Source of the DNA: Thermococcus cleftensis
GTDB taxonomy: Archaea > Methanobacteriota_B > Thermococci > Thermococcales > Thermococcaceae
NCBI RefSeq assembly: GCF_000265525.1
Contig: NC_018015.1
Coordinates: 966,322-1,030,321, forward strand
Length of the DNA stretch: 64,000 bases
Direction: 5' to 3'
Numbering within the stretch: the stretch's first letter is position 1; each line of letters opens with the position of its first letter. Below the pieces are notes generated by a model. The model worked only from the letters and a program-made list of their open reading frames with translations. It had not been told where the DNA came from and did no database searches. A program made the translations under genes and the position numbers. Positions 1 through 64,000 of the stretch are shown here, one piece after another.

Positions 1-360
1 ATAAAAGCCCCCCACGAGATAGGAGAAACGGAAGGCTACGTGAGCCTCGCGAGGATAAAGCCCTTTATCCTGAGCCAGGTTGAGGGGAAGGACTTCCAGC
101 TGGCCTCGGAGTACGCCCTGGCGGAGAGCTTCGGAACCCACTACCCCTACCCCAACCTGCCCGAGGAGAAGCTCGAGGCCGTGAAGGAGCTCGAGAAGTA
201 CAGGATAAGGCTCTACCACCGGGAGGGCACCGCGGTCTTCAACGTCGATGACTGGAAGCTCGAGGAGGTTGAATCGGAGGCGGAGGACTTCGAGAGAAAG
301 GCCAGGAGGCTGATACTCAGGCACCTGAGCCTCCTCACCGGCGGGAGGGTGGCCAGGTGA
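1..360 (+). CDS. C-terminal fragment of an unrecognised protein (5' end outside window)
   Basis: The frame is open from the first base, so a GTG at position 40 is unlikely to be the real start; what is seen is the last ~119 residues of a longer protein. It contains a proline/tyrosine-rich stretch (HYPYPNLPEEKLEAV) followed by a short beta-like segment (AVFNVDDWKLEEVE) and a basic C-terminal helix. It overlaps the next glycosyltransferase gene by 4 bp (GTGA), so the two are co-translated and probably act together in surface polysaccharide assembly. The C-terminal pattern faintly resembles the tails of alkaline-phosphatase/sulfatase-superfamily proteins found in such loci, but this is a guess; no catalytic residues lie in the visible part. 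Confidence 0.6.
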   Translation: MKAPHEIGETEGYVSLARIKPFILSQVEGKDFQLASEYALAESFGTHYPYPNLPEEKLEAVKELEKYRIRLYHREGTAVFNVDDWKLEEVESEAEDFERKARRLILRHLSLLTGGRVAR

Positions 361-1241
361 GACCGGCTGTTTCGGTCATAATCCCAACCTACAACAGGGA
401 CAGGCTCCTCAGGAGGGCAATAGAGAGCGTATTAAACCAGAGTTTCGACGACTTCGAGGTGCTCGTGGTGGACGGCGCCAGGAGCGAATCGACGAGGGAA
501 CTCATCAGGTCTTTCGGGGACGGGCGCCTGAGGTACGTTCCCCAGCGGGGAAAGGGCATAGCCAACGCCCGCAACCTCGGCGTTTTGAAGGCCCGGGGGA
601 AGTTCATAGCCTTCCTCGACGATGACGACCGCTGGCGGGAGGACAAGCTCGAGCTCCAGATGGAGGCCTTCAGGGAGCTCCCCGGGGACTACGGGCTGAT
701 CTACACGGCATTTACCTACTACTACCTGGAGCGGGGAAGGATCCTGGGGATAAAGCACCCCAGGGCGAGCGGAGACGTTTACGGACACATGCTGAGGGAC
801 AACATAACCGGGACGTCCACGATAATGGTGAGGCGCGAGTGCTTCAGGAGGGCGGGACTTTTCAGGGAGAGCTTCCCGACCTGCGAGGACTGGGACATGT
901 GGCTGAGAATGGCCAAGCTGTGCCGCTTCGGAGCGATAGACGAGCCGCTGGTAGACTATTCCATTCACTCGGGCCAGTTCTCCTTCGCCAAGTACCTGGC
1001 GGGGAGGTACAGAATGATAGAGGAGCACGGGGACATAAGGCACGACCCCCGGGTTCTGAGCTATCACCTCCTTCAGATAGGGATACTGAAGCTCTTCGGC
1101 GGCGACAGGAGCGGGGCAAAGGAGATATTGACCGCGTTCAGGCTGAACCCGACGATGAGGGGCAACCTGTCCGACGTTATCCGCTCCCTCCTCGACGTCA
1201 GAACCAAGGTGTACATACTCAAGTTCCTTGGGCGGCTTTAG
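357..1241 (+). CDS. Family 2 (GT-A) glycosyltransferase
   Basis: A 294-residue protein starting at GTG 357 inside the stop of the upstream gene. Residues ~3-110 form a classical GT-A nucleotide-sugar binding domain: the strand/turn VSVIIPTYNRDR at the N-terminus, the GKGIANARNLG helix near residue 65 and the metal-binding DDDD motif (AFLDDDDRW) near residue 90. GT2 enzymes transfer a sugar from a nucleotide-diphosphate donor to a lipid-linked or glycan acceptor on the cytoplasmic face of the membrane. No membrane span is visible. The context, as last gene of an operon entering from the left, suggests cell-surface glycan or protein N-glycan synthesis; donor and acceptor cannot be read from sequence. 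Confidence 0.9.
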   Translation: MRPAVSVIIPTYNRDRLLRRAIESVLNQSFDDFEVLVVDGARSESTRELIRSFGDGRLRYVPQRGKGIANARNLGVLKARGKFIAFLDDDDRWREDKLELQMEAFRELPGDYGLIYTAFTYYYLERGRILGIKHPRASGDVYGHMLRDNITGTSTIMVRRECFRRAGLFRESFPTCEDWDMWLRMAKLCRFGAIDEPLVDYSIHSGQFSFAKYLAGRYRMIEEHGDIRHDPRVLSYHLLQIGILKLFGGDRSGAKEILTAFRLNPTMRGNLSDVIRSLLDVRTKVYILKFLGRL

Positions 1242-1291
1242 CCCGATTACTTTTTAAACTCAGCTCGAAAACGCTCTATTAGGTGGCCCAA

Positions 1292-2425
1292 ATGAACAGC
1301 ACACTGATGGCAGTCATCGTCGGAATCATCGCCTTCTGGATGATCCTATACGCCCTCTTCGGGAGGAGAGAAGAGAGGGAAGAGGGCCTCACCGTGGACA
1401 TGTTCATCGCCATGTGGAGAACCAAGAAGCTCCTGGGGTTCATAGACAGACTCTCCAGTAAAAACAGGCGCTTCTGGAAGGTCTACGCGGACGTTGGGAT
1501 AGCCCTCGGCTTCATGGGAATGGTCTACGTCTTCTACGCTCTATTCAAGACCGCAGTTAGGGCTGTACAGACCGGTGGCGAGGGGAGCGGGGTTCAGCTC
1601 GTTATCCCCGGCGTTACTATACCCCTCTCCTACGGACTCATCGCCCTCGCCGTCGTGATGGTGGTTCACGAGCTCAGCCATGGGGTGGTGGCCCGGGCCG
1701 AGGGACTTCCACTCAAATCTGTCGGCCTGGTCCTCCTGGCCGTGATCCCCGGCGCCTTCGTCGAGCCTGACGAGGAGGAGCTATCCAAGGCCCCCCTGCG
1801 CTCGAGGCTCCGTGTTTACGGTGCTGGTTCACTGGCCAACGTGGCCACCGCCCTGCTGGCAGTTCTGATACTCAATTTCGCCATATCCCCAGTCCTCCAG
1901 CCCTCGGGAATCCTCGTATCCGGGGTCCTCGATGACGGTCCTGCCTACGGTCTTCTCCAGAAGGGGGACGTGATAATAGCGATGGACGGGCAGCAGATAA
2001 AGGATATGGAGGAGTTCATCAACTTCATGAACACCACCAAGCCCGGCCAGGTGATAACGCTCACCGTGCTCAGGGACGGAAGGGAGATTAACCTCCAGCT
2101 GAAGCTTGGAGCCCACCCGGACAATCCGGAGAAGGGTTACATCGGGATCTACCCCGCCCAGAACGTGGTCTCGAAGGTTGGAGCCGACTGGCTCGTGCTC
2201 CCGCTGTTCTTCACGTTCTACTGGATATACGTGCTCAACATAGGCATAGGGCTGATGAACCTCTTCCCGCTCGTTCCTCTGGACGGCGGGAGAATGCTGG
2301 ACGATGTTCTCAAGGAGTACCTGCCCGAGAGGATAGTGCAGCCCATCAGATACTTCACCATCGGAGTGGGCCTTTTCCTGCTGGCCCTCAACGTCCTTCC
2401 GGCACTGAGGAGCCTCATCGGCTGA
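1292..2425 (+). CDS. Site-2 protease-like M50 zinc metallopeptidase with PDZ domain
   Basis: A 377-residue polytopic membrane protein. ATG 1292 is preferred over GTG 1283 because AGGTGG at 1281-1286 then lies 5 nt upstream. The zinc motif HELSH (HExxH) lies near residue 126 in a membrane segment. A PDZ domain follows (GPAYGLLQKGDVIIAMDGQ), then the third-ligand segment NLFPLVPLDGGRM (LDG motif). M50/S2P enzymes cut within transmembrane helices, typically to release membrane-anchored regulators or clear signal peptides. Substrate is unknown and no anti-sigma-like neighbour is present. A TATA-like ctttttaaac lies near 1250, so it is probably transcribed alone. Confidence 0.92.
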   Translation: MNSTLMAVIVGIIAFWMILYALFGRREEREEGLTVDMFIAMWRTKKLLGFIDRLSSKNRRFWKVYADVGIALGFMGMVYVFYALFKTAVRAVQTGGEGSGVQLVIPGVTIPLSYGLIALAVVMVVHELSHGVVARAEGLPLKSVGLVLLAVIPGAFVEPDEEELSKAPLRSRLRVYGAGSLANVATALLAVLILNFAISPVLQPSGILVSGVLDDGPAYGLLQKGDVIIAMDGQQIKDMEEFINFMNTTKPGQVITLTVLRDGREINLQLKLGAHPDNPEKGYIGIYPAQNVVSKVGADWLVLPLFFTFYWIYVLNIGIGLMNLFPLVPLDGGRMLDDVLKEYLPERIVQPIRYFTIGVGLFLLALNVLPALRSLIG

Positions 2426-2471
2426 GGCTTAACTTTTTTAACACCTTTTTCAACCCGGAACGGGTGAAAAA

Positions 2472-3443
2472 ATGAAGTGCTCCAAGTGCAACCGGCCAGC
2501 GGTTTACCACGCACGCTACACCGGGCGGTACTACTGCCACAGGCACTTCAACGAGATGGTCGAGAAGAAGTTCAAGGAGACGGTGAAGAAGTACCGCCTA
2601 ATCGAGAAGGGCGAGAGGATAGCGGTCGGCGTTAGCGGCGGAAAGGACAGCGTCGTTCTGCTTCACCTCCTCGCGAAGCTCCGCGAGAAGTTCCCCTTCG
2701 AGTTAGTTGCGGTGACAATCGATGAGGGCATAGCTGGCTATAGGCCGCCGAGCGTTGAGATAGCGAGGAGGAACGCGGAGAAGCTCGGGATAGAGCACAG
2801 GATTTATTCCTTCAAGGAATACATCGGCTTCACCCTCGACGAGACGGTGGAGATAATGGGGAGCTTCGAGAGGGGGGAAAGGGTTGGTGCCTGCTCCTAC
2901 TGCGGCGTCTGGAGGCGCTGGCTTCTGAACTACGCGGCCAAAGACGTCGAGGCCGATAAATTAGCTGTGGGCCACAACCTCGACGACGAGGTGCAGATGT
3001 TCATCATGAACATCCTCAGGGGAGACATAGCGAGACTGGGAAGAACCGGGCCCTACTACGAGGAGATACACCCCGAACTAGTTCCCAGGATAAAGCCGCT
3101 CCGTGAAATTCCCGAGAAGGAGATAGTCCTCTACGCGGTTCTGAACGGCATAGAGGTCGACCTGAGCGAGTGTCCCTACGCGGTAGAAGCCTTCAGAGCT
3201 GAGATTAGGGACTGGCTCAACGAGATGGAGGAGAGACACCCAGGAACGAAGTACCAGATACTAAGGAGCTACGACAAGCTCTTCCCGCTCATAGCGAAGA
3301 CCTACACCAAAAAGACGAGCGAGCTGAACCGCTGCAGGATATGCGGCCAGCCGACGACGGGGGAGATATGCAAGGCCTGTCAGTTCAGGTTACAGGTTGA
3401 GAGGAAGGCGAGGGAGAGGGGACTGACGTTCAGAGTGGATTAA
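2472..3443 (+). CDS. ttuA: TtuA/Ncs6-family tRNA 2-thiolation enzyme
   Basis: A 323-residue PP-loop ATPase of the TIGR00269 family. An N-terminal zinc finger (CSKC ... CHRH) is followed by the PP-loop SGGKDS near residue 55 that adenylates the tRNA uridine. Cys residues in ACSYCGVW (~residues 137-140) and SECPYA (~230) match the three ligands of the catalytic Fe-S cluster in TtuA, and a C-terminal zinc ribbon (CRICG ... CKAC) completes the fold. TtuA makes 2-thioribothymidine at position 54, which stabilises tRNA in hyperthermophiles. Thermococcales carry more than one paralogue, so the exact target (U54 versus wobble U34) is inferred. The start follows gggtga and a TATA-like ctttttta upstream. 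Confidence 0.88.
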   Translation: MKCSKCNRPAVYHARYTGRYYCHRHFNEMVEKKFKETVKKYRLIEKGERIAVGVSGGKDSVVLLHLLAKLREKFPFELVAVTIDEGIAGYRPPSVEIARRNAEKLGIEHRIYSFKEYIGFTLDETVEIMGSFERGERVGACSYCGVWRRWLLNYAAKDVEADKLAVGHNLDDEVQMFIMNILRGDIARLGRTGPYYEEIHPELVPRIKPLREIPEKEIVLYAVLNGIEVDLSECPYAVEAFRAEIRDWLNEMEERHPGTKYQILRSYDKLFPLIAKTYTKKTSELNRCRICGQPTTGEICKACQFRLQVERKARERGLTFRVD

Positions 3444-3454
3444 GTGAACGGGTG

Positions 3455-3495
3455 TTTATAAAGGGTTGTTCAGTATACTAAACAACCTTTATAAA
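3455..3495. promoter_or_regulatory. 41-bp near-perfect palindrome overlapping an ATPase promoter
   Basis: The stretch begins TTTATAAAGGGTTGTT, has the centre AGTATACT at 3472-3479, and ends AACAACCTTTATAAA. The two arms are complementary except for one mismatch pair beside the centre and one extra G in the left arm. The TTTATAAA at each end looks like an archaeal TATA box; the right one (3488-3495) is about 25 bp before the ATPase start at 3517, which would give a leaderless transcript. It could be an operator for autoregulation, a cruciform or a recombination site. Seen directly; the function is inferred. Confidence 0.75.
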
Positions 3496-3516
3496 GGTTA
3501 AGGGCAAGTGACAACC

Positions 3517-4791
3517 ATGGACGAGAACCTCGCGCGCGTCATAGTTGAGTGGCAGGAGAACTGGACACCGGAGCTCGTTGAGAGGGACTTCGACTTCTCG
3601 CTGGTTCCTGAGAGACCGAAGAAAATCATCACATTCGCGGGCTGCCGGAGGACTGGAAAAACGTACCTCATGTTCCAGCTGATAAACGAGCTCTCGGAGA
3701 AAGTGCCGAGGGAGGATATTTTCTACGTCAACTTTGAGGACGAGAGGCTCGAAAAGAGGACCGAAACACTCACCGAGCTCATCCCAACAATAGAGGAGCT
3801 CTTCGGGAAGAGGGAGCGGCTGTACCTCTTCCTCGACGAGATCCAGAACGTCCCTGGATGGGACTCGTGGGCGAGGAGGGTGAACGACTCCATGAAAAAC
3901 GTCCGCCTCTTCCTGAGCGGTTCCTCCTCAAAGCTATCGAGCAGGGAGATACCCACGTCGCTGAGGGGACGGGCGCTCACCTTTGAAGTGTTCCCCCTGA
4001 GCTTCCGGGAGTTCCTCCGCTTCAAAAGGTTTGAAGTACCCCACAACGTCGGCCTCAGCGGAAAAAAGGCCCAGCTCCTGAACCTCCTGAGGGAGTACAT
4101 CCTCTACGGGGGGTTCCCAGAGGTGGTACTGACGGACGACAGGCGCATAAAGGGCCTCATAGTCAGGGACTACTTCAACACTATCATAGCCCTCGACGTC
4201 ATCGAGAGGTACAGGGTGCGTAACCCCGAGGAGCTCAGGGCCTTCATACGGCTCCTCCTCAACTCTGAGTACTTCAGCCTGAGCAAGATGGAGAGAACCA
4301 TGAGAAGCCTCGGCTACGCTGTGAGCAAGGCCACGCTCTCGAACTACCTCAACCACCTGAGGGAGTGCTACTTCGCCTTTCCCGTGGAGGTTTACTCCCC
4401 AAAGGTCAGGCTGAGGATACAGCACCCGAAGAAGATATACTTCGTGGACACGTCCTTCACCACCTTCCTGAGCGTGAGGTTCAGCGAGAACTTCGGAAGG
4501 CTGATGGAGAACGCGGTCTTCATAGAACTCCTCAGGAGGGGCGGGGAGGTGAACTACGCCCTCGGGAAGGGGTGGGAGGTGGACTTCGTGCTCCCAGAGG
4601 AGGAAACCCTCATTCAGGTGAGCTACGACGTTTCAAACCCCGGGACACTGGACAGGGAGGTGAAGGCACTGAAAAAGGCCATGCGGGAATTCGGCTGGAA
4701 AAACGCCAAGCTGATAACCTGGGAGCGGGAAGGAAAGATAGACGGAATCGAGGTAATTCCCCTGTGGAGGTTCCTGCTTGAAGGTCATTGA
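3517..4791 (+). CDS. Archaeal AAA ATPase with C-terminal DUF4143 domain
   Basis: A 424-residue protein; ATG 3517 fits a leaderless transcript from the TATA box at 3488-3495, with GTG 3508 as the alternative. The N-terminal AAA domain has a Walker A of the form GCRRTGKTYL (~residues 41-50), Walker B LYLFLDEIQ (~105) and a sensor-like FLSGSSS. A winged-helix-like middle precedes the C-terminal DUF4143 part with a PD-(D/E)XK-like pattern (GWEVDFVLP ... LIQVSYD). This family is expanded in Thermococcales and Methanocaldococcales as stand-alone genes; its biological role is unknown. The only associated regulatory signal is the palindrome upstream. It overlaps the next small gene by 14 bp. Confidence 0.9.
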   Translation: MDENLARVIVEWQENWTPELVERDFDFSLVPERPKKIITFAGCRRTGKTYLMFQLINELSEKVPREDIFYVNFEDERLEKRTETLTELIPTIEELFGKRERLYLFLDEIQNVPGWDSWARRVNDSMKNVRLFLSGSSSKLSSREIPTSLRGRALTFEVFPLSFREFLRFKRFEVPHNVGLSGKKAQLLNLLREYILYGGFPEVVLTDDRRIKGLIVRDYFNTIIALDVIERYRVRNPEELRAFIRLLLNSEYFSLSKMERTMRSLGYAVSKATLSNYLNHLRECYFAFPVEVYSPKVRLRIQHPKKIYFVDTSFTTFLSVRFSENFGRLMENAVFIELLRRGGEVNYALGKGWEVDFVLPEEETLIQVSYDVSNPGTLDREVKALKKAMREFGWKNAKLITWEREGKIDGIEVIPLWRFLLEGH

Positions 4792-4975
4792 AACGCCGAT
4801 CCCACTCACCGAGCTTGAGGAACTCGCCAAGAGGGCCGGAGCGGACGTTAAGCTCACCCTCGTCGGAAAGAGCGGGAGGAACGACATCGTCCTCAACAGG
4901 GTTCTCGTTGAAGGCCCGGAGGAAGAAATCGAGCGCTTCATGGAGAAGCTCAGGCTCGCGAGGGCCGGTGGCTGA
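4778..4975 (+). CDS. Small conserved-looking protein of unknown function
   Basis: A 65-residue protein starting at TTG 4778, supported by GGAGGTT at 4766-4772, five nt upstream and inside the end of the ATPase gene. The sequence alternates strands and helices (VKLTLVGKS ... VLVEGPEEEIERFMEKL), resembling a small ACT- or ferredoxin-like beta-alpha-beta unit, but I do not recognise a family. It lies 9 bp upstream of the CPBP protease gene, so it is probably co-transcribed with it. No signal peptide or membrane helix. Confidence 0.7.
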   Translation: MKVIETPIPLTELEELAKRAGADVKLTLVGKSGRNDIVLNRVLVEGPEEEIERFMEKLRLARAGG

Positions 4976-4984
4976 ATAGGAGAA

Positions 4985-5629
4985 ATGAGGGAAATTCCGG
5001 AGGCCTCTGCCATGATTGACTTCGTCCTTGCACTACTCCTCTGGCTCGCGGTCTTCGTGCCCTCTTCCGTTATAGCGTCCATATCCGCCAGAAAGAGCCC
5101 GAAAAGAGCGGGCTTCATGATGCAGCTGACAATGCTCCTACTTTCCCTGACGGCCATGAAGCTTCTCGGCGGGTTCGAAAGGTTCGGCTTCGTCTGGAGT
5201 GATGCTTACATAGGCCAGGCCTTCGTCCTCGGCTTTGCAATATCGCTCGTCCTCAACCTTTTTGCACCCTCCGAAACCACGCCCGGATTTCTGCCCGAAG
5301 GTGCGCGGAAGTTTTTCCTCCTCCTGCTCCTGGCACCGCTGAGCGAGGAGGCCCTCAACAGGGGGCTCCTTGAAGGCTACCTCCTGAACCACGGCCACTT
5401 CTGGGGCGCGATAACGTTCTCCGCAACCCTCTTTGCCCTCCCCCACTTGATGGCCTTCGATGGGCCCGGGGAAAGGGCCATCGTCCTGAGTGGAGCGTTC
5501 GTCCTCGGCCTCCTAGCGGGTTACATCTTCGCCCTGGGCGGCATAGCCCCGGCCTTCGTTCTCCACTCCTCGGCCAACCTCGCCGGCTTAGCAGTTCTGA
5601 AGTTCAGAGAAAGCCGGGGGTATAAATAG
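4985..5629 (+). CDS. CPBP-family intramembrane metalloprotease (CAAX/Abi type)
   Basis: A 214-residue membrane protein with about six hydrophobic segments. The family signature is complete: EEALNR (EExxxR) near residue 119, FALPHL (FxxxH) near 150 and HSSANL (HxxxN/B) near 196. CPBP enzymes are glutamate-type intramembrane endopeptidases related to Rce1; prokaryotic members process prenylated or bacteriocin-like peptides, protect against self-made peptides, or have unknown targets. ATG 4985 follows AGGAGA closely; ATG 5012, behind GGAGG, is an alternative that would remove nine residues. No peptide substrate gene is obvious next to it. Confidence 0.88.
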   Translation: MREIPEASAMIDFVLALLLWLAVFVPSSVIASISARKSPKRAGFMMQLTMLLLSLTAMKLLGGFERFGFVWSDAYIGQAFVLGFAISLVLNLFAPSETTPGFLPEGARKFFLLLLLAPLSEEALNRGLLEGYLLNHGHFWGAITFSATLFALPHLMAFDGPGERAIVLSGAFVLGLLAGYIFALGGIAPAFVLHSSANLAGLAVLKFRESRGYK

Positions 5630-5660
5630 CAGTGCGCCATACTTTCAACCGGTGGGAGAA

Positions 5661-6275
5661 ATGGAAGAGGTTAGGGAACTGAAGAGCGTCCTTGAGAGGG
5701 TCGAGGGCAAGCTGATAGCGGCGGGGAAGCTCTACGGCGCGATGAGCTTCGCGGTCTGGCTGGCCGTGATGCTGTTATACTACGTGATCATCGGCGTTTT
5801 TGACCTTCCCTGGCAGTTCAACATCGTTTACTGGCCCGTGGCGTTCATACTGGCGATGGGCTTCACGGGAAGGATATGGAGGAGGCTTCAGAAGCTGGGA
5901 ATGGCCACCGGGAAGGAAGTGGAATCATCGACCACCGGCGGAATCCTGATAGCCGTTTCATGGATAACTGGAATCGCCCTCGGGTGGGGGGTTATTCCGA
6001 GGCTGGACCCCGGGGTAAACGCGGAGGCCAGCCTCGCGGTGGGCTTTTTGAGCTTCATAACCCTCTCGGTCTTCGGCATGTGGCTGGTCTTCGCAAAGTA
6101 CAGCGGAGTGGAGCGCGAGATTATACCATCGTTTCTGATTCCCGCCCTGGGAATAGCCCTTGCGGCCAAGATGGAAAGCGGTGCCATGGTCTGGGCGGGC
6201 TTTCTCGTGGCGCTGGGATTCTCGCTCTCTGTGCTGCTGTACATCTACTCAGCCTTCAAGGCGATAGAGCGGTGA
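5661..6275 (+). CDS. Six-span membrane protein paired with a winged-helix regulator
   Basis: A 204-residue protein; ATG 5661 follows GGTGGGA, whereas GTG 5652 would lack spacing. An N-terminal amphipathic or coiled-coil helix (VRELKSVLERVEGKLIAAGK) leads into about six hydrophobic helices. No family is recognised with certainty. The stop is 4 bp before the winged-helix gene at 6280, an arrangement common in Thermococcales, where an HTH regulator is encoded with a membrane partner that may sense the membrane or sequester the regulator. That partnership is inferred from position only. Confidence 0.8.
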   Translation: MEEVRELKSVLERVEGKLIAAGKLYGAMSFAVWLAVMLLYYVIIGVFDLPWQFNIVYWPVAFILAMGFTGRIWRRLQKLGMATGKEVESSTTGGILIAVSWITGIALGWGVIPRLDPGVNAEASLAVGFLSFITLSVFGMWLVFAKYSGVEREIIPSFLIPALGIALAAKMESGAMVWAGFLVALGFSLSVLLYIYSAFKAIER

Positions 6276-6279
6276 TAGA

Positions 6280-6588
6280 ATGGAGGCCCTGCGGGAGCTG
6301 AGCAGGAACCACGTCCTGGGAAATCCCATAAGGCTAGGGATTATGCTCTACCTTCTCCCGAGGGGAAGGGTTCTGTTCAGGGAACTTCTGGACGTTCTCG
6401 ATGTAACCCCCGGAAACCTTGACTCCCACCTCAAGGCCCTTGAAAAAGCGGGCTACGTCGAGCTCTACAAGGTCTTCGCCGACAGACCGAGAACCGCGGT
6501 GAGGATAACCGAGAAGGGGGCGGAGGAAACCGGAGAGTACCTGAGGGCTCTCAGGGAGGTTCTCTCACTCATCTCCCAGGAGGTGTAA
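6280..6588 (+). CDS. Winged-helix (MarR/HTH_34-like) transcriptional regulator
   Basis: A 102-residue single-domain winged helix starting at ATG 6280 after GGTGA. The helix-turn-helix covers ~30-65 (LFRELLDVLDVTPGNLDSHLKALEKAGYVEL), followed by a wing with TAVRITEKG and a C-terminal helix. The pattern 'NPIRLGIMLYLL' at the N-terminus is typical of ArsR/PadR-like archaeal regulators. It is translationally linked to the membrane protein before it and probably controls that small operon. Its 3' end overlaps the convergent membrane gene by 20 bp. Confidence 0.88.
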   Translation: MEALRELSRNHVLGNPIRLGIMLYLLPRGRVLFRELLDVLDVTPGNLDSHLKALEKAGYVELYKVFADRPRTAVRITEKGAEETGEYLRALREVLSLISQEV

Positions 6589-7180
6589 ATGGGTACCCCC
6601 TGCTCGATACCATCAACAGGCCGGACAGTGCCCCGAGTTGTTCCATCAAAACGTCTCTAACCTTGTTGAGGAGCGTTTCTTGAAGGATTCCCTCGGTGAA
6701 GCGGCTTCCAATCCACTCCACGAACTCCCAGCCGATGCCCACAGCGAGGAGAACCACGAAGGAGTAACCCAGCAGCTCCCACCTCCCCAAGTCCGGCCTG
6801 AGGTTCATGAGCACCTCCGTTACAATCAGCCACATCACGAGGCCGCCGAGGAAGTGGCTTATCATGTCCACGTCCCTGAAGGCCACGTTGAAGAGGTCGA
6901 TGTCCGTGAATGGAACGTTCACGAGGGAGGCATGTACTGCCAGGAAAATAGAGGTTACCGCGAGGGTTCCACGGTTGAAGAAAGGGCTCAGCAGGGCGCC
7001 GGCGACACCATCTGGCCTTTCATAGCGGCCGCTGACGCGGTAAAGGAGGAGTATGCAAGCTATCATCCAGCCGGTTCTCAGGATATGGTCCACCCTGCGG
7101 TAGTATATCCCGGTGAGAAAGCCCACCGCGAGCACGACGAGCGAGGTGAAGATAATGTGGGACTCGCGGTTTATAAGCAT
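6569..7180 (-). CDS. YjdF/DUF2238-like polytopic membrane protein
   Basis: A 203-residue integral membrane protein with about six spans. The motif DMISHFLGG near residue 105, followed by GWEFVEW near 150, matches the DxxxHxxGG and WE..E pattern of the DUF2238 (YjdF) family, whose function is unknown. ATG 7180 is favoured over the adjacent GTG 7183. It lies 29 bp downstream of the DUF460 gene on the same strand and is probably transcribed with it. It overlaps the convergent regulator gene by 20 bp. Confidence 0.75.
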   Translation of the reverse strand: MLINRESHIIFTSLVVLAVGFLTGIYYRRVDHILRTGWMIACILLLYRVSGRYERPDGVAGALLSPFFNRGTLAVTSIFLAVHASLVNVPFTDIDLFNVAFRDVDMISHFLGGLVMWLIVTEVLMNLRPDLGRWELLGYSFVVLLAVGIGWEFVEWIGSRFTEGILQETLLNKVRDVLMEQLGALSGLLMVSSRGYPFTPPGR

Positions 7181-7208
7181 CACCAGTCCGGGACGTTTCC
7201 CGAACTAC

Positions 7209-9221
7209 TTAAGTCTTTCTCCCCGCCCTCGCCTCCTCCTCGGCCCTCCGGAGAAGCTCCTTCTTCCTCTCCAGCCGGTACTCCTCCAGAAGACGGAGAA
7301 CCTTTTCCGCCTCTCTTCTCTCGTCCTCCCGCTCCCACCTCGACAGCAGTTCCTCGATGGCCCCCTCCAGGGTCTCCCGCTCAACCACCGCGAACTCATC
7401 GACACGCTTGACGTCAAGCTCTTCGCTCGTGAAGAAGGGCACGTGGGCCTCTCTCAGCACTTCCCTCACCGGCTCCGGAAGGGGCCTCTCCGTTATCAAA
7501 GCCCCTATCCCCTTCTCGACCAGCTCCTCGGCTATGGCCTTCCCCGCCCCTGCCGGATTGAGGACGAAGAGCACATCACCCCTCCTTATCCCGACCTCCC
7601 GTTCCAGCCTCTCAAGTTCGCGCCAGCTGAGGACGTTCATGACCTTGAGGGGAACCGCGCTGCCGCGGATTTCAACCACGTTCATGCGCTTGACCTGGAC
7701 CAGATCCCTGCTCAGCCTCTCTATGACCGCCTTGGCTTCCTTAAGCTGCTTTTCCAACACCTCTATGCGCTTAACCTTCGCCTCAAGCTCCCTCTCGCGG
7801 AGTACCTTCCTCCTCACCTCCTCGTCGTAGTCAGCTATGCGCCTCTCGAGCCTCTCGATGGTTCTCCTCTGCTCCCTGATTATCCCGCGAAGCTCCTCGT
7901 TCTCCCGCTCGAGGAACTCTATCCTCTCCTCAAGCTCCCGGATTTTCCTGAGGTAGGGCCGTACATCGACGCTCCCGCTTTCCTCCTGCCGAGGCTCCGG
8001 CCTTCTGTCCTCCCTCCTCGCGGCCACCCTCTGCATCGCCTCGCCGAGGTTGTAGCCCTGAATGACGAGGGCCTTAACCTCGTCGGCCTTCTTGCTAAGC
8101 CCAGCATCGCGCAGTTTGGCATCAATGTGCTCCAGCTTCGGCTTGAGCCTGAGGTAGGCCTTGTAAGCGGCAGCCAAAGCGTCCCGCTGGTGGTCGTCCT
8201 CGACCTTTATCCCAAGGCCCCTGAGGAGCTCGTTCTTCTCCTCAACCCGGAGGCTCTCCCTGGGGACAAAGAGGTTGGCCTTGAAGGAGCGGGCTATCTT
8301 CTCGACGAAGCCCGGGGCGGGGGAAACGTCGGTCGCAACCACAACCGGGTGGCCGACCTCGCTTATGAACCTGAAGACCTCGCCGACGGGCATGTTTCTC
8401 TCGCTGTGAAGGGCCACTATATTCCCCTTCAGGTCTATGGCGGCTATTCCGACGGTTATGCCCGGGTCTATTCCAACTATGATGCTCCTCCTCTCCCTCA
8501 CCGCCTCCTCACCCTTCAGCGGGGCAAAGCCCAGCTCGGCCCTCTCCACAGGCTGGATTCTCACCTCGACGTCGCCACCGCGCATCGGCCTTATCAGCCC
8601 GGCCAGCTCCTCCCTGCTCGCGTACACCCTGAACTCGCCCCTGGCCAGGCCGTGGTCCCTCTCCTCCGTCTCAAGGTCGAAGGGTATATCCGCCCTTCTG
8701 AGCCTGTCCTCTATCTCCCTCACCTTGTCGCGGACGAGGTTGTGCACGCGCTTCCTGTAGCGATCCTGGCTCCAGCCGCCCTTGCCGTGGCTCCTGCCCC
8801 GGGTTACCCTGACTATAACCTCGTCCTCAAAGGCCAGAACCTCGTAGCCAACGCCCCTGCTCGCGAGCAGGGCGGAGAGCTTCGCCTCCTCGTAGGGGTC
8901 GAACCTGTCTGCTGTTCTTATGCCGTGCTCCCTTGCGAGGCTCTGGAGGCTCCTCTGCTCCCCGGGCCTCCCGGTCACCTGGACGAGCTTCGTCTCCGGC
9001 GGAAGCGCCCGTAGGAACTTCCTCAGGTCCTCACCGAGCTCGGTCACGCTGTCTATCGCCACTATATCGGGCCTCTTGGCCTGAATGAACCGGATTAGGC
9101 GGTAGAGGGTGAACTCCCCCTTTCTCTCGAGCCTTCCGTTGAACCAGCTCACGACGGCGAACCTCTTCGGGTTCTCACTTATCACGTCAAGGCCGAGGAT
9201 CAGAATAGGCCTCACCCTCAT
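7209..9221 (-). CDS. DUF460 protein: predicted RuvC/YqgF-like nuclease with coiled coil (COG2433)
   Basis: A 670-residue protein found widely in archaea. Residues ~1-120 form a first RNase H-like fold (LILGLDVI ... DIVAIDSV); a second, RuvC-like fold follows at ~245-370 with the acidic residues in VGIDPGITVG, VVATDVSP and DDHQRDALAAA, consistent with a metal-dependent nuclease centre. Residues ~420-520 are a long coiled coil (repeated E/R/L heptads), and the C-terminus is a small domain plus another helical tail. By homology it may process branched DNA or RNA; no biochemical role is established to my knowledge. TATA-like ctttttaaatc lies upstream on the minus strand near 9250. Confidence 0.88.
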   Translation of the reverse strand: MRVRPILILGLDVISENPKRFAVVSWFNGRLERKGEFTLYRLIRFIQAKRPDIVAIDSVTELGEDLRKFLRALPPETKLVQVTGRPGEQRSLQSLAREHGIRTADRFDPYEEAKLSALLASRGVGYEVLAFEDEVIVRVTRGRSHGKGGWSQDRYRKRVHNLVRDKVREIEDRLRRADIPFDLETEERDHGLARGEFRVYASREELAGLIRPMRGGDVEVRIQPVERAELGFAPLKGEEAVRERRSIIVGIDPGITVGIAAIDLKGNIVALHSERNMPVGEVFRFISEVGHPVVVATDVSPAPGFVEKIARSFKANLFVPRESLRVEEKNELLRGLGIKVEDDHQRDALAAAYKAYLRLKPKLEHIDAKLRDAGLSKKADEVKALVIQGYNLGEAMQRVAARREDRRPEPRQEESGSVDVRPYLRKIRELEERIEFLERENEELRGIIREQRRTIERLERRIADYDEEVRRKVLRERELEAKVKRIEVLEKQLKEAKAVIERLSRDLVQVKRMNVVEIRGSAVPLKVMNVLSWRELERLEREVGIRRGDVLFVLNPAGAGKAIAEELVEKGIGALITERPLPEPVREVLREAHVPFFTSEELDVKRVDEFAVVERETLEGAIEELLSRWEREDERREAEKVLRLLEEYRLERKKELLRRAEEEARAGRKT

Positions 9222-9260
9222 GGGCTTTGTAGGGTTTAGGAAAGGGGATTTAAAAAGGTT

Positions 9261-9863
9261 TCAGACCTCCAGCGAGGTTCTGACCGCGACCTCAATGGCC
9301 CGCGCTATGGTCTCGAGGGCCATCGAAGGCCTCGGCTTTTCCAGGGCCTGCTCGTGGCTGAAGGGCACGTGAATGAAGCCAGCCCTGGTTTCCATTCCAG
9401 CCACGGCTATCGTGTGAAGCGCCGTGAACATGGCCGCGTTGCAGACGTAGGTCCCGGCGGTGTTTGAAATCCCCGCCGGTATATTCGCCTTCCTCAGGGC
9501 CTTCACTATGGCCTTTATGGGGAGCGTCGCGAAGTACGCCGCTGGAGCGCCCTCGAACACCGGCTCGTCCTCCGGGGCAAAGCCCTCGTTGTCGGGCATC
9601 GTGCTGTCCATGACGTTTATCGCAACCCTCTCGACGGTGATGTTCGGCCTGCCCCCCGCCTGGCCGGTCAGGATAACGACGTCCGGTCTCTCCTCCACTA
9701 TCAGCTTTGGGAGGAGCTCCCTGACACCCCGGAACGTCACCGGAAGCCTGCGCTTAACTATCTCCGCCCCCTCAATTTCCTCCGGAAGCCTGGAAACGGC
9801 CTCCCATGAGGGATTGATCCTCTCCCCTCCGAAGGGCTCGAAACCCGTGACGAGAACCTTCAT
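9261..9863 (-). CDS. pcp: Pyrrolidone-carboxylate peptidase (family C15)
   Basis: A 200-residue cytoplasmic cysteine peptidase that removes N-terminal pyroglutamate from peptides. It starts with the family hallmark LVTGFEPFGG, and the catalytic triad is visible as Glu in ERVAINVMD (~79), Cys in GTYVCNAAMF (~142) and His in FIHVPFSH (~166). Length matches the Thermococcus and Pyrococcus enzymes, which form thermostable tetramers. The start ATG follows GGTGATGCT. It is transcribed divergently from the geranylgeranyl reductase-like gene and probably helps peptide catabolism together with the M32 carboxypeptidase nearby. Confidence 0.96.
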   Translation of the reverse strand: MKVLVTGFEPFGGERINPSWEAVSRLPEEIEGAEIVKRRLPVTFRGVRELLPKLIVEERPDVVILTGQAGGRPNITVERVAINVMDSTMPDNEGFAPEDEPVFEGAPAAYFATLPIKAIVKALRKANIPAGISNTAGTYVCNAAMFTALHTIAVAGMETRAGFIHVPFSHEQALEKPRPSMALETIARAIEVAVRTSLEV

Positions 9864-9923
9864 AGCATCACCGGAAAGGTTAGGTTTTTAGGGTTTAAAA
9901 GCTACACCGGGCGAGGGGTGGGA

Positions 9924-11036
9924 ATGAGGTACGATGTTCTCATAATCGGCGGCGGGCCTGCCGGCAACTACCTGGCCAACCTGCTCGCGAGGGACTTCAG
10001 CGTCGCGGTCGTCGAGAAGAAGGGTTCCTTCGGGGGCAAGGCCTGCACCGGAATAATAGGGGCCGAGAACTACGAGAGGCTGGGCCTTCCCGAGGAGGCC
10101 GTTCTCAACGAACTGCGCGGGGCCGTTTTTTATTCCAGGATTCAGAACTTCGAGATAGAGAGGAAAAGCCCCCAGGCTTACCTGGTCGATAGAAAGGCCC
10201 TGGAGAAGAGCCTCGCGGAGAGGGCCGTTAGGAGGGGCGTGGATTATTACATGGCCACAACTTTCAGGGGGTTCAGGAACGGAAAGGCCGTCCTCCAGCA
10301 CCTGGGCGAGAGGCTTGAGGTGGAGGCGGACTTCTACGTCGGGGCCGACGGGGTAAACAGTGCGGTGGCGAGGGCAATCGGGGCCAAAACTAAGGCCGAG
10401 TTCCTGAGCGGCTACGAGGTCGAAGTTGTCGGCGAGTTCAGGAAGGATTTCGTCGAGGTCTGGGTGAACAAGGACATGAACGGGGACTTCTTCATGTGGG
10501 TGGCCCCGGTGAACGAGGGGCTGGCGAGGGTCGGAACCCTCGGGAGCATCGAGGCCCTCAACCGCTTCCTCCGGGTGAGAATGCTCAGGCCAACCTCCAT
10601 AGTCGAGTTCAAGGCCGGAACGGTGGGCTTCGGCTGGAGGAAGCCCTGGGTGAGGGGCAACGTGGCACTGCTCGGCGACGCCGCGCTCCAGATAAAACCG
10701 ACCACCGCGGGAGGCATAGTCTTTGGAATGCTCTGCGCCAGGGCGCTGAGGGAGGCCCTGCTGGCAGGGAAGCCCGAGAGCTATGAAAAGCTCTGCGGAG
10801 CGATCAAAAACCAGATAAGCTTTGGAATGCGGTTCAGGAGGATATTCAGGGGAATGAGCCAGGAGGACATCGAGAGGGTCTTCGAGGTGCTCGGGAGCAG
10901 GGAGGCGAGGGAGGTCATAGAGAGCCAGGCGGACTTCGACGACCACGTGAAGACCGCGAAGGCGATACTCAGGAGGCCGAAACTCCTCGCAAAGCTAATA
11001 AGGATAAGCCCGAGCATCGTCCGCTACCTCGTGTGA
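9924..11036 (+). CDS. Geranylgeranyl-reductase-family FAD-dependent oxidoreductase
   Basis: A 370-residue flavoprotein. ATG 9924 follows GAGGGGTG. The N-terminal Rossmann motif IIGGGPAGNYLA binds the FAD ADP moiety, and the second FAD motif VALLGDAALQIKPTTAGG near residue 250 is typical of the GGR branch of the PHBH-like family. Archaeal GGRs saturate the isoprenoid chains of membrane ether lipids and quinones. Several paralogues exist per genome, so lipid reduction is likely but not proven here. A TATA-like tttaaaag at 9893 serves this gene, divergent from pcp. The ASCH-domain gene follows after 12 bp. Confidence 0.85.
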   Translation: MRYDVLIIGGGPAGNYLANLLARDFSVAVVEKKGSFGGKACTGIIGAENYERLGLPEEAVLNELRGAVFYSRIQNFEIERKSPQAYLVDRKALEKSLAERAVRRGVDYYMATTFRGFRNGKAVLQHLGERLEVEADFYVGADGVNSAVARAIGAKTKAEFLSGYEVEVVGEFRKDFVEVWVNKDMNGDFFMWVAPVNEGLARVGTLGSIEALNRFLRVRMLRPTSIVEFKAGTVGFGWRKPWVRGNVALLGDAALQIKPTTAGGIVFGMLCARALREALLAGKPESYEKLCGAIKNQISFGMRFRRIFRGMSQEDIERVFEVLGSREAREVIESQADFDDHVKTAKAILRRPKLLAKLIRISPSIVRYLV

Positions 11037-11048
11037 GGGGGTGATGGC

Positions 11049-11396
11049 TTGGCGAGGTGGAAAATGGGCCTCCAGGAGGAGTACCTCAGGGCGATAGCCG
11101 AGGGCAGGAAGAGGATCGAGGGCAGGCTCTACGATGAGAAGAGGCAGGCCATCAGGCCGGGAGACGAGATAGTCTTCGAGAACAAGCTGGTGTGCGTCGT
11201 GAAGGACGTGAGGGTCTACTCTTCCTTCAGGGAGATGCTGGAGAAGGAGGGCATTGAGAACGTTCTCCCGGGAGTGGGGAGCATCGAGGAGGGCGTCAAG
11301 GTTTACAGGCGCTTCTACTCTGAGGAGAAGGAGAAGAAGTACGGCGTCGCGGCGATAGAGGTCGAGCCTGTGGCGTGGATTGGGGAGCCTAAATGA
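11049..11396 (+). CDS. ASCH-domain (PUA-like) protein
   Basis: A 115-residue single-domain protein starting at TTG 11049, with GGGGGTGA just upstream (11036-11043). The sequence MGLQEEYLRAIAEGRKRIEG with the later GDEIVFEN and VKDVRVYSSFREML is the ASCH signature. ASCH domains share the PUA fold and are predicted to bind RNA or modified nucleosides; some bacterial members hydrolyse N4-acetylcytidine. Position after the flavoprotein suggests co-transcription but gives no functional link. Its 3' end overlaps convergent vapC by 8 bp. Confidence 0.88.
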   Translation: MARWKMGLQEEYLRAIAEGRKRIEGRLYDEKRQAIRPGDEIVFENKLVCVVKDVRVYSSFREMLEKEGIENVLPGVGSIEEGVKVYRRFYSEEKEKKYGVAAIEVEPVAWIGEPK

Positions 11397-11757
11397 TGTG
11401 AACCTCAAAGCCCAATTCCTTCAAAACTTCGAAGTCGCTGTCCAAAGTTATTATCGGAAGACCGTTGACAATCGCAGTTGACGCTATGAAGAGGTCGCGG
11501 AGGGACATAGGGGTTCCTTTTTCTTCCAGTTTCCTGTGGAGATACGCCGCCATCTCGGCACATTTCCCGTCAAAGGGTAGCTCTATGAGGGCTTCGAGCC
11601 ATATCAGCTCGTCCTTCCTCGGCATTCCAAGAAGGATTTCAAACTTGGTTATCGAGGTTATGTAGAAGGTGCTGTCCAATGACGTTACCCTGTTGAGAAC
11701 CTCCCCGTTTCCCCGGACAATCTCGATTATGACGTTCGTGTCAAGGACCGCTCCCAT
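11389..11757 (-). CDS. vapC: VapC-type PIN-domain toxin ribonuclease
   Basis: A 122-residue PIN-domain protein. The acidic metal-binding set is visible: D in AVLDTNVI (~6), E in ITKFEILLG (~41), D in LRDLFIASTA (~89) and D in ITLDSDF (~107). Such toxins cleave RNA, commonly tRNA or rRNA, when freed from their antitoxin. The gene overlaps the 3' end of the vapB gene by 31 bp, the usual arrangement for translational coupling. The pair is probably autoregulated by the VapBC complex. Confidence 0.93.
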   Translation of the reverse strand: MGAVLDTNVIIEIVRGNGEVLNRVTSLDSTFYITSITKFEILLGMPRKDELIWLEALIELPFDGKCAEMAAYLHRKLEEKGTPMSLRDLFIASTAIVNGLPIITLDSDFEVLKELGFEVHII

Positions 11758-11966
11758 CTCTCGAACTCCCCTTCGATTTCCTCAAGCTTCTTTCTGGTCT
11801 CCCTATACTCCTCCTCGCTCAGGATTCCGTAGAGGTGGCGAAGGGCATCAGCGTTCCCCTTCCTTTCCCTCAAAAGCTCGCGGAACAGCTCGCTGAATGA
11901 CTTCTTGCCCTTGATTCGAAGGAGCTCCTCATAAACGTCGTCAGAGATAGTGATGGTCTTTACCAT
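11727..11966 (-). CDS. vapB: VapB antitoxin (DUF217/UPF0330 type)
   Basis: A 79-residue antitoxin. ATG 11966 follows GGTGGTG on the minus strand; the longer frame upstream to 12008 would add a Cys-rich extension without a ribosome site. The N-terminal part (KTITISDDVYEELL) followed by KSFSELFRELL is the ribbon-helix-helix-like DNA-binding segment of this archaeal family, and the acidic C-terminal helix wraps the toxin. Forms an operon with vapC. Confidence 0.92.
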   Translation of the reverse strand: MVKTITISDDVYEELLRIKGKKSFSELFRELLRERKGNADALRHLYGILSEEEYRETRKKLEEIEGEFERWERSLTRTS

Positions 11967-11985
11967 GACACCACCAATACACTGA

Positions 11986-11995
11986 ATGCATGCAT
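11986..11995. promoter_or_regulatory. Candidate VapBC operator
   Basis: The 10-bp palindrome ATGCATGCAT sits between a minus-strand TATA-like element (TTAAAT, ~12000-12005) and the vapB start at 11966. A repressor bound here would block transcription start, as expected for antitoxin autoregulation. Palindrome is seen; binding is inferred. Confidence 0.45.
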
Positions 11996-12035
11996 CGCAT
12001 TTAAGCATTACGAAGGGTGCAAAGAGGGAGAAAAG

Positions 12036-13529
12036 TCAGAGGTACCTCTCCCTCACCCACCTGATGAAGTACTCCGGGTCCAGCTCCTCGCCGATGGCCC
12101 TCCTGAGGAGCTCCTTCGGCGGGTAGATGCTTCCCCAGCGGTGTATCCTTTCCCTGAGCCACTCCTTTATCGGGCCGAAGTTGCCCTCACCCACGAGCCC
12201 CTCGACGTCGAGGTCGCGCTTCATGTGGTAGTAGAGCTGAGCAGAGAGGAGGGTTCCGATGCTGTAGGTCGGGAAGTAGCCTATCGTTCCGTGGGCCCAG
12301 TGAATGTCCTGGAGGATGCCCTCGCGGTAGGTCTTGGGCCTTATGCCGAGGAGGTTCTCCATCTCGTCGTTCCAGAGCTCCGGTAGATCCTTCGCCTTGA
12401 CGCCCTCGTTGAGCATCATTCTCTCTAGCTTGAAGCGGAGCAGAATGTGGAAGTTGTAGGTGACCACGTCAGCCTCGGTCCTTATGAAGTCGGGCCTGAC
12501 CATGTTGAAGTACAGGTAAACGTCCTCGGGCGTGTAGTTGGCCATGAAGGGCAGGTTCTCCCTGAGGGTAGGGTAGATGAGCCCGGCGAACTCCCTGGAG
12601 CGGCCGATGATGTTCTCCCAGAAGCGACTCTGGCTCTCGTGGATTCCAAGGGAGACTCCACCCGCTATGGGCGTGAACATGAACCTCTCGTCCTGCTGGA
12701 GCTCGTAGAGTGCATGACCGAACTCGTGGACGGTGCTGAGGACGGTCATTCTGAAGTCGTAGCCCTCGTAGCGAGTGGTTATCCTCACGTCCCTTATTCC
12801 AAACTCGGTCGTGAAGGGGTGAGCTGAAACGTCAAGCCTTGAGCGGACTCCAAGCGGGAAGCCGAACTTCTCAAGGATCCAGCGGTTCACGCGCTCCATC
12901 TGGGCCTGCTCATAGCGCTCCTTCTCGAGCGGGTGGCTCTGGGGAACCTTGCCCTCCTCCATGATCTTCTCAAGGAGCGGCTTGAGCTCCTTCTCCAGCT
13001 TGTCGAACATCTTCTCGACGTCCCTGGTGGTGAGGCCCTCCTCGAAGAGGTCGAGTAAAGCGTCGTAGGGCTCGTTCTCGTAGCCGAGGTATTCAGCGGC
13101 CCTCTTGGCGAGGTCTATGATTCTGTCCAGCCAGGGCTCGAACTTGGAGTAGTCGTCGCTCTTCTTTGCTTCCTCCCATGCCTTGGTCGCCTGGCTCGTT
13201 ACCTCGCTCATCTCCCTGAGGAACTCGGGCGGGAAGGCTTTGCTTATCCTTATCGAGCGGTCGAGGACGCGAACGACACCGCGCTCGTACTCGTTTAGCT
13301 CAAGCCCCTTCGCCTTCTCGACCAGCTCGACGAAGTCCGGCTTGAGGAGGAACTCCTGGCCCAGAACAGAAAGCTCGCCCTGGGCAACGCTCCTCTCGAG
13401 GATTCCCTCCTTTGGCATGTTGACCTCCATGTCCCAGCCGAGGACGCTCTGGGCGTGGTTTATGGCCCATATCCGTCTGTACTTGGCCAGAATCTCCTTT
13501 ATAGTTTCGTTCTGGAAGACGCTCTCCAT
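12036..13529 (-). CDS. Thermostable metallocarboxypeptidase, family M32
   Basis: A 497-residue zinc carboxypeptidase, the expected length for the Pyrococcus/Thermococcus M32 enzymes. ATG 13529 is chosen because AGGTGG lies 5 nt upstream. The active-site motif HEFGHAL (HExxH) is near residue 270, followed by the IHESQSRFWEN segment ~30 residues later that carries the third zinc ligand, and DVVTYNFHILLRF. These enzymes remove C-terminal amino acids broadly, aiding peptide-based growth. Promoter GGTTTAAAAG lies near 13570 on the minus strand, divergent from the PfkB-type kinase. Confidence 0.95.
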   Translation of the reverse strand: MESVFQNETIKEILAKYRRIWAINHAQSVLGWDMEVNMPKEGILERSVAQGELSVLGQEFLLKPDFVELVEKAKGLELNEYERGVVRVLDRSIRISKAFPPEFLREMSEVTSQATKAWEEAKKSDDYSKFEPWLDRIIDLAKRAAEYLGYENEPYDALLDLFEEGLTTRDVEKMFDKLEKELKPLLEKIMEEGKVPQSHPLEKERYEQAQMERVNRWILEKFGFPLGVRSRLDVSAHPFTTEFGIRDVRITTRYEGYDFRMTVLSTVHEFGHALYELQQDERFMFTPIAGGVSLGIHESQSRFWENIIGRSREFAGLIYPTLRENLPFMANYTPEDVYLYFNMVRPDFIRTEADVVTYNFHILLRFKLERMMLNEGVKAKDLPELWNDEMENLLGIRPKTYREGILQDIHWAHGTIGYFPTYSIGTLLSAQLYYHMKRDLDVEGLVGEGNFGPIKEWLRERIHRWGSIYPPKELLRRAIGEELDPEYFIRWVRERYL

Positions 13530-13675
13530 GGCAACCACCTGGGGGAGTTTGGGGGGCCGAACTTTTAAACCTTTTCGATGAGCATCTAAACGAAGGAGTA
13601 GAACTCGATTACTCAGACCGGAAACGGCTTAAGCGGAAAACCATAGTGACATGAAAAGCGAGGGCGGTGATGGGA

Positions 13676-14509
13676 ATGGAACTTGACCTGGTTGTCCTCG
13701 GACACGTCTCGATCGACCACATAAGGTTCCCCGGAAGGGAGGAGGTACTTCTGCCGGGCGGAGCGGCGGCGGCCGTGGCCACCTCCGCCGCCCTGGCCGG
13801 GGCGAAGGTCGGGCTGGTCACCAAGGTGGGGGAGGACTTTCCGCGGGAGTGGCTCGAAAAGCTCTCCTCCGTTCTGGACGTTAGGGGGGTTCAAATCCTG
13901 CCCGGAAAGACGATTCACATCTACATGATTTACCACGAGGACGGGAGCGTCGATGCCCCTGTGGAGATGGGTGTTGCCAGGAATATGGGTGAAACGCAGA
14001 TCCCAGAGGAGTACATGGAGGCAAAAGTATTTCACATCGCACCCATTCCGCCGGAGGAGCAACTGAAGGCCCTGAAGAGGCTCGAGGGGAAGAGGACGAG
14101 CCTGGACTTTAATCCGACGTACATGGCCGACTACCGGAAGAAAACGGACCTCATGAGGAAGGTGGTCTCGCGCGCCGAGGTCATCTTCCCCAATGAAAGG
14201 GAGGCCCTCGTTATGACCCGCGCGGAGAGTGTCGAGGAGGCGGCGAGGGTTCTTCACGAGTGGGGCGCGGGAATCGTGGTCGTAACCCGCGGCGAGAGAG
14301 GAGTTCTCATCTACGATGGGAAGTTCAGGGAGTTTCCGGCGCTCCCCATAGGTGAAAACGAAATCGTGGACCCCACTGGAGCCGGGGACGCCTTCGCCGG
14401 CGGCTTCCTGGCGGGCTACGTCCGGAGAGAGCCCTTGGAGACCTGCATAAAACTCGGACTGGAGAGGGCGAGGGAGGTCCTGAAGAAAAAGGGGAGCTGG
14501 AGCATCTAG
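13676..14509 (+). CDS. PfkB-family carbohydrate/nucleoside kinase
   Basis: A 277-residue ribokinase-fold enzyme. ATG 13676 is preferred since GGTGAT at 13666-13671 is 4 nt upstream; ATG 13670 is possible. PfkB signature 1 is degenerate (LPGGAAAAVATSAALAGAKV, residues ~26-45); signature 2 is intact (DPTGAGDAFAGGFLAGY, ~235), containing the catalytic Asp. The family phosphorylates sugars or nucleosides with ATP or ADP; the short lid and small size fit archaeal nucleoside, ribose-1-phosphate or related kinases, but the substrate cannot be chosen from sequence. It ends against a convergent membrane gene with 4-bp overlap. Confidence 0.88.
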   Translation: MELDLVVLGHVSIDHIRFPGREEVLLPGGAAAAVATSAALAGAKVGLVTKVGEDFPREWLEKLSSVLDVRGVQILPGKTIHIYMIYHEDGSVDAPVEMGVARNMGETQIPEEYMEAKVFHIAPIPPEEQLKALKRLEGKRTSLDFNPTYMADYRKKTDLMRKVVSRAEVIFPNEREALVMTRAESVEEAARVLHEWGAGIVVVTRGERGVLIYDGKFREFPALPIGENEIVDPTGAGDAFAGGFLAGYVRREPLETCIKLGLERAREVLKKKGSWSI

Positions 14510-14928
14510 TCAGTCGCGAGCCTGACGAAGACGTAGAGCACGACCAGCAGGAAAGCGGCCAAGGCGGTGACCTCGAGCCTCGGCAGGAGGGGCGAGACGG
14601 AAACCATCAGCAGGTATGTGGGGAAGGCCAGACCAACTGCCGCCAGAAGGACGGCGTAGTGCTCCAGCGGCGCCCGTTCCCTGTCGAGGTGGGCCATCTC
14701 TAGGGCCAGAAGGGCCAGGGCCATAACCGCCAGGCCGTAGAAACCGCCGGTCCTGGTGTAGATGAGGAAGGCCCCCACGGAGACGAAAAAGAGGGAGCCG
14801 ATGAAGTACCACTGAAGGCCCATGAGGGCTAGGGGAAGAAGGAGGAGCGTGCGGCGGTCGATCAGGGCCAGCAGGAGGAAGAGCGGAACCAGCGGTGCAA
14901 GGGAGTAGAGCCTTCTTTTTATCCTCAT
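14506..14928 (-). CDS. Four/five-span membrane protein at the end of the MoxR-DUF58 operon
   Basis: A 140-residue very hydrophobic protein starting with a basic stretch (MRIKRRLYS), then about five helices. Its ATG overlaps the stop of the DUF58 gene (ATGA), so it is translationally coupled. No family recognised. It probably belongs to the membrane assembly encoded by this operon, together with the two membrane proteins at 17161 and 17600. Confidence 0.75.
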   Translation of the reverse strand: MRIKRRLYSLAPLVPLFLLLALIDRRTLLLLPLALMGLQWYFIGSLFFVSVGAFLIYTRTGGFYGLAVMALALLALEMAHLDRERAPLEHYAVLLAAVGLAFPTYLLMVSVSPLLPRLEVTALAAFLLVVLYVFVRLATD

Positions 14929-16229
14929 ACCTGGATCACCTCCGCTATCGCGGCCTTCAGCGGCTTCCTGACGTCCCAGTCTATTATCCTCCCATAGCCC
15001 GCCATCTTCCTTAGCACGGCCCTCCTATGGAGGCTGAGCAGCTTGAGGGCCAGCTCCTCCTCGCGGCTCTTTGGCTCAACGGCGGTGTAGGGGTCCGGGC
15101 TTATGACGACGACGTTGTAGCCGAAGGCGGACATTATCCTGAGCGCCTCCCTGCTCTCCTCGGTGAGGAGGGGGGAGAAGTAGACCAGCTGCGCCCTCGG
15201 CGGGAAGTGGGAGCGTATCAGGTGCTCGACCTGGTAGGCTATCATGTTGTTCCTGTCGGGCCTGGCCGTGCTGAGGAAGTCGATGCACTTGAAGAAGTGC
15301 CTCTTGCCGTAGTCCGGGCGGACCCAGAGGGGAACCTCCTCCGCCAGGAGCAGGCCGAAGCTGGTTCCACTGTTCAGGGCGTTGAGCATGAGCGAGGCGG
15401 CGGCTCGAATGAGGTTGTCGAAGACCAGCTCCCCGGTGTAGGAGGCATCGACGATGAATATCACGTCCACCTTGCGCTCGCTCTCGTACTCGTTGGCCAT
15501 TATCCTGCCGGTTCTGGCGGTGGCCTTCCAGTTGATTATCTTCAGCGGGTCGCCAGGCTGGTACTCCCGGATAGCGTGGAACTCCACGCCCTCACCTACC
15601 CTGGGGCTCGGGAGGGAGCCGACGGTTATCTTGGTTCCCCTCGTGGAGTAGGGCGTTGGAACGTCCTCTATTATGGGAACGCCTATGAGCTCGGTGTAGA
15701 GGTCGAACTTCTTCGTGAAGTGGAAGAAGCCGAAGGGATCGCGGTAGCTCAGCTCGACCCAGTTGAACTCGTGGATTCCGCGCTTAACGCGGACGCGGTA
15801 GCGGAGCTCCCTCAGCTCGCCTTTCCTCAGGGACAGCACCCACTCGGTTCTCCCGTCTATCAACTCAAGCCCCTCGGGAAGGTCCTCCCTCACCTTGAGG
15901 CTTGGAATCCTCTCGCCGGCCCTTATTTTGAGCACTATCTCAATCTCAGTGCCCTCGAGGAAGCGGTTGTGGGGAATCACCCTCTCCAGCTTGACGTCCA
16001 TCTTGGGCTTGAAGAAGAACACCGCGACGAAGACCAGCCAAAGGGCCGGAAGGAGGAGGTAAACCAGATCCCAGCGGAGCAGGAGGAAGGCGATGAGGAC
16101 AAGAAGCCAGAGGGCCAGGAAAAGCTCTTCAGCCTTTTCCGTTGGAACCATTCTCCCCTCTGGCCCGGCGTCCTCAGCGGGCCCCTTCCCAAGTTCAGCG
16201 GGTGTTGGAGTCCTTGGAACCGGCTGCAC
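14925..16229 (-). CDS. DUF58-domain protein (vWA-like partner of MoxR)
   Basis: A 434-residue protein starting at GTG 16229 behind AGGTGG. After a short proline-rich N-terminus, two membrane helices (ELFLALWLLVLIAFLLLRW ...) precede an extracytoplasmic or cytoplasmic beta domain, and the DUF58 core at ~230-330 contains RTGRIMANEYES and VDVIFIVDASYTG, a vWA/MIDAS-like strand with DAS. DUF58 proteins occur almost always with MoxR ATPases and probably act as adaptors whose vWA-like domain is remodelled by the ATPase. Gap of 9 bp to moxR. Confidence 0.9.
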   Translation of the reverse strand: MQPVPRTPTPAELGKGPAEDAGPEGRMVPTEKAEELFLALWLLVLIAFLLLRWDLVYLLLPALWLVFVAVFFFKPKMDVKLERVIPHNRFLEGTEIEIVLKIRAGERIPSLKVREDLPEGLELIDGRTEWVLSLRKGELRELRYRVRVKRGIHEFNWVELSYRDPFGFFHFTKKFDLYTELIGVPIIEDVPTPYSTRGTKITVGSLPSPRVGEGVEFHAIREYQPGDPLKIINWKATARTGRIMANEYESERKVDVIFIVDASYTGELVFDNLIRAAASLMLNALNSGTSFGLLLAEEVPLWVRPDYGKRHFFKCIDFLSTARPDRNNMIAYQVEHLIRSHFPPRAQLVYFSPLLTEESREALRIMSAFGYNVVVISPDPYTAVEPKSREEELALKLLSLHRRAVLRKMAGYGRIIDWDVRKPLKAAIAEVIQV

Positions 16230-16238
16230 CGTTCCACC

Positions 16239-17192
16239 TCACTCGAATTTAGGAACCGGAACGCGCTCGAGGAGCTTCTCCATTATGCTCTCCTGGCTCA
16301 CCTTGGTGTACCACAGCTCGCGCTTGAGGATAAGCCTGTGGCTCAAAGCCGGAACGGCAACGGCTTTAACGTCGTCGGGAATAACGTAGTCCCTTCCGTT
16401 GAGGGCTGCGTAGGCCCTGGAAAGCTTAAGAAGGGCCAGGCTCCCCCTCGGAGAGGCGCCTATCTCTATCTCCCTCCTGTCCTCCCTGGTGGCCGTCACG
16501 ATGTCGGTTATGTACTCAAGTATGGCGTCGCTGACGTAGACCTCCTCGACCGCCCTCTGCATCTCGACCACTTCCTCCGCGCTCAGGACCGTCTGGACGT
16601 CCGGTTCCTCCCTCTTCCTGGCCATTCTCCTGCGGAGTATCTCTATCTCCTCCGCCTTCGAGGGGTAGCCGACGCGGAGGCGGACGAGGAAGCGGTCGAG
16701 CTGGGCCTCCGGGAGAGGGTAGGTTCCCTCCTGCTCTATCGGGTTCTGGGTCGCGATGACGATGAAGGGCCTGGGAAGCGAGTGGGTGCTTCCCTCAACG
16801 GTAACCTGCCTCTCCTGCATGGCCTCGAGTAGAGCGGACTGTGTCTTCGGAGGGGCGCGGTTTATCTCGTCCGCGAGGAGTATGTTGGTGAAGACCGGCC
16901 CCTTCCTGAACTCGAACTCGAGGGTCTTCTGGTTGAAGACACTCACTCCAAGTATGTCGCTCGGGAGCAGGTCCGGCGTGAACTGGACGCGGGTGAACTG
17001 GACGCCGAGGGCCTTGGCGAAGCTCTTGGCCATCAGGGTCTTGGCCAGTCCCGGCAGATCCTCCAGCAGGACGTGGCCGTCGGCGAGTATCGTGGTCAGG
17101 ATAAGCCTCAGCACCTCGTCCTTCCCGACTATTGCTTTCTTTACCTCCGAGAGAACGGCGTTACCCTTCTCGTGTATCTCTCCCACCTTCAT
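16239..17192 (-). CDS. MoxR-family AAA+ ATPase
   Basis: A 317-residue AAA+ protein. Visible motifs are the Walker A variant EDLPGLAKT (~residue 40), Walker [15 protein letters not shown] (~105), the sensor 1 region [23 protein letters not shown] (the long hallmark of MoxR, in two parts) and sensor 2 near [11 protein letters not shown]. MoxR proteins act as chaperones for maturation of metalloenzymes, surface complexes or stress envelopes, together with vWA proteins; the partner here is the adjacent DUF58 protein. The start lies within the previous gene (32-bp overlap). Confidence 0.95.
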
Positions 17193-17613
17193 TCAGATCA
17201 GCCTCCACAATGTCAAGCGCCTTCTCCAGGTTGTCGAGGAAATCGCCCTCCGCGCGGAGGGCCCTTATGGCCTCGTTCGGATTCGTGATGAGTGAGTGAT
17301 AGGTGGAATTGTAGTCGTCGGACAGGGTGGCGTAGATCTCGACTATCTTCTCCTCCACAAGGGAGCGGGCGACCCTGCCGGTTCTGGCCTTCCGGAGGAG
17401 GGAAACGGTTCTGTCCACGTCCGTCTTCCTCTCAACCCTCTGTTCGCGGTCCCGCCTCCGTCTCGCCACGTTCATCTCAACACCGAACAGAAAGAACGCC
17501 ATCACTGCCCCCAGGAAGAGAACGGCCAGCCACCTGACCAGGTAGGAACCGGCCAGGGTGGCGACCAGCACCAAAACGGAGCCAACGATAAGAAGGGCCC
17601 TATGAAACCTCAT
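17161..17613 (-). CDS. Small two-span membrane protein in the MoxR operon
   Basis: A 150-residue protein with two closely spaced hydrophobic helices at residues ~5-50 ([19 protein letters not shown] and [18 protein letters not shown]) and a charged, helical cytoplasmic tail. No known family is recognised. It overlaps the genes on both sides (14 bp with the DUF4129 gene, 32 bp with moxR), which argues for a real, coupled gene. Confidence 0.78.
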
Positions 17614-18451
17614 TCACCGCCCCCCTCATCTTCCTGTAGAGCTCGAGCGCCCTCTCCGCGTCCTCCCACGTAACCTTCTCAGGGGCGTACTTTGCCTTCT
17701 CAAAGAGCTCAGTTATGCCCCTGAAGGGCTCTCTGAAAATTTGAACCCTCTCGGCGTGCTCCCAGTGGGTCCAGCTTTCCTTGTATGGAACGCCGAGTAT
17801 CTCCAGCCAGAGGACGGCGTTCTTGTATATCCCAACAACCGCCTCCCTTGGGTCGCTGAACATTTCCAGACCGAGTTCCTCCACCTTCCTGTCAAAGAGC
17901 TCCGCCTTAAGCCTCATTTCCCTGAGCTTCCTCCTCCTGAGGGCCTCGCGGTAATAGATCACGGCGAAGTAGGACAGGCCCGCGAGGAACAGAAGCGCCG
18001 CACCGTAGAGGAGGTAGCTCGAGGGGACCCCCGAGGGAGGGGCGGCTGAAACGGTGTCGTTGTGGTAAACCGGCGCCGGCGGGATAGCGCTGCCGTTGGC
18101 CGTCGTGCTGTTAAGGGACGAGTTGAGGGTGGAGTTCACGGGGGGAGTGGGATTCGAGCGGCCGATGTAGTAGAGTATTCCGGCCGCACCGGCTATCGCG
18201 AACGCCCAGGCCATAAGGTAGGACCTGACGTTAACGGGATACTTTTTCTTGCCTGGTGAGAGGTCCCTCCAGCTTAGGAGAACGAGAAAGATGACCAGCA
18301 GGGAGACGGCAACGATTGCGAGCAGCAGAACGCCGAAGGAAGGGGCCTCACTCCGCTGAATTCCGGAGTTTTCAACGCTGTAGCCCATCATGAGGGTCAT
18401 CAGTGCAAACAGCAGGGTGTAGAGTGCCGCGAATTTTACCCTGATGGACAT
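17600..18451 (-). CDS. DUF4129-domain membrane protein
   Basis: A 283-residue first gene of the MoxR operon. It has about four hydrophobic helices (residues ~5-25, 38-60, 80-98, 148-166), with a Ser/Thr/Asn-rich external loop carrying repeated NST-type sequons between the third and fourth. The C-terminal DUF4129 domain (VVGIYKNAVLWLEILGVPY ... ALELYRKMRG) resembles the helical tail found on membrane transglutaminase-like proteins in MoxR/DUF58 loci of bacteria and archaea. The transglutaminase itself is not in this operon. Promoter at 18482-18493 is shared with the DUF2118 gene. Confidence 0.85.
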   Translation of the reverse strand: MSIRVKFAALYTLLFALMTLMMGYSVENSGIQRSEAPSFGVLLLAIVAVSLLVIFLVLLSWRDLSPGKKKYPVNVRSYLMAWAFAIAGAAGILYYIGRSNPTPPVNSTLNSSLNSTTANGSAIPPAPVYHNDTVSAAPPSGVPSSYLLYGAALLFLAGLSYFAVIYYREALRRRKLREMRLKAELFDRKVEELGLEMFSDPREAVVGIYKNAVLWLEILGVPYKESWTHWEHAERVQIFREPFRGITELFEKAKYAPEKVTWEDAERALELYRKMRGAVNEVS

Positions 18452-18481
18452 TTTTATCAGGAGTGGTACGAAGGGCAGGTT

Positions 18482-18493
18482 TAAAAGCTTTTA
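18482..18493. promoter_or_regulatory. Symmetric TATA element of a divergent promoter
   Basis: The palindrome TAAAAGCTTTTA lies between the divergent genes starting at 18451 (minus) and 18520 (plus). It resembles a TATA box on both strands and sits 27 bp from the plus-strand start, so a single element may drive both directions. Confidence 0.5.
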
Positions 18494-18519
18494 CCCCGAG
18501 GTAAACCCTGGGTGGTAGC

Positions 18520-19014
18520 ATGGAGAAGATGCCGAGGCTCTACGTTGAGGCCCCTCCAGAGGAGTGCCTTCAGGAGGGAAGGGTCGCGAGGGACTGCGTG
18601 ATAATCCAGGGGAGCGTCGAGGTCTGGCTGGAAAAGGGTGAGGAGGTTCCCAACTTCGTGGAGGTGGAGAGGGCGAAGTTCCTGGCGAAGGAGGTCTACG
18701 ACAGGTTCTACCTCTACGTGGACGGAATGGAGGGCAAGATGCTGGTCGATGCAATACTGGTTCTTCCCGACGGAAGGACAAGGATATACCTCAAGAAGGA
18801 CGACGAGCTCCTAATACTCCCCGTTGAGGGGTACACAAAGACGATAATAGCCAACGTCGGCAACCGCGTGAGGAAGGGAGACGCCTTCGCCGCCGTCACG
18901 ACCAGAAAAGGGGAGGTCCACTACCTCAAGCCGCCGAAGACCGGAACGGTGGTCTTCATAGACGAGATAACAAGCAGGCCGCACTACGTCTACTACATAC
19001 TGCCGGAGGAGTAA
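18520..19014 (+). CDS. DUF2118 protein with biotinyl/lipoyl-like fold
   Basis: A 164-residue protein starting at ATG 18520 after GGGTGGTAG. The family DUF2118 is archaeal and of unknown function. Its C-terminal ~75 residues (ANVGNRVRKGDAFAAVTTRKGEV ... GTVVFIDEI) have the two-sheet pattern of biotinyl/lipoyl carrier domains (compare the NVGxxVxxGDxLA signature), yet the usual modified lysine (MKM or DKA) is absent. The N-terminal half has alternating strands and conserved cysteines (EECL, RDCV). It may bind rather than carry a cofactor; that is inference. Confidence 0.82.
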   Translation: MEKMPRLYVEAPPEECLQEGRVARDCVIIQGSVEVWLEKGEEVPNFVEVERAKFLAKEVYDRFYLYVDGMEGKMLVDAILVLPDGRTRIYLKKDDELLILPVEGYTKTIIANVGNRVRKGDAFAAVTTRKGEVHYLKPPKTGTVVFIDEITSRPHYVYYILPEE

Positions 19015-19052
19015 CGCATCTTTTCACATTCTTGTGTAGCAATGCCCAAAGG

Positions 19053-19060
19053 TTTATAAG
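19053..19060 (+). promoter_or_regulatory. TATA box of the FKBP gene
   Basis: TTTATAAG at 19053-19060, preceded by the BRE-like AAAGG. Transcription would start near 19083, giving a leader of about 20 nt to the ATG at 19106. Confidence 0.55.
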
Positions 19061-19105
19061 CAACCGGACCTAGTTACGGCGAAGACAGTTTTGGAGTTGA
19101 AGGAA

Positions 19106-19597
19106 ATGAAGGTTGAGGCTGGAGATTTTGTGGTGTTCCACTACATAGGCAGGTTTGAGAACGGTGAAGTTTTTGACACGAGTTACGAGGACATCGCCAG
19201 GGAGAACGGCATATACGTCGAGGAGAGGGAGTACGGTCCCCTCGGCGTGAACATCGGGGTGGGTGAGATTATCCAGGGGCTCGACGAGGCCCTCATCGGA
19301 ATGGAAGTGGGCGAGAAGAAGACGGTCACCATACCGCCGGAGAAGGCCTACGGCATGCCGAACCCCGAGCTCATAATCGAGGTTCCGATAACCGAGTTCA
19401 CCAACATAGGAATGGAGCCGATCGAGGGAATGTACGTCATGACGGACTCGGGCATAGCGAAGATAGCCAAGGTTGAGAACGAAAAGGTGAGCCTCGACTT
19501 CAACCACCCACTTGCCGGGAAGACCCTCATCTTCGAGGTTGAGGTAGTGGAGATAGAAAAGGCAAAGGAAAGCTCAGCCGGCGAGGCCGAGTCCTAA
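19106..19597 (+). CDS. FKBP-type peptidyl-prolyl cis-trans isomerase (SlyD-like, with IF domain)
   Basis: A 163-residue prolyl isomerase/chaperone. ATG 19106 gives the usual archaeal N-terminus (MKVEAGDFVVFHYIGRFENG); TTG 19091 would add five residues. FKBP residues are seen at VFDTSYED and GEIIQGLDEALIGMEVGEKK, with the IF (insert-in-flap) chaperone domain after AYGMPNPELI. The protein speeds proline isomerisation and suppresses aggregation in the cytoplasm. It overlaps the convergent secretion gene by 24 bp. Confidence 0.94.
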   Translation: MKVEAGDFVVFHYIGRFENGEVFDTSYEDIARENGIYVEEREYGPLGVNIGVGEIIQGLDEALIGMEVGEKKTVTIPPEKAYGMPNPELIIEVPITEFTNIGMEPIEGMYVMTDSGIAKIAKVENEKVSLDFNHPLAGKTLIFEVEVVEIEKAKESSAGEAES

Positions 19598-20473
19598 GAC
19601 ACCGTTGTACACAACCACGCCCATGATCACCAGCAGGAGGCTGTACTTCAGCCCCGCTGAGTACTTCCCTTCTCTTATTACCCCTATTCCAAGTCCGGAC
19701 GCTATAGCTTGAAGAACTATGAACCCGAGAAGTATATTGCTAATGGTCTCCACTGGAAGGTTTATATCACCGACGTTCATAGCGGTCATGATCTGAGCCA
19801 CAACGCCCAAAATCAGCGGCCCTATTACCCCGCTGGTGATTATGAAGAACATCACCTGCATTCCGGTCGAGGCCTTGCGCTCCTGCTTTATTCGGAGTAT
19901 CTCCCTAACGTCATTTCCAACGAAAACGAGAACATCGCTCATCGGCGCTCCTCTCTCAAGGGCCTCGATGATTATCATCATGGAGCGGTAGATCACGGTG
20001 GACCTCTTGTTCCTGATGGCAAAGGCCTTGAGTGCCTCAACTGTCGGACGGCCTTTCCTGATCTCGGCCACGGTCTTCTTGAACTCGTCGGTGAGGGGAC
20101 CGAACTTCGCCGTGGTGAGCTCCTCAAGGGCCTCGGAGAACGATATTCCCGCCCTCAGCGAGCTGGCAAGGTAGAAGAAGGCATCGGGGAGCATCTTCTC
20201 CATTTCCTCGGTGCGCTTAGTTATCCTCCAGTATGGGTAGCCAAAAGCCATGCCGAGAAAGACCGCAATGAAGGATACTACTGAGTAGGCGGGCTTTGAG
20301 AGCATATATACCAGGAGAGAGGCTATTACGCCGGCCAACAGAGAAACCACAAGGTACTCGGCGGCGAGGAAGTTTATATTGGCCGAGTATATAAAGAGCT
20401 CGTAGCGCTTCATCCATTTGGAGGGAACAATCCTCTCTATGAGGGAGACCATTGCAGATGAGAGTCCTGCCAT
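19574..20473 (-). CDS. TadC-like type IV pilus/secretion platform protein 2
   Basis: A 299-residue integral membrane protein of the T2SSF/GspF-TadC family. ATG 20473 follows GAGGTGA, giving a better spacing than GTG 20482. Hydrophobic helices are grouped as two near the N-terminus and three near the C-terminus, bracketing a cytoplasmic domain with the family pattern ASSLRAGISFSEALEEL ... RKGRPTVEALKAFA. It serves as the inner-membrane platform on which the secretion ATPase acts. Last gene of the operon 25911-19574. Confidence 0.92.
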   Translation of the reverse strand: MAGLSSAMVSLIERIVPSKWMKRYELFIYSANINFLAAEYLVVSLLAGVIASLLVYMLSKPAYSVVSFIAVFLGMAFGYPYWRITKRTEEMEKMLPDAFFYLASSLRAGISFSEALEELTTAKFGPLTDEFKKTVAEIRKGRPTVEALKAFAIRNKRSTVIYRSMMIIIEALERGAPMSDVLVFVGNDVREILRIKQERKASTGMQVMFFIITSGVIGPLILGVVAQIMTAMNVGDINLPVETISNILLGFIVLQAIASGLGIGVIREGKYSAGLKYSLLLVIMGVVVYNGVLGLGLAG

Positions 20474-20478
20474 TGAAG

Positions 20479-21543
20479 TCACCTCGGCTCTCCCTTCTTG
20501 ATCATGTTTATGATTATCAGCGATATAGCTGGGAAGGCAAAGAGCAGTATCACCGCCAAGGTCTCAACCGGCATCACCAGCTGTCTCGCCATGACCGAAC
20601 CGGCCAGGATTCCAACGACGAACATCGTGGGCATGACTATGGTGAGGAACATGTAGATGAAGGCTATACCGTTCACCTTCTGGACGTACTCCACGAGCTT
20701 CATTCTGTACTCAAAGGCGAAGTCCTCGGCCAGCTTGTAGAGAACCTCCGAGAGGTTTCCACCGAACTTCACGGCCCTGAGTATCTGCTTGACGACCCTG
20801 CTGACGTTTTCAGATCCCATCTTCTCGTCGAATTTCATCAAGGCGTCCTCAAAGGAGGAGCCGGTCCTCATGTCCCTCAGCATGAGCTCGAACTCCTCTG
20901 ATATGGCACCGTAGTCGGCTCGGGCCACTGAGAGTATCGCCTCGGTTATGCCCACTCCAGCGCTGAGGAGCGATGCCATGTGCCTGAGGGCGTAGGGCAT
21001 CGCCCTCTCAACCTCCGCCACCCTGCGCTTCCAGACCATCTTGGGATAGTGCCTCATGTAAAAGAAACCGCCCACGAAGCCTAGGAAACCTACGAGTGCC
21101 GAAGTCTCGACGGGCATGTAGAGCAGGTAGGCAAAGAGAAAGCCGAAGATCCCCGCGAACACCGAAACGGCAAGCATTAAGGCAACGTACCTATCCGGAG
21201 GGGTGAGAATGTTGGCACGGTAGAGATCCTGGTCAAGACCCTTGAAAGAGGAGGTGAGGGACTCGATGGGGCCCCTGAAGTAGCGCAGCATCGCGTCCGC
21301 GAGTCTGTCAGAGAAAGGCCTCTGTATCTCCTTTTTCCTCCACTCGATAAGCTCTTCCATCTCCTTCTCCTTCTCGCCCTCGGACTTCTCGGCCTCTATC
21401 TCCTTCTGAAGCTCCTTAAGTGCCCTTAACCTTTCTTGAACGCTTTTACCCTTTGGAATGCTTCTCACCGGCTTTTCCGCGACCTCTATTGTCTTACCGC
21501 CCAGACGCTCCAAAAAGTCGGTGATGGCCCTAACGATGCTCAC
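20479..21543 (-). CDS. TadC-like type IV pilus/secretion platform protein 1
   Basis: A 354-residue platform protein of the same family as its downstream neighbour. GTG 21543 is preferred, with GGGTGAT upstream; GTG 21552 is possible. It has a charged N-terminal cytoplasmic extension (ELQKEIEAEKSEGEKEKEMEE in two parts), a pair of membrane helices, the T2SSF domain (ASLLSAGVGITEAILSVA ... RTGSSFEDALMKF) and C-terminal helices. Two TadC-like proteins working as a pair is typical of Tad-like and archaeal type IV pilus systems. Confidence 0.92.
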   Translation of the reverse strand: MSIVRAITDFLERLGGKTIEVAEKPVRSIPKGKSVQERLRALKELQKEIEAEKSEGEKEKEMEELIEWRKKEIQRPFSDRLADAMLRYFRGPIESLTSSFKGLDQDLYRANILTPPDRYVALMLAVSVFAGIFGFLFAYLLYMPVETSALVGFLGFVGGFFYMRHYPKMVWKRRVAEVERAMPYALRHMASLLSAGVGITEAILSVARADYGAISEEFELMLRDMRTGSSFEDALMKFDEKMGSENVSRVVKQILRAVKFGGNLSEVLYKLAEDFAFEYRMKLVEYVQKVNGIAFIYMFLTIVMPTMFVVGILAGSVMARQLVMPVETLAVILLFAFPAISLIIINMIKKGEPR

Positions 21544-21554
21544 GGTTATCACCC

Positions 21555-23423
21555 TTAGATTAGGTTCTTAACCTGTCTGCTGGTCTCGAGACTGCCCTCT
21601 GCAGCTATCTTCTTCAGCAGGCCCTCCTCGTCGATGTAGAACTGTCTGATGTAGTAGCCCACCTGATCAATGCTCCTGATGCCCTGCTCCACCATCCATT
21701 CAAGGATTATCTTCCTCTTCTCCTTCTCCAGCTCCAGCTCGGCAACGCTCATTCCCGTGTGGTGGGCCAGGTTGTTAAGGGTTCTGCTCGGAACTCCCGT
21801 TGGAACCAGCTCGTCCTTGGCCGGATCGTACTTGTAGAGCTTGTTGAGCTGGACGCTCTCAGCTTCAATGCCCGATATCTCGGCTATCTCCGTTATGCGC
21901 CTTATGGTTCCCTTCTTCCTGCTGTGGAAGCGAACCTGCATGATGATTATATCCAGGGCCGGAATCATTATCCTCGGAACGCTCATCGGGGGACTCTCAA
22001 GCCTTACTATAGTCTCCCTGGCGCTGTTGGCGTGGATCGTACCCATACACCCATCGTGTCCGGTGTTCATTGCCGTGAACATCGTTCTGGCCTCGGGACC
22101 ACGGACCTCACCAACGATGATTCTATCGGGCCTCATACGGAGGGTGTTCTTGACGAGATCGTCCATGGTGATTTCACCCTTGCCCTCGACGTTGGGCGGT
22201 CTCGTCTCGAGCCTCACCCAGTGCTCCACGGGGAGCTGAAGCTCCGCGGTGTCCTCTATCGTGATGACGCGCTCGCTCGGGGGTATGAACATTCCGAGGG
22301 AGTTGAGGGTGGTGGTTTTACCCGAACCCGTTCCACCAGCAACGAGGACGTTGGCAGGCTTAACACCGAGGCCGTCCACGAATATCCAGAGGAGCGCGGC
22401 TATCTCGGTGTTCATCGTCCCGTATTTGATGAGGTCTATTATTGTAAGTGGATCCTTCTTGAACTTACGAATGGTTATCGTCGGACCGTCGAGGCTGATT
22501 GGAGGTATGGTGGCGTTCACACGGCTTCCATCTGGGAGACGGGCGTCGAGGAGCGGGCTCTGCTGGTCTATTCTCCTCCCCACTTCCCTGGCAATTCTCT
22601 CTATGATGTTCAGTATCTCCTTTTCGTCCTCAAACACCACGTTGGTCTTGCACATGTTGAAGCGTCTGTGCCAGACGTAGACCGGTCGGTTGTTTCCTAT
22701 GACCATGATTTCCTCAAGGTTATCGTCGCGGACGAGGGGATCAAGCTTGCCGTAGCCTATCATCTGCTGGACTATCATCTCGGCCAGTATCTCAACCCTT
22801 CCCTCGGAAAAGTGGGGAGCTTCCTCCTTTATCATCTTCCTGACGGCGTTCATGAAGACGCGCCTGCGCTCCTCCAGGGTTGGGAACGCGGCAGGGTCAA
22901 TCTGGAGCTCGGTTATCGCCCTGTCCTTAATGCGAAGGAACAGCTCCTCCTCGTCACGGCTGAGCTTTGGAAGCCGTATCTCGTATATCGGCACCGGCTC
23001 ACCCTTGACCTTCAGTATGCGGACGTTGCCGTATGCATCGAGAACCTCAGCCTTGCCTGCATAAGCAGCCTCTTCAGAGCGCACTGAGGAACCGAGGATG
23101 TCCTGCAGAGTTGAGGGAGGCTTGGGCTTCGGTGCCGGCTTTGGCTTCTCCACTGGCTCCTCCTTGACGAGTATTTCCTCCAGAATATCCGCCCCTGTGG
23201 GCCTCCTTTCCGCGGCTTCCTCAGGGGTCGTGGGAGTGCTAAGGATCTCCTCCAGATCTACTCCTCCCTTGCTCTGGACGAAGGGAAGCTCCTCCTCGCG
23301 TTTCTTAGTTTTATCCCCCTTCAGCATGCTCTCCAGGAGGTCATCTTCCCCGTTGAGTATTTCATCTATCCAGGAAAGGCTCTCCTTCTTCTTTTTCTTT
23401 TCATTGAACACCTCGTCGAACAC
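21555..23423 (-). CDS. Type II/IV secretion ATPase (TadA/VirB11/GspE superfamily)
   Basis: A 622-residue hexameric ATPase. GTG 23423 follows GGTGAGA. The first ~150 residues are charged and low-complexity (KKKKKESL near the start, then a proline/lysine stretch), with no domain I recognise. The core has Walker [15 protein letters not shown] (~residue 366), the Asp box [13 protein letters not shown], Walker [13 protein letters not shown] and the His box [13 protein letters not shown]. It powers assembly or retraction of a pilus-like filament with the two TadC proteins. Gap of 11 bp to the downstream gene. Confidence 0.95.
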
Positions 23424-23438
23424 CGACTCTCACCGCCC

Positions 23439-24440
23439 CTAAGCGCTCCACTCAACGTGGTATTTTATGTCCATGCTTCCTCCCAGGAAGATTATCCACA
23501 CGGGGAAATAGAGACCTGCCTCCTTTGGAGGCTCAACGACTGGGGCGCCAACGGTTACCCCAGTCAGGAGGGTATTGGAGAGCTGGAACATACCAGACAC
23601 GCTGGGGAGCTGTTGCTCCGGCTCGGTTCTCTTCGGGGGTTCAAGTCCCTTGTACTTCCACACGAACTCCTCCATGTATTCCCTGTAGGTCATCGTGTAG
23701 TTGGGGGTGAAGTTGTACATCTTGGCCTCCTTAAAGATCACCGGCACGGAGGCGGCGAAGAAGGTGTTGAATATTCCTGCCCGGTTCGGCACGTTGGTGA
23801 GGCGGAAGGTGACGGTTCCCTCGTACTTGAGTACCTTTACGTGGCCGTCGTTCATCGGGAACATGCTCCTCAGAGAGATTATCTTTGGTGTGTTTACGAG
23901 CTGAGGGTACATGACCCCGCAGCTGAGCATGGATATATCATCGGACACGTCTATTTTACCCCCGTGGGCGAGGCTGCCGTTGATGACGTAGTAGGTAACG
24001 TTTGTTATCTTATTGGTGTCGCCGCAGATGGACTGGTAGTCCGAGGTCTGGAGCAGGTAGGAATTGTTGTAGGGTATCCTGAAGTTCACGACAACGGTCT
24101 CATATGGCATAACCCAGAAGCCGAGGTAGTAGTTTAGGGACGTCCTGTCGAGGCGGGAGGGGTAGTGGTAGGAAGTGTCCCCCACGCGATAGGAGACCAT
24201 GTACTCATCGTTGGAAAGCCTGAAAACGTGAAAGTCGTAGCGGGGATTGACTATAACGAACTTGGGGAATGGCGCGGTGTTCACGATCGTGACGTTAAGG
24301 TCTATCATAACCTCCCCAAGAATTCCAATGTTGTTGTACGGCTTTTGGTCAGGAGTCACACCCGGGAGTTCGTAGGTCTCACCGCTAACCAGAGAAGAAG
24401 CTAACAAAAGAATGAAGAGGGTAGCCACGAGGCGCTTCAT
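23439..24440 (-). CDS. Secreted protein of the pilus-like operon, unknown function
   Basis: A 333-residue protein. ATG 24440 follows GAGGTGG. It starts with a clear signal peptide (MKRLVATLFILLLASSLVSG) and lacks further strong membrane helices until the C-terminal end, which is only moderately hydrophobic (LYFPVWIIFLGGSMDIKY). The rest is beta-rich with many N-glycosylation sequons. No family recognised. Location between DUF515 and the ATPase gene suggests an extracytoplasmic component, such as a pore-like or adhesion part, of the secretion system. Confidence 0.82.
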   Translation of the reverse strand: MKRLVATLFILLLASSLVSGETYELPGVTPDQKPYNNIGILGEVMIDLNVTIVNTAPFPKFVIVNPRYDFHVFRLSNDEYMVSYRVGDTSYHYPSRLDRTSLNYYLGFWVMPYETVVVNFRIPYNNSYLLQTSDYQSICGDTNKITNVTYYVINGSLAHGGKIDVSDDISMLSCGVMYPQLVNTPKIISLRSMFPMNDGHVKVLKYEGTVTFRLTNVPNRAGIFNTFFAASVPVIFKEAKMYNFTPNYTMTYREYMEEFVWKYKGLEPPKRTEPEQQLPSVSGMFQLSNTLLTGVTVGAPVVEPPKEAGLYFPVWIIFLGGSMDIKYHVEWSA

Positions 24441-24450
24441 AATGACCACC

Positions 24451-25911
24451 TCAGGTCGCTTTCTTGGCTATGTAAAGGTACTGCTGGTTGGAGAGTATGT
24501 CCGGCACGAAGATCGACGGCACCCTGATAATGACAAGGAACTGAGAGTTCGGATCGAGGACCAGCATTCCGGACTCCTTCTCGAGATCCACGATCTCCCA
24601 GCCGTAGGCCCTGAGCTGCTCCTTGACCTCATCGCTGGCCTGTATCTTGCCCGCGGCGATGGCCTTGAGGATCTCGGTGAGATCAACGGAGTAGCTATAA
24701 CTGGCGGAGGCGCTCTGGCTGGCACTCTGGCTGTTGGTGTAGGTATCACTGGTGCTTTGGCCGTCCGTTAGGGTCGAGTCACCCGGAGTATAGGTGGTAG
24801 AGTGCTCCTCACTGTACTGGGTGCTGGAGGTGGAGCTTGACGTGCTACTCTGGCTCTGAGCTTCATTTACAGAAATTATACCCGCATCTGTTGGAAGGAG
24901 CACGAGCTGGACGTAGCCCTCGTTGGCTATCTCCTTGAAGATGGCACCTGTGTCGTTCTTGGCAAATATCATTATCTTGTCCCCTGGAGCAAGGAAGGCA
25001 CCGTTTATTCTGTCCCTTGGAAGGACGAGGGCAAGGTCAACGTACTCGACCTTGTAAACGTTGTACTGCATCAGCTCCCTGTAGTCCAATATTCCGCCCA
25101 AGATTGCCTTGGCATCGGCCTTGCTCACTATCCTCTTCGTGGAGTCCTTCTCAAGAATGACCTCCTGGCCAGGAATGATGTCGATCCTGTAGTAGTAATA
25201 ATCTCTCCATAGCTGGAGCAGGTACGGGGCAGGATCAACGGAGTCCACCTGCTCCACGGTTTCAGCGTTCATGACCTGGGCCTCAAGGCTCTTCATTGAA
25301 TCTATCACCTTGGCCCTCAGGTCATCTGGCAGGGGCATGGCAAGTATGCTCTGGAACTCAGTTTCTATTTCACGTATCTTCTCTGCCTTGGTCTGGTTGA
25401 GGACCTTCTCGTACTTAAGGCGCTCTATTCTCTGAAGGCACTCGTTGTAGGCGCTGACGGCCTGGTTGTAGGCCGCTTTAACGTCTATCGCGTTGAGTTC
25501 CTCAACAGTCTGGGCGGAGTTTATGCTGGCTATGAGCTTCTTCCTTATCTCAATCGGCTGCTGAGTACAGTTCTTGGACTCATTAACTATGTCACCGCGG
25601 AAGTAGGTGTACACTTCCCTGAGCTTCTGCTCCCTGAGGTCGTTAAGCTCCTGAGCCGCACGGTTTTGCAGGTAAACGTAAGCACCCATTGAGATGATAA
25701 GGATCACAATAATAACTATCGCAGCACCGGTCAAGATCCTCTTTTTCCGTTCTCTCTCCCTAATGCTCCCCACGTGGCGGGGCTTTTTGGGGGGCTTTTT
25801 GACGGGAGGGGCGGCAGTCTTCGGCACCTCTGGTTCCACGCTAGTTTTACCCAGCTCCCTCAGACGGCGAATCTTCGCCTCAATATCCTCGGACACGTTG
25901 AGCACCACCAT
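24451..25911 (-). CDS. DUF515-domain membrane-anchored protein
   Basis: A 486-residue first gene of the pilus-like operon. Residues ~1-50 are charged cytoplasmic (with the proline/lysine-rich PPVKKPPKKP), one membrane helix follows (ILTGAAIVIIVILIISMGAYV), then a long extracytoplasmic helical domain and a Ser/Thr/Gln-rich low-complexity stretch at ~360-420 (repeated SQSASxS units). The C-terminus is a compact domain. DUF515 is known from Thermococcales and methanogens only and has no assigned function. The Ser-rich linker resembles O-glycosylated stalks. Divergent from the gene at 25988. Confidence 0.85.
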   Translation of the reverse strand: MVVLNVSEDIEAKIRRLRELGKTSVEPEVPKTAAPPVKKPPKKPRHVGSIRERERKKRILTGAAIVIIVILIISMGAYVYLQNRAAQELNDLREQKLREVYTYFRGDIVNESKNCTQQPIEIRKKLIASINSAQTVEELNAIDVKAAYNQAVSAYNECLQRIERLKYEKVLNQTKAEKIREIETEFQSILAMPLPDDLRAKVIDSMKSLEAQVMNAETVEQVDSVDPAPYLLQLWRDYYYYRIDIIPGQEVILEKDSTKRIVSKADAKAILGGILDYRELMQYNVYKVEYVDLALVLPRDRINGAFLAPGDKIMIFAKNDTGAIFKEIANEGYVQLVLLPTDAGIISVNEAQSQSSTSSSTSSTQYSEEHSTTYTPGDSTLTDGQSTSDTYTNSQSASQSASASYSYSVDLTEILKAIAAGKIQASDEVKEQLRAYGWEIVDLEKESGMLVLDPNSQFLVIIRVPSIFVPDILSNQQYLYIAKKAT

Positions 25912-25987
25912 CAATCGTTATCATAACCGACTTCTTGTATCGGATAGTTTTTTGAACGTCAATCTTTATTTAGGTTTCGGTGAGGGT

Positions 25988-26323
25988 ATGGAGCGGCTAG
26001 AGATTCGCGTAGCAGAAATCCGGGGAAAATGCCCTGTTTTTCACCTCGGGGACAGGATAGTGGTCGAAGGGCCGAAGGTAAAGCTCGAGGAAACCGACGC
26101 CATATGCACCCATGCATTCGCATCGCTCCTGCCGTACATAGTTGCGCTGCGAAAGGGTATTAAGCCGAGTGAACTAGGCCTGGGCAGGGGAGAGAAGGCA
26201 TACGTTCAGTGCCTCGACCCGGGGCCGCCGTACACGGACGGCGGCACGGTAATCTTCGAGATAACGGTGGTTAGAGATGAAAGCGAGAAAGGCGTGGAGG
26301 GTGGTGAGGGAGGTAATAGATGA
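25988..26323 (+). CDS. TIGR04076-family small protein
   Basis: A 111-residue protein; ATG 25988 follows GGTGAGGG, and the longer upstream open frame runs through the divergent promoter and is ignored. The pattern VAEIRGKCPVFHLGDRIVVEG with a central cysteine (DAICTHAFASLLPYIVAL) and a second cysteine in AYVQCLDPG matches TIGR04076, a family of uncharacterised proteins in archaea and anaerobes often near redox or radical enzymes. It overlaps the GTPase start by 47 bp, so the two are coupled. Confidence 0.82.
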   Translation: MERLEIRVAEIRGKCPVFHLGDRIVVEGPKVKLEETDAICTHAFASLLPYIVALRKGIKPSELGLGRGEKAYVQCLDPGPPYTDGGTVIFEITVVRDESEKGVEGGEGGNR

Positions 26324-27350
26324 GGCCGACATGGTCATAGAGGTAGTGGACGCAAGGGACCCGATAGGAACAAGAAACAGAAAGCTCGAGAGGCTAGTCC
26401 AGGAAGAGGGCAAGCCGCTCCTCATAGTCATGAACAAGGCGGACCTGGTTCCAAAAGAATGGGCCGAGGAGTACAAGAGAAAGAGCGAGATACCCGTGGT
26501 TTTCATCTCCGCCAGGGAGAGGAAGGGAACCGGAATACTGAGGAAGGAAATCAAAAGGCTCGCGAAGCCGCTCTTGGAGGAGAGCGAAAGGGTGAAGGTC
26601 GCGCTCATAGGTTACCCCAACGTCGGCAAGAGCACGATAATAAACACCCTGAAGGGCAAGAGGGCGGTCGGCACGGCCCCAATACCTGGTTACACAAAGG
26701 GGAAGCAGCTGATACGGCTGAGCAAGAGGATATGGCTCCTGGACAGCCCAGGAGTGGTTCCAATAGACGACTTCGACGAGCTGGTCATCAAGGGAGGCTT
26801 CCCTGCAGACAAGATAGATGAACCCGTCAAGCCGGCGTTAAAGCTCATCTCCCGCATACTTGAAACGAGACGGGAAGCGATAACCGAGAAGTTTGGCATC
26901 GAGGAGTTTGAGGGCGAGGAGGAGATCCTCAGGAAGATAGGCGAGAGAAGGGGCCTCATAAAGGCCGGCGGTGAGGTCGATCTGGAGGAGACGGCAAGAT
27001 GGTTCCTCAGGGAGTGGCAGACGGGCCGTTTTACTCTTTTCGGAAAGGAGGATAGAAGGGAGGAGGAATTTATCCGGGACTTCAAAGAGGTCTTGGACGA
27101 AATTGAAAGGGACCTCCTCCTGGACCCGAGGAGGATACTCTGGAGGTACGGGGACGAGCTGAGGGGGAAGCTGGACGGCACAAAGCGCGTAGGAATAAGG
27201 GAGATAGAGGGCTTCACCGTGGGAATAGCGACGGGCTTCAAGAAGTGCCACGGCGGAACAAAGCTCCTGGAGCGGCTGACAGGCAAGCACGTCCTGGCGA
27301 GCGAGTGCTTCGGAAAGAAGTGGAAGGGTGTGGTGGCGATACTGGAGTAG
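26277..27350 (+). CDS. Circularly permuted YlqF/RbgA-type GTPase (MMR1-HSR1)
   Basis: A 357-residue GTPase. The G motifs come in permuted order, which defines the family: G4 MNKADLV near residue 60, G5-like SAR near 85, then G1 GYPNVGKSTI near 115, G2 and G3 DSPG near 158. YlqF/RbgA/Nug relatives act in assembly of the large ribosomal subunit; the archaeal role is inferred from that. The C-terminal half (after ~200) is helical and characteristic of the archaeal branch. ATG 26277 follows GGTGG. The stop abuts the convergent permease stop with no gap. Confidence 0.9.
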   Translation: MKARKAWRVVREVIDEADMVIEVVDARDPIGTRNRKLERLVQEEGKPLLIVMNKADLVPKEWAEEYKRKSEIPVVFISARERKGTGILRKEIKRLAKPLLEESERVKVALIGYPNVGKSTIINTLKGKRAVGTAPIPGYTKGKQLIRLSKRIWLLDSPGVVPIDDFDELVIKGGFPADKIDEPVKPALKLISRILETRREAITEKFGIEEFEGEEEILRKIGERRGLIKAGGEVDLEETARWFLREWQTGRFTLFGKEDRREEEFIRDFKEVLDEIERDLLLDPRRILWRYGDELRGKLDGTKRVGIREIEGFTVGIATGFKKCHGGTKLLERLTGKHVLASECFGKKWKGVVAILE

Positions 27351-28601
27351 CTAACCGGAGCCGGAGGAGACAAAGGCCAGACCGGCGCTTAGAACGGCCA
27401 TGGCAAGACCCGGGGCCACTATCCACCACCAGTAGCCCCCGTAGAGCGCCCCCTGGTTCATGGCCTCTATCATGAAGGAGCCCCAGTTGGTGCCCGGAAT
27501 CAGGCCGAAGAATCCGAACACTGAAATCAGCGCCACTATCCTGGCCAGGAGTATGGTGGAGTACCTGAGGGAGAACTCCCCGACCGGCGGGAGTATGTGC
27601 CTCCTCAGGACCCAGAGCGTGCCGGCACCCATGCTCACCGCGGCTTTGACGTACTCGTTCACCTTCTCCTTTATCGTTATCATTCTAACCGTCTTGGCGA
27701 ACTTCCCGAGGGTTAGGAGGGCAACGAAGAACATGAAGAGGACGGGGTTTATCCTGACCTGCTGGCCGTAGCCCTGGGTGGAGAAGAGCCAGACGAGGAC
27801 GACGAGGATTGGGAGCATCGGCAAAGCCACCAGAACCTCCAGGAGGAACGTTATGAACTCACCCAGGGCACCGCCAACGTAGCCCGAAATGAGACCTATT
27901 AGAACCCCCAGAACCACTATCAGCACCGTGGTGAAGAAGGCCAGGTAGAGGGTGTTGTTCATTCCCTTGACGAAGCCCACCCACATGTCCCTGCCGTAGG
28001 AGTCCGTGCCGAGGAGACCGTAGCAGGTTCCAAGGATTTCAACGGAAGGGGTCGCGTTTCCTGCTAAGCGAACCTCAAAGACGTACTCCCCGTTGAGGGT
28101 TGCCATACTTCCGTCGCGGGAGAACAAAAGCTCGGTCGCGGAGAAGAGGACGTATCCAGCTTCGCTGAGATTGAGAACGTCGGAAAGAGAGGAAACAACT
28201 GCCACCCGCATGTTGGTGTTGAGGCTGAGATTGCTGGAGGTGGCGATGCCCCGATAGAGGGGCACTCTGATCCCGTCCGGCCTTAAAACGCTTATCTCAA
28301 CCTCCTCGCCGTAGGGAAGGCCGTAGAATCTGACGTCGCTCGGCTTATCGCGGTAGGTATGTTCGTAGGAAAATCTGTAAACCGAGGAACCATTCGCCTC
28401 AACGAGCGACGGCTCCAGGAAGACAGTGGGGGTCCTGTCGCCGAATAGGGCGAACCACGAGGGATATGCCATTCGCGGGTTGTCCTTCCAGTAGTTGAGA
28501 TTCTCCCAGTTGGCAATGTCCTCCTCGCTCACGCCCGCGTTCGAGAAGATTACGAAGAGCGCGAAGATTACGAGTATCGCCACTCCCGCTTTCCTTCCCA
28601 T
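27351..28601 (-). CDS. ABC transporter permease, DppC-like, with large external domain
   Basis: A 416-residue permease. After one membrane helix (VAILVIFALFVIFS) comes a ~180-residue extracytoplasmic beta-rich domain (NWENLNYWKDNPRMAYPSW ...), then the BPD_transp_1 core with about five helices and the EAA-like loop around MGAGTLWVLRRHILPP. Such enlarged DppC proteins occur in archaeal oligopeptide or oligosaccharide importers. No ATPase or solute-binding gene accompanies the two permeases in this window, so the transported compound is open. Starts 1 bp after the stop of the partner permease. Confidence 0.88.
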   Translation of the reverse strand: MGRKAGVAILVIFALFVIFSNAGVSEEDIANWENLNYWKDNPRMAYPSWFALFGDRTPTVFLEPSLVEANGSSVYRFSYEHTYRDKPSDVRFYGLPYGEEVEISVLRPDGIRVPLYRGIATSSNLSLNTNMRVAVVSSLSDVLNLSEAGYVLFSATELLFSRDGSMATLNGEYVFEVRLAGNATPSVEILGTCYGLLGTDSYGRDMWVGFVKGMNNTLYLAFFTTVLIVVLGVLIGLISGYVGGALGEFITFLLEVLVALPMLPILVVLVWLFSTQGYGQQVRINPVLFMFFVALLTLGKFAKTVRMITIKEKVNEYVKAAVSMGAGTLWVLRRHILPPVGEFSLRYSTILLARIVALISVFGFFGLIPGTNWGSFMIEAMNQGALYGGYWWWIVAPGLAMAVLSAGLAFVSSGSG

Positions 28602-28602
28602 T

Positions 28603-29634
28603 TCAGCTCACCCTCGGATCGAGCAGTCCTTTTGTCAGCTCCAGCAGGAGGGAGAAGAGGAACGTTATGGTGGCTATCGACAGCGTTACGACGAAGAAGA
28701 GGCGGTAGTCGAAGCGCACGACGACGCCTATGGCCGGGACTATGGTCCTGACGAAGCTGGCCCTCAGGAGGGTTCCAAGGCCGCCGAGGCCGAAGAGGAC
28801 GTCTATGACTATGTAGTCCGTGAACATCTCAACGAACTTCTGGATCGTGAAAGAACTCAGGACGATGGAAACGTTTCTGAGGACGTGCTTCCTGTATATC
28901 AGCCCCTCGGGAAGGCCCTTGGCCCTCTCGGTGAAGACGTAGGGCTTTCCAAGCTCGTTCCTCACCTCGTGGGCCACCGTGACCACGAACTCCCAGACGT
29001 AGACGAAGACCAGCGTGGTAACGGGAAGGACGAGATGCCAGAGAACGTCGAGAAAGTCCTCAAAGCCCTCTTTCGGCGGGGTGCTCCTCAGACCCGCTAT
29101 CGGGAAAACGCCCAGCTCAACGGCGAAGACCGCTATCAGAACCGCCCCTATCCACCAGGAGGGCAGGCCGTTGAAGAAGCGAGCCAGGCCCTCAACCGTC
29201 CCGAGGAACCTCCCGTTTGCCAGCTTAAAACCCAGGAACAGACCCAGGAAAATCGTCAGGAGCATGGCCAGTCCCATGACGGCGAGGGTCACCTTTATGA
29301 CGTGGGCGAAGTCGTACTTGGGATTCTCGCGGTAGTAGTCAAAGCTCTTCCTGAGGAGGTCTATCCCCATGAGGAGAAGGTTGTCGGTTCGGACTCCCTT
29401 TGCCTTCGTGAGTATGCGGTGGTAGTACTGCTCGACCGTCAGTCCTTCCCGGGTGGCGTTCCTCTCAAGCTCGGCGTAAAAAGCGGGGTTGGATTCGCGG
29501 ATATGGAGAACGGCCTCGTGGGTGTACTCCCAGGCTATCTTGTTGGAGCTGGCGCCGGCTACCAGAACGATCACAAGGAGAACGCCGAGGTAAACCGCCA
29601 CCAGCCGGGCGAGGGTCCTGATCGGGAGTCTCAT
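28603..29634 (-). CDS. ABC transporter permease, DppB-like
   Basis: A 343-residue permease with an N-terminal helix (LVAVYLGVLLVIVLVAGA), an external segment of ~95 residues and a membrane core of five more helices; the coupling helix region is near RAKGLPEGLIYRKHVLRNV, which would contact an ABC ATPase. GGAGAGGT precedes the ATG by ~6 nt. It lies 62 bp downstream of the small RiPP-like gene; a T-rich stretch separates them. Partner ATPases are missing nearby, so the pair may share ATPases with another transporter. Confidence 0.88.
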   Translation of the reverse strand: MRLPIRTLARLVAVYLGVLLVIVLVAGASSNKIAWEYTHEAVLHIRESNPAFYAELERNATREGLTVEQYYHRILTKAKGVRTDNLLLMGIDLLRKSFDYYRENPKYDFAHVIKVTLAVMGLAMLLTIFLGLFLGFKLANGRFLGTVEGLARFFNGLPSWWIGAVLIAVFAVELGVFPIAGLRSTPPKEGFEDFLDVLWHLVLPVTTLVFVYVWEFVVTVAHEVRNELGKPYVFTERAKGLPEGLIYRKHVLRNVSIVLSSFTIQKFVEMFTDYIVIDVLFGLGGLGTLLRASFVRTIVPAIGVVVRFDYRLFFVVTLSIATITFLFSLLLELTKGLLDPRVS

Positions 29635-29654
29635 TGCTTACCTCTCCTACGCCA

Positions 29655-29680
29655 AAAGTTCTTCAAAGATAAAAAAATTA
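29655..29680 (-). terminator. T-rich stretch after the peptide gene
   Basis: On the minus strand the gap between the peptide gene and the DppB gene reads ctttaataatttttttatc, a run of seven T typical of archaeal intrinsic termination. It could equally supply a TATA element for the permease genes, so whether the peptide and permease genes share one transcript is undecided. Confidence 0.4.
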
Positions 29681-29696
29681 TTAAAGGAATAGCCCA

Positions 29697-29843
29697 TCAG
29701 ATTGGCTCAGGCCTGTAGCATATGTCCTCCGGCCACCAGCACTCCCAGTCCTCCGGGAACGGGCAGCCGCCCTGGTCAAGAACTCCGCAGGGTCCGATCC
29801 AGATCTTGGTCTTGTCTCCGGGGTTCACGACCTCGAACTCCAT
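29697..29843 (-). CDS. 48-residue Cys-rich peptide: predicted RiPP precursor (ranthipeptide-like)
   Basis: This small gene, translated by hand from the minus strand, runs from ATG 29843 to TGA 29697. An excellent ribosome site (GGAGGTGG, 29851-29858) lies 7 nt upstream, and the start overlaps the end of the radical SAM gene by 19 bp. Residues 1-18 (MEFEVVNPGDKTKIWIGP) look like a short leader. The rest holds four cysteines at 19, 27, 35 and 42, each with an acidic residue at +4: D23, E31, E39, E46. Three units repeat the pattern C-x-x-P-E (CPFPED, CWWPED, CYRPEP). CX3D is the thioether motif of ranthipeptides such as freyrasin, made by SPASM radical SAM enzymes. A metal-binding or disulfide-rich peptide is the alternative. 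Confidence 0.82.
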   Translation of the reverse strand: MEFEVVNPGDKTKIWIGPCGVLDQGGCPFPEDWECWWPEDICYRPEPI

Positions 29844-31291
29844 ACTTCACCCACCTCCTTTTTAATTTTTGACTCATCGGCCGAAGCCTCGCTCACCCCA
29901 TGAGGGGGTGAGTAGTAATCAAGTGATTTCAACATCTTCTCGAAAATCACAGGGTAGTTTCGCTTAACCTTGACGTAAAGCCACATGGAAAGCCGTATCA
30001 GCTCTCTAATGAACTCGCAGTAATAGGGATCAGGTTTGTGAATGTCCCCCGAATACATGTAGTTTATGTAGTAACAGCCTCCCCTGCACAATGGATAGGC
30101 CCAGCAGTGGTTGCACGGTTCCCTCGGGGGATTGCGAAGTATCTTTTGTATCACCTCTGAATCAACATTGACACCCGATCTAACGTCCCCCACGACGAAC
30201 TCGTCCATTCCCACGAACCTCTGACATGGGTAAAGCTTTCCGTCCGAGGATACACCAAAAAGTTTCCTGCCAGCGCCGCAAGGATAGACAAGGGCACGCC
30301 TTGAGGCGAGGATCGTGAAGTACTTCCTGAAGTGGGAGTACCTAAACATCTCCGTCTCCTCGATGTGCTCGAGTTCGTACTCGGCAATGAGCTTCAGCTG
30401 TTCCTTCAGTGGTGAGACTATCTCGCGGAAACTATCTGAGCCGATAGATGCGGGCTCAATGTGAACACTCCTAACGCCGTTTTCCACAAAAAATCTAAAA
30501 ATTTCAAAATACCTGTCAATCTGCTCCGGAAGTATCGTTGCCCTCACAGTCACAGGAACACCACTGGTAAGCAGGAGCCGGAGGTTTTTCATTACAACGT
30601 CAAACGTTGGATCCCCAGTTTTCGTGGGCCTGTTATGATTCTGTATCTCCCTGGGTCCGTCCATGCTGAGAACGACGTTAAAGCGGAATCTTTTGAAGAA
30701 ATCCACAACAGAAGGCGTTATCAAGTAACCGTTTGTGGTGATGCTGAAATTAACGGTCTTCCCCCGGGAGGCTGCCCTCCGCGAGAGAGTCTCGGCAATG
30801 TATCTGAGCATGCGGAAGTTCAGGAGAGGCTCACCCCCGAAGAAACCAACTGACAGTTTGGAAGACCCCCTGGAAAGCAAAAACTCAATTATGCCATCTG
30901 CATCATTTTCATCACGTATCATAAACAGCGGAATCCCGTGCTGCTGCTCATAACAATACACGCATTTAAAGTTACACGCACTCGTCAGGTAGAGGGCAAC
31001 GGAAGTTGGAACAACCTCGGACGATTTAGAGTCCACGCTCAAGTAAGGAGGAACCGCGCTTAAGGCCTTCAGGCCTTCTATCACCCGGTTCACATCTTGA
31101 GGGCTGATTTCAGGGTGTTTTTTCAAGAACTCACTAACGCCCTCTTCGACTCCGCGCTTTCTGATGGAATCAAGCAGTTCATAGCTCTCAGCATCTAGCC
31201 GAATAAGGTGAAGCGTCTTTGGCGAGAAAAGAATGTACTCATCGAGTACCTTGTCAAGATACAATGAACTAACAAATCCATCGCCGCCCAT
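29825..31291 (-). CDS. Radical SAM/SPASM peptide maturase
   Basis: A 488-residue enzyme. ATG 31291 is chosen because GGTGA is 4 nt upstream; ATG 31297 would abut it. Residues ~5-80 have the strand/helix layout of a PqqD-like RiPP recognition element. The radical SAM core carries CNFKCVYC (C106, C110, C113) for the SAM-binding 4Fe-4S cluster and GGEPLLN. The C-terminal SPASM domain has seven cysteines: C338-x12-G-x4-C356, then CNHCWAYPLCRGGC (C393, C396, C402, C406) and C425, enough for two auxiliary clusters. The family includes sactipeptide, ranthipeptide and quinohemoprotein maturases; the substrate is most likely the overlapping peptide gene. The DNA is visibly AT-richer than its surroundings, which may mean transfer. 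Confidence 0.93.
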   Translation of the reverse strand: MGGDGFVSSLYLDKVLDEYILFSPKTLHLIRLDAESYELLDSIRKRGVEEGVSEFLKKHPEISPQDVNRVIEGLKALSAVPPYLSVDSKSSEVVPTSVALYLTSACNFKCVYCYEQQHGIPLFMIRDENDADGIIEFLLSRGSSKLSVGFFGGEPLLNFRMLRYIAETLSRRAASRGKTVNFSITTNGYLITPSVVDFFKRFRFNVVLSMDGPREIQNHNRPTKTGDPTFDVVMKNLRLLLTSGVPVTVRATILPEQIDRYFEIFRFFVENGVRSVHIEPASIGSDSFREIVSPLKEQLKLIAEYELEHIEETEMFRYSHFRKYFTILASRRALVYPCGAGRKLFGVSSDGKLYPCQRFVGMDEFVVGDVRSGVNVDSEVIQKILRNPPREPCNHCWAYPLCRGGCYYINYMYSGDIHKPDPYYCEFIRELIRLSMWLYVKVKRNYPVIFEKMLKSLDYYSPPHGVSEASADESKIKKEVGEVWSSRS

Positions 31292-32606
<1,315 letters not shown>

Positions 32607-32609
32607 ACG

Positions 32610-32948
32610 TCACGTCTTGAGCTTCACGTCAATGACCGCCGTCTCGTTGCCCGGATTGCTAATCACCACCTTCCATACCCCCTTGGGGAGCTCAACCACA
32701 TCGTTCACCTCCCTAACGGTTCCGAAGTCCCTCAGCACGGTCCCGTCGGAGGAGACAACCTTCACCTCGACGGGGACACTGGAGCTTATTTCGACCGTCA
32801 GGTTCGCCGGGCCTTTGAAGGGCCACCCCCTGGTCTCCCCGGGCGGGACGCTCTTTCCCCTGGCGTAAACGAAGTTGTTGTCCAGGCAAGCAGCGCTGAA
32901 AACCACCAGGGCCAAGAGGAGAACCACCAGCCAGCGGACGGGCTTCAT
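32610..32948 (-). CDS. Small secreted lipoprotein-like protein
   Basis: A 112-residue protein. The signal peptide WLVVLLLALVVFSAAC ends in a lipobox-like SAAC, so the cysteine at ~21 may be lipidated and anchor the protein outside the membrane. The mature part is a single beta-sandwich-like domain (LTVEISSSVPVEVKVVSSDG ... VWKVVISNPGNETAVIDVKL), as in small archaeal envelope proteins. No family assigned. GGTGGTG precedes the ATG. Ends 4 bp from convergent trm14. Confidence 0.8.
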   Translation of the reverse strand: MKPVRWLVVLLLALVVFSAACLDNNFVYARGKSVPPGETRGWPFKGPANLTVEISSSVPVEVKVVSSDGTVLRDFGTVREVNDVVELPKGVWKVVISNPGNETAVIDVKLKT

Positions 32949-32993
32949 AGCACCACCTTTAATAGTCAGAGAACAAAAACTTAAAAAAGTTTC

Positions 32994-33671
32994 TCAGCAG
33001 AGTATTGAATCCTCTGCCAGTACGTCGAACTCGACCCTCCCGATTCCCTCAATCCAGGCCTCAACCCTGTCGCCGTGACTGAGCGGGCCTACCCCTGCTG
33101 GAGTTCCGGTCGCTATTATATCCCCGGGCTCGAGCGTCATGACGGAGCTTATGTACTCTATCAGCTCCGGAACCTTGAAAACCATCTCGCTCGTCCGTCC
33201 GAGCTGTCTTAGCTGGCCGTTCACCTTGAGGCCTATCTCCAGGTCGTCTATCTTCAGCTCGCGCCTGTCAGCTATTCTCGGGCCGACCGGGGCGAAGGTG
33301 TCGAAGCCCTTGGCGAGGCTCCAGGGAAGGCCCTTCTCCCTCGCTTCCCCCTGAAGGTCGCGGGCGGTTATGTCGAGGAGTATCGTGTAGCCGAGCACGT
33401 AGTTCATCGCCTTCTCTCTCGACACGCGTTTCGCGCGCTTCCCGATTATCACTGCCAGCTCTACCTCGTGGTCAACCCGTTTGCTCATTCTGGGTAAAAT
33501 TATAGGCTTGCCCGGGCCTATCAGCGCACTCGGCGGCTTGAGGAAGAAGACCGGCTTTTCTGGAACGTCGCTCTCCATTTCTTTCGCGTGTTCGGCGTAG
33601 TTCTTTGCCAGAGCCACTATCTTGCTCGGCCTCAGGTCATAAAACCCGTCGCGGAATGGAAGGCGAACCAT
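32994..33671 (-). CDS. Fumarylacetoacetate hydrolase (FAH)-family enzyme
   Basis: A 225-residue enzyme. ATG 33671 gives the usual family N-terminus (MVRLPFRDGFYDLRPSKIVAL); the frame upstream is ignored. The family core is intact: KPPSALIGPG, the metal ligands in DHEVELAVIIG and in LLDITARDLQ, the KGFDTFAPVGP loop and the C-terminal GDIIATGTPAGVG. FAH-fold enzymes cleave or decarboxylate beta-keto acids (acylpyruvates, oxaloacetate, homoprotocatechuate products) using Mg2+. The small single-domain form in archaea is probably an acylpyruvase or oxaloacetate decarboxylase; the substrate is uncertain. Confidence 0.92.
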   Translation of the reverse strand: MVRLPFRDGFYDLRPSKIVALAKNYAEHAKEMESDVPEKPVFFLKPPSALIGPGKPIILPRMSKRVDHEVELAVIIGKRAKRVSREKAMNYVLGYTILLDITARDLQGEAREKGLPWSLAKGFDTFAPVGPRIADRRELKIDDLEIGLKVNGQLRQLGRTSEMVFKVPELIEYISSVMTLEPGDIIATGTPAGVGPLSHGDRVEAWIEGIGRVEFDVLAEDSILC

Positions 33672-33764
33672 CGTCAACACCCAACAACGGTTGGGGGCAT
33701 CGGTTATAAACCGCTCGAGGGAAGGGTAATAAACTCCCCAGTCCAACACCCAACGGTGAAAGCT

Positions 33765-34724
33765 GTGAGGCTCGTAGTCCTAGAGGGAAAGGGAAGCACT
33801 CTCGTCTTTGTTCTCATAGCGGTTTTCCTGGTGCTATTCACGGTACCGCTGCTTCACGTTTTCATCAACGCCCCGGGAGGTGAGTTTCTGGCGGTAGGTT
33901 TCCTGGCCGTACTCCTTCTGCTGATGGTTCCCTTAACCCACGGCCTGCTCAGAGGGCGGAGGGAATACCGGCGCGCCAAAGGCCTTGCCAACCTGCTCGT
34001 TGCATCTGATTCGTGGATAACTTTTCCGGAGGAACTTGAATTCGAGACCGGAACGCTCGAGATAAAGGGCCACTGGGTCGGGAGCGGAAGGAACAGGCAC
34101 TACCACGTGGAGAGAAAGTTCATCGCAGAGAGGCGGGACAGGGCGTCAGGGGTTTCGTTTCCCGGGGCGGGTTTCAAGGCGGCCGTTTCACCGGACGGCA
34201 CGGGGTTCATCAGGGCTCCAGCGGTTCGTATAACCGACGGGCCATACAAGAACATCCTGCTGCTCTTCTTCACCAACGAGGGGGAGGTCATGGGAAGCGG
34301 CACGGTGGCGGTTGCCACGGAGAGCGATTCGGCCCAGGTAAACTTCAGGGGGGACGGAAAGTTCATCGCCGGGACGGTCTATTCCACCCTGACCAAGGCG
34401 AGGCGCGTGAAGGTCACCCTCAGCACGAGCGGCTTCGAGTATGAGAAGATAATCGAAGAAGGGCAGAGCTTCGAGTTCAGGGAGAGAATGCTCCCGGAGG
34501 AGAAGGTCACGGTGGTCGGCTCCTACGACACGCTGAGCCCAAGACTCCTTGCAGGAAAGATCGGGAGGGGAACTGTTGTCCTCGGCCACGGCGAGTTCAT
34601 AATCCGGGGAATTCTGGACATACGGCTGAGGCCGGACGTTAAGGCCGAGGGGACCTTCAGGGTTGAGCTGGAGGAAGAAGCCGAGGAAGAAAAGGAGTTC
34701 GAGGAGGGGTGGGGGTTCACCTGA
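33765..34724 (+). CDS. Two-span membrane protein with large cytoplasmic beta domain
   Basis: A 319-residue protein. GTG 33765 follows GGTGA at 33755-33759. Two helices near the N-terminus (STLVFVLIAVFLVLFTVPLL and FLAVGFLAVLLLLMVPLTHG) anchor a ~230-residue beta-rich domain with an acidic Glu-rich tail. The pattern with EGQSFEFRERMLPEEKVTVVG resembles E3-ligase-like (GIDE/MULAN-type) membrane domains distantly, but I would not assign it. It overlaps the convergent trpS by 8 bp. Confidence 0.78.
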   Translation: MRLVVLEGKGSTLVFVLIAVFLVLFTVPLLHVFINAPGGEFLAVGFLAVLLLLMVPLTHGLLRGRREYRRAKGLANLLVASDSWITFPEELEFETGTLEIKGHWVGSGRNRHYHVERKFIAERRDRASGVSFPGAGFKAAVSPDGTGFIRAPAVRITDGPYKNILLLFFTNEGEVMGSGTVAVATESDSAQVNFRGDGKFIAGTVYSTLTKARRVKVTLSTSGFEYEKIIEEGQSFEFRERMLPEEKVTVVGSYDTLSPRLLAGKIGRGTVVLGHGEFIIRGILDIRLRPDVKAEGTFRVELEEEAEEEKEFEEGWGFT

Positions 34725-35868
34725 GAGGCTCAGGAATCGCCCTATCCCACTGCTCCCTTGCCAGCTCACCGGTGTACTTGAACTTCTCTACCTTCTTTTC
34801 CGCCTCTTTGCGCTTCTTCTGGTGCTCCTTCAGGAACTCCTGAACCCTCTCAATCAGCTCGCGCTTGCACTGGCCGCAGAGCAGCTCACCGCTCTTGCAG
34901 GCGTGGTAGCGCTCCATGAGCTTCTCGTCGTCCGGCTCGAAGAATATCTCAAACCACTTGAAGACGACGCACTTCTCGGGCTGACCGCCCTTCTCGCGCT
35001 GCTCCTTCGCCGTCGCCCTCCCGCCGGTTAGGGCGTACTTCCATATTTTCTTGCCAGCCTCTTCTGGGTCGTCGGTGAGGTAGACGGCAGTTTCGGGCTT
35101 GCTGGCGCTCATCTTGCCCTCAAGGCCCATCAATCCCGGAACGAACTTGGAGTGAATTGCGGCTGTCTTGTAGTAGCCGAGGCTCTCGGCGAAGTCCCTC
35201 TGCAGCCTCCAGTAGGGGTCCTGGTCTATGGCAGCAGGAATCAGGCAGCGCTTCCTCTCGAAGAAGGTCGGAGCGGCCTGTATTGCCGGGTAAAAAATCA
35301 TCCCGATCTTGCTCTGCTCTGTGAAGCCGAAGACCGCTTTAGCCATCGAGTAGTTTATCTTCTTCGCTATCGGGATTGCCATCTCGTATATCTTGGTGAA
35401 CTCGCTGTCCTGGAAGATGAAGGTCTTATCCGGGTCGAAGCCGACCGCTATGATGTCCAGTATGTTGTCGTAGGCCCATCTCTTGGTGTCCTCGAAGGTG
35501 AGCTTGTCCTTGAAGAGGAACTTCTCGTCGTCGGTTATCTGGATGTATAGGTTCACGCCGAACTTCTCCTGGAGCCACTTGGTCGCGAAGAATGGTATGA
35601 TGTGGCCTATGTGCATCGGCCCGCTCGGGCCCCTGCCAGTGTAGAGGAAGAAGCCCTTTCCGGACTCGTAATCTGCCAAAACCTTGTCGTAGTCCCTGTG
35701 GGAGAAGAAGAAGCGCCTCCTGAAGTACATCGGCAGCTCGCTCCTCGTAAGCTCCGCGGTCTTCTCAAGCAACTCGTCCGTCATGGGACTCGTTCCGAAC
35801 TCCTCTATAAGCTTCGCGTAGTCCACCATTCCCTCAACGTCCCAGGGGGTGACCTTAAACTCGTCCAT
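34717..35868 (-). CDS. trpS: Tryptophan--tRNA ligase
   Basis: A 383-residue class I aminoacyl-tRNA synthetase of the archaeal/eukaryotic TrpRS type. The HIGH motif appears as MHIGHI (~residue 79) and the KMSKS motif as GKMSAS (~residue 253), with LYIQITDDEKFLFKD forming the Trp pocket region. The C-terminal helical domain contains CGQCKRELIERVQEFL, usual for this branch. It charges tRNA-Trp with tryptophan in the cytoplasm. GGAGGTG lies just before the ATG, and a mini-ORB palindrome sits immediately upstream of it. Confidence 0.97.
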   Translation of the reverse strand: MDEFKVTPWDVEGMVDYAKLIEEFGTSPMTDELLEKTAELTRSELPMYFRRRFFFSHRDYDKVLADYESGKGFFLYTGRGPSGPMHIGHIIPFFATKWLQEKFGVNLYIQITDDEKFLFKDKLTFEDTKRWAYDNILDIIAVGFDPDKTFIFQDSEFTKIYEMAIPIAKKINYSMAKAVFGFTEQSKIGMIFYPAIQAAPTFFERKRCLIPAAIDQDPYWRLQRDFAESLGYYKTAAIHSKFVPGLMGLEGKMSASKPETAVYLTDDPEEAGKKIWKYALTGGRATAKEQREKGGQPEKCVVFKWFEIFFEPDDEKLMERYHACKSGELLCGQCKRELIERVQEFLKEHQKKRKEAEKKVEKFKYTGELAREQWDRAIPEPLR

Positions 35869-35882
35869 TCAAAACACCTCCA

Positions 35883-35895
35883 TTTCCAGTGGAAA
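35883..35895. repeat. Mini-ORB-type palindrome upstream of trpS
   Basis: TTTCCAGTGGAAA, a perfect 13-bp match to the mini-ORB core apart from the central base. It lies directly upstream of the ribosome site of trpS, in the leader or promoter. Orc1/Cdc6 binding is inferred. Confidence 0.5.
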
Positions 35896-35988
35896 CGAAA
35901 CCCAGGGCTAAGCCGGGGCAGAAGAGGAAGGCTTCACCAGGGCCAAAAGCAATCACCAGGCATGGGAAGAGAAAGGAAGGAAGGGGAT

Positions 35989-37398
35989 TTAAAGTTTTCC
36001 ATTCTCCCTCAGCCACTCGCCGTACTTGACGAGGGCATAAACGGCATCGACGCCGTCTTCAACTGTCTCGTAGACGGGGACGCCCTTGAGCTCGATGTTC
36101 CTGGCCATCTTGTGCGGGTAAGCTCCACCAGGGGCCACGAAGACTATCGGCTTGCCGTAAGCTTGCATTCTCTCCATGGCCTCGACGATTCCCTCGTCCA
36201 AAGCGGGGCTCTGGAAGAGAGCTATGACCACGAGGACGTCGACGTTCGGGTCTTCAAGGGCATAGCGCATTGCTATCTCGTACCTGCTCGACGGGGCGTC
36301 GCCTATGACGTCTATCGGGTTTCTGTAGCTCATGTGGTGCGGGAGCTTGCCTTCCTCGATGTCTTTCCTAAAGCGTTCGTTGGTCTCTTCGCTCAGCTCG
36401 GCGAGCTTCATTCCCCTCTCAAGCAGACCGTCACTCATCATGACTCCCGCTCCACCGCCGTTGGTGACTATCGCCACGCGGTTCCCTTTGGCCGGCTTCT
36501 GCATCGCCAGGGCTTTGGCGTAGTTGAAGAGCTGGCGCATGCTCTTGGCGCTGAGAACACCGGTCTGCTCGAAGGCGGCCTCGTATATCTTGTAGGACCC
36601 CGCGAGGGAACCAGTGTGGGAAGCGGCCGCCTTGGCACCTGCCTCAGTCCTTCCAGCCTTGAGGATTATGATGGGCTTCTTGAGCGTGACCTCCTTAGCA
36701 ACGTTGAAGAACTTCCTCCCGTCCTTGACGCCCTCGATGTAGCCGGTGATGACCCCGGTCTTCTCGTCCTCGCCGAGGTACGCTATGAAGTCGCTCTCGT
36801 CGAGGTCGGCCATGTTGCCGAGGCTGATGAACTTGCTCATTCCTATCTTGTGGCTGGCCGCCCAGTCAAGGATTGCCGCACCGAAGGCACCGCTCTGGCT
36901 CATGAAGGCAACCTTTCCAAAGGGCGGCCTGGCCTGTCTCTCCGGCGGGTTGAAGTTGCAGTCAAAGCCGTTCTCAAGGTTCGTAACGCCGAGACAGTTC
37001 GGTCCGACGACCCTTATACCCCACTTCCTCGCACGCCTGACGAGCTCCTCCTCGAGCTCGGCCCTTCCGGCCTCCTTAAAGCCGGCGGAGATGACGACGG
37101 CACCCTTAACGCCCTTCTCGCCGCACTCGTCGATGACGTCGGGGACAAACTTGGCAGGGACAGCTATTACCGCAACATCGACCTCGTCCGGAACGTCCTT
37201 GATGCTCCTGTAAACCGGGAACTTCCTTCCGTTGACCTCTATCTCGCCGCCCTTGACGTTCACGGCGTAGACCTTTCCGTCGTAGCGGAGCGTTATTGAG
37301 CGCATTATGGCGTTTCCAACCTTTCCGGGGACGTTCGATGCCCCGATGACAGCGACGCTTCTCGGGTAAAACAGGAAATCGAGCTTTGGCGCCTCCAT
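35989..37398 (-). CDS. ADP-forming acetyl/acyl-CoA synthetase, alpha subunit
   Basis: A 469-residue alpha subunit. ATG 37398 follows GGAGGTGG. It shows the CoA-binding Rossmann domain (SVAVIGASNVPGKVGNAIM), the ligase/CoA region (VVGPNCLGV, FMSQSGAFG) and the phosphorylated histidine in AASHTGSLAG near residue 260. In Thermococcales, this enzyme turns acyl-CoA from sugar or amino-acid fermentation into acid with ATP formation. The ATP-grasp beta subunit is not adjacent, as usual in this group; several alpha isoforms exist, so acetate versus aryl/branched acid preference is unknown. TATA-like cttaaatac lies near 37436. Confidence 0.93.
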   Translation of the reverse strand: MEAPKLDFLFYPRSVAVIGASNVPGKVGNAIMRSITLRYDGKVYAVNVKGGEIEVNGRKFPVYRSIKDVPDEVDVAVIAVPAKFVPDVIDECGEKGVKGAVVISAGFKEAGRAELEEELVRRARKWGIRVVGPNCLGVTNLENGFDCNFNPPERQARPPFGKVAFMSQSGAFGAAILDWAASHKIGMSKFISLGNMADLDESDFIAYLGEDEKTGVITGYIEGVKDGRKFFNVAKEVTLKKPIIILKAGRTEAGAKAAASHTGSLAGSYKIYEAAFEQTGVLSAKSMRQLFNYAKALAMQKPAKGNRVAIVTNGGGAGVMMSDGLLERGMKLAELSEETNERFRKDIEEGKLPHHMSYRNPIDVIGDAPSSRYEIAMRYALEDPNVDVLVVIALFQSPALDEGIVEAMERMQAYGKPIVFVAPGGAYPHKMARNIELKGVPVYETVEDGVDAVYALVKYGEWLRENGKL

Positions 37399-37620
37399 CA
37401 CTTCCACCTCCGAAGGTTTTTCGGGAGTCCGTATTTAAGCCTTCCTCCCCAGATGGGTACATGGAGGAAGTGGATATTTTATCCATTGGGGATACAACGG
37501 GGAGAGGGAGTTTACATATATAAAGCTACCGCAGGAGTGGTTTCGCCTTCGGGAGAGGCAAAAGAGTTAAATTCTGGAACGTTCAAAAAACCGTAAGAAC
37601 GTTAAAATTGGGTGATCCAG
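37399..37620. promoter_or_regulatory. Divergent promoter region with GAACGTT repeats
   Basis: This 222-bp gap holds a minus-strand TATA (cttaaatac, ~37436) for the acyl-CoA synthetase and a plus-strand TATA (catatataaag, 37515-37525) with a second possible one (TTAAATT, 37567-37573) for the regulator. The heptamer GAACGTT occurs at 37578 and 37598, exactly 20 bp (two helical turns) apart and just before the ribosome site of the regulator gene, consistent with an autoregulatory operator. Confidence 0.5.
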
Positions 37621-38196
37621 ATGGCAAAGGTCAAGGTCATAACCGACCCAGAGGTCATAAAACTGATGCTCGAGGACACGAGGAGGAAGATACTGAGCCT
37701 GCTCCGCAACAGGGAGATGACGATTTCCCAGCTGAGCGAGATACTCGGGAAGACGCCCCAGACGATATACCACCACATCGAGAAGCTCAAGGAAGCGGGC
37801 TTGGTCGAAGTCAAGAGGACGGAGATGAAGGGCAACCTCGTGGAGAAGTACTACGGAAGAACCGCCGACGCCTTCTACATAAACCTCTACCTCGGCGACG
37901 AGGAGCTTCGCTACTTCGCGCGCTCGAGGCTCAAGACCAAGCTCGAGGTCTTCAAGGCCCTTGGCTATGAGTTCAACGACGATGAACTGCTCAACACCAT
38001 GGACGAGCTTCTCAAGAAGGAGCACGAGTTCAAGACCGAGATATCGAAGGAGATAGAGGGGAACGAAGAGGCCCTCAAGGACTTCTCCAACGAGGATATA
38101 ATCCACGCGATAGAGTGGCTCGCGATGGCCAGAATGGGCCGTGATGAAGAGGCGATAGAGCTACTCAGAAAGCTCGGGAAAATTCTTAAAAAATAA
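37621..38196 (+). CDS. ArsR-like winged-helix transcriptional regulator (PH1932-like)
   Basis: A 191-residue protein. ATG 37621 follows GGGTGAT. The wHTH covers ~1-85 (TRRKILSLLRNREMTISQLSE, split into two helices, then PQTIYHHIEKLKEAGLVEV), followed by a long helical C-terminal half used for dimerisation. It closely resembles, from memory, the Pyrococcus horikoshii protein PH1932, known by structure as a putative regulator. First gene of a three-gene operon with DUF211 and a second regulator; ligands unknown. Confidence 0.88.
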   Translation: MAKVKVITDPEVIKLMLEDTRRKILSLLRNREMTISQLSEILGKTPQTIYHHIEKLKEAGLVEVKRTEMKGNLVEKYYGRTADAFYINLYLGDEELRYFARSRLKTKLEVFKALGYEFNDDELLNTMDELLKKEHEFKTEISKEIEGNEEALKDFSNEDIIHAIEWLAMARMGRDEEAIELLRKLGKILKK

Positions 38197-38219
38197 AGCC
38201 CAAAGGGAAGCGATGAGAT

Positions 38220-38525
38220 ATGGCGAAGGGAATAAGGTTGCTGGTCCTTGACGTGCTCAAGCCGCACCAGCCGATGGTGACAGAGCTGGCGCTCGGACTC
38301 AGCGAGCTCGAGGGAGTCGACGGCGTCAACATAACCCTCGTGGAGATAGACAAGGAAACAGAAAACGTCAAGATAACGATGGTCGGCGACAACCTCGACT
38401 ACGACGAGATAGTCAGAACCATCGAGGAGTTTGGGGGAGTGGTCCACAGCATAGACATGGTCGCGGCGGGCAAGAAGATAGTGGAGGAGGGCGAAACCCC
38501 CCAGGACAAGCTGGAGGAGTACTGA
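38220..38525 (+). CDS. DUF211 protein
   Basis: A 101-residue ferredoxin-like alpha/beta protein of the archaeal family DUF211 (PF02680). The beta-alpha-beta pattern RLLVLDVLKPHQPMVTELA ... VDGVNITLVEIDKETENVKITMVG is characteristic. Members form ring-like oligomers and are suspected to bind small ligands or metals, but no function is established. Placement between two ArsR-like regulators (24 bp after the first, 0 bp before the second) suggests a sensing or signal role in this operon. Confidence 0.9.
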   Translation: MAKGIRLLVLDVLKPHQPMVTELALGLSELEGVDGVNITLVEIDKETENVKITMVGDNLDYDEIVRTIEEFGGVVHSIDMVAAGKKIVEEGETPQDKLEEY

Positions 38526-39083
38526 GTGAGGGAAGTCCTCATAATCACCGAGCCCGAGAAGGTGAAGATCCTCTCCGAGGAGACGCGCTTCAGGATACTC
38601 CAGCTCCTCAGGCAGAGGCCGATGACAATAAACGAACTCAGTGAAGCTCTCAACAAGGACAGGACAACGGTTTACAGGCACGTCAAGGCCCTTGAAAAGG
38701 CCGGAGTGGTGGAGGAGCTGGAGGCCCACGGGAACGAGAGGGTCTACTCAAGAACCGCCAGACTGTTCCTCATAAAGGCAGACCCTGACGAGAGCGTGGA
38801 GCAGTTCAGGCAGGCATACCTCCAGGTGGAGGTCGAGAAGCTCGTCAGACTGCTCGAGAAGACAGGCTTCAGGGTAAAGAACCGTGATGAGCTAGTGAGG
38901 CTCGCGAAGGATGTCCTCAATGAGATAGAGGTGAACTCCCAGCCGATTCTCAAGAGAATATCCCAGGCTGAGATAGAGCTGACCGAGATAGAACTCTTCC
39001 ACCTCCTCAACATGCTGGTCTTCCTCCAGAGCTGCGAGCTGTGCGAGAAGGCAAAGCGCGTCAAGAATCTCATCGAACTCTAA
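38526..39083 (+). CDS. ArsR-like winged-helix transcriptional regulator
   Basis: A 185-residue regulator starting at GTG 38526, directly after the DUF211 stop. The wHTH at ~1-85 (ETRFRILQLLRQRPMTINELSEAL in two helices, then RTTVYRHVKALEKAGVVEEL) is followed by helices and a C-terminal tail with a CELCEKAK cysteine pair that could bind metal or sense redox. Its architecture parallels the regulator at 37621, so the two may arise from an old duplication and possibly heterodimerise. A T-rich run (ctttttccc) follows the stop. Confidence 0.88.
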   Translation: MREVLIITEPEKVKILSEETRFRILQLLRQRPMTINELSEALNKDRTTVYRHVKALEKAGVVEELEAHGNERVYSRTARLFLIKADPDESVEQFRQAYLQVEVEKLVRLLEKTGFRVKNRDELVRLAKDVLNEIEVNSQPILKRISQAEIELTEIELFHLLNMLVFLQSCELCEKAKRVKNLIEL

Positions 39084-39179
39084 CTTTTTCCCACTATTGA
39101 AACACGACGTTCCATTTTCAACACTTAATCCCATGTTCTTTTACGTCCTTTAATGAACATTAATGATAAAACTTAAATA

Positions 39180-39196
39180 TTTCACCGCGAGTGATA
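39180..39196 (+). promoter_or_regulatory. Thermococcales glycolytic motif (TGM) in the amylase promoter
   Basis: TTTCAC-CGCGA-GTGATA matches the TGM consensus TATCAC-N5-GTGATA with one mismatch. A TATA-like TTAAATAT lies immediately before it (39173-39180), so the motif sits between TATA box and expected start (~39203). The regulator TrmBL1/Tgr represses genes with this arrangement when maltooligosaccharides are absent. Confidence 0.7.
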
Positions 39197-39201
39197 TAAT
39201 A

Positions 39202-39215
39202 TGGGCACGTGCCCA
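39202..39215. promoter_or_regulatory. 14-bp perfect palindrome at the amylase transcript start
   Basis: TGGGCACGTGCCCA at the predicted transcription start, 22 bp before the amylase ATG. It could be a second operator or a 5' mRNA hairpin. Seen directly, no known protein assigned. Confidence 0.5.
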
Positions 39216-39237
39216 AATAGATACGTGGGGGATTGCC

Positions 39238-40611
39238 ATGAACAGGGGTATATTGGCGGCACTGGTGATAGCCCTGGTTGTCTTAAGCGTCTCTGCTGTC
39301 CCTGCAAAGGCCGAGACCCTTGAAAACGGCGGCGTCATAATGCAGGCCTTCTACTGGGACGTCCCAGGTGGAGGAATCTGGTGGGACACCATAGCCCAGA
39401 AGATACCCGACTGGGCGAGTGCCGGGATTTCGGCAATATGGATTCCCCCCGCGAGCAAGGGCATGAGCGGCGGCTACTCCATGGGCTACGACCCCTACGA
39501 CTACTTCGACCTCGGCGAGTACTACCAGAAGGGAACCGTTGAGACCCGCTTCGGATCAAAGGCCGAGCTGGTGAACATGATAAACACCGCCCACGCCTAC
39601 AACATGAAGGTCATAGCCGACATAGTCATCAACCACCGCGCCGGCGGAGACCTCGAGTGGAATCCCTTCGTGAACGACTACACCTGGACCGACTTCTCCA
39701 AGGTTGCCTCCGGCAAGTACACCGCCAACTACCTCGACTTCCACCCGAACGAGCTTCACGCGGGCGATTCCGGAACCTTTGGCGGCTATCCGGACATATG
39801 CCACGACAAGAGCTGGGACCAGTACTGGCTCTGGGCCAGCCAGGAGAGCTACGCGGCCTACCTCAGGAGCATCGGCGTTGATGCCTGGCGCTTCGACTAC
39901 GTCAAGGGCTACGCCCCCTGGGTCGTCAAGGACTGGCTCAGCTGGTGGGGCGGCTGGGCGGTAGGAGAGTACTGGGACACCAACGTCGACGCCCTCCTGA
40001 GCTGGGCCTACGACAGCGGTGCCAAGGTCTTCGACTTCCCGCTCTACTACAAGATGGACGAGGCCTTCGACAATCAGAACATTCCCGCGCTGGTAGATGC
40101 CCTCAGGAACGGTGGAACGGTTGTGAGCCGCGACCCGTTCAAGGCCGTTACCTTCGTCGCCAACCACGACACTGACATAATCTGGAACAAGTACCCGGCC
40201 TACGCGTTCATTCTCACCTACGAGGGGCAGCCGGTCATATTCTACCGCGATTATGAAGAGTGGCTCAACAAGGACAGGCTCAAGAACCTCATCTGGATAC
40301 ACGACCACCTTGCGGGAGGGAGCACCGACATAGTCTACTACGACAGCGACGAGCTGATCTTCGTCAGAAACGGCTACGGCGACAAGCCGGGACTGATAAC
40401 CTACATCAACCTCGGCTCAAGCAAAGCCGGAAGGTGGGTCTACGTTCCGAAGTTCGCCGGCTCCTGCATACACGAGTACACCGGCAACCTCGGGGGCTGG
40501 GTTGACAAGTACGTCTCCTCCAGCGGCTGGGTCTACCTCGAGGCCCCGGCCCATGACCCGGCCAACGGCTACTACGGCTACTCGGTCTGGAGCTACTGTG
40601 GGGTGGGCTGA
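39238..40611 (+). CDS. Secreted GH13 alpha-amylase
   Basis: A 457-residue precursor. ATG 39238 starts a signal peptide ([17 protein letters not shown]), with likely cleavage after VPAKA at residue 25. The (beta/alpha)8 core carries the GH13 conserved regions: [18 protein letters not shown] (nucleophile D220), AVGEYWD (acid/base E244) and VANHDTD (D311). The C-terminal beta domain ends in [10 protein letters not shown]. It matches the short, Ca2+-dependent extracellular alpha-amylases of Thermococcus (GH13 subfamily 7), which cut internal alpha-1,4 bonds in starch outside the cell to feed maltodextrin uptake. Regulation by TrmBL1 is suggested by the upstream TGM. Confidence 0.97.
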
Positions 40612-40647
40612 GCTCCTCCACCCGTTTCCATTCTTCCAGCTTCCTGT

Positions 40648-41022
40648 TTACGGCGACACTTGAGTGGCTCCCTTTCTCGCGAATCCTGGCCATAGGAACT
40701 CAAAAATCCCGCTGAGAAGCCAGGCCGTGAAGAACATTACCACCTCCTTGGAGACCCCATAGACGCTCTCTTCAAGGAGCAGGTACTCCGCCCCAACGAG
40801 AACCACCAAAGCAGCATACAGAAGGACGTTCCGGAGTAAAAAGGCCAGCTCCAGTTTCCCGTTCCGGAACTCCCAGGCGCGGGGGAGGAGGGCACCCGCA
40901 ACCCAGAGAAGGACCAGAACGAGCATTGTCTCAGGGGAGAATCCCCCGACCGCGAGGACAGCGACTGCAAGGACAACGGCCGGAACCGAAATGGCAACTC
41001 GAACCGCGTTTTCGGAGACCAT
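40648..41022 (-). CDS. Four-span membrane protein, unknown function
   Basis: A 124-residue protein with about four hydrophobic helices (VAISVPAVVLAVAVLAVG, ETMLVLVLLWVAGALL, LRNVLLYAALVVLVGAEYLL, EVVMFFTAWLLSGIFEFLW). GGTGATG precedes the ATG by ~4 nt. It is convergent with the amylase gene and shares no clear operon partner. Not assigned to a family. Confidence 0.75.
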   Translation of the reverse strand: MVSENAVRVAISVPAVVLAVAVLAVGGFSPETMLVLVLLWVAGALLPRAWEFRNGKLELAFLLRNVLLYAALVVLVGAEYLLLEESVYGVSKEVVMFFTAWLLSGIFEFLWPGFARKGATQVSP

Positions 41023-41265
41023 TTTTCATCACCTGCAGCCACTCCAATCAGGACTGCTATCAAAAGACGCTACTTCAAGCACTTCACCTTCCCAAGTCTC
41101 AACAGGTGTAAAATCAAAGTCCTTAAAAGTTTTCCCCATTCAAATAGTAAATCACGAACTGAGAGCAAAAAAGATTTTAACAGTCAAAACACAATCCAAT
41201 TTGACGAAAACAAGTTGAGTAAAAGAGATCCACACAAAACACCCAAAGGCGTTGAAAAACCAAAC

Positions 41266-42708
41266 TCAGAACTCCACCACCCACCTGACCGTGTGCGGAA
41301 CCTTTTTGGCAACCTCCAGCGCGGTGAAGTTCTCGCCGAGCCCTTCCTTCACCATGTCCCCGGCGAGGCCGTTGATGAAGGCTCCAGCGGAAGCCGCCCT
41401 TAATGGTGCGTTGCCGAGGGCGAGCAGAGCGCCGACGAGGCCCGCCAAGACGTCCCCGGTCCCGCCGGTGGTCATGCCCCGGTTGCCAGTCCGGTTGTAC
41501 TTCCATGCCTCTCCATCGCTGATGACGTCGTAGGCACCTTTGAGCAGGATAACTCCGCCAATTTCCCTTGCCTTTGCCCTCACGAGCTCCGCCTTTTCCT
41601 GGAAGGAACCTTCGGGCTTCACCCCAAAGAGAACCTTGAACTCACCGGCGTGAGGCGTCAGAACGAAGGTTTTACCTCTAAGAACGCTCAAGTCCCCGGC
41701 TATCGCTTTAAGGCCGTCCGCATCAATCACCATCGGCTTTTCGCAGCGCCTAACGAACCTCCTCACGAACTCCTTCGTCTCCTCCGAGAGACCGATTCCG
41801 GGGCCGATGACGACGGCGTCGGCCTTTTCGGCTATGCTCAGAAGTTCTTCAACGTGCCCCGGCGAGAAGTTCTTCCCTTCGACCGGCCTGAGGATCAGGT
41901 CGGGGTCGGTTACCCGCCTCGCCGGATACCCGGGCATGGCCAGGTAAACCAGATCCACGAGATAAGATGCCGCCCTTGCCGCAAGGTAAGGAGCGCCGTA
42001 ATAGTCCCCGCTGCCACCTATGATGAGCAGTTTGCCGTTCTGACCCTTGTGCTCGCCCTTCTTCCTCAAAGCGAACTTCGCATCACCGGGCCCGACGATG
42101 TGGTAGAGCTCCTTCGGATATCCTATCTTAACCACAACGCGCTCGAAGCCCTCGTACTCCTCCTTGTCCCACTGGAAGGTCACCGTGAAGTCGGCCTTAA
42201 CTTGAACCTGTGAAGGATAGCCGCTCGGGAGGTCAACGCTGACTATCTTGGCCTTTCCGGCGTACTCGTTCATCTTCTCGATGGCCGAGCGGATCGGCTC
42301 GCGCGGCTCGCCCTTTGTGCCGGCTCCAAGGAGGGCATCAACGATGACGTCAAAACCGCTGAGGTCGAGGGACCTTATGTAGGTGGAATCCTTGAGAACC
42401 CGGATTTTCACGAAGTCCAGGCCCTTGAGTATCTCCCAGTTGTGCCTTGCCTCCTCGCTCCTTATCTTCGCCTCATCCCCCACGAGGAAGAGCGTGACAT
42501 CGTTCTCGAAGCTGAGGTGTCTCGCGGTAACGAAGCCGTCGCCACCGTTGTTGCCTGTTCCAGAAAAGACGGCTATCTTGAGGCCTTTTCCAAAGCGCTC
42601 CTCGATCGTCCTGGCAACGCCAGCCCCGGCGTTCTCCATGAGCTGGTAAGGGGTTATGCCGAGCCACTTCGCGTTGATATCCCAGATGTAGACATCTTCG
42701 ATGCGCAT
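41266..42708 (-). CDS. nnr: Bifunctional NAD(P)H-hydrate epimerase/ADP-dependent dehydratase
   Basis: A 480-residue fusion that repairs hydrated NAD(P)H. ATG 42708 follows GGTGATA. The N-terminal YjeF_N epimerase domain (~1-215) has MENAGAGVAR and FSGTGNNGGDG. The C-terminal ribokinase-like dehydratase domain (~220-480) has LIIGGSGDYYGAP, VVIGPGIGLS, LTPHAGEF and the catalytic GTGDVLAGLVGALLA. The two-domain fusion is standard for many archaea and bacteria. Heat-driven NADH hydration makes this enzyme important in hyperthermophiles. Confidence 0.96.
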   Translation of the reverse strand: MRIEDVYIWDINAKWLGITPYQLMENAGAGVARTIEERFGKGLKIAVFSGTGNNGGDGFVTARHLSFENDVTLFLVGDEAKIRSEEARHNWEILKGLDFVKIRVLKDSTYIRSLDLSGFDVIVDALLGAGTKGEPREPIRSAIEKMNEYAGKAKIVSVDLPSGYPSQVQVKADFTVTFQWDKEEYEGFERVVVKIGYPKELYHIVGPGDAKFALRKKGEHKGQNGKLLIIGGSGDYYGAPYLAARAASYLVDLVYLAMPGYPARRVTDPDLILRPVEGKNFSPGHVEELLSIAEKADAVVIGPGIGLSEETKEFVRRFVRRCEKPMVIDADGLKAIAGDLSVLRGKTFVLTPHAGEFKVLFGVKPEGSFQEKAELVRAKAREIGGVILLKGAYDVISDGEAWKYNRTGNRGMTTGGTGDVLAGLVGALLALGNAPLRAASAGAFINGLAGDMVKEGLGENFTALEVAKKVPHTVRWVVEF

Positions 42709-42753
42709 GAGTATCACCGGAATGGGTTGATGAAAGTTGATAAAAACTTCACG

Positions 42754-43293
42754 CTAGGCCTTCAAGGCCCGCCGGTAGGTCTCTTCAGAATAAAGCACCA
42801 GGTAAACCCTCTCCACGCTCTTCGCTTCCTTCGAGAACTCCTCTACGGTCTCCCTGAACGTCCTCACGACCTCCTCAAGCGGACAGCCGTAGATGCCGGC
42901 GCTTATAGCGGGGAAAGCTATGGTTTTGACACCGAGCTCGTCGGCCTTTTTCAGCGCCCCGAGAATTGCTTTTCTAAGCTTTTCTTTCCTCTCCTCGTTC
43001 CAGATACCGCCGCAGTATGGCCCGACCGTGTGAATGACGTGCCTGATTCCGTATCGCTCCAGCCTCAGGGCAGGGGTTACAACAACCTCACCGTGCTCAA
43101 TCGAGCTTTTTCCGAGCTGCTCGCGCATGGCCTCCTTGCTTATCCTGATGTACTCGGCAACGTTTCCAGCGGCGGCCTTCGCTATGGCGTAGGCGACACC
43201 GCCGCCGTGCTCAAGGTATTTGTTGGCGGCGTTGACTATGGCCTCGGCAGGAAAGCGGGTGATGTCCCCGCGGACGATCTCGAAGGACAGCAT
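42754..43293 (-). CDS. Macro-domain protein
   Basis: A 179-residue stand-alone macro domain. ATG 43293 follows GGTGATT. The ADP-ribose binding motifs are present: EIVRGDITRFPAEAIVNAAN near the N-terminus, the GGGVAYAI glycine loop and the FPAISAGIYGCP phosphate-binding segment near residue 125. Macro domains bind or hydrolyse ADP-ribose, its derivatives (for example O-acetyl-ADP-ribose) or ADP-ribosylated molecules. Proximity to nnr may reflect a shared link to NAD damage metabolism (inference). Confidence 0.94.
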   Translation of the reverse strand: MLSFEIVRGDITRFPAEAIVNAANKYLEHGGGVAYAIAKAAAGNVAEYIRISKEAMREQLGKSSIEHGEVVVTPALRLERYGIRHVIHTVGPYCGGIWNEERKEKLRKAILGALKKADELGVKTIAFPAISAGIYGCPLEEVVRTFRETVEEFSKEAKSVERVYLVLYSEETYRRALKA

Positions 43294-43429
43294 CACAATC
43301 ACCGTCCAACCGATTACTCACGACAGATTTTAACGGTTGCGCGGGTTGTTACTCTGGAAACTTTTTATGACGTACAACTTAAAACAGTAACAGTTGAATA
43401 TGGGCAAAACCCATGAACGATGGTGTGGA

Positions 43430-44221
43430 ATGAGGGCTTTTGAGGCACTGGGGGAAACCCTTACGGCGATATCAAAAGACAGAAAGCTGTGGAGGTATCC
43501 GCTCATAGCATCAGGAACGGCAGGGGTACTTATCGCTCTATCCGGCCACGTTCTCAACCGGGACGTCTGGATCGCAATTCTCATCGCCCTGCCGGGTCTC
43601 CTGCTCCAGCTCACGGTGGTGTACTACCCGATCAGGGCCTTCTACTACCACCAAAAGAAGACACCCTTCGAGGAGTCGGCCCTCGTGATGGAATCGATAA
43701 CCGGGGGAATAAAGGTTCTCCTGGTGGGCATTGTTTACGGACTTGTAGTCCTCATAGTCGGCGGGCTCTTCCTCCTTCCAGCGATACTGGCGTACTACAT
43801 CCTCTCAGGAACGGCGAGGTACGTCCTAGTGGGACTCCTTGGCCTGCCCCCGGCGATCCTCCTTATGGGGGTAATCGCCATGATGATTCCTGCGTACGTA
43901 TGGGCCAGGGATTTCGGAGAGGGGTTGGGAGTTATAGGTGTCGCGCTGGACAACGCCAAAGAGGTCTTCGTCTTTGGAGCTCTGATGGCAGCGGTGAGTG
44001 TTGGCCTCTGGGGAGCAGCACAGGGGCTTGTTTTCATTGCATCTCTCATTGCAGGGGGCATCACCGGAGCCCTGCTCGCGGGTCTGCTCGACGGATTAAT
44101 AACGGGCCTGTCAAGCGTGATCTCCGGTGTCGCCGGGGCGGATATGTACCGGAAGCTCAGGGTATGGGTGGAAAAGGAAAGACCGGTCCGGGTCGATCCT
44201 GACTGGCTGGCGAGCCTCTGA
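43430..44221 (+). CDS. Polytopic membrane protein, unknown function
   Basis: A 263-residue membrane protein. ATG 43430 gives a sensible N-terminus (MRAFEALGETLTAISKDRKLWRYP), typical for a family of bacterial and archaeal six-span proteins that begin with an amphipathic helix followed by paired helices. The long stretch from ~25 to 235 is dominated by hydrophobic Gly/Ala-rich helices (GGLFLLPAILAYYI, GLLGLPPAILLMGVIAMM). No enzymatic motif visible. Confidence 0.8.
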   Translation: MRAFEALGETLTAISKDRKLWRYPLIASGTAGVLIALSGHVLNRDVWIAILIALPGLLLQLTVVYYPIRAFYYHQKKTPFEESALVMESITGGIKVLLVGIVYGLVVLIVGGLFLLPAILAYYILSGTARYVLVGLLGLPPAILLMGVIAMMIPAYVWARDFGEGLGVIGVALDNAKEVFVFGALMAAVSVGLWGAAQGLVFIASLIAGGITGALLAGLLDGLITGLSSVISGVAGADMYRKLRVWVEKERPVRVDPDWLASL

Positions 44222-44222
44222 G

Positions 44223-45497
44223 CTAAGCCAGCTTTTCTATCGTTTTTTCAGCCTCATCAAGTATCTTCTCCTCGTCAAGGGTGAGAACTTCACGGTCCAG
44301 CATCAGAATCTTTCCGTCGACTATCGTCGTCTCCACGTCATTGCCACTGGCAGAGTAAACGAGGTGACTGATTACATTGTTGATAGGCCTCAGGTGGGGC
44401 CGGTTAAAGTCCACAATGACTATATCAGCCAGGTAGCCCTCCTTTATCACACCGGCCTTGAGGCGTAGTGCCTTTGCACCGTTGAGGGTTGCCATCCTGA
44501 ATACCGTCTTTGCATCGGCAACCGTCGGGTCGAGGTTGTGGACCTTGTGGAGCAAAGCCGCCAGCTTCATCTCGTCAAGCATGTCGAGGTTGTTGTTGCT
44601 GGCGGCGCCGTCAGTACCGAGGCCGACGTTTACGCCCGCGTTGAGGAGCCTCTGGAGGGGCATGACCCCGCTCGCGAGCTTCATGTTGCTGGCAGGGTTG
44701 TGAGCCACTGTAACACCGTTCCTCGCGAGAATCTGAATGTCCCTGCTGTCGAGCCAGACGCCGTGCGCTATTATCACGTCGTTTCCAAGGAAGCCAACCT
44801 CATCGAGCAGAACGACGGGGCTCTTGCCGTAGCGCTCGGTTATCTGGCCTATCTCAGCCATCGTCTCGCTCACGTGAATCGTTATCAGTTTTCCGTGCTC
44901 GTTTGCCAGCTTCCTTACTTCCTTCAGCAGGGCAATCGAGCAGGTGTAGGGAGCGTGGGGGCCAAAGACGAAGTGAACGCGCTCCGAGTTGAGCTTCTCG
45001 ATGAACTCCATCGTGCGGAGGGCTTCCTTTATTTCCTTCTCGGTCTTCTCGGGGTCGCCGAGGTCTATCATTCCATAGGAAAGGTAGCCCCTCAGCCCCG
45101 ACTCCGCGACGACCTCGGCAACCGCGTCCATGAAGAAGTACATGTCCAAAAACGTCGTTGTGCCGGTCTTTATCATCTCAAGCGCACCCAGATAGGCACC
45201 GGCCTTGGTGTACTCGCGAGTTAGCTTCGCCTCCCTCGGCCAGATGTGGTTCTGGAGCCAGTCCATGAGGGGTAAATCGTCAGCCAGGCCGCGGAAGAGG
45301 CCCATCGGCGAGTGTGTGTGAAGATTTATGAAGCCGGGAGAAACGACTTTTCCCTTGGCGTCGATGACCGTGTCAGCGGGCTCGTTTATTTCCTTGGCAA
45401 CCTTGACGATTCTGTTTCCCTCGATGAGAACATCAGCCTTTACGACCTCAAAGCTCTCGCCATAGATAACGTGACCGTTCTTGATGAGAACGCTCAT
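44223..45497 (-). CDS. mtaD: 5'-methylthioadenosine/S-adenosylhomocysteine deaminase
   Basis: A 424-residue amidohydrolase. ATG 45497 follows GGGGTGAT. Metal ligands and catalytic residues are visible: NLHTHSPMG (HxH, ~residue 65), EIGQ/HVSE (~210), AHGVWLDSRD and GTDGAASNNNLDML (~300). The MtaD family deaminates MTA and SAH (and 5'-deoxyadenosine in some archaea) to inosine derivatives. The gene is near mtnP (MTA phosphorylase), which suggests two competing routes for methionine salvage. Confidence 0.92.
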   Translation of the reverse strand: MSVLIKNGHVIYGESFEVVKADVLIEGNRIVKVAKEINEPADTVIDAKGKVVSPGFINLHTHSPMGLFRGLADDLPLMDWLQNHIWPREAKLTREYTKAGAYLGALEMIKTGTTTFLDMYFFMDAVAEVVAESGLRGYLSYGMIDLGDPEKTEKEIKEALRTMEFIEKLNSERVHFVFGPHAPYTCSIALLKEVRKLANEHGKLITIHVSETMAEIGQITERYGKSPVVLLDEVGFLGNDVIIAHGVWLDSRDIQILARNGVTVAHNPASNMKLASGVMPLQRLLNAGVNVGLGTDGAASNNNLDMLDEMKLAALLHKVHNLDPTVADAKTVFRMATLNGAKALRLKAGVIKEGYLADIVIVDFNRPHLRPINNVISHLVYSASGNDVETTIVDGKILMLDREVLTLDEEKILDEAEKTIEKLA

Positions 45498-45525
45498 GAG
45501 CATCACCCCATTTTAAAGGGTTGTG

Positions 45526-45537
45526 TTTCCGGTGGAA
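45526..45537. repeat. Mini-ORB variant upstream of mtaD
   Basis: TTTCCGGTGGAA, one base away from the mini-ORB core, in the 70-bp gap upstream of mtaD. Confidence 0.4.
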
Positions 45538-45567
45538 GTTAAAAAGGTGTCGGAGAAGAGAAAAGCC

Positions 45568-46026
45568 TCAAATGGGAACCCAGAGGCTCCAGGAGTATGG
45601 GTCGAACTCGTTGTAGTGGTCCCAGATGCTCGCGTAGCCGCTCTCGACGAGCCACTCATTGACGTTCAGGGCGTAGCCATAGTACCAGAAGGGGAGGTAA
45701 ACCACCGCGACCACGCGGCCGTAGCGGTCGGTTTCATAGATGTCATCGACGTCAAGGTAGACGTAGCGGCCGTACGTATCGAGGAGCCACTCCAAAGCTG
45801 CCTTCGATTCCTTGCCCTCATCGGTGTATATCTCGGGCGCATTTATGTCGGCGAAGCGGACCTTGAAGGTTTCTCCAGCTTTGTAGCCGTAGTAGGAGTG
45901 GAACCACACGGTGTCGCCATCGACGACCTCAGTGACGTAGCCGTAGGCCTGAAACTCGTAGGCGCTGGCAACGGGCAACAGGAGGACAGATAGCATGGCG
46001 AGAACAAAGAGCATCCTTCGGGTCAC
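45568..46026 (-). CDS. Secreted thermonuclease-like (SNase) nuclease
   Basis: A 152-residue protein. GTG 46026 follows GGTGA. A signal peptide (RRMLFVLAMLSVLLLPVASA) precedes an SNase OB-fold: VVDGDTVWFH (Asp/active loop), KVRFADINAPE (catalytic Arg/Asp, Glu) and YVYLDVDDIYETDRYGRVVAVVY. SNase enzymes are calcium-dependent and cut DNA and RNA. Secretion suggests use of extracellular nucleic acids as nutrient or, less likely, defence. The C-terminus is aromatic-rich. Confidence 0.9.
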   Translation of the reverse strand: MTRRMLFVLAMLSVLLLPVASAYEFQAYGYVTEVVDGDTVWFHSYYGYKAGETFKVRFADINAPEIYTDEGKESKAALEWLLDTYGRYVYLDVDDIYETDRYGRVVAVVYLPFWYYGYALNVNEWLVESGYASIWDHYNEFDPYSWSLWVPI

Positions 46027-46125
46027 GGCACTCACCGAAGACGGTAGGTGGTAGGACTTTTAAAATTTACTGAAAGAAGTCAAAAGCACAGGAAACAGAA
46101 AACAAAAATAACATTTCTATGCCAC

Positions 46126-46899
46126 TCAAACAAACATGCTCTTCAGCACGTCGGCGCAGCCGCACTTCCTCTCCTCTGGAATGCGCGGGATGGCCTTCTT
46201 AAGCAACTCCTGAACCTTGTAGTTGTTCTCGGCCATAACGCGGAGGACTTCCTGCGCATCAACAGGTTTGTCGGCCCAGACGTCGTAGTCGGTGACGGTC
46301 GCTATGTTGGCGTAGCACATGCCCAGCTCGCGCGCGAGGTTTATCTCGGGAACGAGAGTCATTCCTATTATGTGGGCGTACTGCCTGAACATGAAGCTCT
46401 CGGCGCGGGTTGAAAAGCGCGGCCCCTCGATGCAGACATAGGTACCCTTCTCGTGAACCGGGAAGCCGAGCTCCTTGGCAGTTTCGTAGAAAATCCTCCT
46501 CATCTCAGGGCAGAATGGGTCGGCCATGCTCACGTGGGCGACGCGCGGTCCATTGTAGAATGTGTAGTCGCGCTTCTTGGTGAAGTCTATGAACTGGTCT
46601 GTTATGACGATGTCTCCGGGCTTGTACTCCTCGCGGAGCGAGCCGACGGCGGTAACGCCTATAACGCGCTCGACGCCGAGCTCCTTAAGGGCCCAGATGT
46701 TCGCGCGGTAGGGAACCTCGTGCGGTGGGAACTCGTGGTGCTTGCCGTGGCGCGGTATGAAAGCCACCTCGACGCCCCCTATCTCCCCGATTTCCACTGG
46801 AGCCGAAGGCCTGCCGTAGGGGGTGTGGACCTTGACCGTCTCCCTCGGCTCGAAGACTCCGTAGACACCGGAGCCACCTATTATCCCAATCCTCGGCAT
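46126..46899 (-). CDS. mtnP: S-methyl-5'-thioadenosine phosphorylase
   Basis: A 257-residue phosphorylase, the length of the Pyrococcus enzyme. ATG 46899 follows GGTGATG. The purine nucleoside phosphorylase-2 family is recognised from [10 protein letters not shown], the phosphate-binding [21 protein letters not shown] (in two parts), [15 protein letters not shown] and a late VTDYDVWA that contacts the purine base. It cleaves MTA (a by-product of polyamine synthesis) to adenine and 5-methylthioribose-1-phosphate. A T-rich stretch on the minus strand follows the stop, near 46090-46120. Confidence 0.95.
46791..46801. repeat. Mini-ORB-like palindrome inside mtnP
   Basis: TTTCCACTGGA; on the minus strand it encodes the residues APVEI near the mtnP N-terminus. 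Confidence 0.4.
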
Positions 46900-46946
46900 G
46901 GTCATCACCGTGTTAAATGCTCGCTCCACTCATATAAGGGTTGCCG

Positions 46947-46958
46947 TTCCAGTGGAAA
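46947..46958. repeat. Mini-ORB palindrome in the mtnP promoter
   Basis: TTCCAGTGGAAA, about 10 bp upstream of the minus-strand TATA-like ttatatg (46932-46937) of mtnP, so a bound protein could influence transcription of that gene. Confidence 0.5.
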
Positions 46959-46966
46959 TGGAGCCC

Positions 46967-47335
46967 CTACCAACTCCCCCGGGAGATCAAGAGCAGGCTT
47001 AACAGGAGCAGTGACCCATACCAGAAAAGGAGCCAGGGGGCGAAGAAGAGTACCGTGTGAAGGTAAACCCCACCCAGGAGAACGCTTGGGAACTCAAGGA
47101 AAAGGGCAATGACCACGTAAGCCGTTAGGAGGGGCTTTAGAGGCAGGCGATTGCCGGCAACGCCGGTGGTAATTTCCCAAATGGCCATGAGGACTATGTA
47201 CCCCCACCACGCGACGGCCGGCAGTTTTTCAAAGATCCAGAAGTTGTACATAACCGTCAGAAAGAGCGGGTAAGCGAAGGCAAAGACCCTGAGGAAAAGC
47301 CTCAAAAAGAGTAGAAGGCGGAGAGAGTACCTCAT
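46967..47335 (-). CDS. Four-span membrane protein, unknown function
   Basis: A 122-residue hydrophobic protein with a basic start (MRYSLRLLLFLRLFLRV) and about four helices (FLTVMYNFWIF ... YIVLMAIWEITTGV ... YVVIALFLEFPSVLLGG ... VLFFAPWLLFWYGSLLLLSLLL). GGAGGTGGTG lies 4 nt before the ATG. The start overlaps the stop of a 28-codon ORF by 4 bp. No family recognised. Confidence 0.75.
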   Translation of the reverse strand: MRYSLRLLLFLRLFLRVFAFAYPLFLTVMYNFWIFEKLPAVAWWGYIVLMAIWEITTGVAGNRLPLKPLLTAYVVIALFLEFPSVLLGGVYLHTVLFFAPWLLFWYGSLLLLSLLLISRGSW

Positions 47336-47418
47336 ATCTCACCACCTCCGGAATAGACCGAGTAGAGGCACAAAAGAATAACATCACACAGCATGAAGGG
47401 AAGGGTCGGGCGCTCCAT
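47332..47418 (-). CDS. Candidate 28-codon small ORF upstream of a membrane gene
   Basis: ATG 47418 follows GGTGAAACC; the stop TGA overlaps the ATG of the downstream membrane gene (ATGA). The translated peptide starts MERPTLPFMLCDVILLC and ends YSGGGEI, mildly hydrophobic, compatible with a small membrane peptide or a coupling leader. A TATA-like cttttatcc lies near 47450 on the minus strand. It was found by hand translation and needs conservation support. Confidence 0.4.
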   Translation of the reverse strand: MERPTLPFMLCDVILLCLYSVYSGGGEI

Positions 47419-47623
47419 GGTTTCACCACGAGAGTTTTTGCGCTCTTGGGATAAAAGCTCTTCTAACAAGTTCAAAACGCTTGTCCACCAATTAGGGCTT
47501 TTCCATCAAAAGAGCATAACGGCCTTCCGCGCAGGCAACATCGGCTCTGATTTCAAAAACCCTTCCGAGGAACTGGCAAAACTTTAATAACCTTTGGGAA
47601 CTAAATACTTCGGGGGTGGTGAG

Positions 47624-48352
47624 ATGGAGAACGGAAGGCCCGTCAAGCTCGTCTTACCTGAGGTCAAAAACCCCATCTTCATAGAGGGCTACCCCGGGAT
47701 TGGCTTGGTCGGCCACATAGCCGGCAACTTCCTGGCTAAGGAGCTCGGAATGGAGATGATAGGCTACGTGGAAAGCCCGTTCATACCACCGATGACGATA
47801 GTTCTCGAGGGAAAGCCCAACCCACCGCTCAGGTTTTACGGGAAGGACAACGTCATCGTAGCTGTTGCGGACATCTACGTCCCCCCAACCCTCGTGAACG
47901 AGATAGCGAAGGAGCTGGTGAACTACCTGAAAGAGATGAAAGCCGAGAAGGTGTTCTCGATCGGCGGAATTGGGATAGGCTTCTTCAAGGAGAAGATGGA
48001 GGTCTGGGGCGTTGGGGCAAGGGCGGAGCTGAACAGGGAGCTTGAGGGGGCAGGGGCAAAGATACTCCAGTACGGCTCTATAATGGGCATGAGCGGAAGG
48101 CTCCTCTGGGAGGCGAGCAGGGGCGGCCTTGATGCCTACGTTCTGCTCGGTGAGACATTCGGCGACAGGCCCGACCCGAGGGCAGCTGCCAACGTCATCG
48201 AGGTTCTGAAGAAGCTGGCCCCGATAGAGGTATCGACCGAGCCGCTCATCAAGGAGGCCGAGATGATCGAGGAGCAGCTCAGGAAGATGCACGAGCAGAT
48301 GGAGCAGGCGAGGAGGAAGGAGATGAAACAGTACGAGAGCATCTACCTGTGA
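47624..48352 (+). CDS. PAC2-family proteasome assembly chaperone homologue
   Basis: A 242-residue protein. ATG 47624 follows GGGGGTGGTGAG. The PAC2 fold (related to the purine nucleoside phosphorylase fold) is recognised from PIFIEGYPGIGLVGHIAGNFL, the loop KVFSIGGIGIG and YGSIMGMSGRLLWEAS, with a C-terminal coiled coil (EMIEEQLRKMHEQMEQARRKE). Archaeal members (PbaA/PbaB type) form multimers that bind the proteasome through their C-termini in some cases. Here the C-terminus (QYESIYL) has a hydrophobic-Tyr-hydrophobic character, which could dock into the proteasome; that is inferred. The stop lies 9 bp before the next gene. Confidence 0.9.
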   Translation: MENGRPVKLVLPEVKNPIFIEGYPGIGLVGHIAGNFLAKELGMEMIGYVESPFIPPMTIVLEGKPNPPLRFYGKDNVIVAVADIYVPPTLVNEIAKELVNYLKEMKAEKVFSIGGIGIGFFKEKMEVWGVGARAELNRELEGAGAKILQYGSIMGMSGRLLWEASRGGLDAYVLLGETFGDRPDPRAAANVIEVLKKLAPIEVSTEPLIKEAEMIEEQLRKMHEQMEQARRKEMKQYESIYL

Positions 48353-48361
48353 GGTGGTAGC

Positions 48362-48745
48362 ATGGAGGCGGTGATCTTAGCTGGAATCGCGAGGAGGGTT
48401 CTCGATGAACTCCTCAGGAACCCCTACCGAACGATAGAGCTGAGGAGCGCGAGGAACGTGATGGCAGTCGAGGCGGCCCTACGCGAGGCGATGAGGCTCT
48501 TCCTGACCTACGACCCCTTCGAGGACGTTTCCACTGGAACGGAAGGCCTGCTGGCCGAGCTTATGGAAGCTAAGTATCTGGAGACGAGGATTCCATGGGA
48601 GGAGAGCGACGAGAGGGAGGTAACGATATGCAGGGCAAAGGTTAAGCTCGTAGGCCTTGGGCGTGTGGTGGAAGTCGAGAGGAGAAAGGGGGTTATGCTC
48701 GCGAGGGTCAGGGAGCTGTTTCCCCACGAGATGGACATAGGCTAA
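48362..48745 (+). CDS. Conserved-looking hypothetical protein linked to PAC2
   Basis: A 127-residue mostly helical protein starting at ATG 48362 behind GAGGTGGT. It has an N-terminal helix pair (AGIARRVLDELLRNPYRTIEL) and a C-terminal beta segment (VTICRAKVKLVGLGRVVEVERRKG). No family assigned. It is probably co-transcribed with the PAC2 gene and ends in a 4-bp overlap with convergent nucS. A mini-ORB palindrome lies inside it at 48528. Confidence 0.72.
   Translation: MEAVILAGIARRVLDELLRNPYRTIELRSARNVMAVEAALREAMRLFLTYDPFEDVSTGTEGLLAELMEAKYLETRIPWEESDEREVTICRAKVKLVGLGRVVEVERRKGVMLARVRELFPHEMDIG
48528..48540. repeat. Mini-ORB palindrome in the hypothetical gene
   Basis: TTTCCACTGGAAC, encoding the residues VSTGT on the plus strand. 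Confidence 0.5.
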
Positions 48746-49494
48746 AACAGGGTCTTCTGCCTTCCCCTGCCGAGCTTTTCCTTCTTCGGCGGCTCGACCT
48801 TTCTGAACTCCAGCCCCTCCTTTTCAAGGAGCTTTTTCGCGCCGGAGGTTAGGGACGGGGCAACCAGAATCCCCCTAACTTTTCCATGCTCCCTCTCCAG
48901 CGCCTCCACGTAGCGCTTCAGCTGGCTGACGGCATGCAAATCCGCCTTCCTGCGCTTCAGCTCGAGGACGACGAGGTTTCCCCTGCCGTCCTTCCCGAGG
49001 ATATCCACTATTCCATGGCCGATCTGTTTCTCACGAAAGAGCGGCTTGAAGCCGGGCTCAATGAGCTCCGGGTTCCTGAATATCATCTCCGCCATCTCGG
49101 CCTCGCTCCCGGTCAAGGCCAGCTCCTCGTAGTCCTCCGCGTTGAAGAGCGAAGCCAGGTAGACCTCCTCAAGCTCGACCTCCAGGATCTCCTTCGGCTT
49201 CCTCCTCACCGAGCGGAGAACAACTAGCCCTTCCCGCACCTCCACTGTAACGAAGCTCCCCGGCGGCTGCCAGTTCACGGGCTCGCGCTTCTTGCTCTGG
49301 TGAACGAGAAATGCACCGTCGGGCTTGACCAGTATCACCCTGTCGCCGGAGCCGAGCTCGCTCTTCGCCCGGCCGTCGTAGTGAACCCTGCAGCGGGCGA
49401 ATATGGTGAGCACGGCCTCCTTGGAGAGGGCGGAATCGATCAATGTGAGAAGCTCCTCTCGGGAAGGATTCTGAATCGCCTCAACCTTGGGCAT
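48742..49494 (-). CDS. nucS: Endonuclease NucS/EndoMS
   Basis: A 250-residue nuclease. The N-terminal beta domain (~1-120) drives dimerisation and DNA binding; the C-terminal RecB-like nuclease shows GHGIVDILGKD and LVVLELKRRKAD (metal-binding Asp and ExK) with QLKRYVEALE. The last residues RQKTLF form a PCNA-interacting (PIP) box. In Thermococcales, this enzyme (EndoMS) cuts both strands at mismatches and substitutes for MutSL. It lies directly downstream of radA, as in T. kodakarensis. TATA-like ctttttaac ~25 bp before the ATG fits a leaderless start. Confidence 0.95.
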   Translation of the reverse strand: MPKVEAIQNPSREELLTLIDSALSKEAVLTIFARCRVHYDGRAKSELGSGDRVILVKPDGAFLVHQSKKREPVNWQPPGSFVTVEVREGLVVLRSVRRKPKEILEVELEEVYLASLFNAEDYEELALTGSEAEMAEMIFRNPELIEPGFKPLFREKQIGHGIVDILGKDGRGNLVVLELKRRKADLHAVSQLKRYVEALEREHGKVRGILVAPSLTSGAKKLLEKEGLEFRKVEPPKKEKLGRGRQKTLF

Positions 49495-49529
49495 GGAGTT
49501 GGGTAAAGAAGAGGGGTTAAAAAGCTAAC

Positions 49530-50594
49530 TCAGTCCTCGACGCCCCTGTCGGTGATGCGGAATATGGCCTCTCCCTCGGGCAGGTGCGGGCTGTCTATCA
49601 GGCGAGCAACCCTCTTTCCGGCCTTGCCCTTCCTCAGGTAGATTCTCAGCGTCGCGCTGTGGGCCAAGATGTGACCGCCGACAGGCCTCGTCGGGTCGCC
49701 GAAGAAGGCATCTGGCTTGGCCTGAACCTGGTTGGTAACGAAGACGGCTATGTCGTAGAGGTCCGCTATCCTGTGCAGGTCGGCGAGGTGCTTGGCCAGC
49801 TTCTGCTGCCTCTCCGCCAGCGTTCCCCTGCCGACGTACTCGCTCCTGAAGTGGGCCATCAGGGAATCGACGACAAGGAGCTTGACCGGCCTGTCCGTCT
49901 CGGCCTTCTCCTTGATTATCTCCTCCGCCCTCTCGACGAGGAGCATCTGGTGGTTGCTGTTGAAGGCTCTAGCCACGTAGATGTTCTTGAGGGTCTCGTC
50001 GGGATCGAGGCCGCGGTTTTCAGCTATCTGCCTTATTCTCTCGGGCCTGAAGGTGTTCTCGGTATCGATCCAGATCACCGAGCCGCCAAGACCGCCCTCC
50101 TCGGGCGGAAGCTGAACCATCACCGCCAGCGTGTGGGCCAGCTGGGTCTTTCCAGAACCGAACTCTCCGAAGACCTCGGTTATGGCCTGGGTCTCAATAC
50201 CACCCCCCAGGAGCTTGTCGAGGCTCTTGCTTCCAGTGGAGATCCTGCCTATGGTTTTTCGCTTCTCCATGTACTCGTCAGCGCGCATGAAGGTTCCTAT
50301 GTTGGCGGCCTCTCTCGCGGCCTGGATTATCTTGAGAGCAGCGCCCTCGCTTATTCCCGCTATCTCCTTGAGCTCCATGGGGGAGGCAACGGCTATGGCC
50401 TCGATGCTGTCGTAGCCAGCCTCGCGGAGCTTTTCAGCGGTGGCCGGCCCAACGCCCGGCAGGTCCTCAAGGGTCTTTATTTCCTTCTCCTTCTTTTTCT
50501 TGGTTGAGCTTGAAGCGGACTCCTCAACGACCTCGAGCTCCTCGAACTCCTCGAGCTCTTTTATTTCATCTTCGGCCTTCTTCTTCCTCGCCAT
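49530..50594 (-). CDS. radA: DNA repair and recombination protein RadA
   Basis: A 354-residue RecA/Rad51-family recombinase. ATG 50594 follows GGGTGAT. The order is an acidic N-terminus, a helix-hairpin-helix domain ([21 protein letters not shown] ... [16 protein letters not shown]), the polymerisation motif GTFMRADE and the ATPase core with Walker [10 protein letters not shown] (~residue 141) and Walker [10 protein letters not shown], and loop regions around [13 protein letters not shown]. It forms filaments on ssDNA for strand exchange. No intein. A mini-ORB-like sequence at 50231 encodes ISTGS, a conserved RadA segment. Confidence 0.97.
50231..50241. repeat. Mini-ORB-like palindrome inside radA
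   Basis: TTCCAGTGGAG; on the minus strand it encodes STGS ahead of the Walker A motif. Possibly only codon choice. Confidence 0.35.
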
Positions 50595-50643
50595 GAACAT
50601 CACCCAACACTGCTACCTTCCATAGGGGTAAAAATTCGAAGGG

Positions 50644-51678
50644 TTATATACTTTTCTTCGGATTCACACCCCCTCCACCCGCGGGCCTAATGACTACCAG
50701 CTTGGCCCCCTCAGGGATTCTCTCATCAAGAGGCGGGTTAAGAACAGGCTTGTCCGTGTAGTAACCCAATAAGAAGTAGCCATTCTCTTCATGGAGCTTC
50801 CGAAGAGCCTCAATGTACGTTGAACCCCAGAGGTCCCGCCGGAGAAGCACCGAGATGTCGTAACGGCCGAGAGAAGTGGTAAGGTCATCTATAACGTCCA
50901 CTACCTCGGGCTCAAACACCGAGCTCGCGAGAAGCCTTCCGGCGAAGCTCCTGCTCAGTATCACCCTGTCCGCCCCGGCCTGCTTCAGTAGCTCGACGCT
51001 CTCGGCCTTGAGGGCCTCCACGAGAACCCTGGCCTTTGACATGCGCTTTATCATGAGCGTTGAGAAGACGGACTTGGAGTCGTCTTCGAGGGCAAGGATC
51101 ACGTGGGAAGCCTCCCTGATGTGGGCCCTCTCCAGGGTCTCCGGATTCGTGGGGTCCCCTATGAGAACCTCCACTTCCTCTGGAAGCTCAATCCCCTTGC
51201 GCTCTTCCTCGTTGGGGAACACCACCACTATGGGCTTAGGCTCGGCATCTCCACTGGAAATGGCAGAGATGAGCTCGTTCACACAGCTCGGCACGCTGCT
51301 CCCCTGACCGATAACAACGTAATGACCGGAGTACTTAACGCGGTGCATGCCCATCATCCTCCTCAAAGACGATGAAATGAAGTACTCGGCCAGAATCGAC
51401 ACGAGGGCGGTGAAAGTTGAGATTCCCGCCACTGCAGCCACCATTGCCACGGCCCTGCCCGCGGAGGTCTGGGGTGTCACGTCGCCGTAGCCAATCGTCG
51501 CCATCGTGATGACGGCCCAGTAGAAGGCCGTGTAGAAGTCCAAACCCTCGAAGTAGGCGAACAGGGAGGCGAAAAGCAGGGCCAGCAGGAGTACGGCCAT
51601 CGCTATCTGGAGGAGTCTGTTCCGGCCGATCTTGATTTTCACCTTCAGCAGCTTCCTTACAAGTGGAACCGGAATCAT
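50644..51678 (-). CDS. Potassium channel protein with RCK (TrkA-N) domain, MthK-like
   Basis: A 344-residue membrane protein. Two helices frame the selectivity filter TIGYGD (~residue 63-68) and pore helix FYWAVITMA. The cytoplasmic part has an RCK/TrkA-N Rossmann domain (HYVVIGQGSSVPSCVNEL ... VEVLIGDPTNPETLERA, with GxGxxG-like and Asp loop) and a TrkA-C-like end. RCK channels gate K+ flow on Ca2+ or nucleotide binding; Thermococcales hold very high internal K+. It is the gene on the left flank of the origin region. Confidence 0.93.
   Translation of the reverse strand: MIPVPLVRKLLKVKIKIGRNRLLQIAMAVLLLALLFASLFAYFEGLDFYTAFYWAVITMATIGYGDVTPQTSAGRAVAMVAAVAGISTFTALVSILAEYFISSSLRRMMGMHRVKYSGHYVVIGQGSSVPSCVNELISAISSGDAEPKPIVVVFPNEEERKGIELPEEVEVLIGDPTNPETLERAHIREASHVILALEDDSKSVFSTLMIKRMSKARVLVEALKAESVELLKQAGADRVILSRSFAGRLLASSVFEPEVVDVIDDLTTSLGRYDISVLLRRDLWGSTYIEALRKLHEENGYFLLGYYTDKPVLNPPLDERIPEGAKLVVIRPAGGGGVNPKKSI
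51248..51261. repeat. Mini-ORB-like palindrome inside the channel gene
   Basis: TCTCCACTGGAAAT; on the minus strand it encodes ISSGD in a variable linker of the RCK domain. Confidence 0.45.
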
Positions 51679-51720
51679 GTTATACCTTACGAGGGGGATT
51701 TTAAAAACCTATCACCAATG

Positions 51721-51743
51721 CCCCCCAAGGTTCATCAATGGAG
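51721..51743 (-). repeat. Degenerate ORB
   Basis: On the minus strand CTCCATTGATGAACC is followed by the run TTGGGGGG, matching the ORB layout (dyad, spacer, G-run) with a poor dyad. Confidence 0.45.
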
Positions 51744-51748
51744 CGTTT

Positions 51749-51762
51749 TTTCCAGTGGAAAC
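51749..51762. repeat. Mini-ORB in oriC
   Basis: TTTCCAGTGGAAAC, a strong match to the mini-ORB core bound by Orc1/Cdc6. Confidence 0.7.
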
Positions 51763-51790
51763 AGAGGTCTTTTTCGATGGCCATCTGAAA

Positions 51791-51821
51791 GACCCCCCAG
51801 AGTTTCATTTCCACTGGAGCT
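51791..51821 (-). repeat. Origin recognition box (left, inverted)
   Basis: Read on the minus strand: AGCTCCAGTGGAAATG, then AAACTCT, then GGGGGGTC. Dyad, AAAC spacer and G-run all match the archaeal ORB consensus. Confidence 0.85.
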
Positions 51822-51839
51822 CAGTTTTGCAGATGGACG

Positions 51840-52060
51840 GATTTTCGCGGCTAGAAAGATGAAAGGAGTGTTTATAAACAATCTTTCGAACATCAAATAA
51901 GCAGATTTAAAAACAAGCTCTGAGTTTTGTAGTCTTTCGTTCATTACTATTCAGAGATTTGGGGATTTTATGAACATTGTTCATGAAAATGTATAAATAC
52001 CAAAAGTTTAAAAGAAAACGGGAGAGTTTCACCAAAAAGACAAAAAATTACGGGAGTAGC
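51840..52060. other. Probable duplex-unwinding element
   Basis: A markedly AT-rich run between the two inverted ORBs, containing A/T tracts such as ttaaaaac, tttatgaac and aaaagtttaaaagaaa. It is the most likely site of initial melting. No ORF with a ribosome site lies here. Confidence 0.6.
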
Positions 52061-52070
52061 CAAAACCTGG

Positions 52071-52100
52071 CTCCAGTGGAAATAAAACTCCCAGGGGGTA
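52071..52100 (+). repeat. Origin recognition box (right)
   Basis: On the plus strand: CTCCAGTGGAAATAAAAC, then TCCCA, then GGGGGTA. Facing the left ORB, it brackets the AT-rich segment, as Orc1 orientation would demand for melting. Confidence 0.85.
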
Positions 52101-52206
52101 TTGAAGTGTTTAACTTTTCTAAATTGCAAAACACTTTTGTTTACCATGAATGTCTAAAACAGTCCACCAATGTCCGTATTTTAATGTTCATTTAAGTTCA
52201 TTCACC

Positions 52207-52221
52207 TTTCAGTGGAAATGA
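52207..52221. repeat. Mini-ORB variant in oriC
   Basis: TTTCAGTGGAAATGA, the mini-ORB core with one C missing from the left arm. Confidence 0.5.
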
Positions 52222-52385
52222 TCGTTTGATTTCATCTGAACATTTACAAACCTAAAATTCCGCTGTACATTTATGGGCGCTTAACCCCTTTGCTTCCTGT
52301 GGAGAACGAAGGCTCGGGTTTGCCTGTGCCGTTTCAAGTGCAAAGTTAATTAACCTACATCGCATAGTATTCTTCGGTGGTTTCC

Positions 52386-53009
52386 ATGGACGACATCGAG
52401 GTTCAGGTTCTTGAGTGGCTTCGGGAGGGTGACGACACTGCCCAGGACATAGTGGATCTCCCCTGGTCCGTCAGGGAAGTTCAACCTGGGACTTATCTGG
52501 CCGAACACCCGAGAATGCCGTTCTCTCTCCTTGTGGTGTTCTCAGAGGGCTTTGTCCACCTACTAGTGCCTATGGGTCTCGAGACATTCTCCATGTCCAA
52601 CAACGAGAAGTTGAGGGTGTATCATACCCTCCTTCGTCTCAACGACCAGGTGAATCTGATGAAGTTCACTCTCTCAGGAATGGACGATGACGTCTATCTT
52701 CGCGTGGATCTTGACAAGAAGACTCTTGGCAAGGACGAGTTCAACGATGCGCTCACGGCTTTGCTAATAGGCCTTATGTCCGCGGTATCAGCCATGGGGC
52801 TGGAAGAGGCCTTCGAAAGAGAAATCTTTGACCGCATCGTTGGAATGGTTCTTGAGAGGGTTGAGCGCGGCGCCAGCAGGGACGAACTTATGAGGTTCCT
52901 GACCGTCAAGGTCGGTATGAGCGTTGAGGACGCAAAAAACCTGCTCAACGAGGTGTTCGCGGCCAAGAAAGAAATTGATGGGCAGGGGGAAGACGTTGGG
53001 TACTTCTGA
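52386..53009 (+). CDS. YbjN-like small protein (first of two tandem paralogues)
   Basis: A 207-residue cytoplasmic protein. ATG 52386 follows CGGTGG. Residues ~1-130 have the pattern of YbjN / type III secretion chaperone-like folds: PFSLLVVFSEGFVHLLVP, then VYHTLLRLNDQVNLMKFTLSG and the long helix DEFNDALTALLIGLMS. The C-terminal third is helical and acidic (a second paralogue motif, ELMRFLTVKVGMSVEDAKNLL). Function unknown. It is transcribed away from oriC, with the second copy 146 bp downstream. Confidence 0.8.
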   Translation: MDDIEVQVLEWLREGDDTAQDIVDLPWSVREVQPGTYLAEHPRMPFSLLVVFSEGFVHLLVPMGLETFSMSNNEKLRVYHTLLRLNDQVNLMKFTLSGMDDDVYLRVDLDKKTLGKDEFNDALTALLIGLMSAVSAMGLEEAFEREIFDRIVGMVLERVERGASRDELMRFLTVKVGMSVEDAKNLLNEVFAAKKEIDGQGEDVGYF

Positions 53010-53154
53010 TTTACTTCGGTTTTCTTTTCACTCTTCTAGTCGATGTATCGGTATCAATGTATACGTTTTTAGAATCTTGTAGTCCGGGATTAGAATCTCT
53101 TACTACCGGCATGTTTATAAACTCTTTCTCATTTAGAACCTTGAGGTGATTTGT

Positions 53155-53766
53155 GTGACTGATATTGAAACGCAGGTTCTTGAGTGGCTCAGGACGGGCA
53201 GAGAAGATGCCGCCGACATAGTTGATCTCCCCTGGGAGGTCAAGGCGGTTGGAGAGTCCGTGTACGTTGCCGAGCATCCCAAGATGCCTTTCACCCTCGT
53301 GGTCATGTTCTCCGACGAGTTTGTTCACCTTGTGATCCCCACGAGCCTTGAAACCTACGGCCTGGGCGATGAGGACAGGCTCTACGTTTACCACACCCTC
53401 CTTGAGCTGAACGATAGGATATACATGATGAAGTTCAGCCTTGGGAGGCCCAACGACGTTGTTAACATCCGTGTTGACCTCGACAAGAAGACCCTTGGCA
53501 AGGAGGAATTCAACGACGCCCTGACTGCCCTGGCGATTGGCCTTCTCTCGGGAGTTTCCGCCCTCGGACTCGAGGAGGAGTTCGTTGAGAGGATATTCGA
53601 CCGCATCGTCGTCATGCTCCTTGAGAGGATTCAGAAGGGCTACACCTACGAGCAGCTCATGGAGTTCCTCACCATCAAGGTCGGGCTTGCGGAGAAGGAC
53701 GCCAAGGAACTTCTCGACGCCGTTCTTGAAGCTGTGGAAGAAGAGCCTGCCGGGGAAGATGGTTGA
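53155..53766 (+). CDS. YbjN-like small protein (second paralogue)
   Basis: A 203-residue paralogue of the previous gene, sharing the same start (xTDIEVQVLEWLR versus MDDIEVQVLEWLR), the DIVDLPW segment, the KKTLGKxEFNDALTAL helix and the C-terminal ELMEFLTIKVGL end. GTG 53155 follows GAGGTGAT. It has its own TATA (gtttataaac near 53113). The pair is next to orc1/cdc6 and may work as a heterodimer; a link with replication is inferred only from location. Confidence 0.8.
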   Translation: MTDIETQVLEWLRTGREDAADIVDLPWEVKAVGESVYVAEHPKMPFTLVVMFSDEFVHLVIPTSLETYGLGDEDRLYVYHTLLELNDRIYMMKFSLGRPNDVVNIRVDLDKKTLGKEEFNDALTALAIGLLSGVSALGLEEEFVERIFDRIVVMLLERIQKGYTYEQLMEFLTIKVGLAEKDAKELLDAVLEAVEEEPAGEDG

Positions 53767-54021
53767 TCTGGCCCTCTTTTCTCTGGCCATCTCTTCTATT
53801 TTCTGGTTGGCTTTTTACATTCCCCTGTTCAACAACGCATATAAACCCCCGACTCCGAGTATCTATGCTTTCCTCTGCATCCAGTGCTTCCTTTGGAGGC
53901 AGTGTATAGCGTTCAATTTGGAACATGGTATCTTGACAAATATCCAGAATTAGCGCTTAAAAATGTTCATCTGGCGATAATGTCCTGCTTAATTTGCGCT
54001 ATAATCTGGGGTCGCCCTGGA

Positions 54022-54034
54022 TTTCCGGTGGAAT
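54022..54034. repeat. Mini-ORB variant directly before orc1/cdc6
   Basis: TTTCCGGTGGAAT, 12 bp upstream of the orc1/cdc6 ATG, overlapping its ribosome binding region. A bound Orc1 could block its own synthesis. Confidence 0.45.
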
Positions 54035-54045
54035 GGGTGGTGCTC

Positions 54046-55293
54046 ATGGACGACAACTACCTCGATTCGATCTTCGAGAAGTATCTCCACGCCAAGAAGA
54101 TATTCAAGAACAAGGAAGTGCTCAGGCATAGCTACACTCCCAAGGAGCTTCCCCACAGGCGCGAGCAGATAGAGGAGCTGGCTCACATTCTAGTTCCCGT
54201 CCTGCGCGGTGAGACGCCTTCAAACGTTTTCGTGTACGGGAAGACTGGAACGGGTAAGACCGTCACCATAAAGTTCGTCACAGAGGAGCTGAAAAAGATA
54301 TCCGACAAGTATCGGATTCCCGTCGATGTCATCTACATAAACTGCGAGATAGTGGATACCCAGTACCGCGTTCTGGCCAACATCGTGAACTATTTCAAAG
54401 ACGAGAGTGGTGTGGAGGTTCCTCTCGTCGGCTGGCCGACAGACGAGGTTTACGCGAGACTGAAGGAGGTTATAGATGCGCGTGAGCGCTTCGTCATAAT
54501 AGTCCTGGACGAGATTGACAAGCTCATCAAGAAGAGCGGCGACGACATACTCTACTCCCTCACGAGGATAAATACCGAGCTGTCCAGGGCCAAGGTTAGC
54601 ATAATCGGCATCTCCAACGACCTAAAGTTCAAGGAGTATCTCGACGCACGTGTTCTCTCGAGCCTGAGTGAGGAGGAGGTTGTCTTTCCGCCTTACGACG
54701 CCAACCAGCTCAGGGATATTCTCCTCCAGCGTGCCAAAGATGCCTTCAACGAGGGCGTTCTCGACGACGGTGTCGTTCCCCTCTGTGCCGCCCTGGCCGC
54801 TCGCGAGCATGGTGATGCGAGAAGGGCCCTTGACCTGCTCCGCGTTGCGGGTGAGATAGCGGAGCGCGAGGGGGCTAGTAAAGTAACGGAGAGGCACGTC
54901 TGGAAGGCCCAGGAGAAGATAGAGCAGGACACGATGGAGGAGGTCATAAAAACCCTTCCCCTCCACTCGAAGGTTCTCCTCTACGCCATCGTTCTCCTCG
55001 ACGAGAACGGCGAGTTGCCTGCCAACACCGGCGACGTTTACTCGGTTTACATGTCCCTCTGCGACCACATAGACCTCGAGCCCCTCACCCAGAGGCGCGT
55101 CAGCGATCTGATAAACGAGCTCGACATGCTTGGCATCATCAACGCCAAGGTCGTCAGTAAGGGCCGCTACGGCAGGACGAAAGAGATACGGCTCAACGTA
55201 ACACCTTATAAGGTGAAGAACATATACCGCCACGACCCGCAGCTCCAGACCCTGCTCACGATTAGCATGTCCCGCCAGAGGAGGCTGCTCTGA
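54046..55293 (+). CDS. cdc6: Origin recognition/initiator protein Orc1/Cdc6
   Basis: A 415-residue AAA+ initiator, the usual archaeal length. ATG 54046 follows GGTGG; the upstream in-frame codons lie in the leader. Motifs are Walker A GKTGTGKTV (~residue 67), Walker B VIIVLDEIDKL (~150), sensor 1 IIGISND, the sensor 2 arginine in HGDARRALDLL and a C-terminal winged helix (~315-400) that reads ORBs. It melts the origin and loads MCM. The stop overlaps the DP1 start by one base (TGATG), making one operon with the DNA polymerase D subunits. Confidence 0.97.
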   Translation: MDDNYLDSIFEKYLHAKKIFKNKEVLRHSYTPKELPHRREQIEELAHILVPVLRGETPSNVFVYGKTGTGKTVTIKFVTEELKKISDKYRIPVDVIYINCEIVDTQYRVLANIVNYFKDESGVEVPLVGWPTDEVYARLKEVIDARERFVIIVLDEIDKLIKKSGDDILYSLTRINTELSRAKVSIIGISNDLKFKEYLDARVLSSLSEEEVVFPPYDANQLRDILLQRAKDAFNEGVLDDGVVPLCAALAAREHGDARRALDLLRVAGEIAEREGASKVTERHVWKAQEKIEQDTMEEVIKTLPLHSKVLLYAIVLLDENGELPANTGDVYSVYMSLCDHIDLEPLTQRRVSDLINELDMLGIINAKVVSKGRYGRTKEIRLNVTPYKVKNIYRHDPQLQTLLTISMSRQRRLL

Positions 55294-57449
55294 TGGGCCT
55301 GATAGAGGACTTAATGACAAACCGCTATCTAATAACTCCTTCCGCCTACTATCTTCTCGCCGACGGCTATAAGAGGGACTTCACGCTCGCCGAGCTGATA
55401 AAGTTTGCCAAGGCTAGGGGAACCTTTGTAATAGACTCCTCCATCGCAAGGGAGTTCCTCGAGATGAAAGGGGGCGTTCCATTGGAAGTTCCCTCTCCCT
55501 CCGAGCCGCAGCCGTCCGCCGAAACTGGTGAGGGAATCTTGGAGGATTCTGGTGGTGTGGTTGAATATCGGGAAGAACAATCCCATTCTGTGGATTCGGC
55601 CGGGGATAGTGCTTCGTTGTCAGAGATCAGTGACGTCGGGGAAGATTCGGCCGATAGGTCAGGCACGTTGATTTCCACTGGAAATGCCGAAGAAATCCTC
55701 TCCAAAACACCTTCCTTTTCACAATTGGAGCAAGAAAAATCCCACTTCTTCGGGGGGGAGAGTTCTATTTCCACTGGAACTTCGGTCAGCGAGACCTCCA
55801 GTGATGAATCCGGTGAGGGTGTGGCCGAGGTTTCTGGAGAGGTGCTTCCAGTGGAAGATGTCCGGACTGAAAACAGTTCCACCGAATCTGACGTCCTCCT
55901 AGAGGATAATCCTTTGGAGAATAGCTCCCAAGGCCCCCTTGTTGCTGAAAATGAGTATGCCAACGGGAGCGGCTACGGGGACAGTGAGGAGTATTATGAG
56001 AACGGCAATGGGGTCAAGCCGAAGATCGTTTACGGTGACTACGGGGTTCCAATAGCCTACGTTGGAGATGAGGTGCTGGAGGAAGAAAAGAGCTACTCGG
56101 TTTACCGCGACGTTGTGATAACCCCGAGGGAGGGGTTCGTTTACCGGGCTAGGGAGATCCCTGACGACTGGGAGCTGGTCTTCGACGTCAAGGACGTGAA
56201 GTTCGAGGTCCCCAAGGTGAAGAGCGCCGCGAGCAAGGAAGGGGAGATAATAGTCAAGGTGTATGCTGACTACTTTAAGAGTCGGCTGAGGAAGATGCGC
56301 CGGATCCTCCGCGAGAACCCAGAGCTCGGAAGTGTCATAGACATCGGCAAGCTGAGCTACGTGGGCGGCGATGAGGAGGTAACCATAATAGGCCTCATCA
56401 ACAGCAAGAAGGAAACGGCCAAGGGCTTCATGTTCGAGGTCGAGGACAACACGGGGATAATCAAGGTCTTCATAAACCGCAACAACGAGGAGAGCAGGAA
56501 GTTCTTCCAGATAATGCCCGACTCTGTCGTTGCCTTCCGTGGCCGCTATTCCAGAAGGGGTCTCTTCTTCGCTGACAAGATATTCCTCCCAGACGTCCCC
56601 AAGTTCAAGCGTGAGAAGCCCCCGTTGGAGGAGAAGGTTTACGCGATCCTCTTGAGCGATATCCACGTTGGCTCTAACAAGTTCTGCGAGAAGGCCTTTG
56701 AAAGGTTCCTCGAGTGGCTCAACGGTGAGGTGAACAACAGGAAGGAAGAGGAGCTGGTCAGTAGGATAAAGTACATGATAATCGCCGGCGACGTGGTTGA
56801 TGGGATAGGCATCTATCCCGGCCAGTACAACGAGCTGGCGATTCCCGATATCTTTGACCAGTATGAGGCCCTAACGAACCTTCTCCGCAACGTTCCGGAT
56901 CACATAACCACCTTCATCGGCCCTGGCAACCACGATGCCGCTAGAACGGCCCTGCCTCAGCCGGGCTTCTACGACGAATACGCCCGTCCACTGAAGAGGC
57001 TAAAGAACGCGGTCATAATAAGCAACCCCGCCGTGATAAGGCTCCACGGCAGGGACTTCCTCATAGCTCACGGTAGGGGCATAGAAGACGTCGTCACCGC
57101 TCTCCCGAACAGGAGCCACCACAGGCCTGCGGAGGCGATGCTTGACCTGCTGAAGCTCCGCCATCTCGCGCCGACCTTCGGGGAGAAGGTTCCCATAGCG
57201 CCTGACCCCGAGGACACGCTCGTCATAGAGTCGGTTCCCGACCTCTTCCAGGCCGGCCACGTCCACGTCATGGAGTACAGGATTTACAACGGCGTCTTCC
57301 TGATAAACACCGGCACCTGGCAGGCCCAGACGGAGTTCCAGAAGATGGTGAACATCGTGCCGACCCCTGCGAGGGTCCCGATAATAGACGTTGAGACCGC
57401 CCGTCTCCGCGCCGTCGTGAGGTTCGACCAGTTCTGCGAGGGGGTTTGA
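55293..57449 (+). CDS. polB: DNA polymerase D small subunit DP1 (3'-5' exonuclease)
   Basis: A 718-residue exonuclease subunit. Residues ~1-60 form an N-terminal helical domain; ~65-265 are a Ser/Glu-rich, low-complexity linker; an OB-fold follows (~340-440, EVTIIGLINSKKETAKGF). The calcineurin-like phosphodiesterase core (~445-715) shows DIH (D456, H458), GDVVDG, GNHD (N546, H547), AHGRG and GHVHV, the metal-dependent Mre11-like proofreading site. DP1 pairs with DP2. The linker carries several mini-ORB palindromes. The next gene starts immediately after the stop. Confidence 0.97.
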   Translation: MGLIEDLMTNRYLITPSAYYLLADGYKRDFTLAELIKFAKARGTFVIDSSIAREFLEMKGGVPLEVPSPSEPQPSAETGEGILEDSGGVVEYREEQSHSVDSAGDSASLSEISDVGEDSADRSGTLISTGNAEEILSKTPSFSQLEQEKSHFFGGESSISTGTSVSETSSDESGEGVAEVSGEVLPVEDVRTENSSTESDVLLEDNPLENSSQGPLVAENEYANGSGYGDSEEYYENGNGVKPKIVYGDYGVPIAYVGDEVLEEEKSYSVYRDVVITPREGFVYRAREIPDDWELVFDVKDVKFEVPKVKSAASKEGEIIVKVYADYFKSRLRKMRRILRENPELGSVIDIGKLSYVGGDEEVTIIGLINSKKETAKGFMFEVEDNTGIIKVFINRNNEESRKFFQIMPDSVVAFRGRYSRRGLFFADKIFLPDVPKFKREKPPLEEKVYAILLSDIHVGSNKFCEKAFERFLEWLNGEVNNRKEEELVSRIKYMIIAGDVVDGIGIYPGQYNELAIPDIFDQYEALTNLLRNVPDHITTFIGPGNHDAARTALPQPGFYDEYARPLKRLKNAVIISNPAVIRLHGRDFLIAHGRGIEDVVTALPNRSHHRPAEAMLDLLKLRHLAPTFGEKVPIAPDPEDTLVIESVPDLFQAGHVHVMEYRIYNGVFLINTGTWQAQTEFQKMVNIVPTPARVPIIDVETARLRAVVRFDQFCEGV
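55477..55487. repeat. Mini-ORB variant at the start of the DP1 linker
   Basis: TTCCATTGGAA, a one-mismatch form of the core. Confidence 0.35.
55671..55685. repeat. Mini-ORB palindrome in the DP1 linker (1)
   Basis: ATTTCCACTGGAAAT, a perfect 15-bp dyad apart from the central base, encoding ISTGN. Confidence 0.6.
55767..55780. repeat. Mini-ORB palindrome in the DP1 linker (2)
   Basis: ATTTCCACTGGAAC, encoding ISTGT. A G-run (55751-55757) lies just upstream on the plus strand; on the other strand the dyad is followed by an AACTCT spacer and C rather than G, unlike a real ORB. Confidence 0.6.
55845..55857. repeat. Mini-ORB palindrome in the DP1 linker (3)
   Basis: CTTCCAGTGGAAG, a perfect 13-bp dyad apart from the central base, encoding LPVED. 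Confidence 0.55.
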
Positions 57450-60400
57450 ATGGGGGAGGAGCTGTACTCACCTGAAATGAAGGCCTACTTCGAATCCCTC
57501 CAGCGCGAGATTGACAGGGCCTACGAGGTTGCGAGAAAGGCCCGCGCTCAGGGAAAAGACCCGAGCCTTGAAGTTGAAGTGCCCCAGGCCACGGACATGG
57601 CCGGCCGTGTGGAAAGCCTTGTGGGCCCACCGGGCGTTGCCGAGAGAATAAGAGAGCTAGTCAGGGAGTACGGTAAGGAGCTGGCCGCGTTAAAGGTGGT
57701 AGATGAAATCATCGATGGCAAGTTCGGCGATTTGGGAAGCAAGGAGAAATACGCGGAGCAGGCTGTAAGAACCGCTCTTGCCATTCTCACCGAGGGCATC
57801 GTCTCGGCCCCCCTTGAGGGAATAGCAGACGTTAAGATCAAGCGCAACGAGTGGGAGGACAACAGCGAGTACTTGGCGCTCTACTACGCGGGACCGATAA
57901 GGAGCTCCGGCGGGACGGCCCAGGCTTTAAGCGTTCTCGTCGGCGACTACGTGAGGAAGAAGCTCGGCCTCGACCGCTTCAAGCCCAGCGAGAAGCACAT
58001 AGAGAGAATGGTCGAGGAGATAGATCTCTACCACCGCGCCGTCACGCGCCTGCAGTACCACCCTGAGGCCGACGAGGTAAGGCTTGCCATGAGGAACATT
58101 CCCATCGAGATAACCGGCGAAGAAACGGATAAAGTCGAGGTTTCCCACCGTGACGTTCCCGGCGTTGAAACCAACCACCTGCGCGGTGGAGCTATTCTCG
58201 TTCTGGCCGAGGGAGTTCTCCAGAAGGCGAAGAAGCTCGTCAAGTACATAGATAAGATGGGTGTGGACGGCTGGGACTGGATAAAGGAGTTCGTCGAGGC
58301 CAAGGAGAAGGGCAAGAAGGCGGAGGATTCCAAACCTGGAGAATCCAAGGCTGAGGATTTCGGCGCCAGGGAGGAAGTTGCCGAAAAAGTTGAGAAGGGC
58401 TTCTACTACGAGCTCTACGAGCGCTTTAGGGCCAACATAGCCCCAAACAAGAAGTACACGAAGGAGATAATCGGTGGGAGGCCGCTCTTTGCCGAGCCAT
58501 CAACCAACGGCGGGTTCAGGCTCAGATACGGTCGCTCCCGCGTCAGCGGGTTCGCCACCTGGAGCGTGAACCCAGCGACGATGCTCATCCTCGACGAGTT
58601 CATAGCGATAGGCACCCAGATGAAGACGGAGAGGCCCGGAAAGGGCTGCATCGTAACCCCCGCCACCACCGTCGAGGGACCGATAGTAAAGCTCAGGGAC
58701 GGGAGCGTGGTGAGGGTAGACGACTACCAAACGGCCCTCAGAATCAGGGACAAAATCGAGGAGATACTCTACGTTGGCGATGCCCTTGTGAACTTCGGAG
58801 ACTTCGTCGAGAACAACCAGACGCTCCTGCCTGCCAACTACGCCGAGGAATGGTGGGTTCAGGAGTTCGTCAAAGCCATAGCGGAGACCTACGAGGTCGA
58901 GCTTAAGCCCTTCTCCGACAACCCGCGCGAGGCCATCGAGGAGGCGGCGGAATACATTGAGCTCGACCCAGATTTCCTGGAGAAGCTCCTCAAGGACCCC
59001 CTCCGCGTGAGGCCGAGCGTCGAGGAGGCGGTGCACATCTCAAAGGTTCTCGACGTTCCCCTTCACCCGTACTACACCCTCTACTGGAACACGCTGGAGC
59101 CGGAGGAGGTTGAGGAGCTCCAGAGGGCCCTTGTGGGTGCCCAAATCGAGTGGGACGAGTTCAGAAAGCTCAAGTTCGCGAGGAAGGTAGTCCTCGACAG
59201 CGATCCAAAGATAAAGCGCCACCTTGAACTGCTCGGCCTCCCCCACAGGCTTGAGCGGACCGAGGACAGGAAAAAGGTCATCGTGATAGACTACCCCTGG
59301 AGTGCAGCTCTGCTCACACCCCTGGGCAACCTCGAGTGGGAGTTCGAGGCCAAGCCCCTCTTCACGGTCATCGACATCATCAACGAGAACAACGGGATCA
59401 AGCTCCGCGACAGGGGAATCAGCTGGATCGGCGCTCGTATGGGCAGGCCGGAGAAGGCCAAGGAGAGGAAGATGAAGCCGCCTGTTCAGGTTCTCTTCCC
59501 CATAGGCCTCGCCGGTGGAAGCTCGCGCGACATAAAGAAGGCCGCCGAGGAAGGAAAGGTAACGAGCGTGGAGATAGCCTTCTTCAAGTGCCCGGAGTGC
59601 GGCCACACCGGGCCTGAGCACATCTGCCCGCGCTGTGGGACACGGAAGGAGCTTCTCTGGCACTGCGCCAAGTGCAACGTTGATTACTCGCAGGGTGAGG
59701 CCGAGAACTTTGACTTCCGCTGTCCGAAGTGCGGAACCGAGCTTAAGCCATACGCGAGGAGAACCATAAAGCCCTCCGAGCTTCTCCGCGCCGCGATGGA
59801 GAACGTCAAGGTCTACGGCATCGACAGGCTCAAGGGCGTCCAGGGTATGACCTCTGGCTTTAAGATGGCAGAACCGCTTGAGAAGGGCCTGCTGAGGGCC
59901 AAAAACGACGTCTACGTCTTTAAAGATGGAACGATTCGCTTCGACGCCACCGATGCCCCCATAACCCACTTCAAGCCGAGGGAAATTGGAACGAGCGTTG
60001 AAAAATTGAGGGAGCTCGGCTACACCCACGACTTCGAGGGCAAGCCCCTTGAGCGGGACGACCAGATACTCGAGCTTAAAGTCCAGGACGTCATACTGCC
60101 CTACGAGGCAGGGAAATATCTCCTCAAGGTGGCTCGCTTCATAGACGACCTCCTTGAGAAGTTCTACGGCCTGCCGAGGTTCTACAACGCCGAGAAGATG
60201 GAGGATCTCGTCGGGCACCTCGTTATAGGTTTAGCCCCACACACCTCGGCCGGAATCATCGGCAGGATAATCGGCTTTTCGGACGTTCTCGTTGGCTACG
60301 CTCACCCGTACTATCATGCAGCTAAAAGGCGCAACTGTGACGGCGACGAGGACGCTGTCATGCTCCTCCTCGATGCACTGCTCAACTTCAGCAAGTACTA

Positions 60401-61349
60401 CCTGCCCGAGAAGCGCGGCGGCAAGATGGACGCTCCGCTCGTCGTTACCACACGCCTCGACCCGCGCGAGGTGGACAGTGAGGTCCACAACATGGACGTG
60501 GTCCGCTACTATCCCCTTGAATTCTACAGCGCCACCTACGAGATGAAGTCTCCGAAGGAGATTAAGTTCATCGAGCGCGTTGAGGACAGGCTCGGCAAAC
60601 CGGAGATGTACGAGGGCATAAAGTTCACCCACGATACGGACGACATCGGCCTCGGCCCGAAGATGAGCCTGTACAAACAGCTCGGCGATATGGTGGAGAA
60701 GGTGGAGCGCCAGCTCGCCCTCGCCGAGCGCATTCGCGCGGTGGACGAGCACCACGTTGCCGAAACGATAATCAACTCCCACCTCGTCCCGGATTTGAGG
60801 GGCAACCTGAGGAGCTTCACCCGTCAGGAGTTCAGGTGTGTGAAATGCAACACGAAGTACCGCAGACCGCCGCTGGCCGGCAAATGCCCGAAGTGCGGCG
60901 GTAAGATAGTCCTTACCGTCAGCAAGGGCGCCATAGAGAAGTACCTGCCAACGGCCAAGATGCTCGTCACGAAGTACAACGTGCTCGACTACACGAGGCA
61001 GAGGATATGCCTGACCGAGAAGGACATAAAGTCCCTCTTCGAGAACGTCTTCCCGGAGAGACAGAGGACGCTTATGGGATTCTCCGCCGACGTATGCGAG
61101 AAGATGATAAAGGAGCGGACGGGCAAATCCAACGGTCGGAACGGCTACCTCGACGAGCTGAAGGCCAACGGGAAGCTCAAGAAAAAGGCCGAAAAGTCAA
61201 AGGCCGGGACGAAAACTGAAAAGAAGTCCAAAAAAGCCGATAAGAAAACAAAACCCTCCGAGGGTCTGGAAAAGGCCGTCAGGAAGGAGAAGTCAAAGAT
61301 GAAAAAGCCCAAGAAGGGCATCAGCCTCGACGAGTTCTTTGGCTCCTAG
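57450..61349 (+). CDS. polC: DNA polymerase D large subunit DP2 (catalytic)
   Basis: A 1299-residue replicative polymerase subunit found only in archaea. No intein is visible, unlike some Pyrococcus copies. The active site has N962, D964 and D966 in the NCDGDED motif, located as in other DP2. Zinc ribbons occur at FKCPECGHTGPEHICPRCG (~710-730), HCAKCNVDY ... FRCPKCG and FRCVKCNTKYRRPPLAGKCPKCGG (~1130, in two parts). A charged linker (KGKKAEDSKPGESKAEDFG) sits near residue 290. The C-terminal lysine-rich tail ends in GISLDEFF, a PCNA-binding PIP box. Co-transcribed with cdc6 and DP1. Confidence 0.97.
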   Translation: MGEELYSPEMKAYFESLQREIDRAYEVARKARAQGKDPSLEVEVPQATDMAGRVESLVGPPGVAERIRELVREYGKELAALKVVDEIIDGKFGDLGSKEKYAEQAVRTALAILTEGIVSAPLEGIADVKIKRNEWEDNSEYLALYYAGPIRSSGGTAQALSVLVGDYVRKKLGLDRFKPSEKHIERMVEEIDLYHRAVTRLQYHPEADEVRLAMRNIPIEITGEETDKVEVSHRDVPGVETNHLRGGAILVLAEGVLQKAKKLVKYIDKMGVDGWDWIKEFVEAKEKGKKAEDSKPGESKAEDFGAREEVAEKVEKGFYYELYERFRANIAPNKKYTKEIIGGRPLFAEPSTNGGFRLRYGRSRVSGFATWSVNPATMLILDEFIAIGTQMKTERPGKGCIVTPATTVEGPIVKLRDGSVVRVDDYQTALRIRDKIEEILYVGDALVNFGDFVENNQTLLPANYAEEWWVQEFVKAIAETYEVELKPFSDNPREAIEEAAEYIELDPDFLEKLLKDPLRVRPSVEEAVHISKVLDVPLHPYYTLYWNTLEPEEVEELQRALVGAQIEWDEFRKLKFARKVVLDSDPKIKRHLELLGLPHRLERTEDRKKVIVIDYPWSAALLTPLGNLEWEFEAKPLFTVIDIINENNGIKLRDRGISWIGARMGRPEKAKERKMKPPVQVLFPIGLAGGSSRDIKKAAEEGKVTSVEIAFFKCPECGHTGPEHICPRCGTRKELLWHCAKCNVDYSQGEAENFDFRCPKCGTELKPYARRTIKPSELLRAAMENVKVYGIDRLKGVQGMTSGFKMAEPLEKGLLRAKNDVYVFKDGTIRFDATDAPITHFKPREIGTSVEKLRELGYTHDFEGKPLERDDQILELKVQDVILPYEAGKYLLKVARFIDDLLEKFYGLPRFYNAEKMEDLVGHLVIGLAPHTSAGIIGRIIGFSDVLVGYAHPYYHAAKRRNCDGDEDAVMLLLDALLNFSKYYLPEKRGGKMDAPLVVTTRLDPREVDSEVHNMDVVRYYPLEFYSATYEMKSPKEIKFIERVEDRLGKPEMYEGIKFTHDTDDIGLGPKMSLYKQLGDMVEKVERQLALAERIRAVDEHHVAETIINSHLVPDLRGNLRSFTRQEFRCVKCNTKYRRPPLAGKCPKCGGKIVLTVSKGAIEKYLPTAKMLVTKYNVLDYTRQRICLTEKDIKSLFENVFPERQRTLMGFSADVCEKMIKERTGKSNGRNGYLDELKANGKLKKKAEKSKAGTKTEKKSKKADKKTKPSEGLEKAVRKEKSKMKKPKKGISLDEFFGS

Positions 61350-61392
61350 CTTTACCGTTAATCATATATATCATTACGCCCCTCTTTCTTTG

Positions 61393-62085
61393 ATGGGAAT
61401 GAGCCCCGGGTTCAAATTGCTCCCCAGTGTGGCCTACCTCCGCGTCCAGCGGCAGGCTTTCATCGGCTATTCCATGCCCCTCGCGGGGTGGATTGGCGAG
61501 TACATGATAAACTATGGAAGGCTCCCAAGACCCAACTTCCTCGGGAGGGCGATGGGAAAGCTGGGCTTTCACTTTGCTGGTGAAGAGCGCGATGAGCGTT
61601 TCATAACCCAGTTCTTCACGAAGGGGAGCGTTTCGGTAAGCGCGAGCTGGGACGTTGAAAGGGAAAGCCTTTTCCTACAGCTCATTCCCCTCCGCTCAAG
61701 GCTCTCGCGGGGACTGACGGTTAGGGCGGAGCACATAGAGTTCTACGACCAGTACGTGGTGAGCATAGAGCCTGCCGGGAAGCTCCCGCCTGGAGTGAGG
61801 GGGATAGGCATAAACGCCCTGATTCTTGAGGATTTTTACCCCATTGAGACTCCCTACTGGGGAATGCTCCACGAGGACTGGGAGAGCGAGCTGAACCTGC
61901 TCGTTATGAAGGACGAGGTTTACGATAGGCTGAGCCGCGAGGAGTACCGCTGTCCGGTCTGCTTTTCCCCGCTCCACGAGGAGAACGGCGTCCTGAAGTG
62001 TTCCTCCTGTGGCTTTACCTACGCCCCGGAGAACGACTTCGAGAGGGTGATCGAGGAGTTCAGTGTGGAGGAGTTCGCGTTTTAG
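61393..62085 (+). CDS. Hypothetical protein with C-terminal zinc ribbon
   Basis: A 230-residue protein. A TATA-like catatatatc near 61362-61372 suggests a transcript that begins at about the ATG 61393, so a leaderless start is preferred; ATG 61399 is possible. The main part shows no signal peptide and a mixed alpha/beta pattern (VSASWDVERESLFLQLIPLRSR ... AEHIEFYDQYVVSIEPAGK). The last ~45 residues form a zinc ribbon, YRCPVCFSPLHEENG and LKCSSCGFTYAP (CxxC ... CxxC). Such ribbons are typical of archaeal nucleic-acid-associated proteins, but no family is recognised. Confidence 0.78.
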   Translation: MGMSPGFKLLPSVAYLRVQRQAFIGYSMPLAGWIGEYMINYGRLPRPNFLGRAMGKLGFHFAGEERDERFITQFFTKGSVSVSASWDVERESLFLQLIPLRSRLSRGLTVRAEHIEFYDQYVVSIEPAGKLPPGVRGIGINALILEDFYPIETPYWGMLHEDWESELNLLVMKDEVYDRLSREEYRCPVCFSPLHEENGVLKCSSCGFTYAPENDFERVIEEFSVEEFAF

Positions 62086-62105
62086 GGGCTCAGGGTTTGT
62101 TAAGA

Positions 62106-62111
62106 TTTTTT
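62106..62111 (+). terminator. T-run after the zinc-ribbon gene
   Basis: TTTTTT about 20 bp after the stop at 62085, the form of an archaeal intrinsic terminator. Confidence 0.4.
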
Positions 62112-62221
62112 GAGCATACACTGGTTGGTATAGTGTTTATTGCGTTGTAGTCAAAAAAAGTTCCCGTATTGAGTTAACCTTTAAAAACAATAGGGGATAG
62201 TTAGACTCGATGGTGATTGTC

Positions 62222-64000
62222 ATGGCGATGACCGAAGGTAATGATGTTGTTGCTGAAGCTAGAGTCGTGGAGTCCCTTCTCGGGGGCCTTGAACCCGAGA
62301 TCCGGACTAACAGTGCCATGGATGTGTTCAGGGAGATTTTTGAGCACTGGGGTTTTGAGAGTGAGGATGAAGAAGTTGAGAGGGAATACCTCGATGACTT
62401 CGTTGATGAGAACACTGGAGAGTTAAAGGTAATCTCTGTGGCACGCTCTAGGGGCTTAAATTTCTACGTCATCTACGCTGAAACATGGAAGGACACTCTT
62501 AAATACCGCCAAAAGCTCGTGAAAAACCTGCTGAACTTTACCTCATATTCCTCGGATATCTCGTTCGCAAACTTCATCATCATTCTGGATGTGATAGAGA
62601 ACCCAAAGAGCAAGAAGCACAAGTACTGGAAGCTCATCATTCCAATCTACCAGAGAAAGCTTGAGAGCGCAAAGCTCAACGTCTACGTAATCGACCCCGA
62701 GGAGAAGAAGTTCAGGACGCTGGCAACGAACATCTCGAAAGTTGCCCTGGAGCTCAGAAAGCACGATACGCTTTCCGCCAGCTTAATCAGGGATGCACTG
62801 AACAATTACATGCTCGTTAAACCATTGGCCGAGGAGTTCTTCAGGGAGTACAAGAGGAGCTACTACGACCTTAAAAACTGGATTAAAACGAGATATGGTT
62901 CAGAGCTAAGAGCCCTCTGCCCCGATGACTACCTCCTCACCGGTGAATCGATAGAAATACCAAAAGCCAAGAGGGAAGAAATATTCGTTGAGAGGGCCTC
63001 CAAAACCTTCGCCCACACGTTCTTCAACAGGCTGATGTTCGTCTACTTCCTCCAGAAGAAGGGCTGGATAGTTGACCTCAGTACCCTCAGGAAGGAACTC
63101 CAGGATGAGGTTGACCTCCGGAACTTCGTCAAGTGGCTCCACGACCAGTACGAGGAATACGGCGGTAACTTTTATGGGGATTACCTTAGGGTTCTCTTCC
63201 TCTACGCGATGAACCGTCCAAGAAGGGGCTACAGTCGTAAGGACATCGAGGACATCAACAAAGTGCCTTCCCCCATCGTCAGGGATGTCTTTCTCTACGG
63301 TGTCCCCTACTTCAACGGCGGACTCTTCAGCCCAGTTGAAATCGCAGGCGTAAACCTCGACGAGGTTATCACGGAGATAGACAACAAACTCATTACGGAG
63401 ATTGTGATGGGCTTCTTTGAGGTCTACAACTTCACCGTCACGGAGGAGACCCCCTACGAGGTTGAGGTTGCCGTTGACCCGGCCATGCTTGGCAAGATTT
63501 ACGAGTCGCTCATAGCCGAAGAGGAACAAATTGAAAGCGAGGAGGAGAGGCGGGCATCTGGAATATTCTACACTCCGAGGAGCGAAGTGGATTTCATGTG
63601 CAGGATGGCGGTCTATGAATACCTCGAAAGGAACACCAAGCTCGATAAAGGCCTCCTCAGGAGTTTCGTGTTCACCCCACCCTATAATTGGGATCCAAAG
63701 AGCCTCTCCTGGAATGAAATAGAGACCCTTGAGAGGGCCCTCAACGAGGTCAGGGTCGTTGACCCCGCGGCTGGAAGCGGTGCGTTTCTCGTTGGAATGT
63801 ACCACCTCCTCATAGAGCTCCACGAAAAGCTCACCGAGGACAGCAAGGTTACCTACAAGAAGAAGCTTGAAATCATCAGGGACAACATCTACGGCGTTGA
63901 CATAAAGGACTGGGCGATAAGGGTGGCAAAGCTCAGGCTGTGGTTGGCGCTCATCGAGGGTGAGGGAACTATCCCGAACGAGCCGATCCTGCCCAACCTT
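62222..64000 (+). CDS. N6-adenine DNA methyltransferase, Eco57I/type IIG or PglX-like (3' end outside window)
   Basis: The frame is open from ATG 62222 to the last base (593 codons). GGTGAT at 62212 precedes the start; ATG 62210 is the alternative. TATA-like CTTTAAAA lies at 62179-62186. The N-terminal ~230 residues show an alpha/beta, nuclease-like pattern (LKVISVARSRGLNFYVIYAE). A helical segment RASKTFAHTFFNRLMFVYF (~265) is common to PglX/type IIG proteins, and IFYTPRSEV (~447) is the 'YTP' motif. Motif I DPAAGSGAFLVG begins at residue ~514. The catalytic NPPY motif must lie beyond the window. Probably a restriction-modification or BREX-like defence enzyme. Confidence 0.88.
   Translation, partial: MAMTEGNDVVAEARVVESLLGGLEPEIRTNSAMDVFREIFEHWGFESEDEEVEREYLDDFVDENTGELKVISVARSRGLNFYVIYAETWKDTLKYRQKLVKNLLNFTSYSSDISFANFIIILDVIENPKSKKHKYWKLIIPIYQRKLESAKLNVYVIDPEEKKFRTLATNISKVALELRKHDTLSASLIRDALNNYMLVKPLAEEFFREYKRSYYDLKNWIKTRYGSELRALCPDDYLLTGESIEIPKAKREEIFVERASKTFAHTFFNRLMFVYFLQKKGWIVDLSTLRKELQDEVDLRNFVKWLHDQYEEYGGNFYGDYLRVLFLYAMNRPRRGYSRKDIEDINKVPSPIVRDVFLYGVPYFNGGLFSPVEIAGVNLDEVITEIDNKLITEIVMGFFEVYNFTVTEETPYEVEVAVDPAMLGKIYESLIAEEEQIESEEERRASGIFYTPRSEVDFMCRMAVYEYLERNTKLDKGLLRSFVFTPPYNWDPKSLSWNEIETLERALNEVRVVDPAAGSGAFLVGMYHLLIELHEKLTEDSKVTYKKKLEIIRDNIYGVDIKDWAIRVAKLRLWLALIEGEGTIPNEPILPNL

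Follow-up and report, generated by a model that had tools for sequence, protein, structure and literature searches.

The closest described replication origins are those of Pyrococcus abyssi and P. furiosus, where the sole origin lies next to the PolD genes and the only cdc6 gene, and where ORBs and mini-ORBs surround an AT-rich region (PMC4010727, PMC2643942); the archaeal ORB consensus is CTTCCAGTGGAAACGAAAGGGGT (PMC4153887). Thermococcus kodakarensis possesses a P. furiosus-like origin, and both cdc6 and oriC can be deleted in this species without phenotype (PMC5663688). In T. barophilus, oriC is used mostly outside mid-log phase and RadA is needed, with a growth-phase shift between oriC and recombination (PMC11005403); the extent of oriC use in related species varies by growth phase (PMC11005403, PMC5663688). 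In the more distant Sulfolobus, a motif termed ucm lies midway between the ORBs, is needed for firing of oriC1, and is bound by the protein UBP (PMC12141716). SegB sites of Sulfolobales are short, many of them intragenic, and clustered near one chromosomal region (PMC12284271).

We analyzed a 64,000-nucleotide stretch (hereafter the window) corresponding to C1:966322-1030321 of a closed 1,950,313-bp Thermococcus chromosome; positions below are those of the window unless stated otherwise. A preliminary description had proposed a replication origin at 51679-52385. We find that this region possesses the box and core anatomy of an origin, lies near the genome's single orc1/cdc6 initiator gene, is conserved across the genus, and coincides with a pivot in GGGT skew, all of which support the proposal. 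The best explanation for the region, with a probability of about 0.93, is that it is the chromosomal oriC of this Thermococcus species and of the canonical Thermococcales type, an assignment supported at every point that can be tested on sequence.

The origin region and its core

The features of the region and of its right-hand flank are as follows:

51679-52385, no strand: oriC intergenic region, AT-rich, with a phylogenetic footprint across 24 genomes
51750-51761, plus: mini-ORB, exact TTCCAGTGGAAA, forming an inverted pair with the left ORB
51793-51819, minus: left ORB CTCCAGTGGAAATGAAACTCTGGGGGG, G-run leftward, away from the core; kept in 24/24 genomes
51828-52062, no strand: AT-rich core, candidate unwinding element; 235 bp, 33.6% GC
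51971-51983, no strand: palindrome TGAACATTGTTCA, inside the core and found once in the genome
51992-51999, plus: TATA-like TATAAATA, 8 bp right of the palindrome; TATA/TAAAA-like in 24/24 genomes
52071-52098, plus: right ORB CTCCAGTGGAAATAAAACTCCCAGGGGG, G-run rightward, away from the core; kept in 24/24 genomes
52207-52218, plus: mini-ORB TTTCAGTGGAAA, one mismatch, in conserved columns
52294-52305, plus: degenerate box TTCCTGTGGAGA, in conserved columns
52386-53009, plus: YbjN-like gene 1 (PF10722), between oriC and cdc6
53158-53766, plus: YbjN-like gene 2, a paralogue of gene 1, between oriC and cdc6
54046-55293, plus: orc1/cdc6 initiator (NF001625 equivalog), sole copy in the genome
55293-57449, plus: PolD small subunit DP1, with initiator boxes in its variable linker

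The two boxes combining a dyad with a G-run, initially placed at 51791-51821 (minus) and 52071-52100 (plus), are confirmed at 51793-51819 and 52071-52098, and contain exact matches to the ORB 20-mer at 51800-51819 (minus) and 52071-52090 (plus). This 20-mer has four matches in the window when at most three mismatches are tolerated, versus 0.01 expected from shuffled sequences. In a scan of 844 kb, the ORB proper, a dyad followed by a G-run, was found just twice, namely at the left and right ORBs. Both are present in 24 of 24 Thermococcus genomes, and in the 23 that were measured their starts are 262-275 bp apart; the 24th genome (G026) carries CTCCACAGGAAACAAAACTCCCTGGGGG at the expected place. 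The ORBs had been called inward-facing, which is valid for the dyad side only: the dyads border the core, but both G-runs point outward, away from it.

The approximately 250 bp of AT-rich DNA previously noted between the boxes corresponds to the 235-bp core, whose GC content (33.6%, versus a genome mean of 55.5%) is below that of 99.8% of 235-bp windows; its least stable 60-bp stretch is 51940-51999. The degenerate third box (52294) and two mini-ORBs (51750 and 52207) of the preliminary description are also real, and all lie in conserved alignment columns. Alignment footprints cover the left mini-ORB/ORB block (51752-51830, the best-conserved block of the region), the core palindrome, the right ORB, and the right mini-ORB.

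The initiator gene had been placed 1.7 kb from the boxes, in agreement with its start at 54046. Together, orc1/cdc6 and oriC are bordered by the PolD genes on one flank; radA and a K-channel gene lie on the other. The region shows the features of the Thermococcales-type origins, with at least two inverted ORBs (dyad plus G-run) flanking an AT-rich element, and with the orc1/cdc6, radA, and polD genes nearby. For each of the two YbjN-like genes, tblastn finds a match close to cdc6 in 13 of 23 relatives; the left ORB and cdc6 are 0.78 to 2.33 kb apart, depending on the genome. No RNA family in Rfam matched within the window. By analogy with Pyrococcus, Sulfolobus, and other Thermococcus species, from which Orc1 binding, melting, MCM loading, and firing are carried over, Orc1/Cdc6 from the adjacent gene would bind both ORBs as well as the mini-ORBs beside them, the AT-rich DNA enclosed by the ORBs would melt, and MCM would be loaded at the melted core, leading to bidirectional replication.

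The core contains a further conserved element. Across the 24 origin regions, the 7-mer TGTTCAT occurs 71 times, versus 3.5 expected. Two copies of it form ATGAACATTGTTCAT at 51970-51984 in this genome, where a scan of 844 kb allowing two mismatches yields no other match. The 13-mer TGAACATTGTTCA has 22 exact matches in 20 of 31 Thermococcus genomes: 17 lie within ~3 kb of cdc6, two are on contigs that lack cdc6, and three are elsewhere. Elements of the ucm type, too, are short conserved motifs located between ORBs within the DUE, a likeness of position only. Most likely, the palindrome would be bound by a further origin factor, in the manner of Sulfolobus ucm; alternatively, it could be the operator for a transcript leaving the origin.

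Skew and use of the origin

We sampled skew in 39 stretches of 20 kb plus the window, together ~43% of the chromosome. On this sampled chromosome, GGGT skew has a turning point at oriC (right minus left 0.089, permutation p 0.008), and the best GGGT-skew diameter falls at chromosome position 1,025,000, versus ~1,018,300 for the candidate origin. The change in sign of GC skew that had been anticipated here did not appear: plain GC skew gives no significant contrast (p 0.29), its minimum lies near 700 kb, and a turning point in plain GC skew is not a defining feature of a Thermococcales-type oriC. A GGGT walk within the window alone was uninformative, with its minimum at 4856.

The comparison genome G011, which we take to be that of T. 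kodakarensis KOD1, has cdc6 at 1,712,158. The homologous locus in this genome coincides with the marker-frequency peak published for T. kodakarensis, at 1,712,000 (PMC11005403).

How far the origin is used cannot be deduced from its sequence, because the homologous origin and cdc6 of T. kodakarensis are dispensable. It is possible, although we would wager against it, that the locus is a conserved but seldom-used origin, with replication started mainly by RadA-dependent recombination and the ORBs kept for stationary-phase or ploidy control. The growth of T. kodakarensis without cdc6 and oriC is in keeping with such a situation, as is the use of T. barophilus oriC mostly outside mid-log phase along with its need for RadA. 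Speaking against it are the strong conservation of the ORBs and core and the detectable GGGT-skew pivot, which implies long-term use of the oriC site.

ORB-core boxes around the origin

While the two ORBs of the preliminary description are real, they are not the sole initiator boxes, because the origin is at the center of a halo of further boxes that had been overlooked. The exact ORB core TTCCAGTGGAAA occurs at eight places in the genome, seven of them inside a 24-kb stretch around oriC. In 16 complete genomes, this core has 154 exact copies. Of these, 128 are located no more than 40 kb from cdc6, versus ~4% expected, and 22 of the remaining 26 are within about 215 kb of it; a reversed control pattern has 0 to 3 matches per genome. 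Many halo copies sit inside genes. For these, we ranked synonymous conservation in 7598 four-codon windows from 22 genes, excluding two antisense ORFs that otherwise took the top ranks:

31834-31845, plus: exact box in the Trm14 gene, rank 1141/7598
46791-46802, minus: box in MTAP, one mismatch, rank 645/7598
48528-48539, minus: exact box in the DUF473 gene, rank 1667/7598
50231-50242, plus: mini-ORB in radA, one mismatch, rank 33/7598
51174-51185, minus: degenerate box in the K-channel gene, two mismatches, rank 44/7598
55672-55683, minus: mini-ORB in DP1, rank 2/7598
55768-55779, minus: ORB-like box in DP1 TTCCAGTGGAAATAGAACTC, rank 1/7598
55846-55857, plus: third box in DP1, one mismatch, rank 168/7598

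Initiator boxes in DP1 were known earlier from four Thermococcales, according to PMC2643942, which cites Matsunaga 2007. The DP1 ORB-like box (55745-55779) carries a C-run on its own strand, CTCTCCCCCCC, where an origin ORB has its G-run, and the same is seen in many relatives. A polarity of the distal boxes (left mostly plus, right mostly minus) was considered and dropped, since it amounts to ~7 versus 4 when counted by independent locus.

In the 7598-window scan, the distal coding boxes at 31834, 46791, and 48528 have no individually significant synonymous conservation, and the rank of the DUF473-gene box gives no evidence of selection. These three ranks (1141, 645, and 1667) are what one would expect if halo boxes were remnants of chance or of gene conservation, functionless outside oriC and DP1. 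We consider this highly improbable given the concentration of exact copies near cdc6 across the 16 genomes, the rarity of matches to the reversed control pattern, and the conserved positions of the boxes found in promoters.

These promoter boxes are ORB-like, lack the G-run, and stand at fixed positions before the MTAP, TrpRS, TPI, and malic enzyme genes:

46947-46958, plus: MTAP promoter box, directly upstream of the TATA element (gene 46126-46899, minus)
35884-35895, plus: TrpRS promoter box, 16 bp upstream of the start codon (gene 34717-35868, minus)
G000:C1:1056058-1056077: TPI promoter box
G000:C1:1219096-1219115: malic enzyme promoter box

The MTAP box is kept in 20 of 24 genomes (here and below, the genomes counted are related by descent and so are not independent events), and the flank farther upstream is unconserved. 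The TrpRS box is found in 30 of 32 genomes, comprising 17/17 with the gene near oriC and 13/15 of the others, and is kept in five genomes in which the gene lies 73-134 kb from cdc6. The TPI box lies upstream of TATA in 15 of 24 genomes; it is present in 14/17 with TPI within 40 kb of cdc6 versus 1/7 with TPI far from it, a difference confounded by a replaced upstream flank. The malic enzyme box, at about -58, occurs in 8 of 19 genomes. Searching the genome with TTCCAGTGGAAAnnAAACTC (18 defined bases, up to one mismatch) yields five sites: both ORBs, the box in DP1, and the boxes of the TrpRS and malic enzyme promoters. G011 possesses both ORBs, the DP1 boxes, and the boxes at the MTAP, TrpRS, and TPI promoters.

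Three further observations concern these genes. A stretch of about 60-70 bp upstream of the TrpRS box (within 35869-35989) is likewise conserved among the genomes. In G026, one internal TAG stop interrupts the malic enzyme reading frame. The 1.52-Mb genome G018 has no MTAP, TrpRS, or TPI box; it keeps the oriC and DP1 boxes and has a box before purF.

An Orc1 transcriptional regulon would be marked by ORB-like boxes conserved at set positions in the promoters of several genes, as is seen here. Neither a pure regulon nor pure origin proximity fits all the data, because the sites follow their genes, as at TrpRS, yet follow the origin in aggregate. The promoter boxes could instead be recognized by a different transcription factor, one with a motif similar to the ORB dyad, and Orc1 would then play no part. 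Such a factor would account for the missing G-run in all four boxes, for the placement of three of the four right before a TATA-like element, a position bound by archaeal activators, and for the TrpRS box staying with its gene far from oriC. We nonetheless think it unlikely: the 18 defined bases of TTCCAGTGGAAAnnAAACTC that the boxes share are the first 20 bp of the ORBs save for single-base variants, and box sites are strongly origin-centered.

The simplest inference is that Orc1 binds ORBs, halo boxes, and promoter boxes alike. Bound most likely by this same Orc1, halo boxes would control downstream genes, or would hold and organize the initiator around the origin; for the promoter boxes, the role may be transcription regulation, Orc1 titration, or organization of origin-proximal DNA.

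While the origin itself is an expected feature, correctly called, it is the single-copy palindrome and the halo, promoter boxes included, that merit a specialist's attention. A literature search that did not include Matsunaga 2007 (Pyrococcus ChIP-chip) found no earlier account of the promoter boxes or the palindrome, and for the Thermococcales core sequence, mini-ORBs, and Orc1 regulation, the only prior report found concerned the DP1 boxes. We tentatively propose, as an idea that may well prove wrong, that Orc1/Cdc6 occupies origin-centered boxes including the MTAP, TrpRS, TPI, and malic enzyme promoters, acting there as a regulator or chromosome organizer, and that the palindrome recruits a further origin factor. 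Given a halo that includes conserved promoter sites, Orc1/Cdc6 would have a function beyond replication, and this wider role, if real, would explain why cdc6 is retained in species that do not need the origin. A standing puzzle would thereby become testable, namely that T. kodakarensis retains cdc6 and ORBs although their loss is visibly harmless. The core palindrome, in turn, offers a concrete handle on a euryarchaeal origin factor comparable to Sulfolobus UBP.

Comparison with known systems

The layout was said to match Pyrococcus oriC, and judged by the published descriptions of Pyrococcus it does: the gene setting is the same, as is the plan of ORBs, mini-ORBs, and AT-rich DNA. Unlike in Pyrococcus, two YbjN-like genes here put 1.7 kb between oriC and cdc6. 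Gene order is identical to that around T. kodakarensis oriC (the TK1901 region). The presumed T. kodakarensis genome (G011) differs in its left ORB, which is only 0.78 kb from cdc6, so that the YbjN-like genes do not fit between them, and the T. kodakarensis origin is dispensable in the laboratory.

As in Sulfolobus oriC1, inverted ORBs flank a DUE with a short conserved motif (PMC12141716), and the palindrome resembles ucm by position only. Unlike the Sulfolobus system, in which UBP binds many chromosomal sites, the Thermococcus palindrome TGAACATTGTTCA occurs once in this genome. Bacterial parS sites are origin-proximal. Like SegB and parS sites, the halo consists of short sites, many of them intragenic, clustered near one chromosomal region; in contrast to SegB and ParB sites, the sequence repeated in the halo is the initiator's own box.
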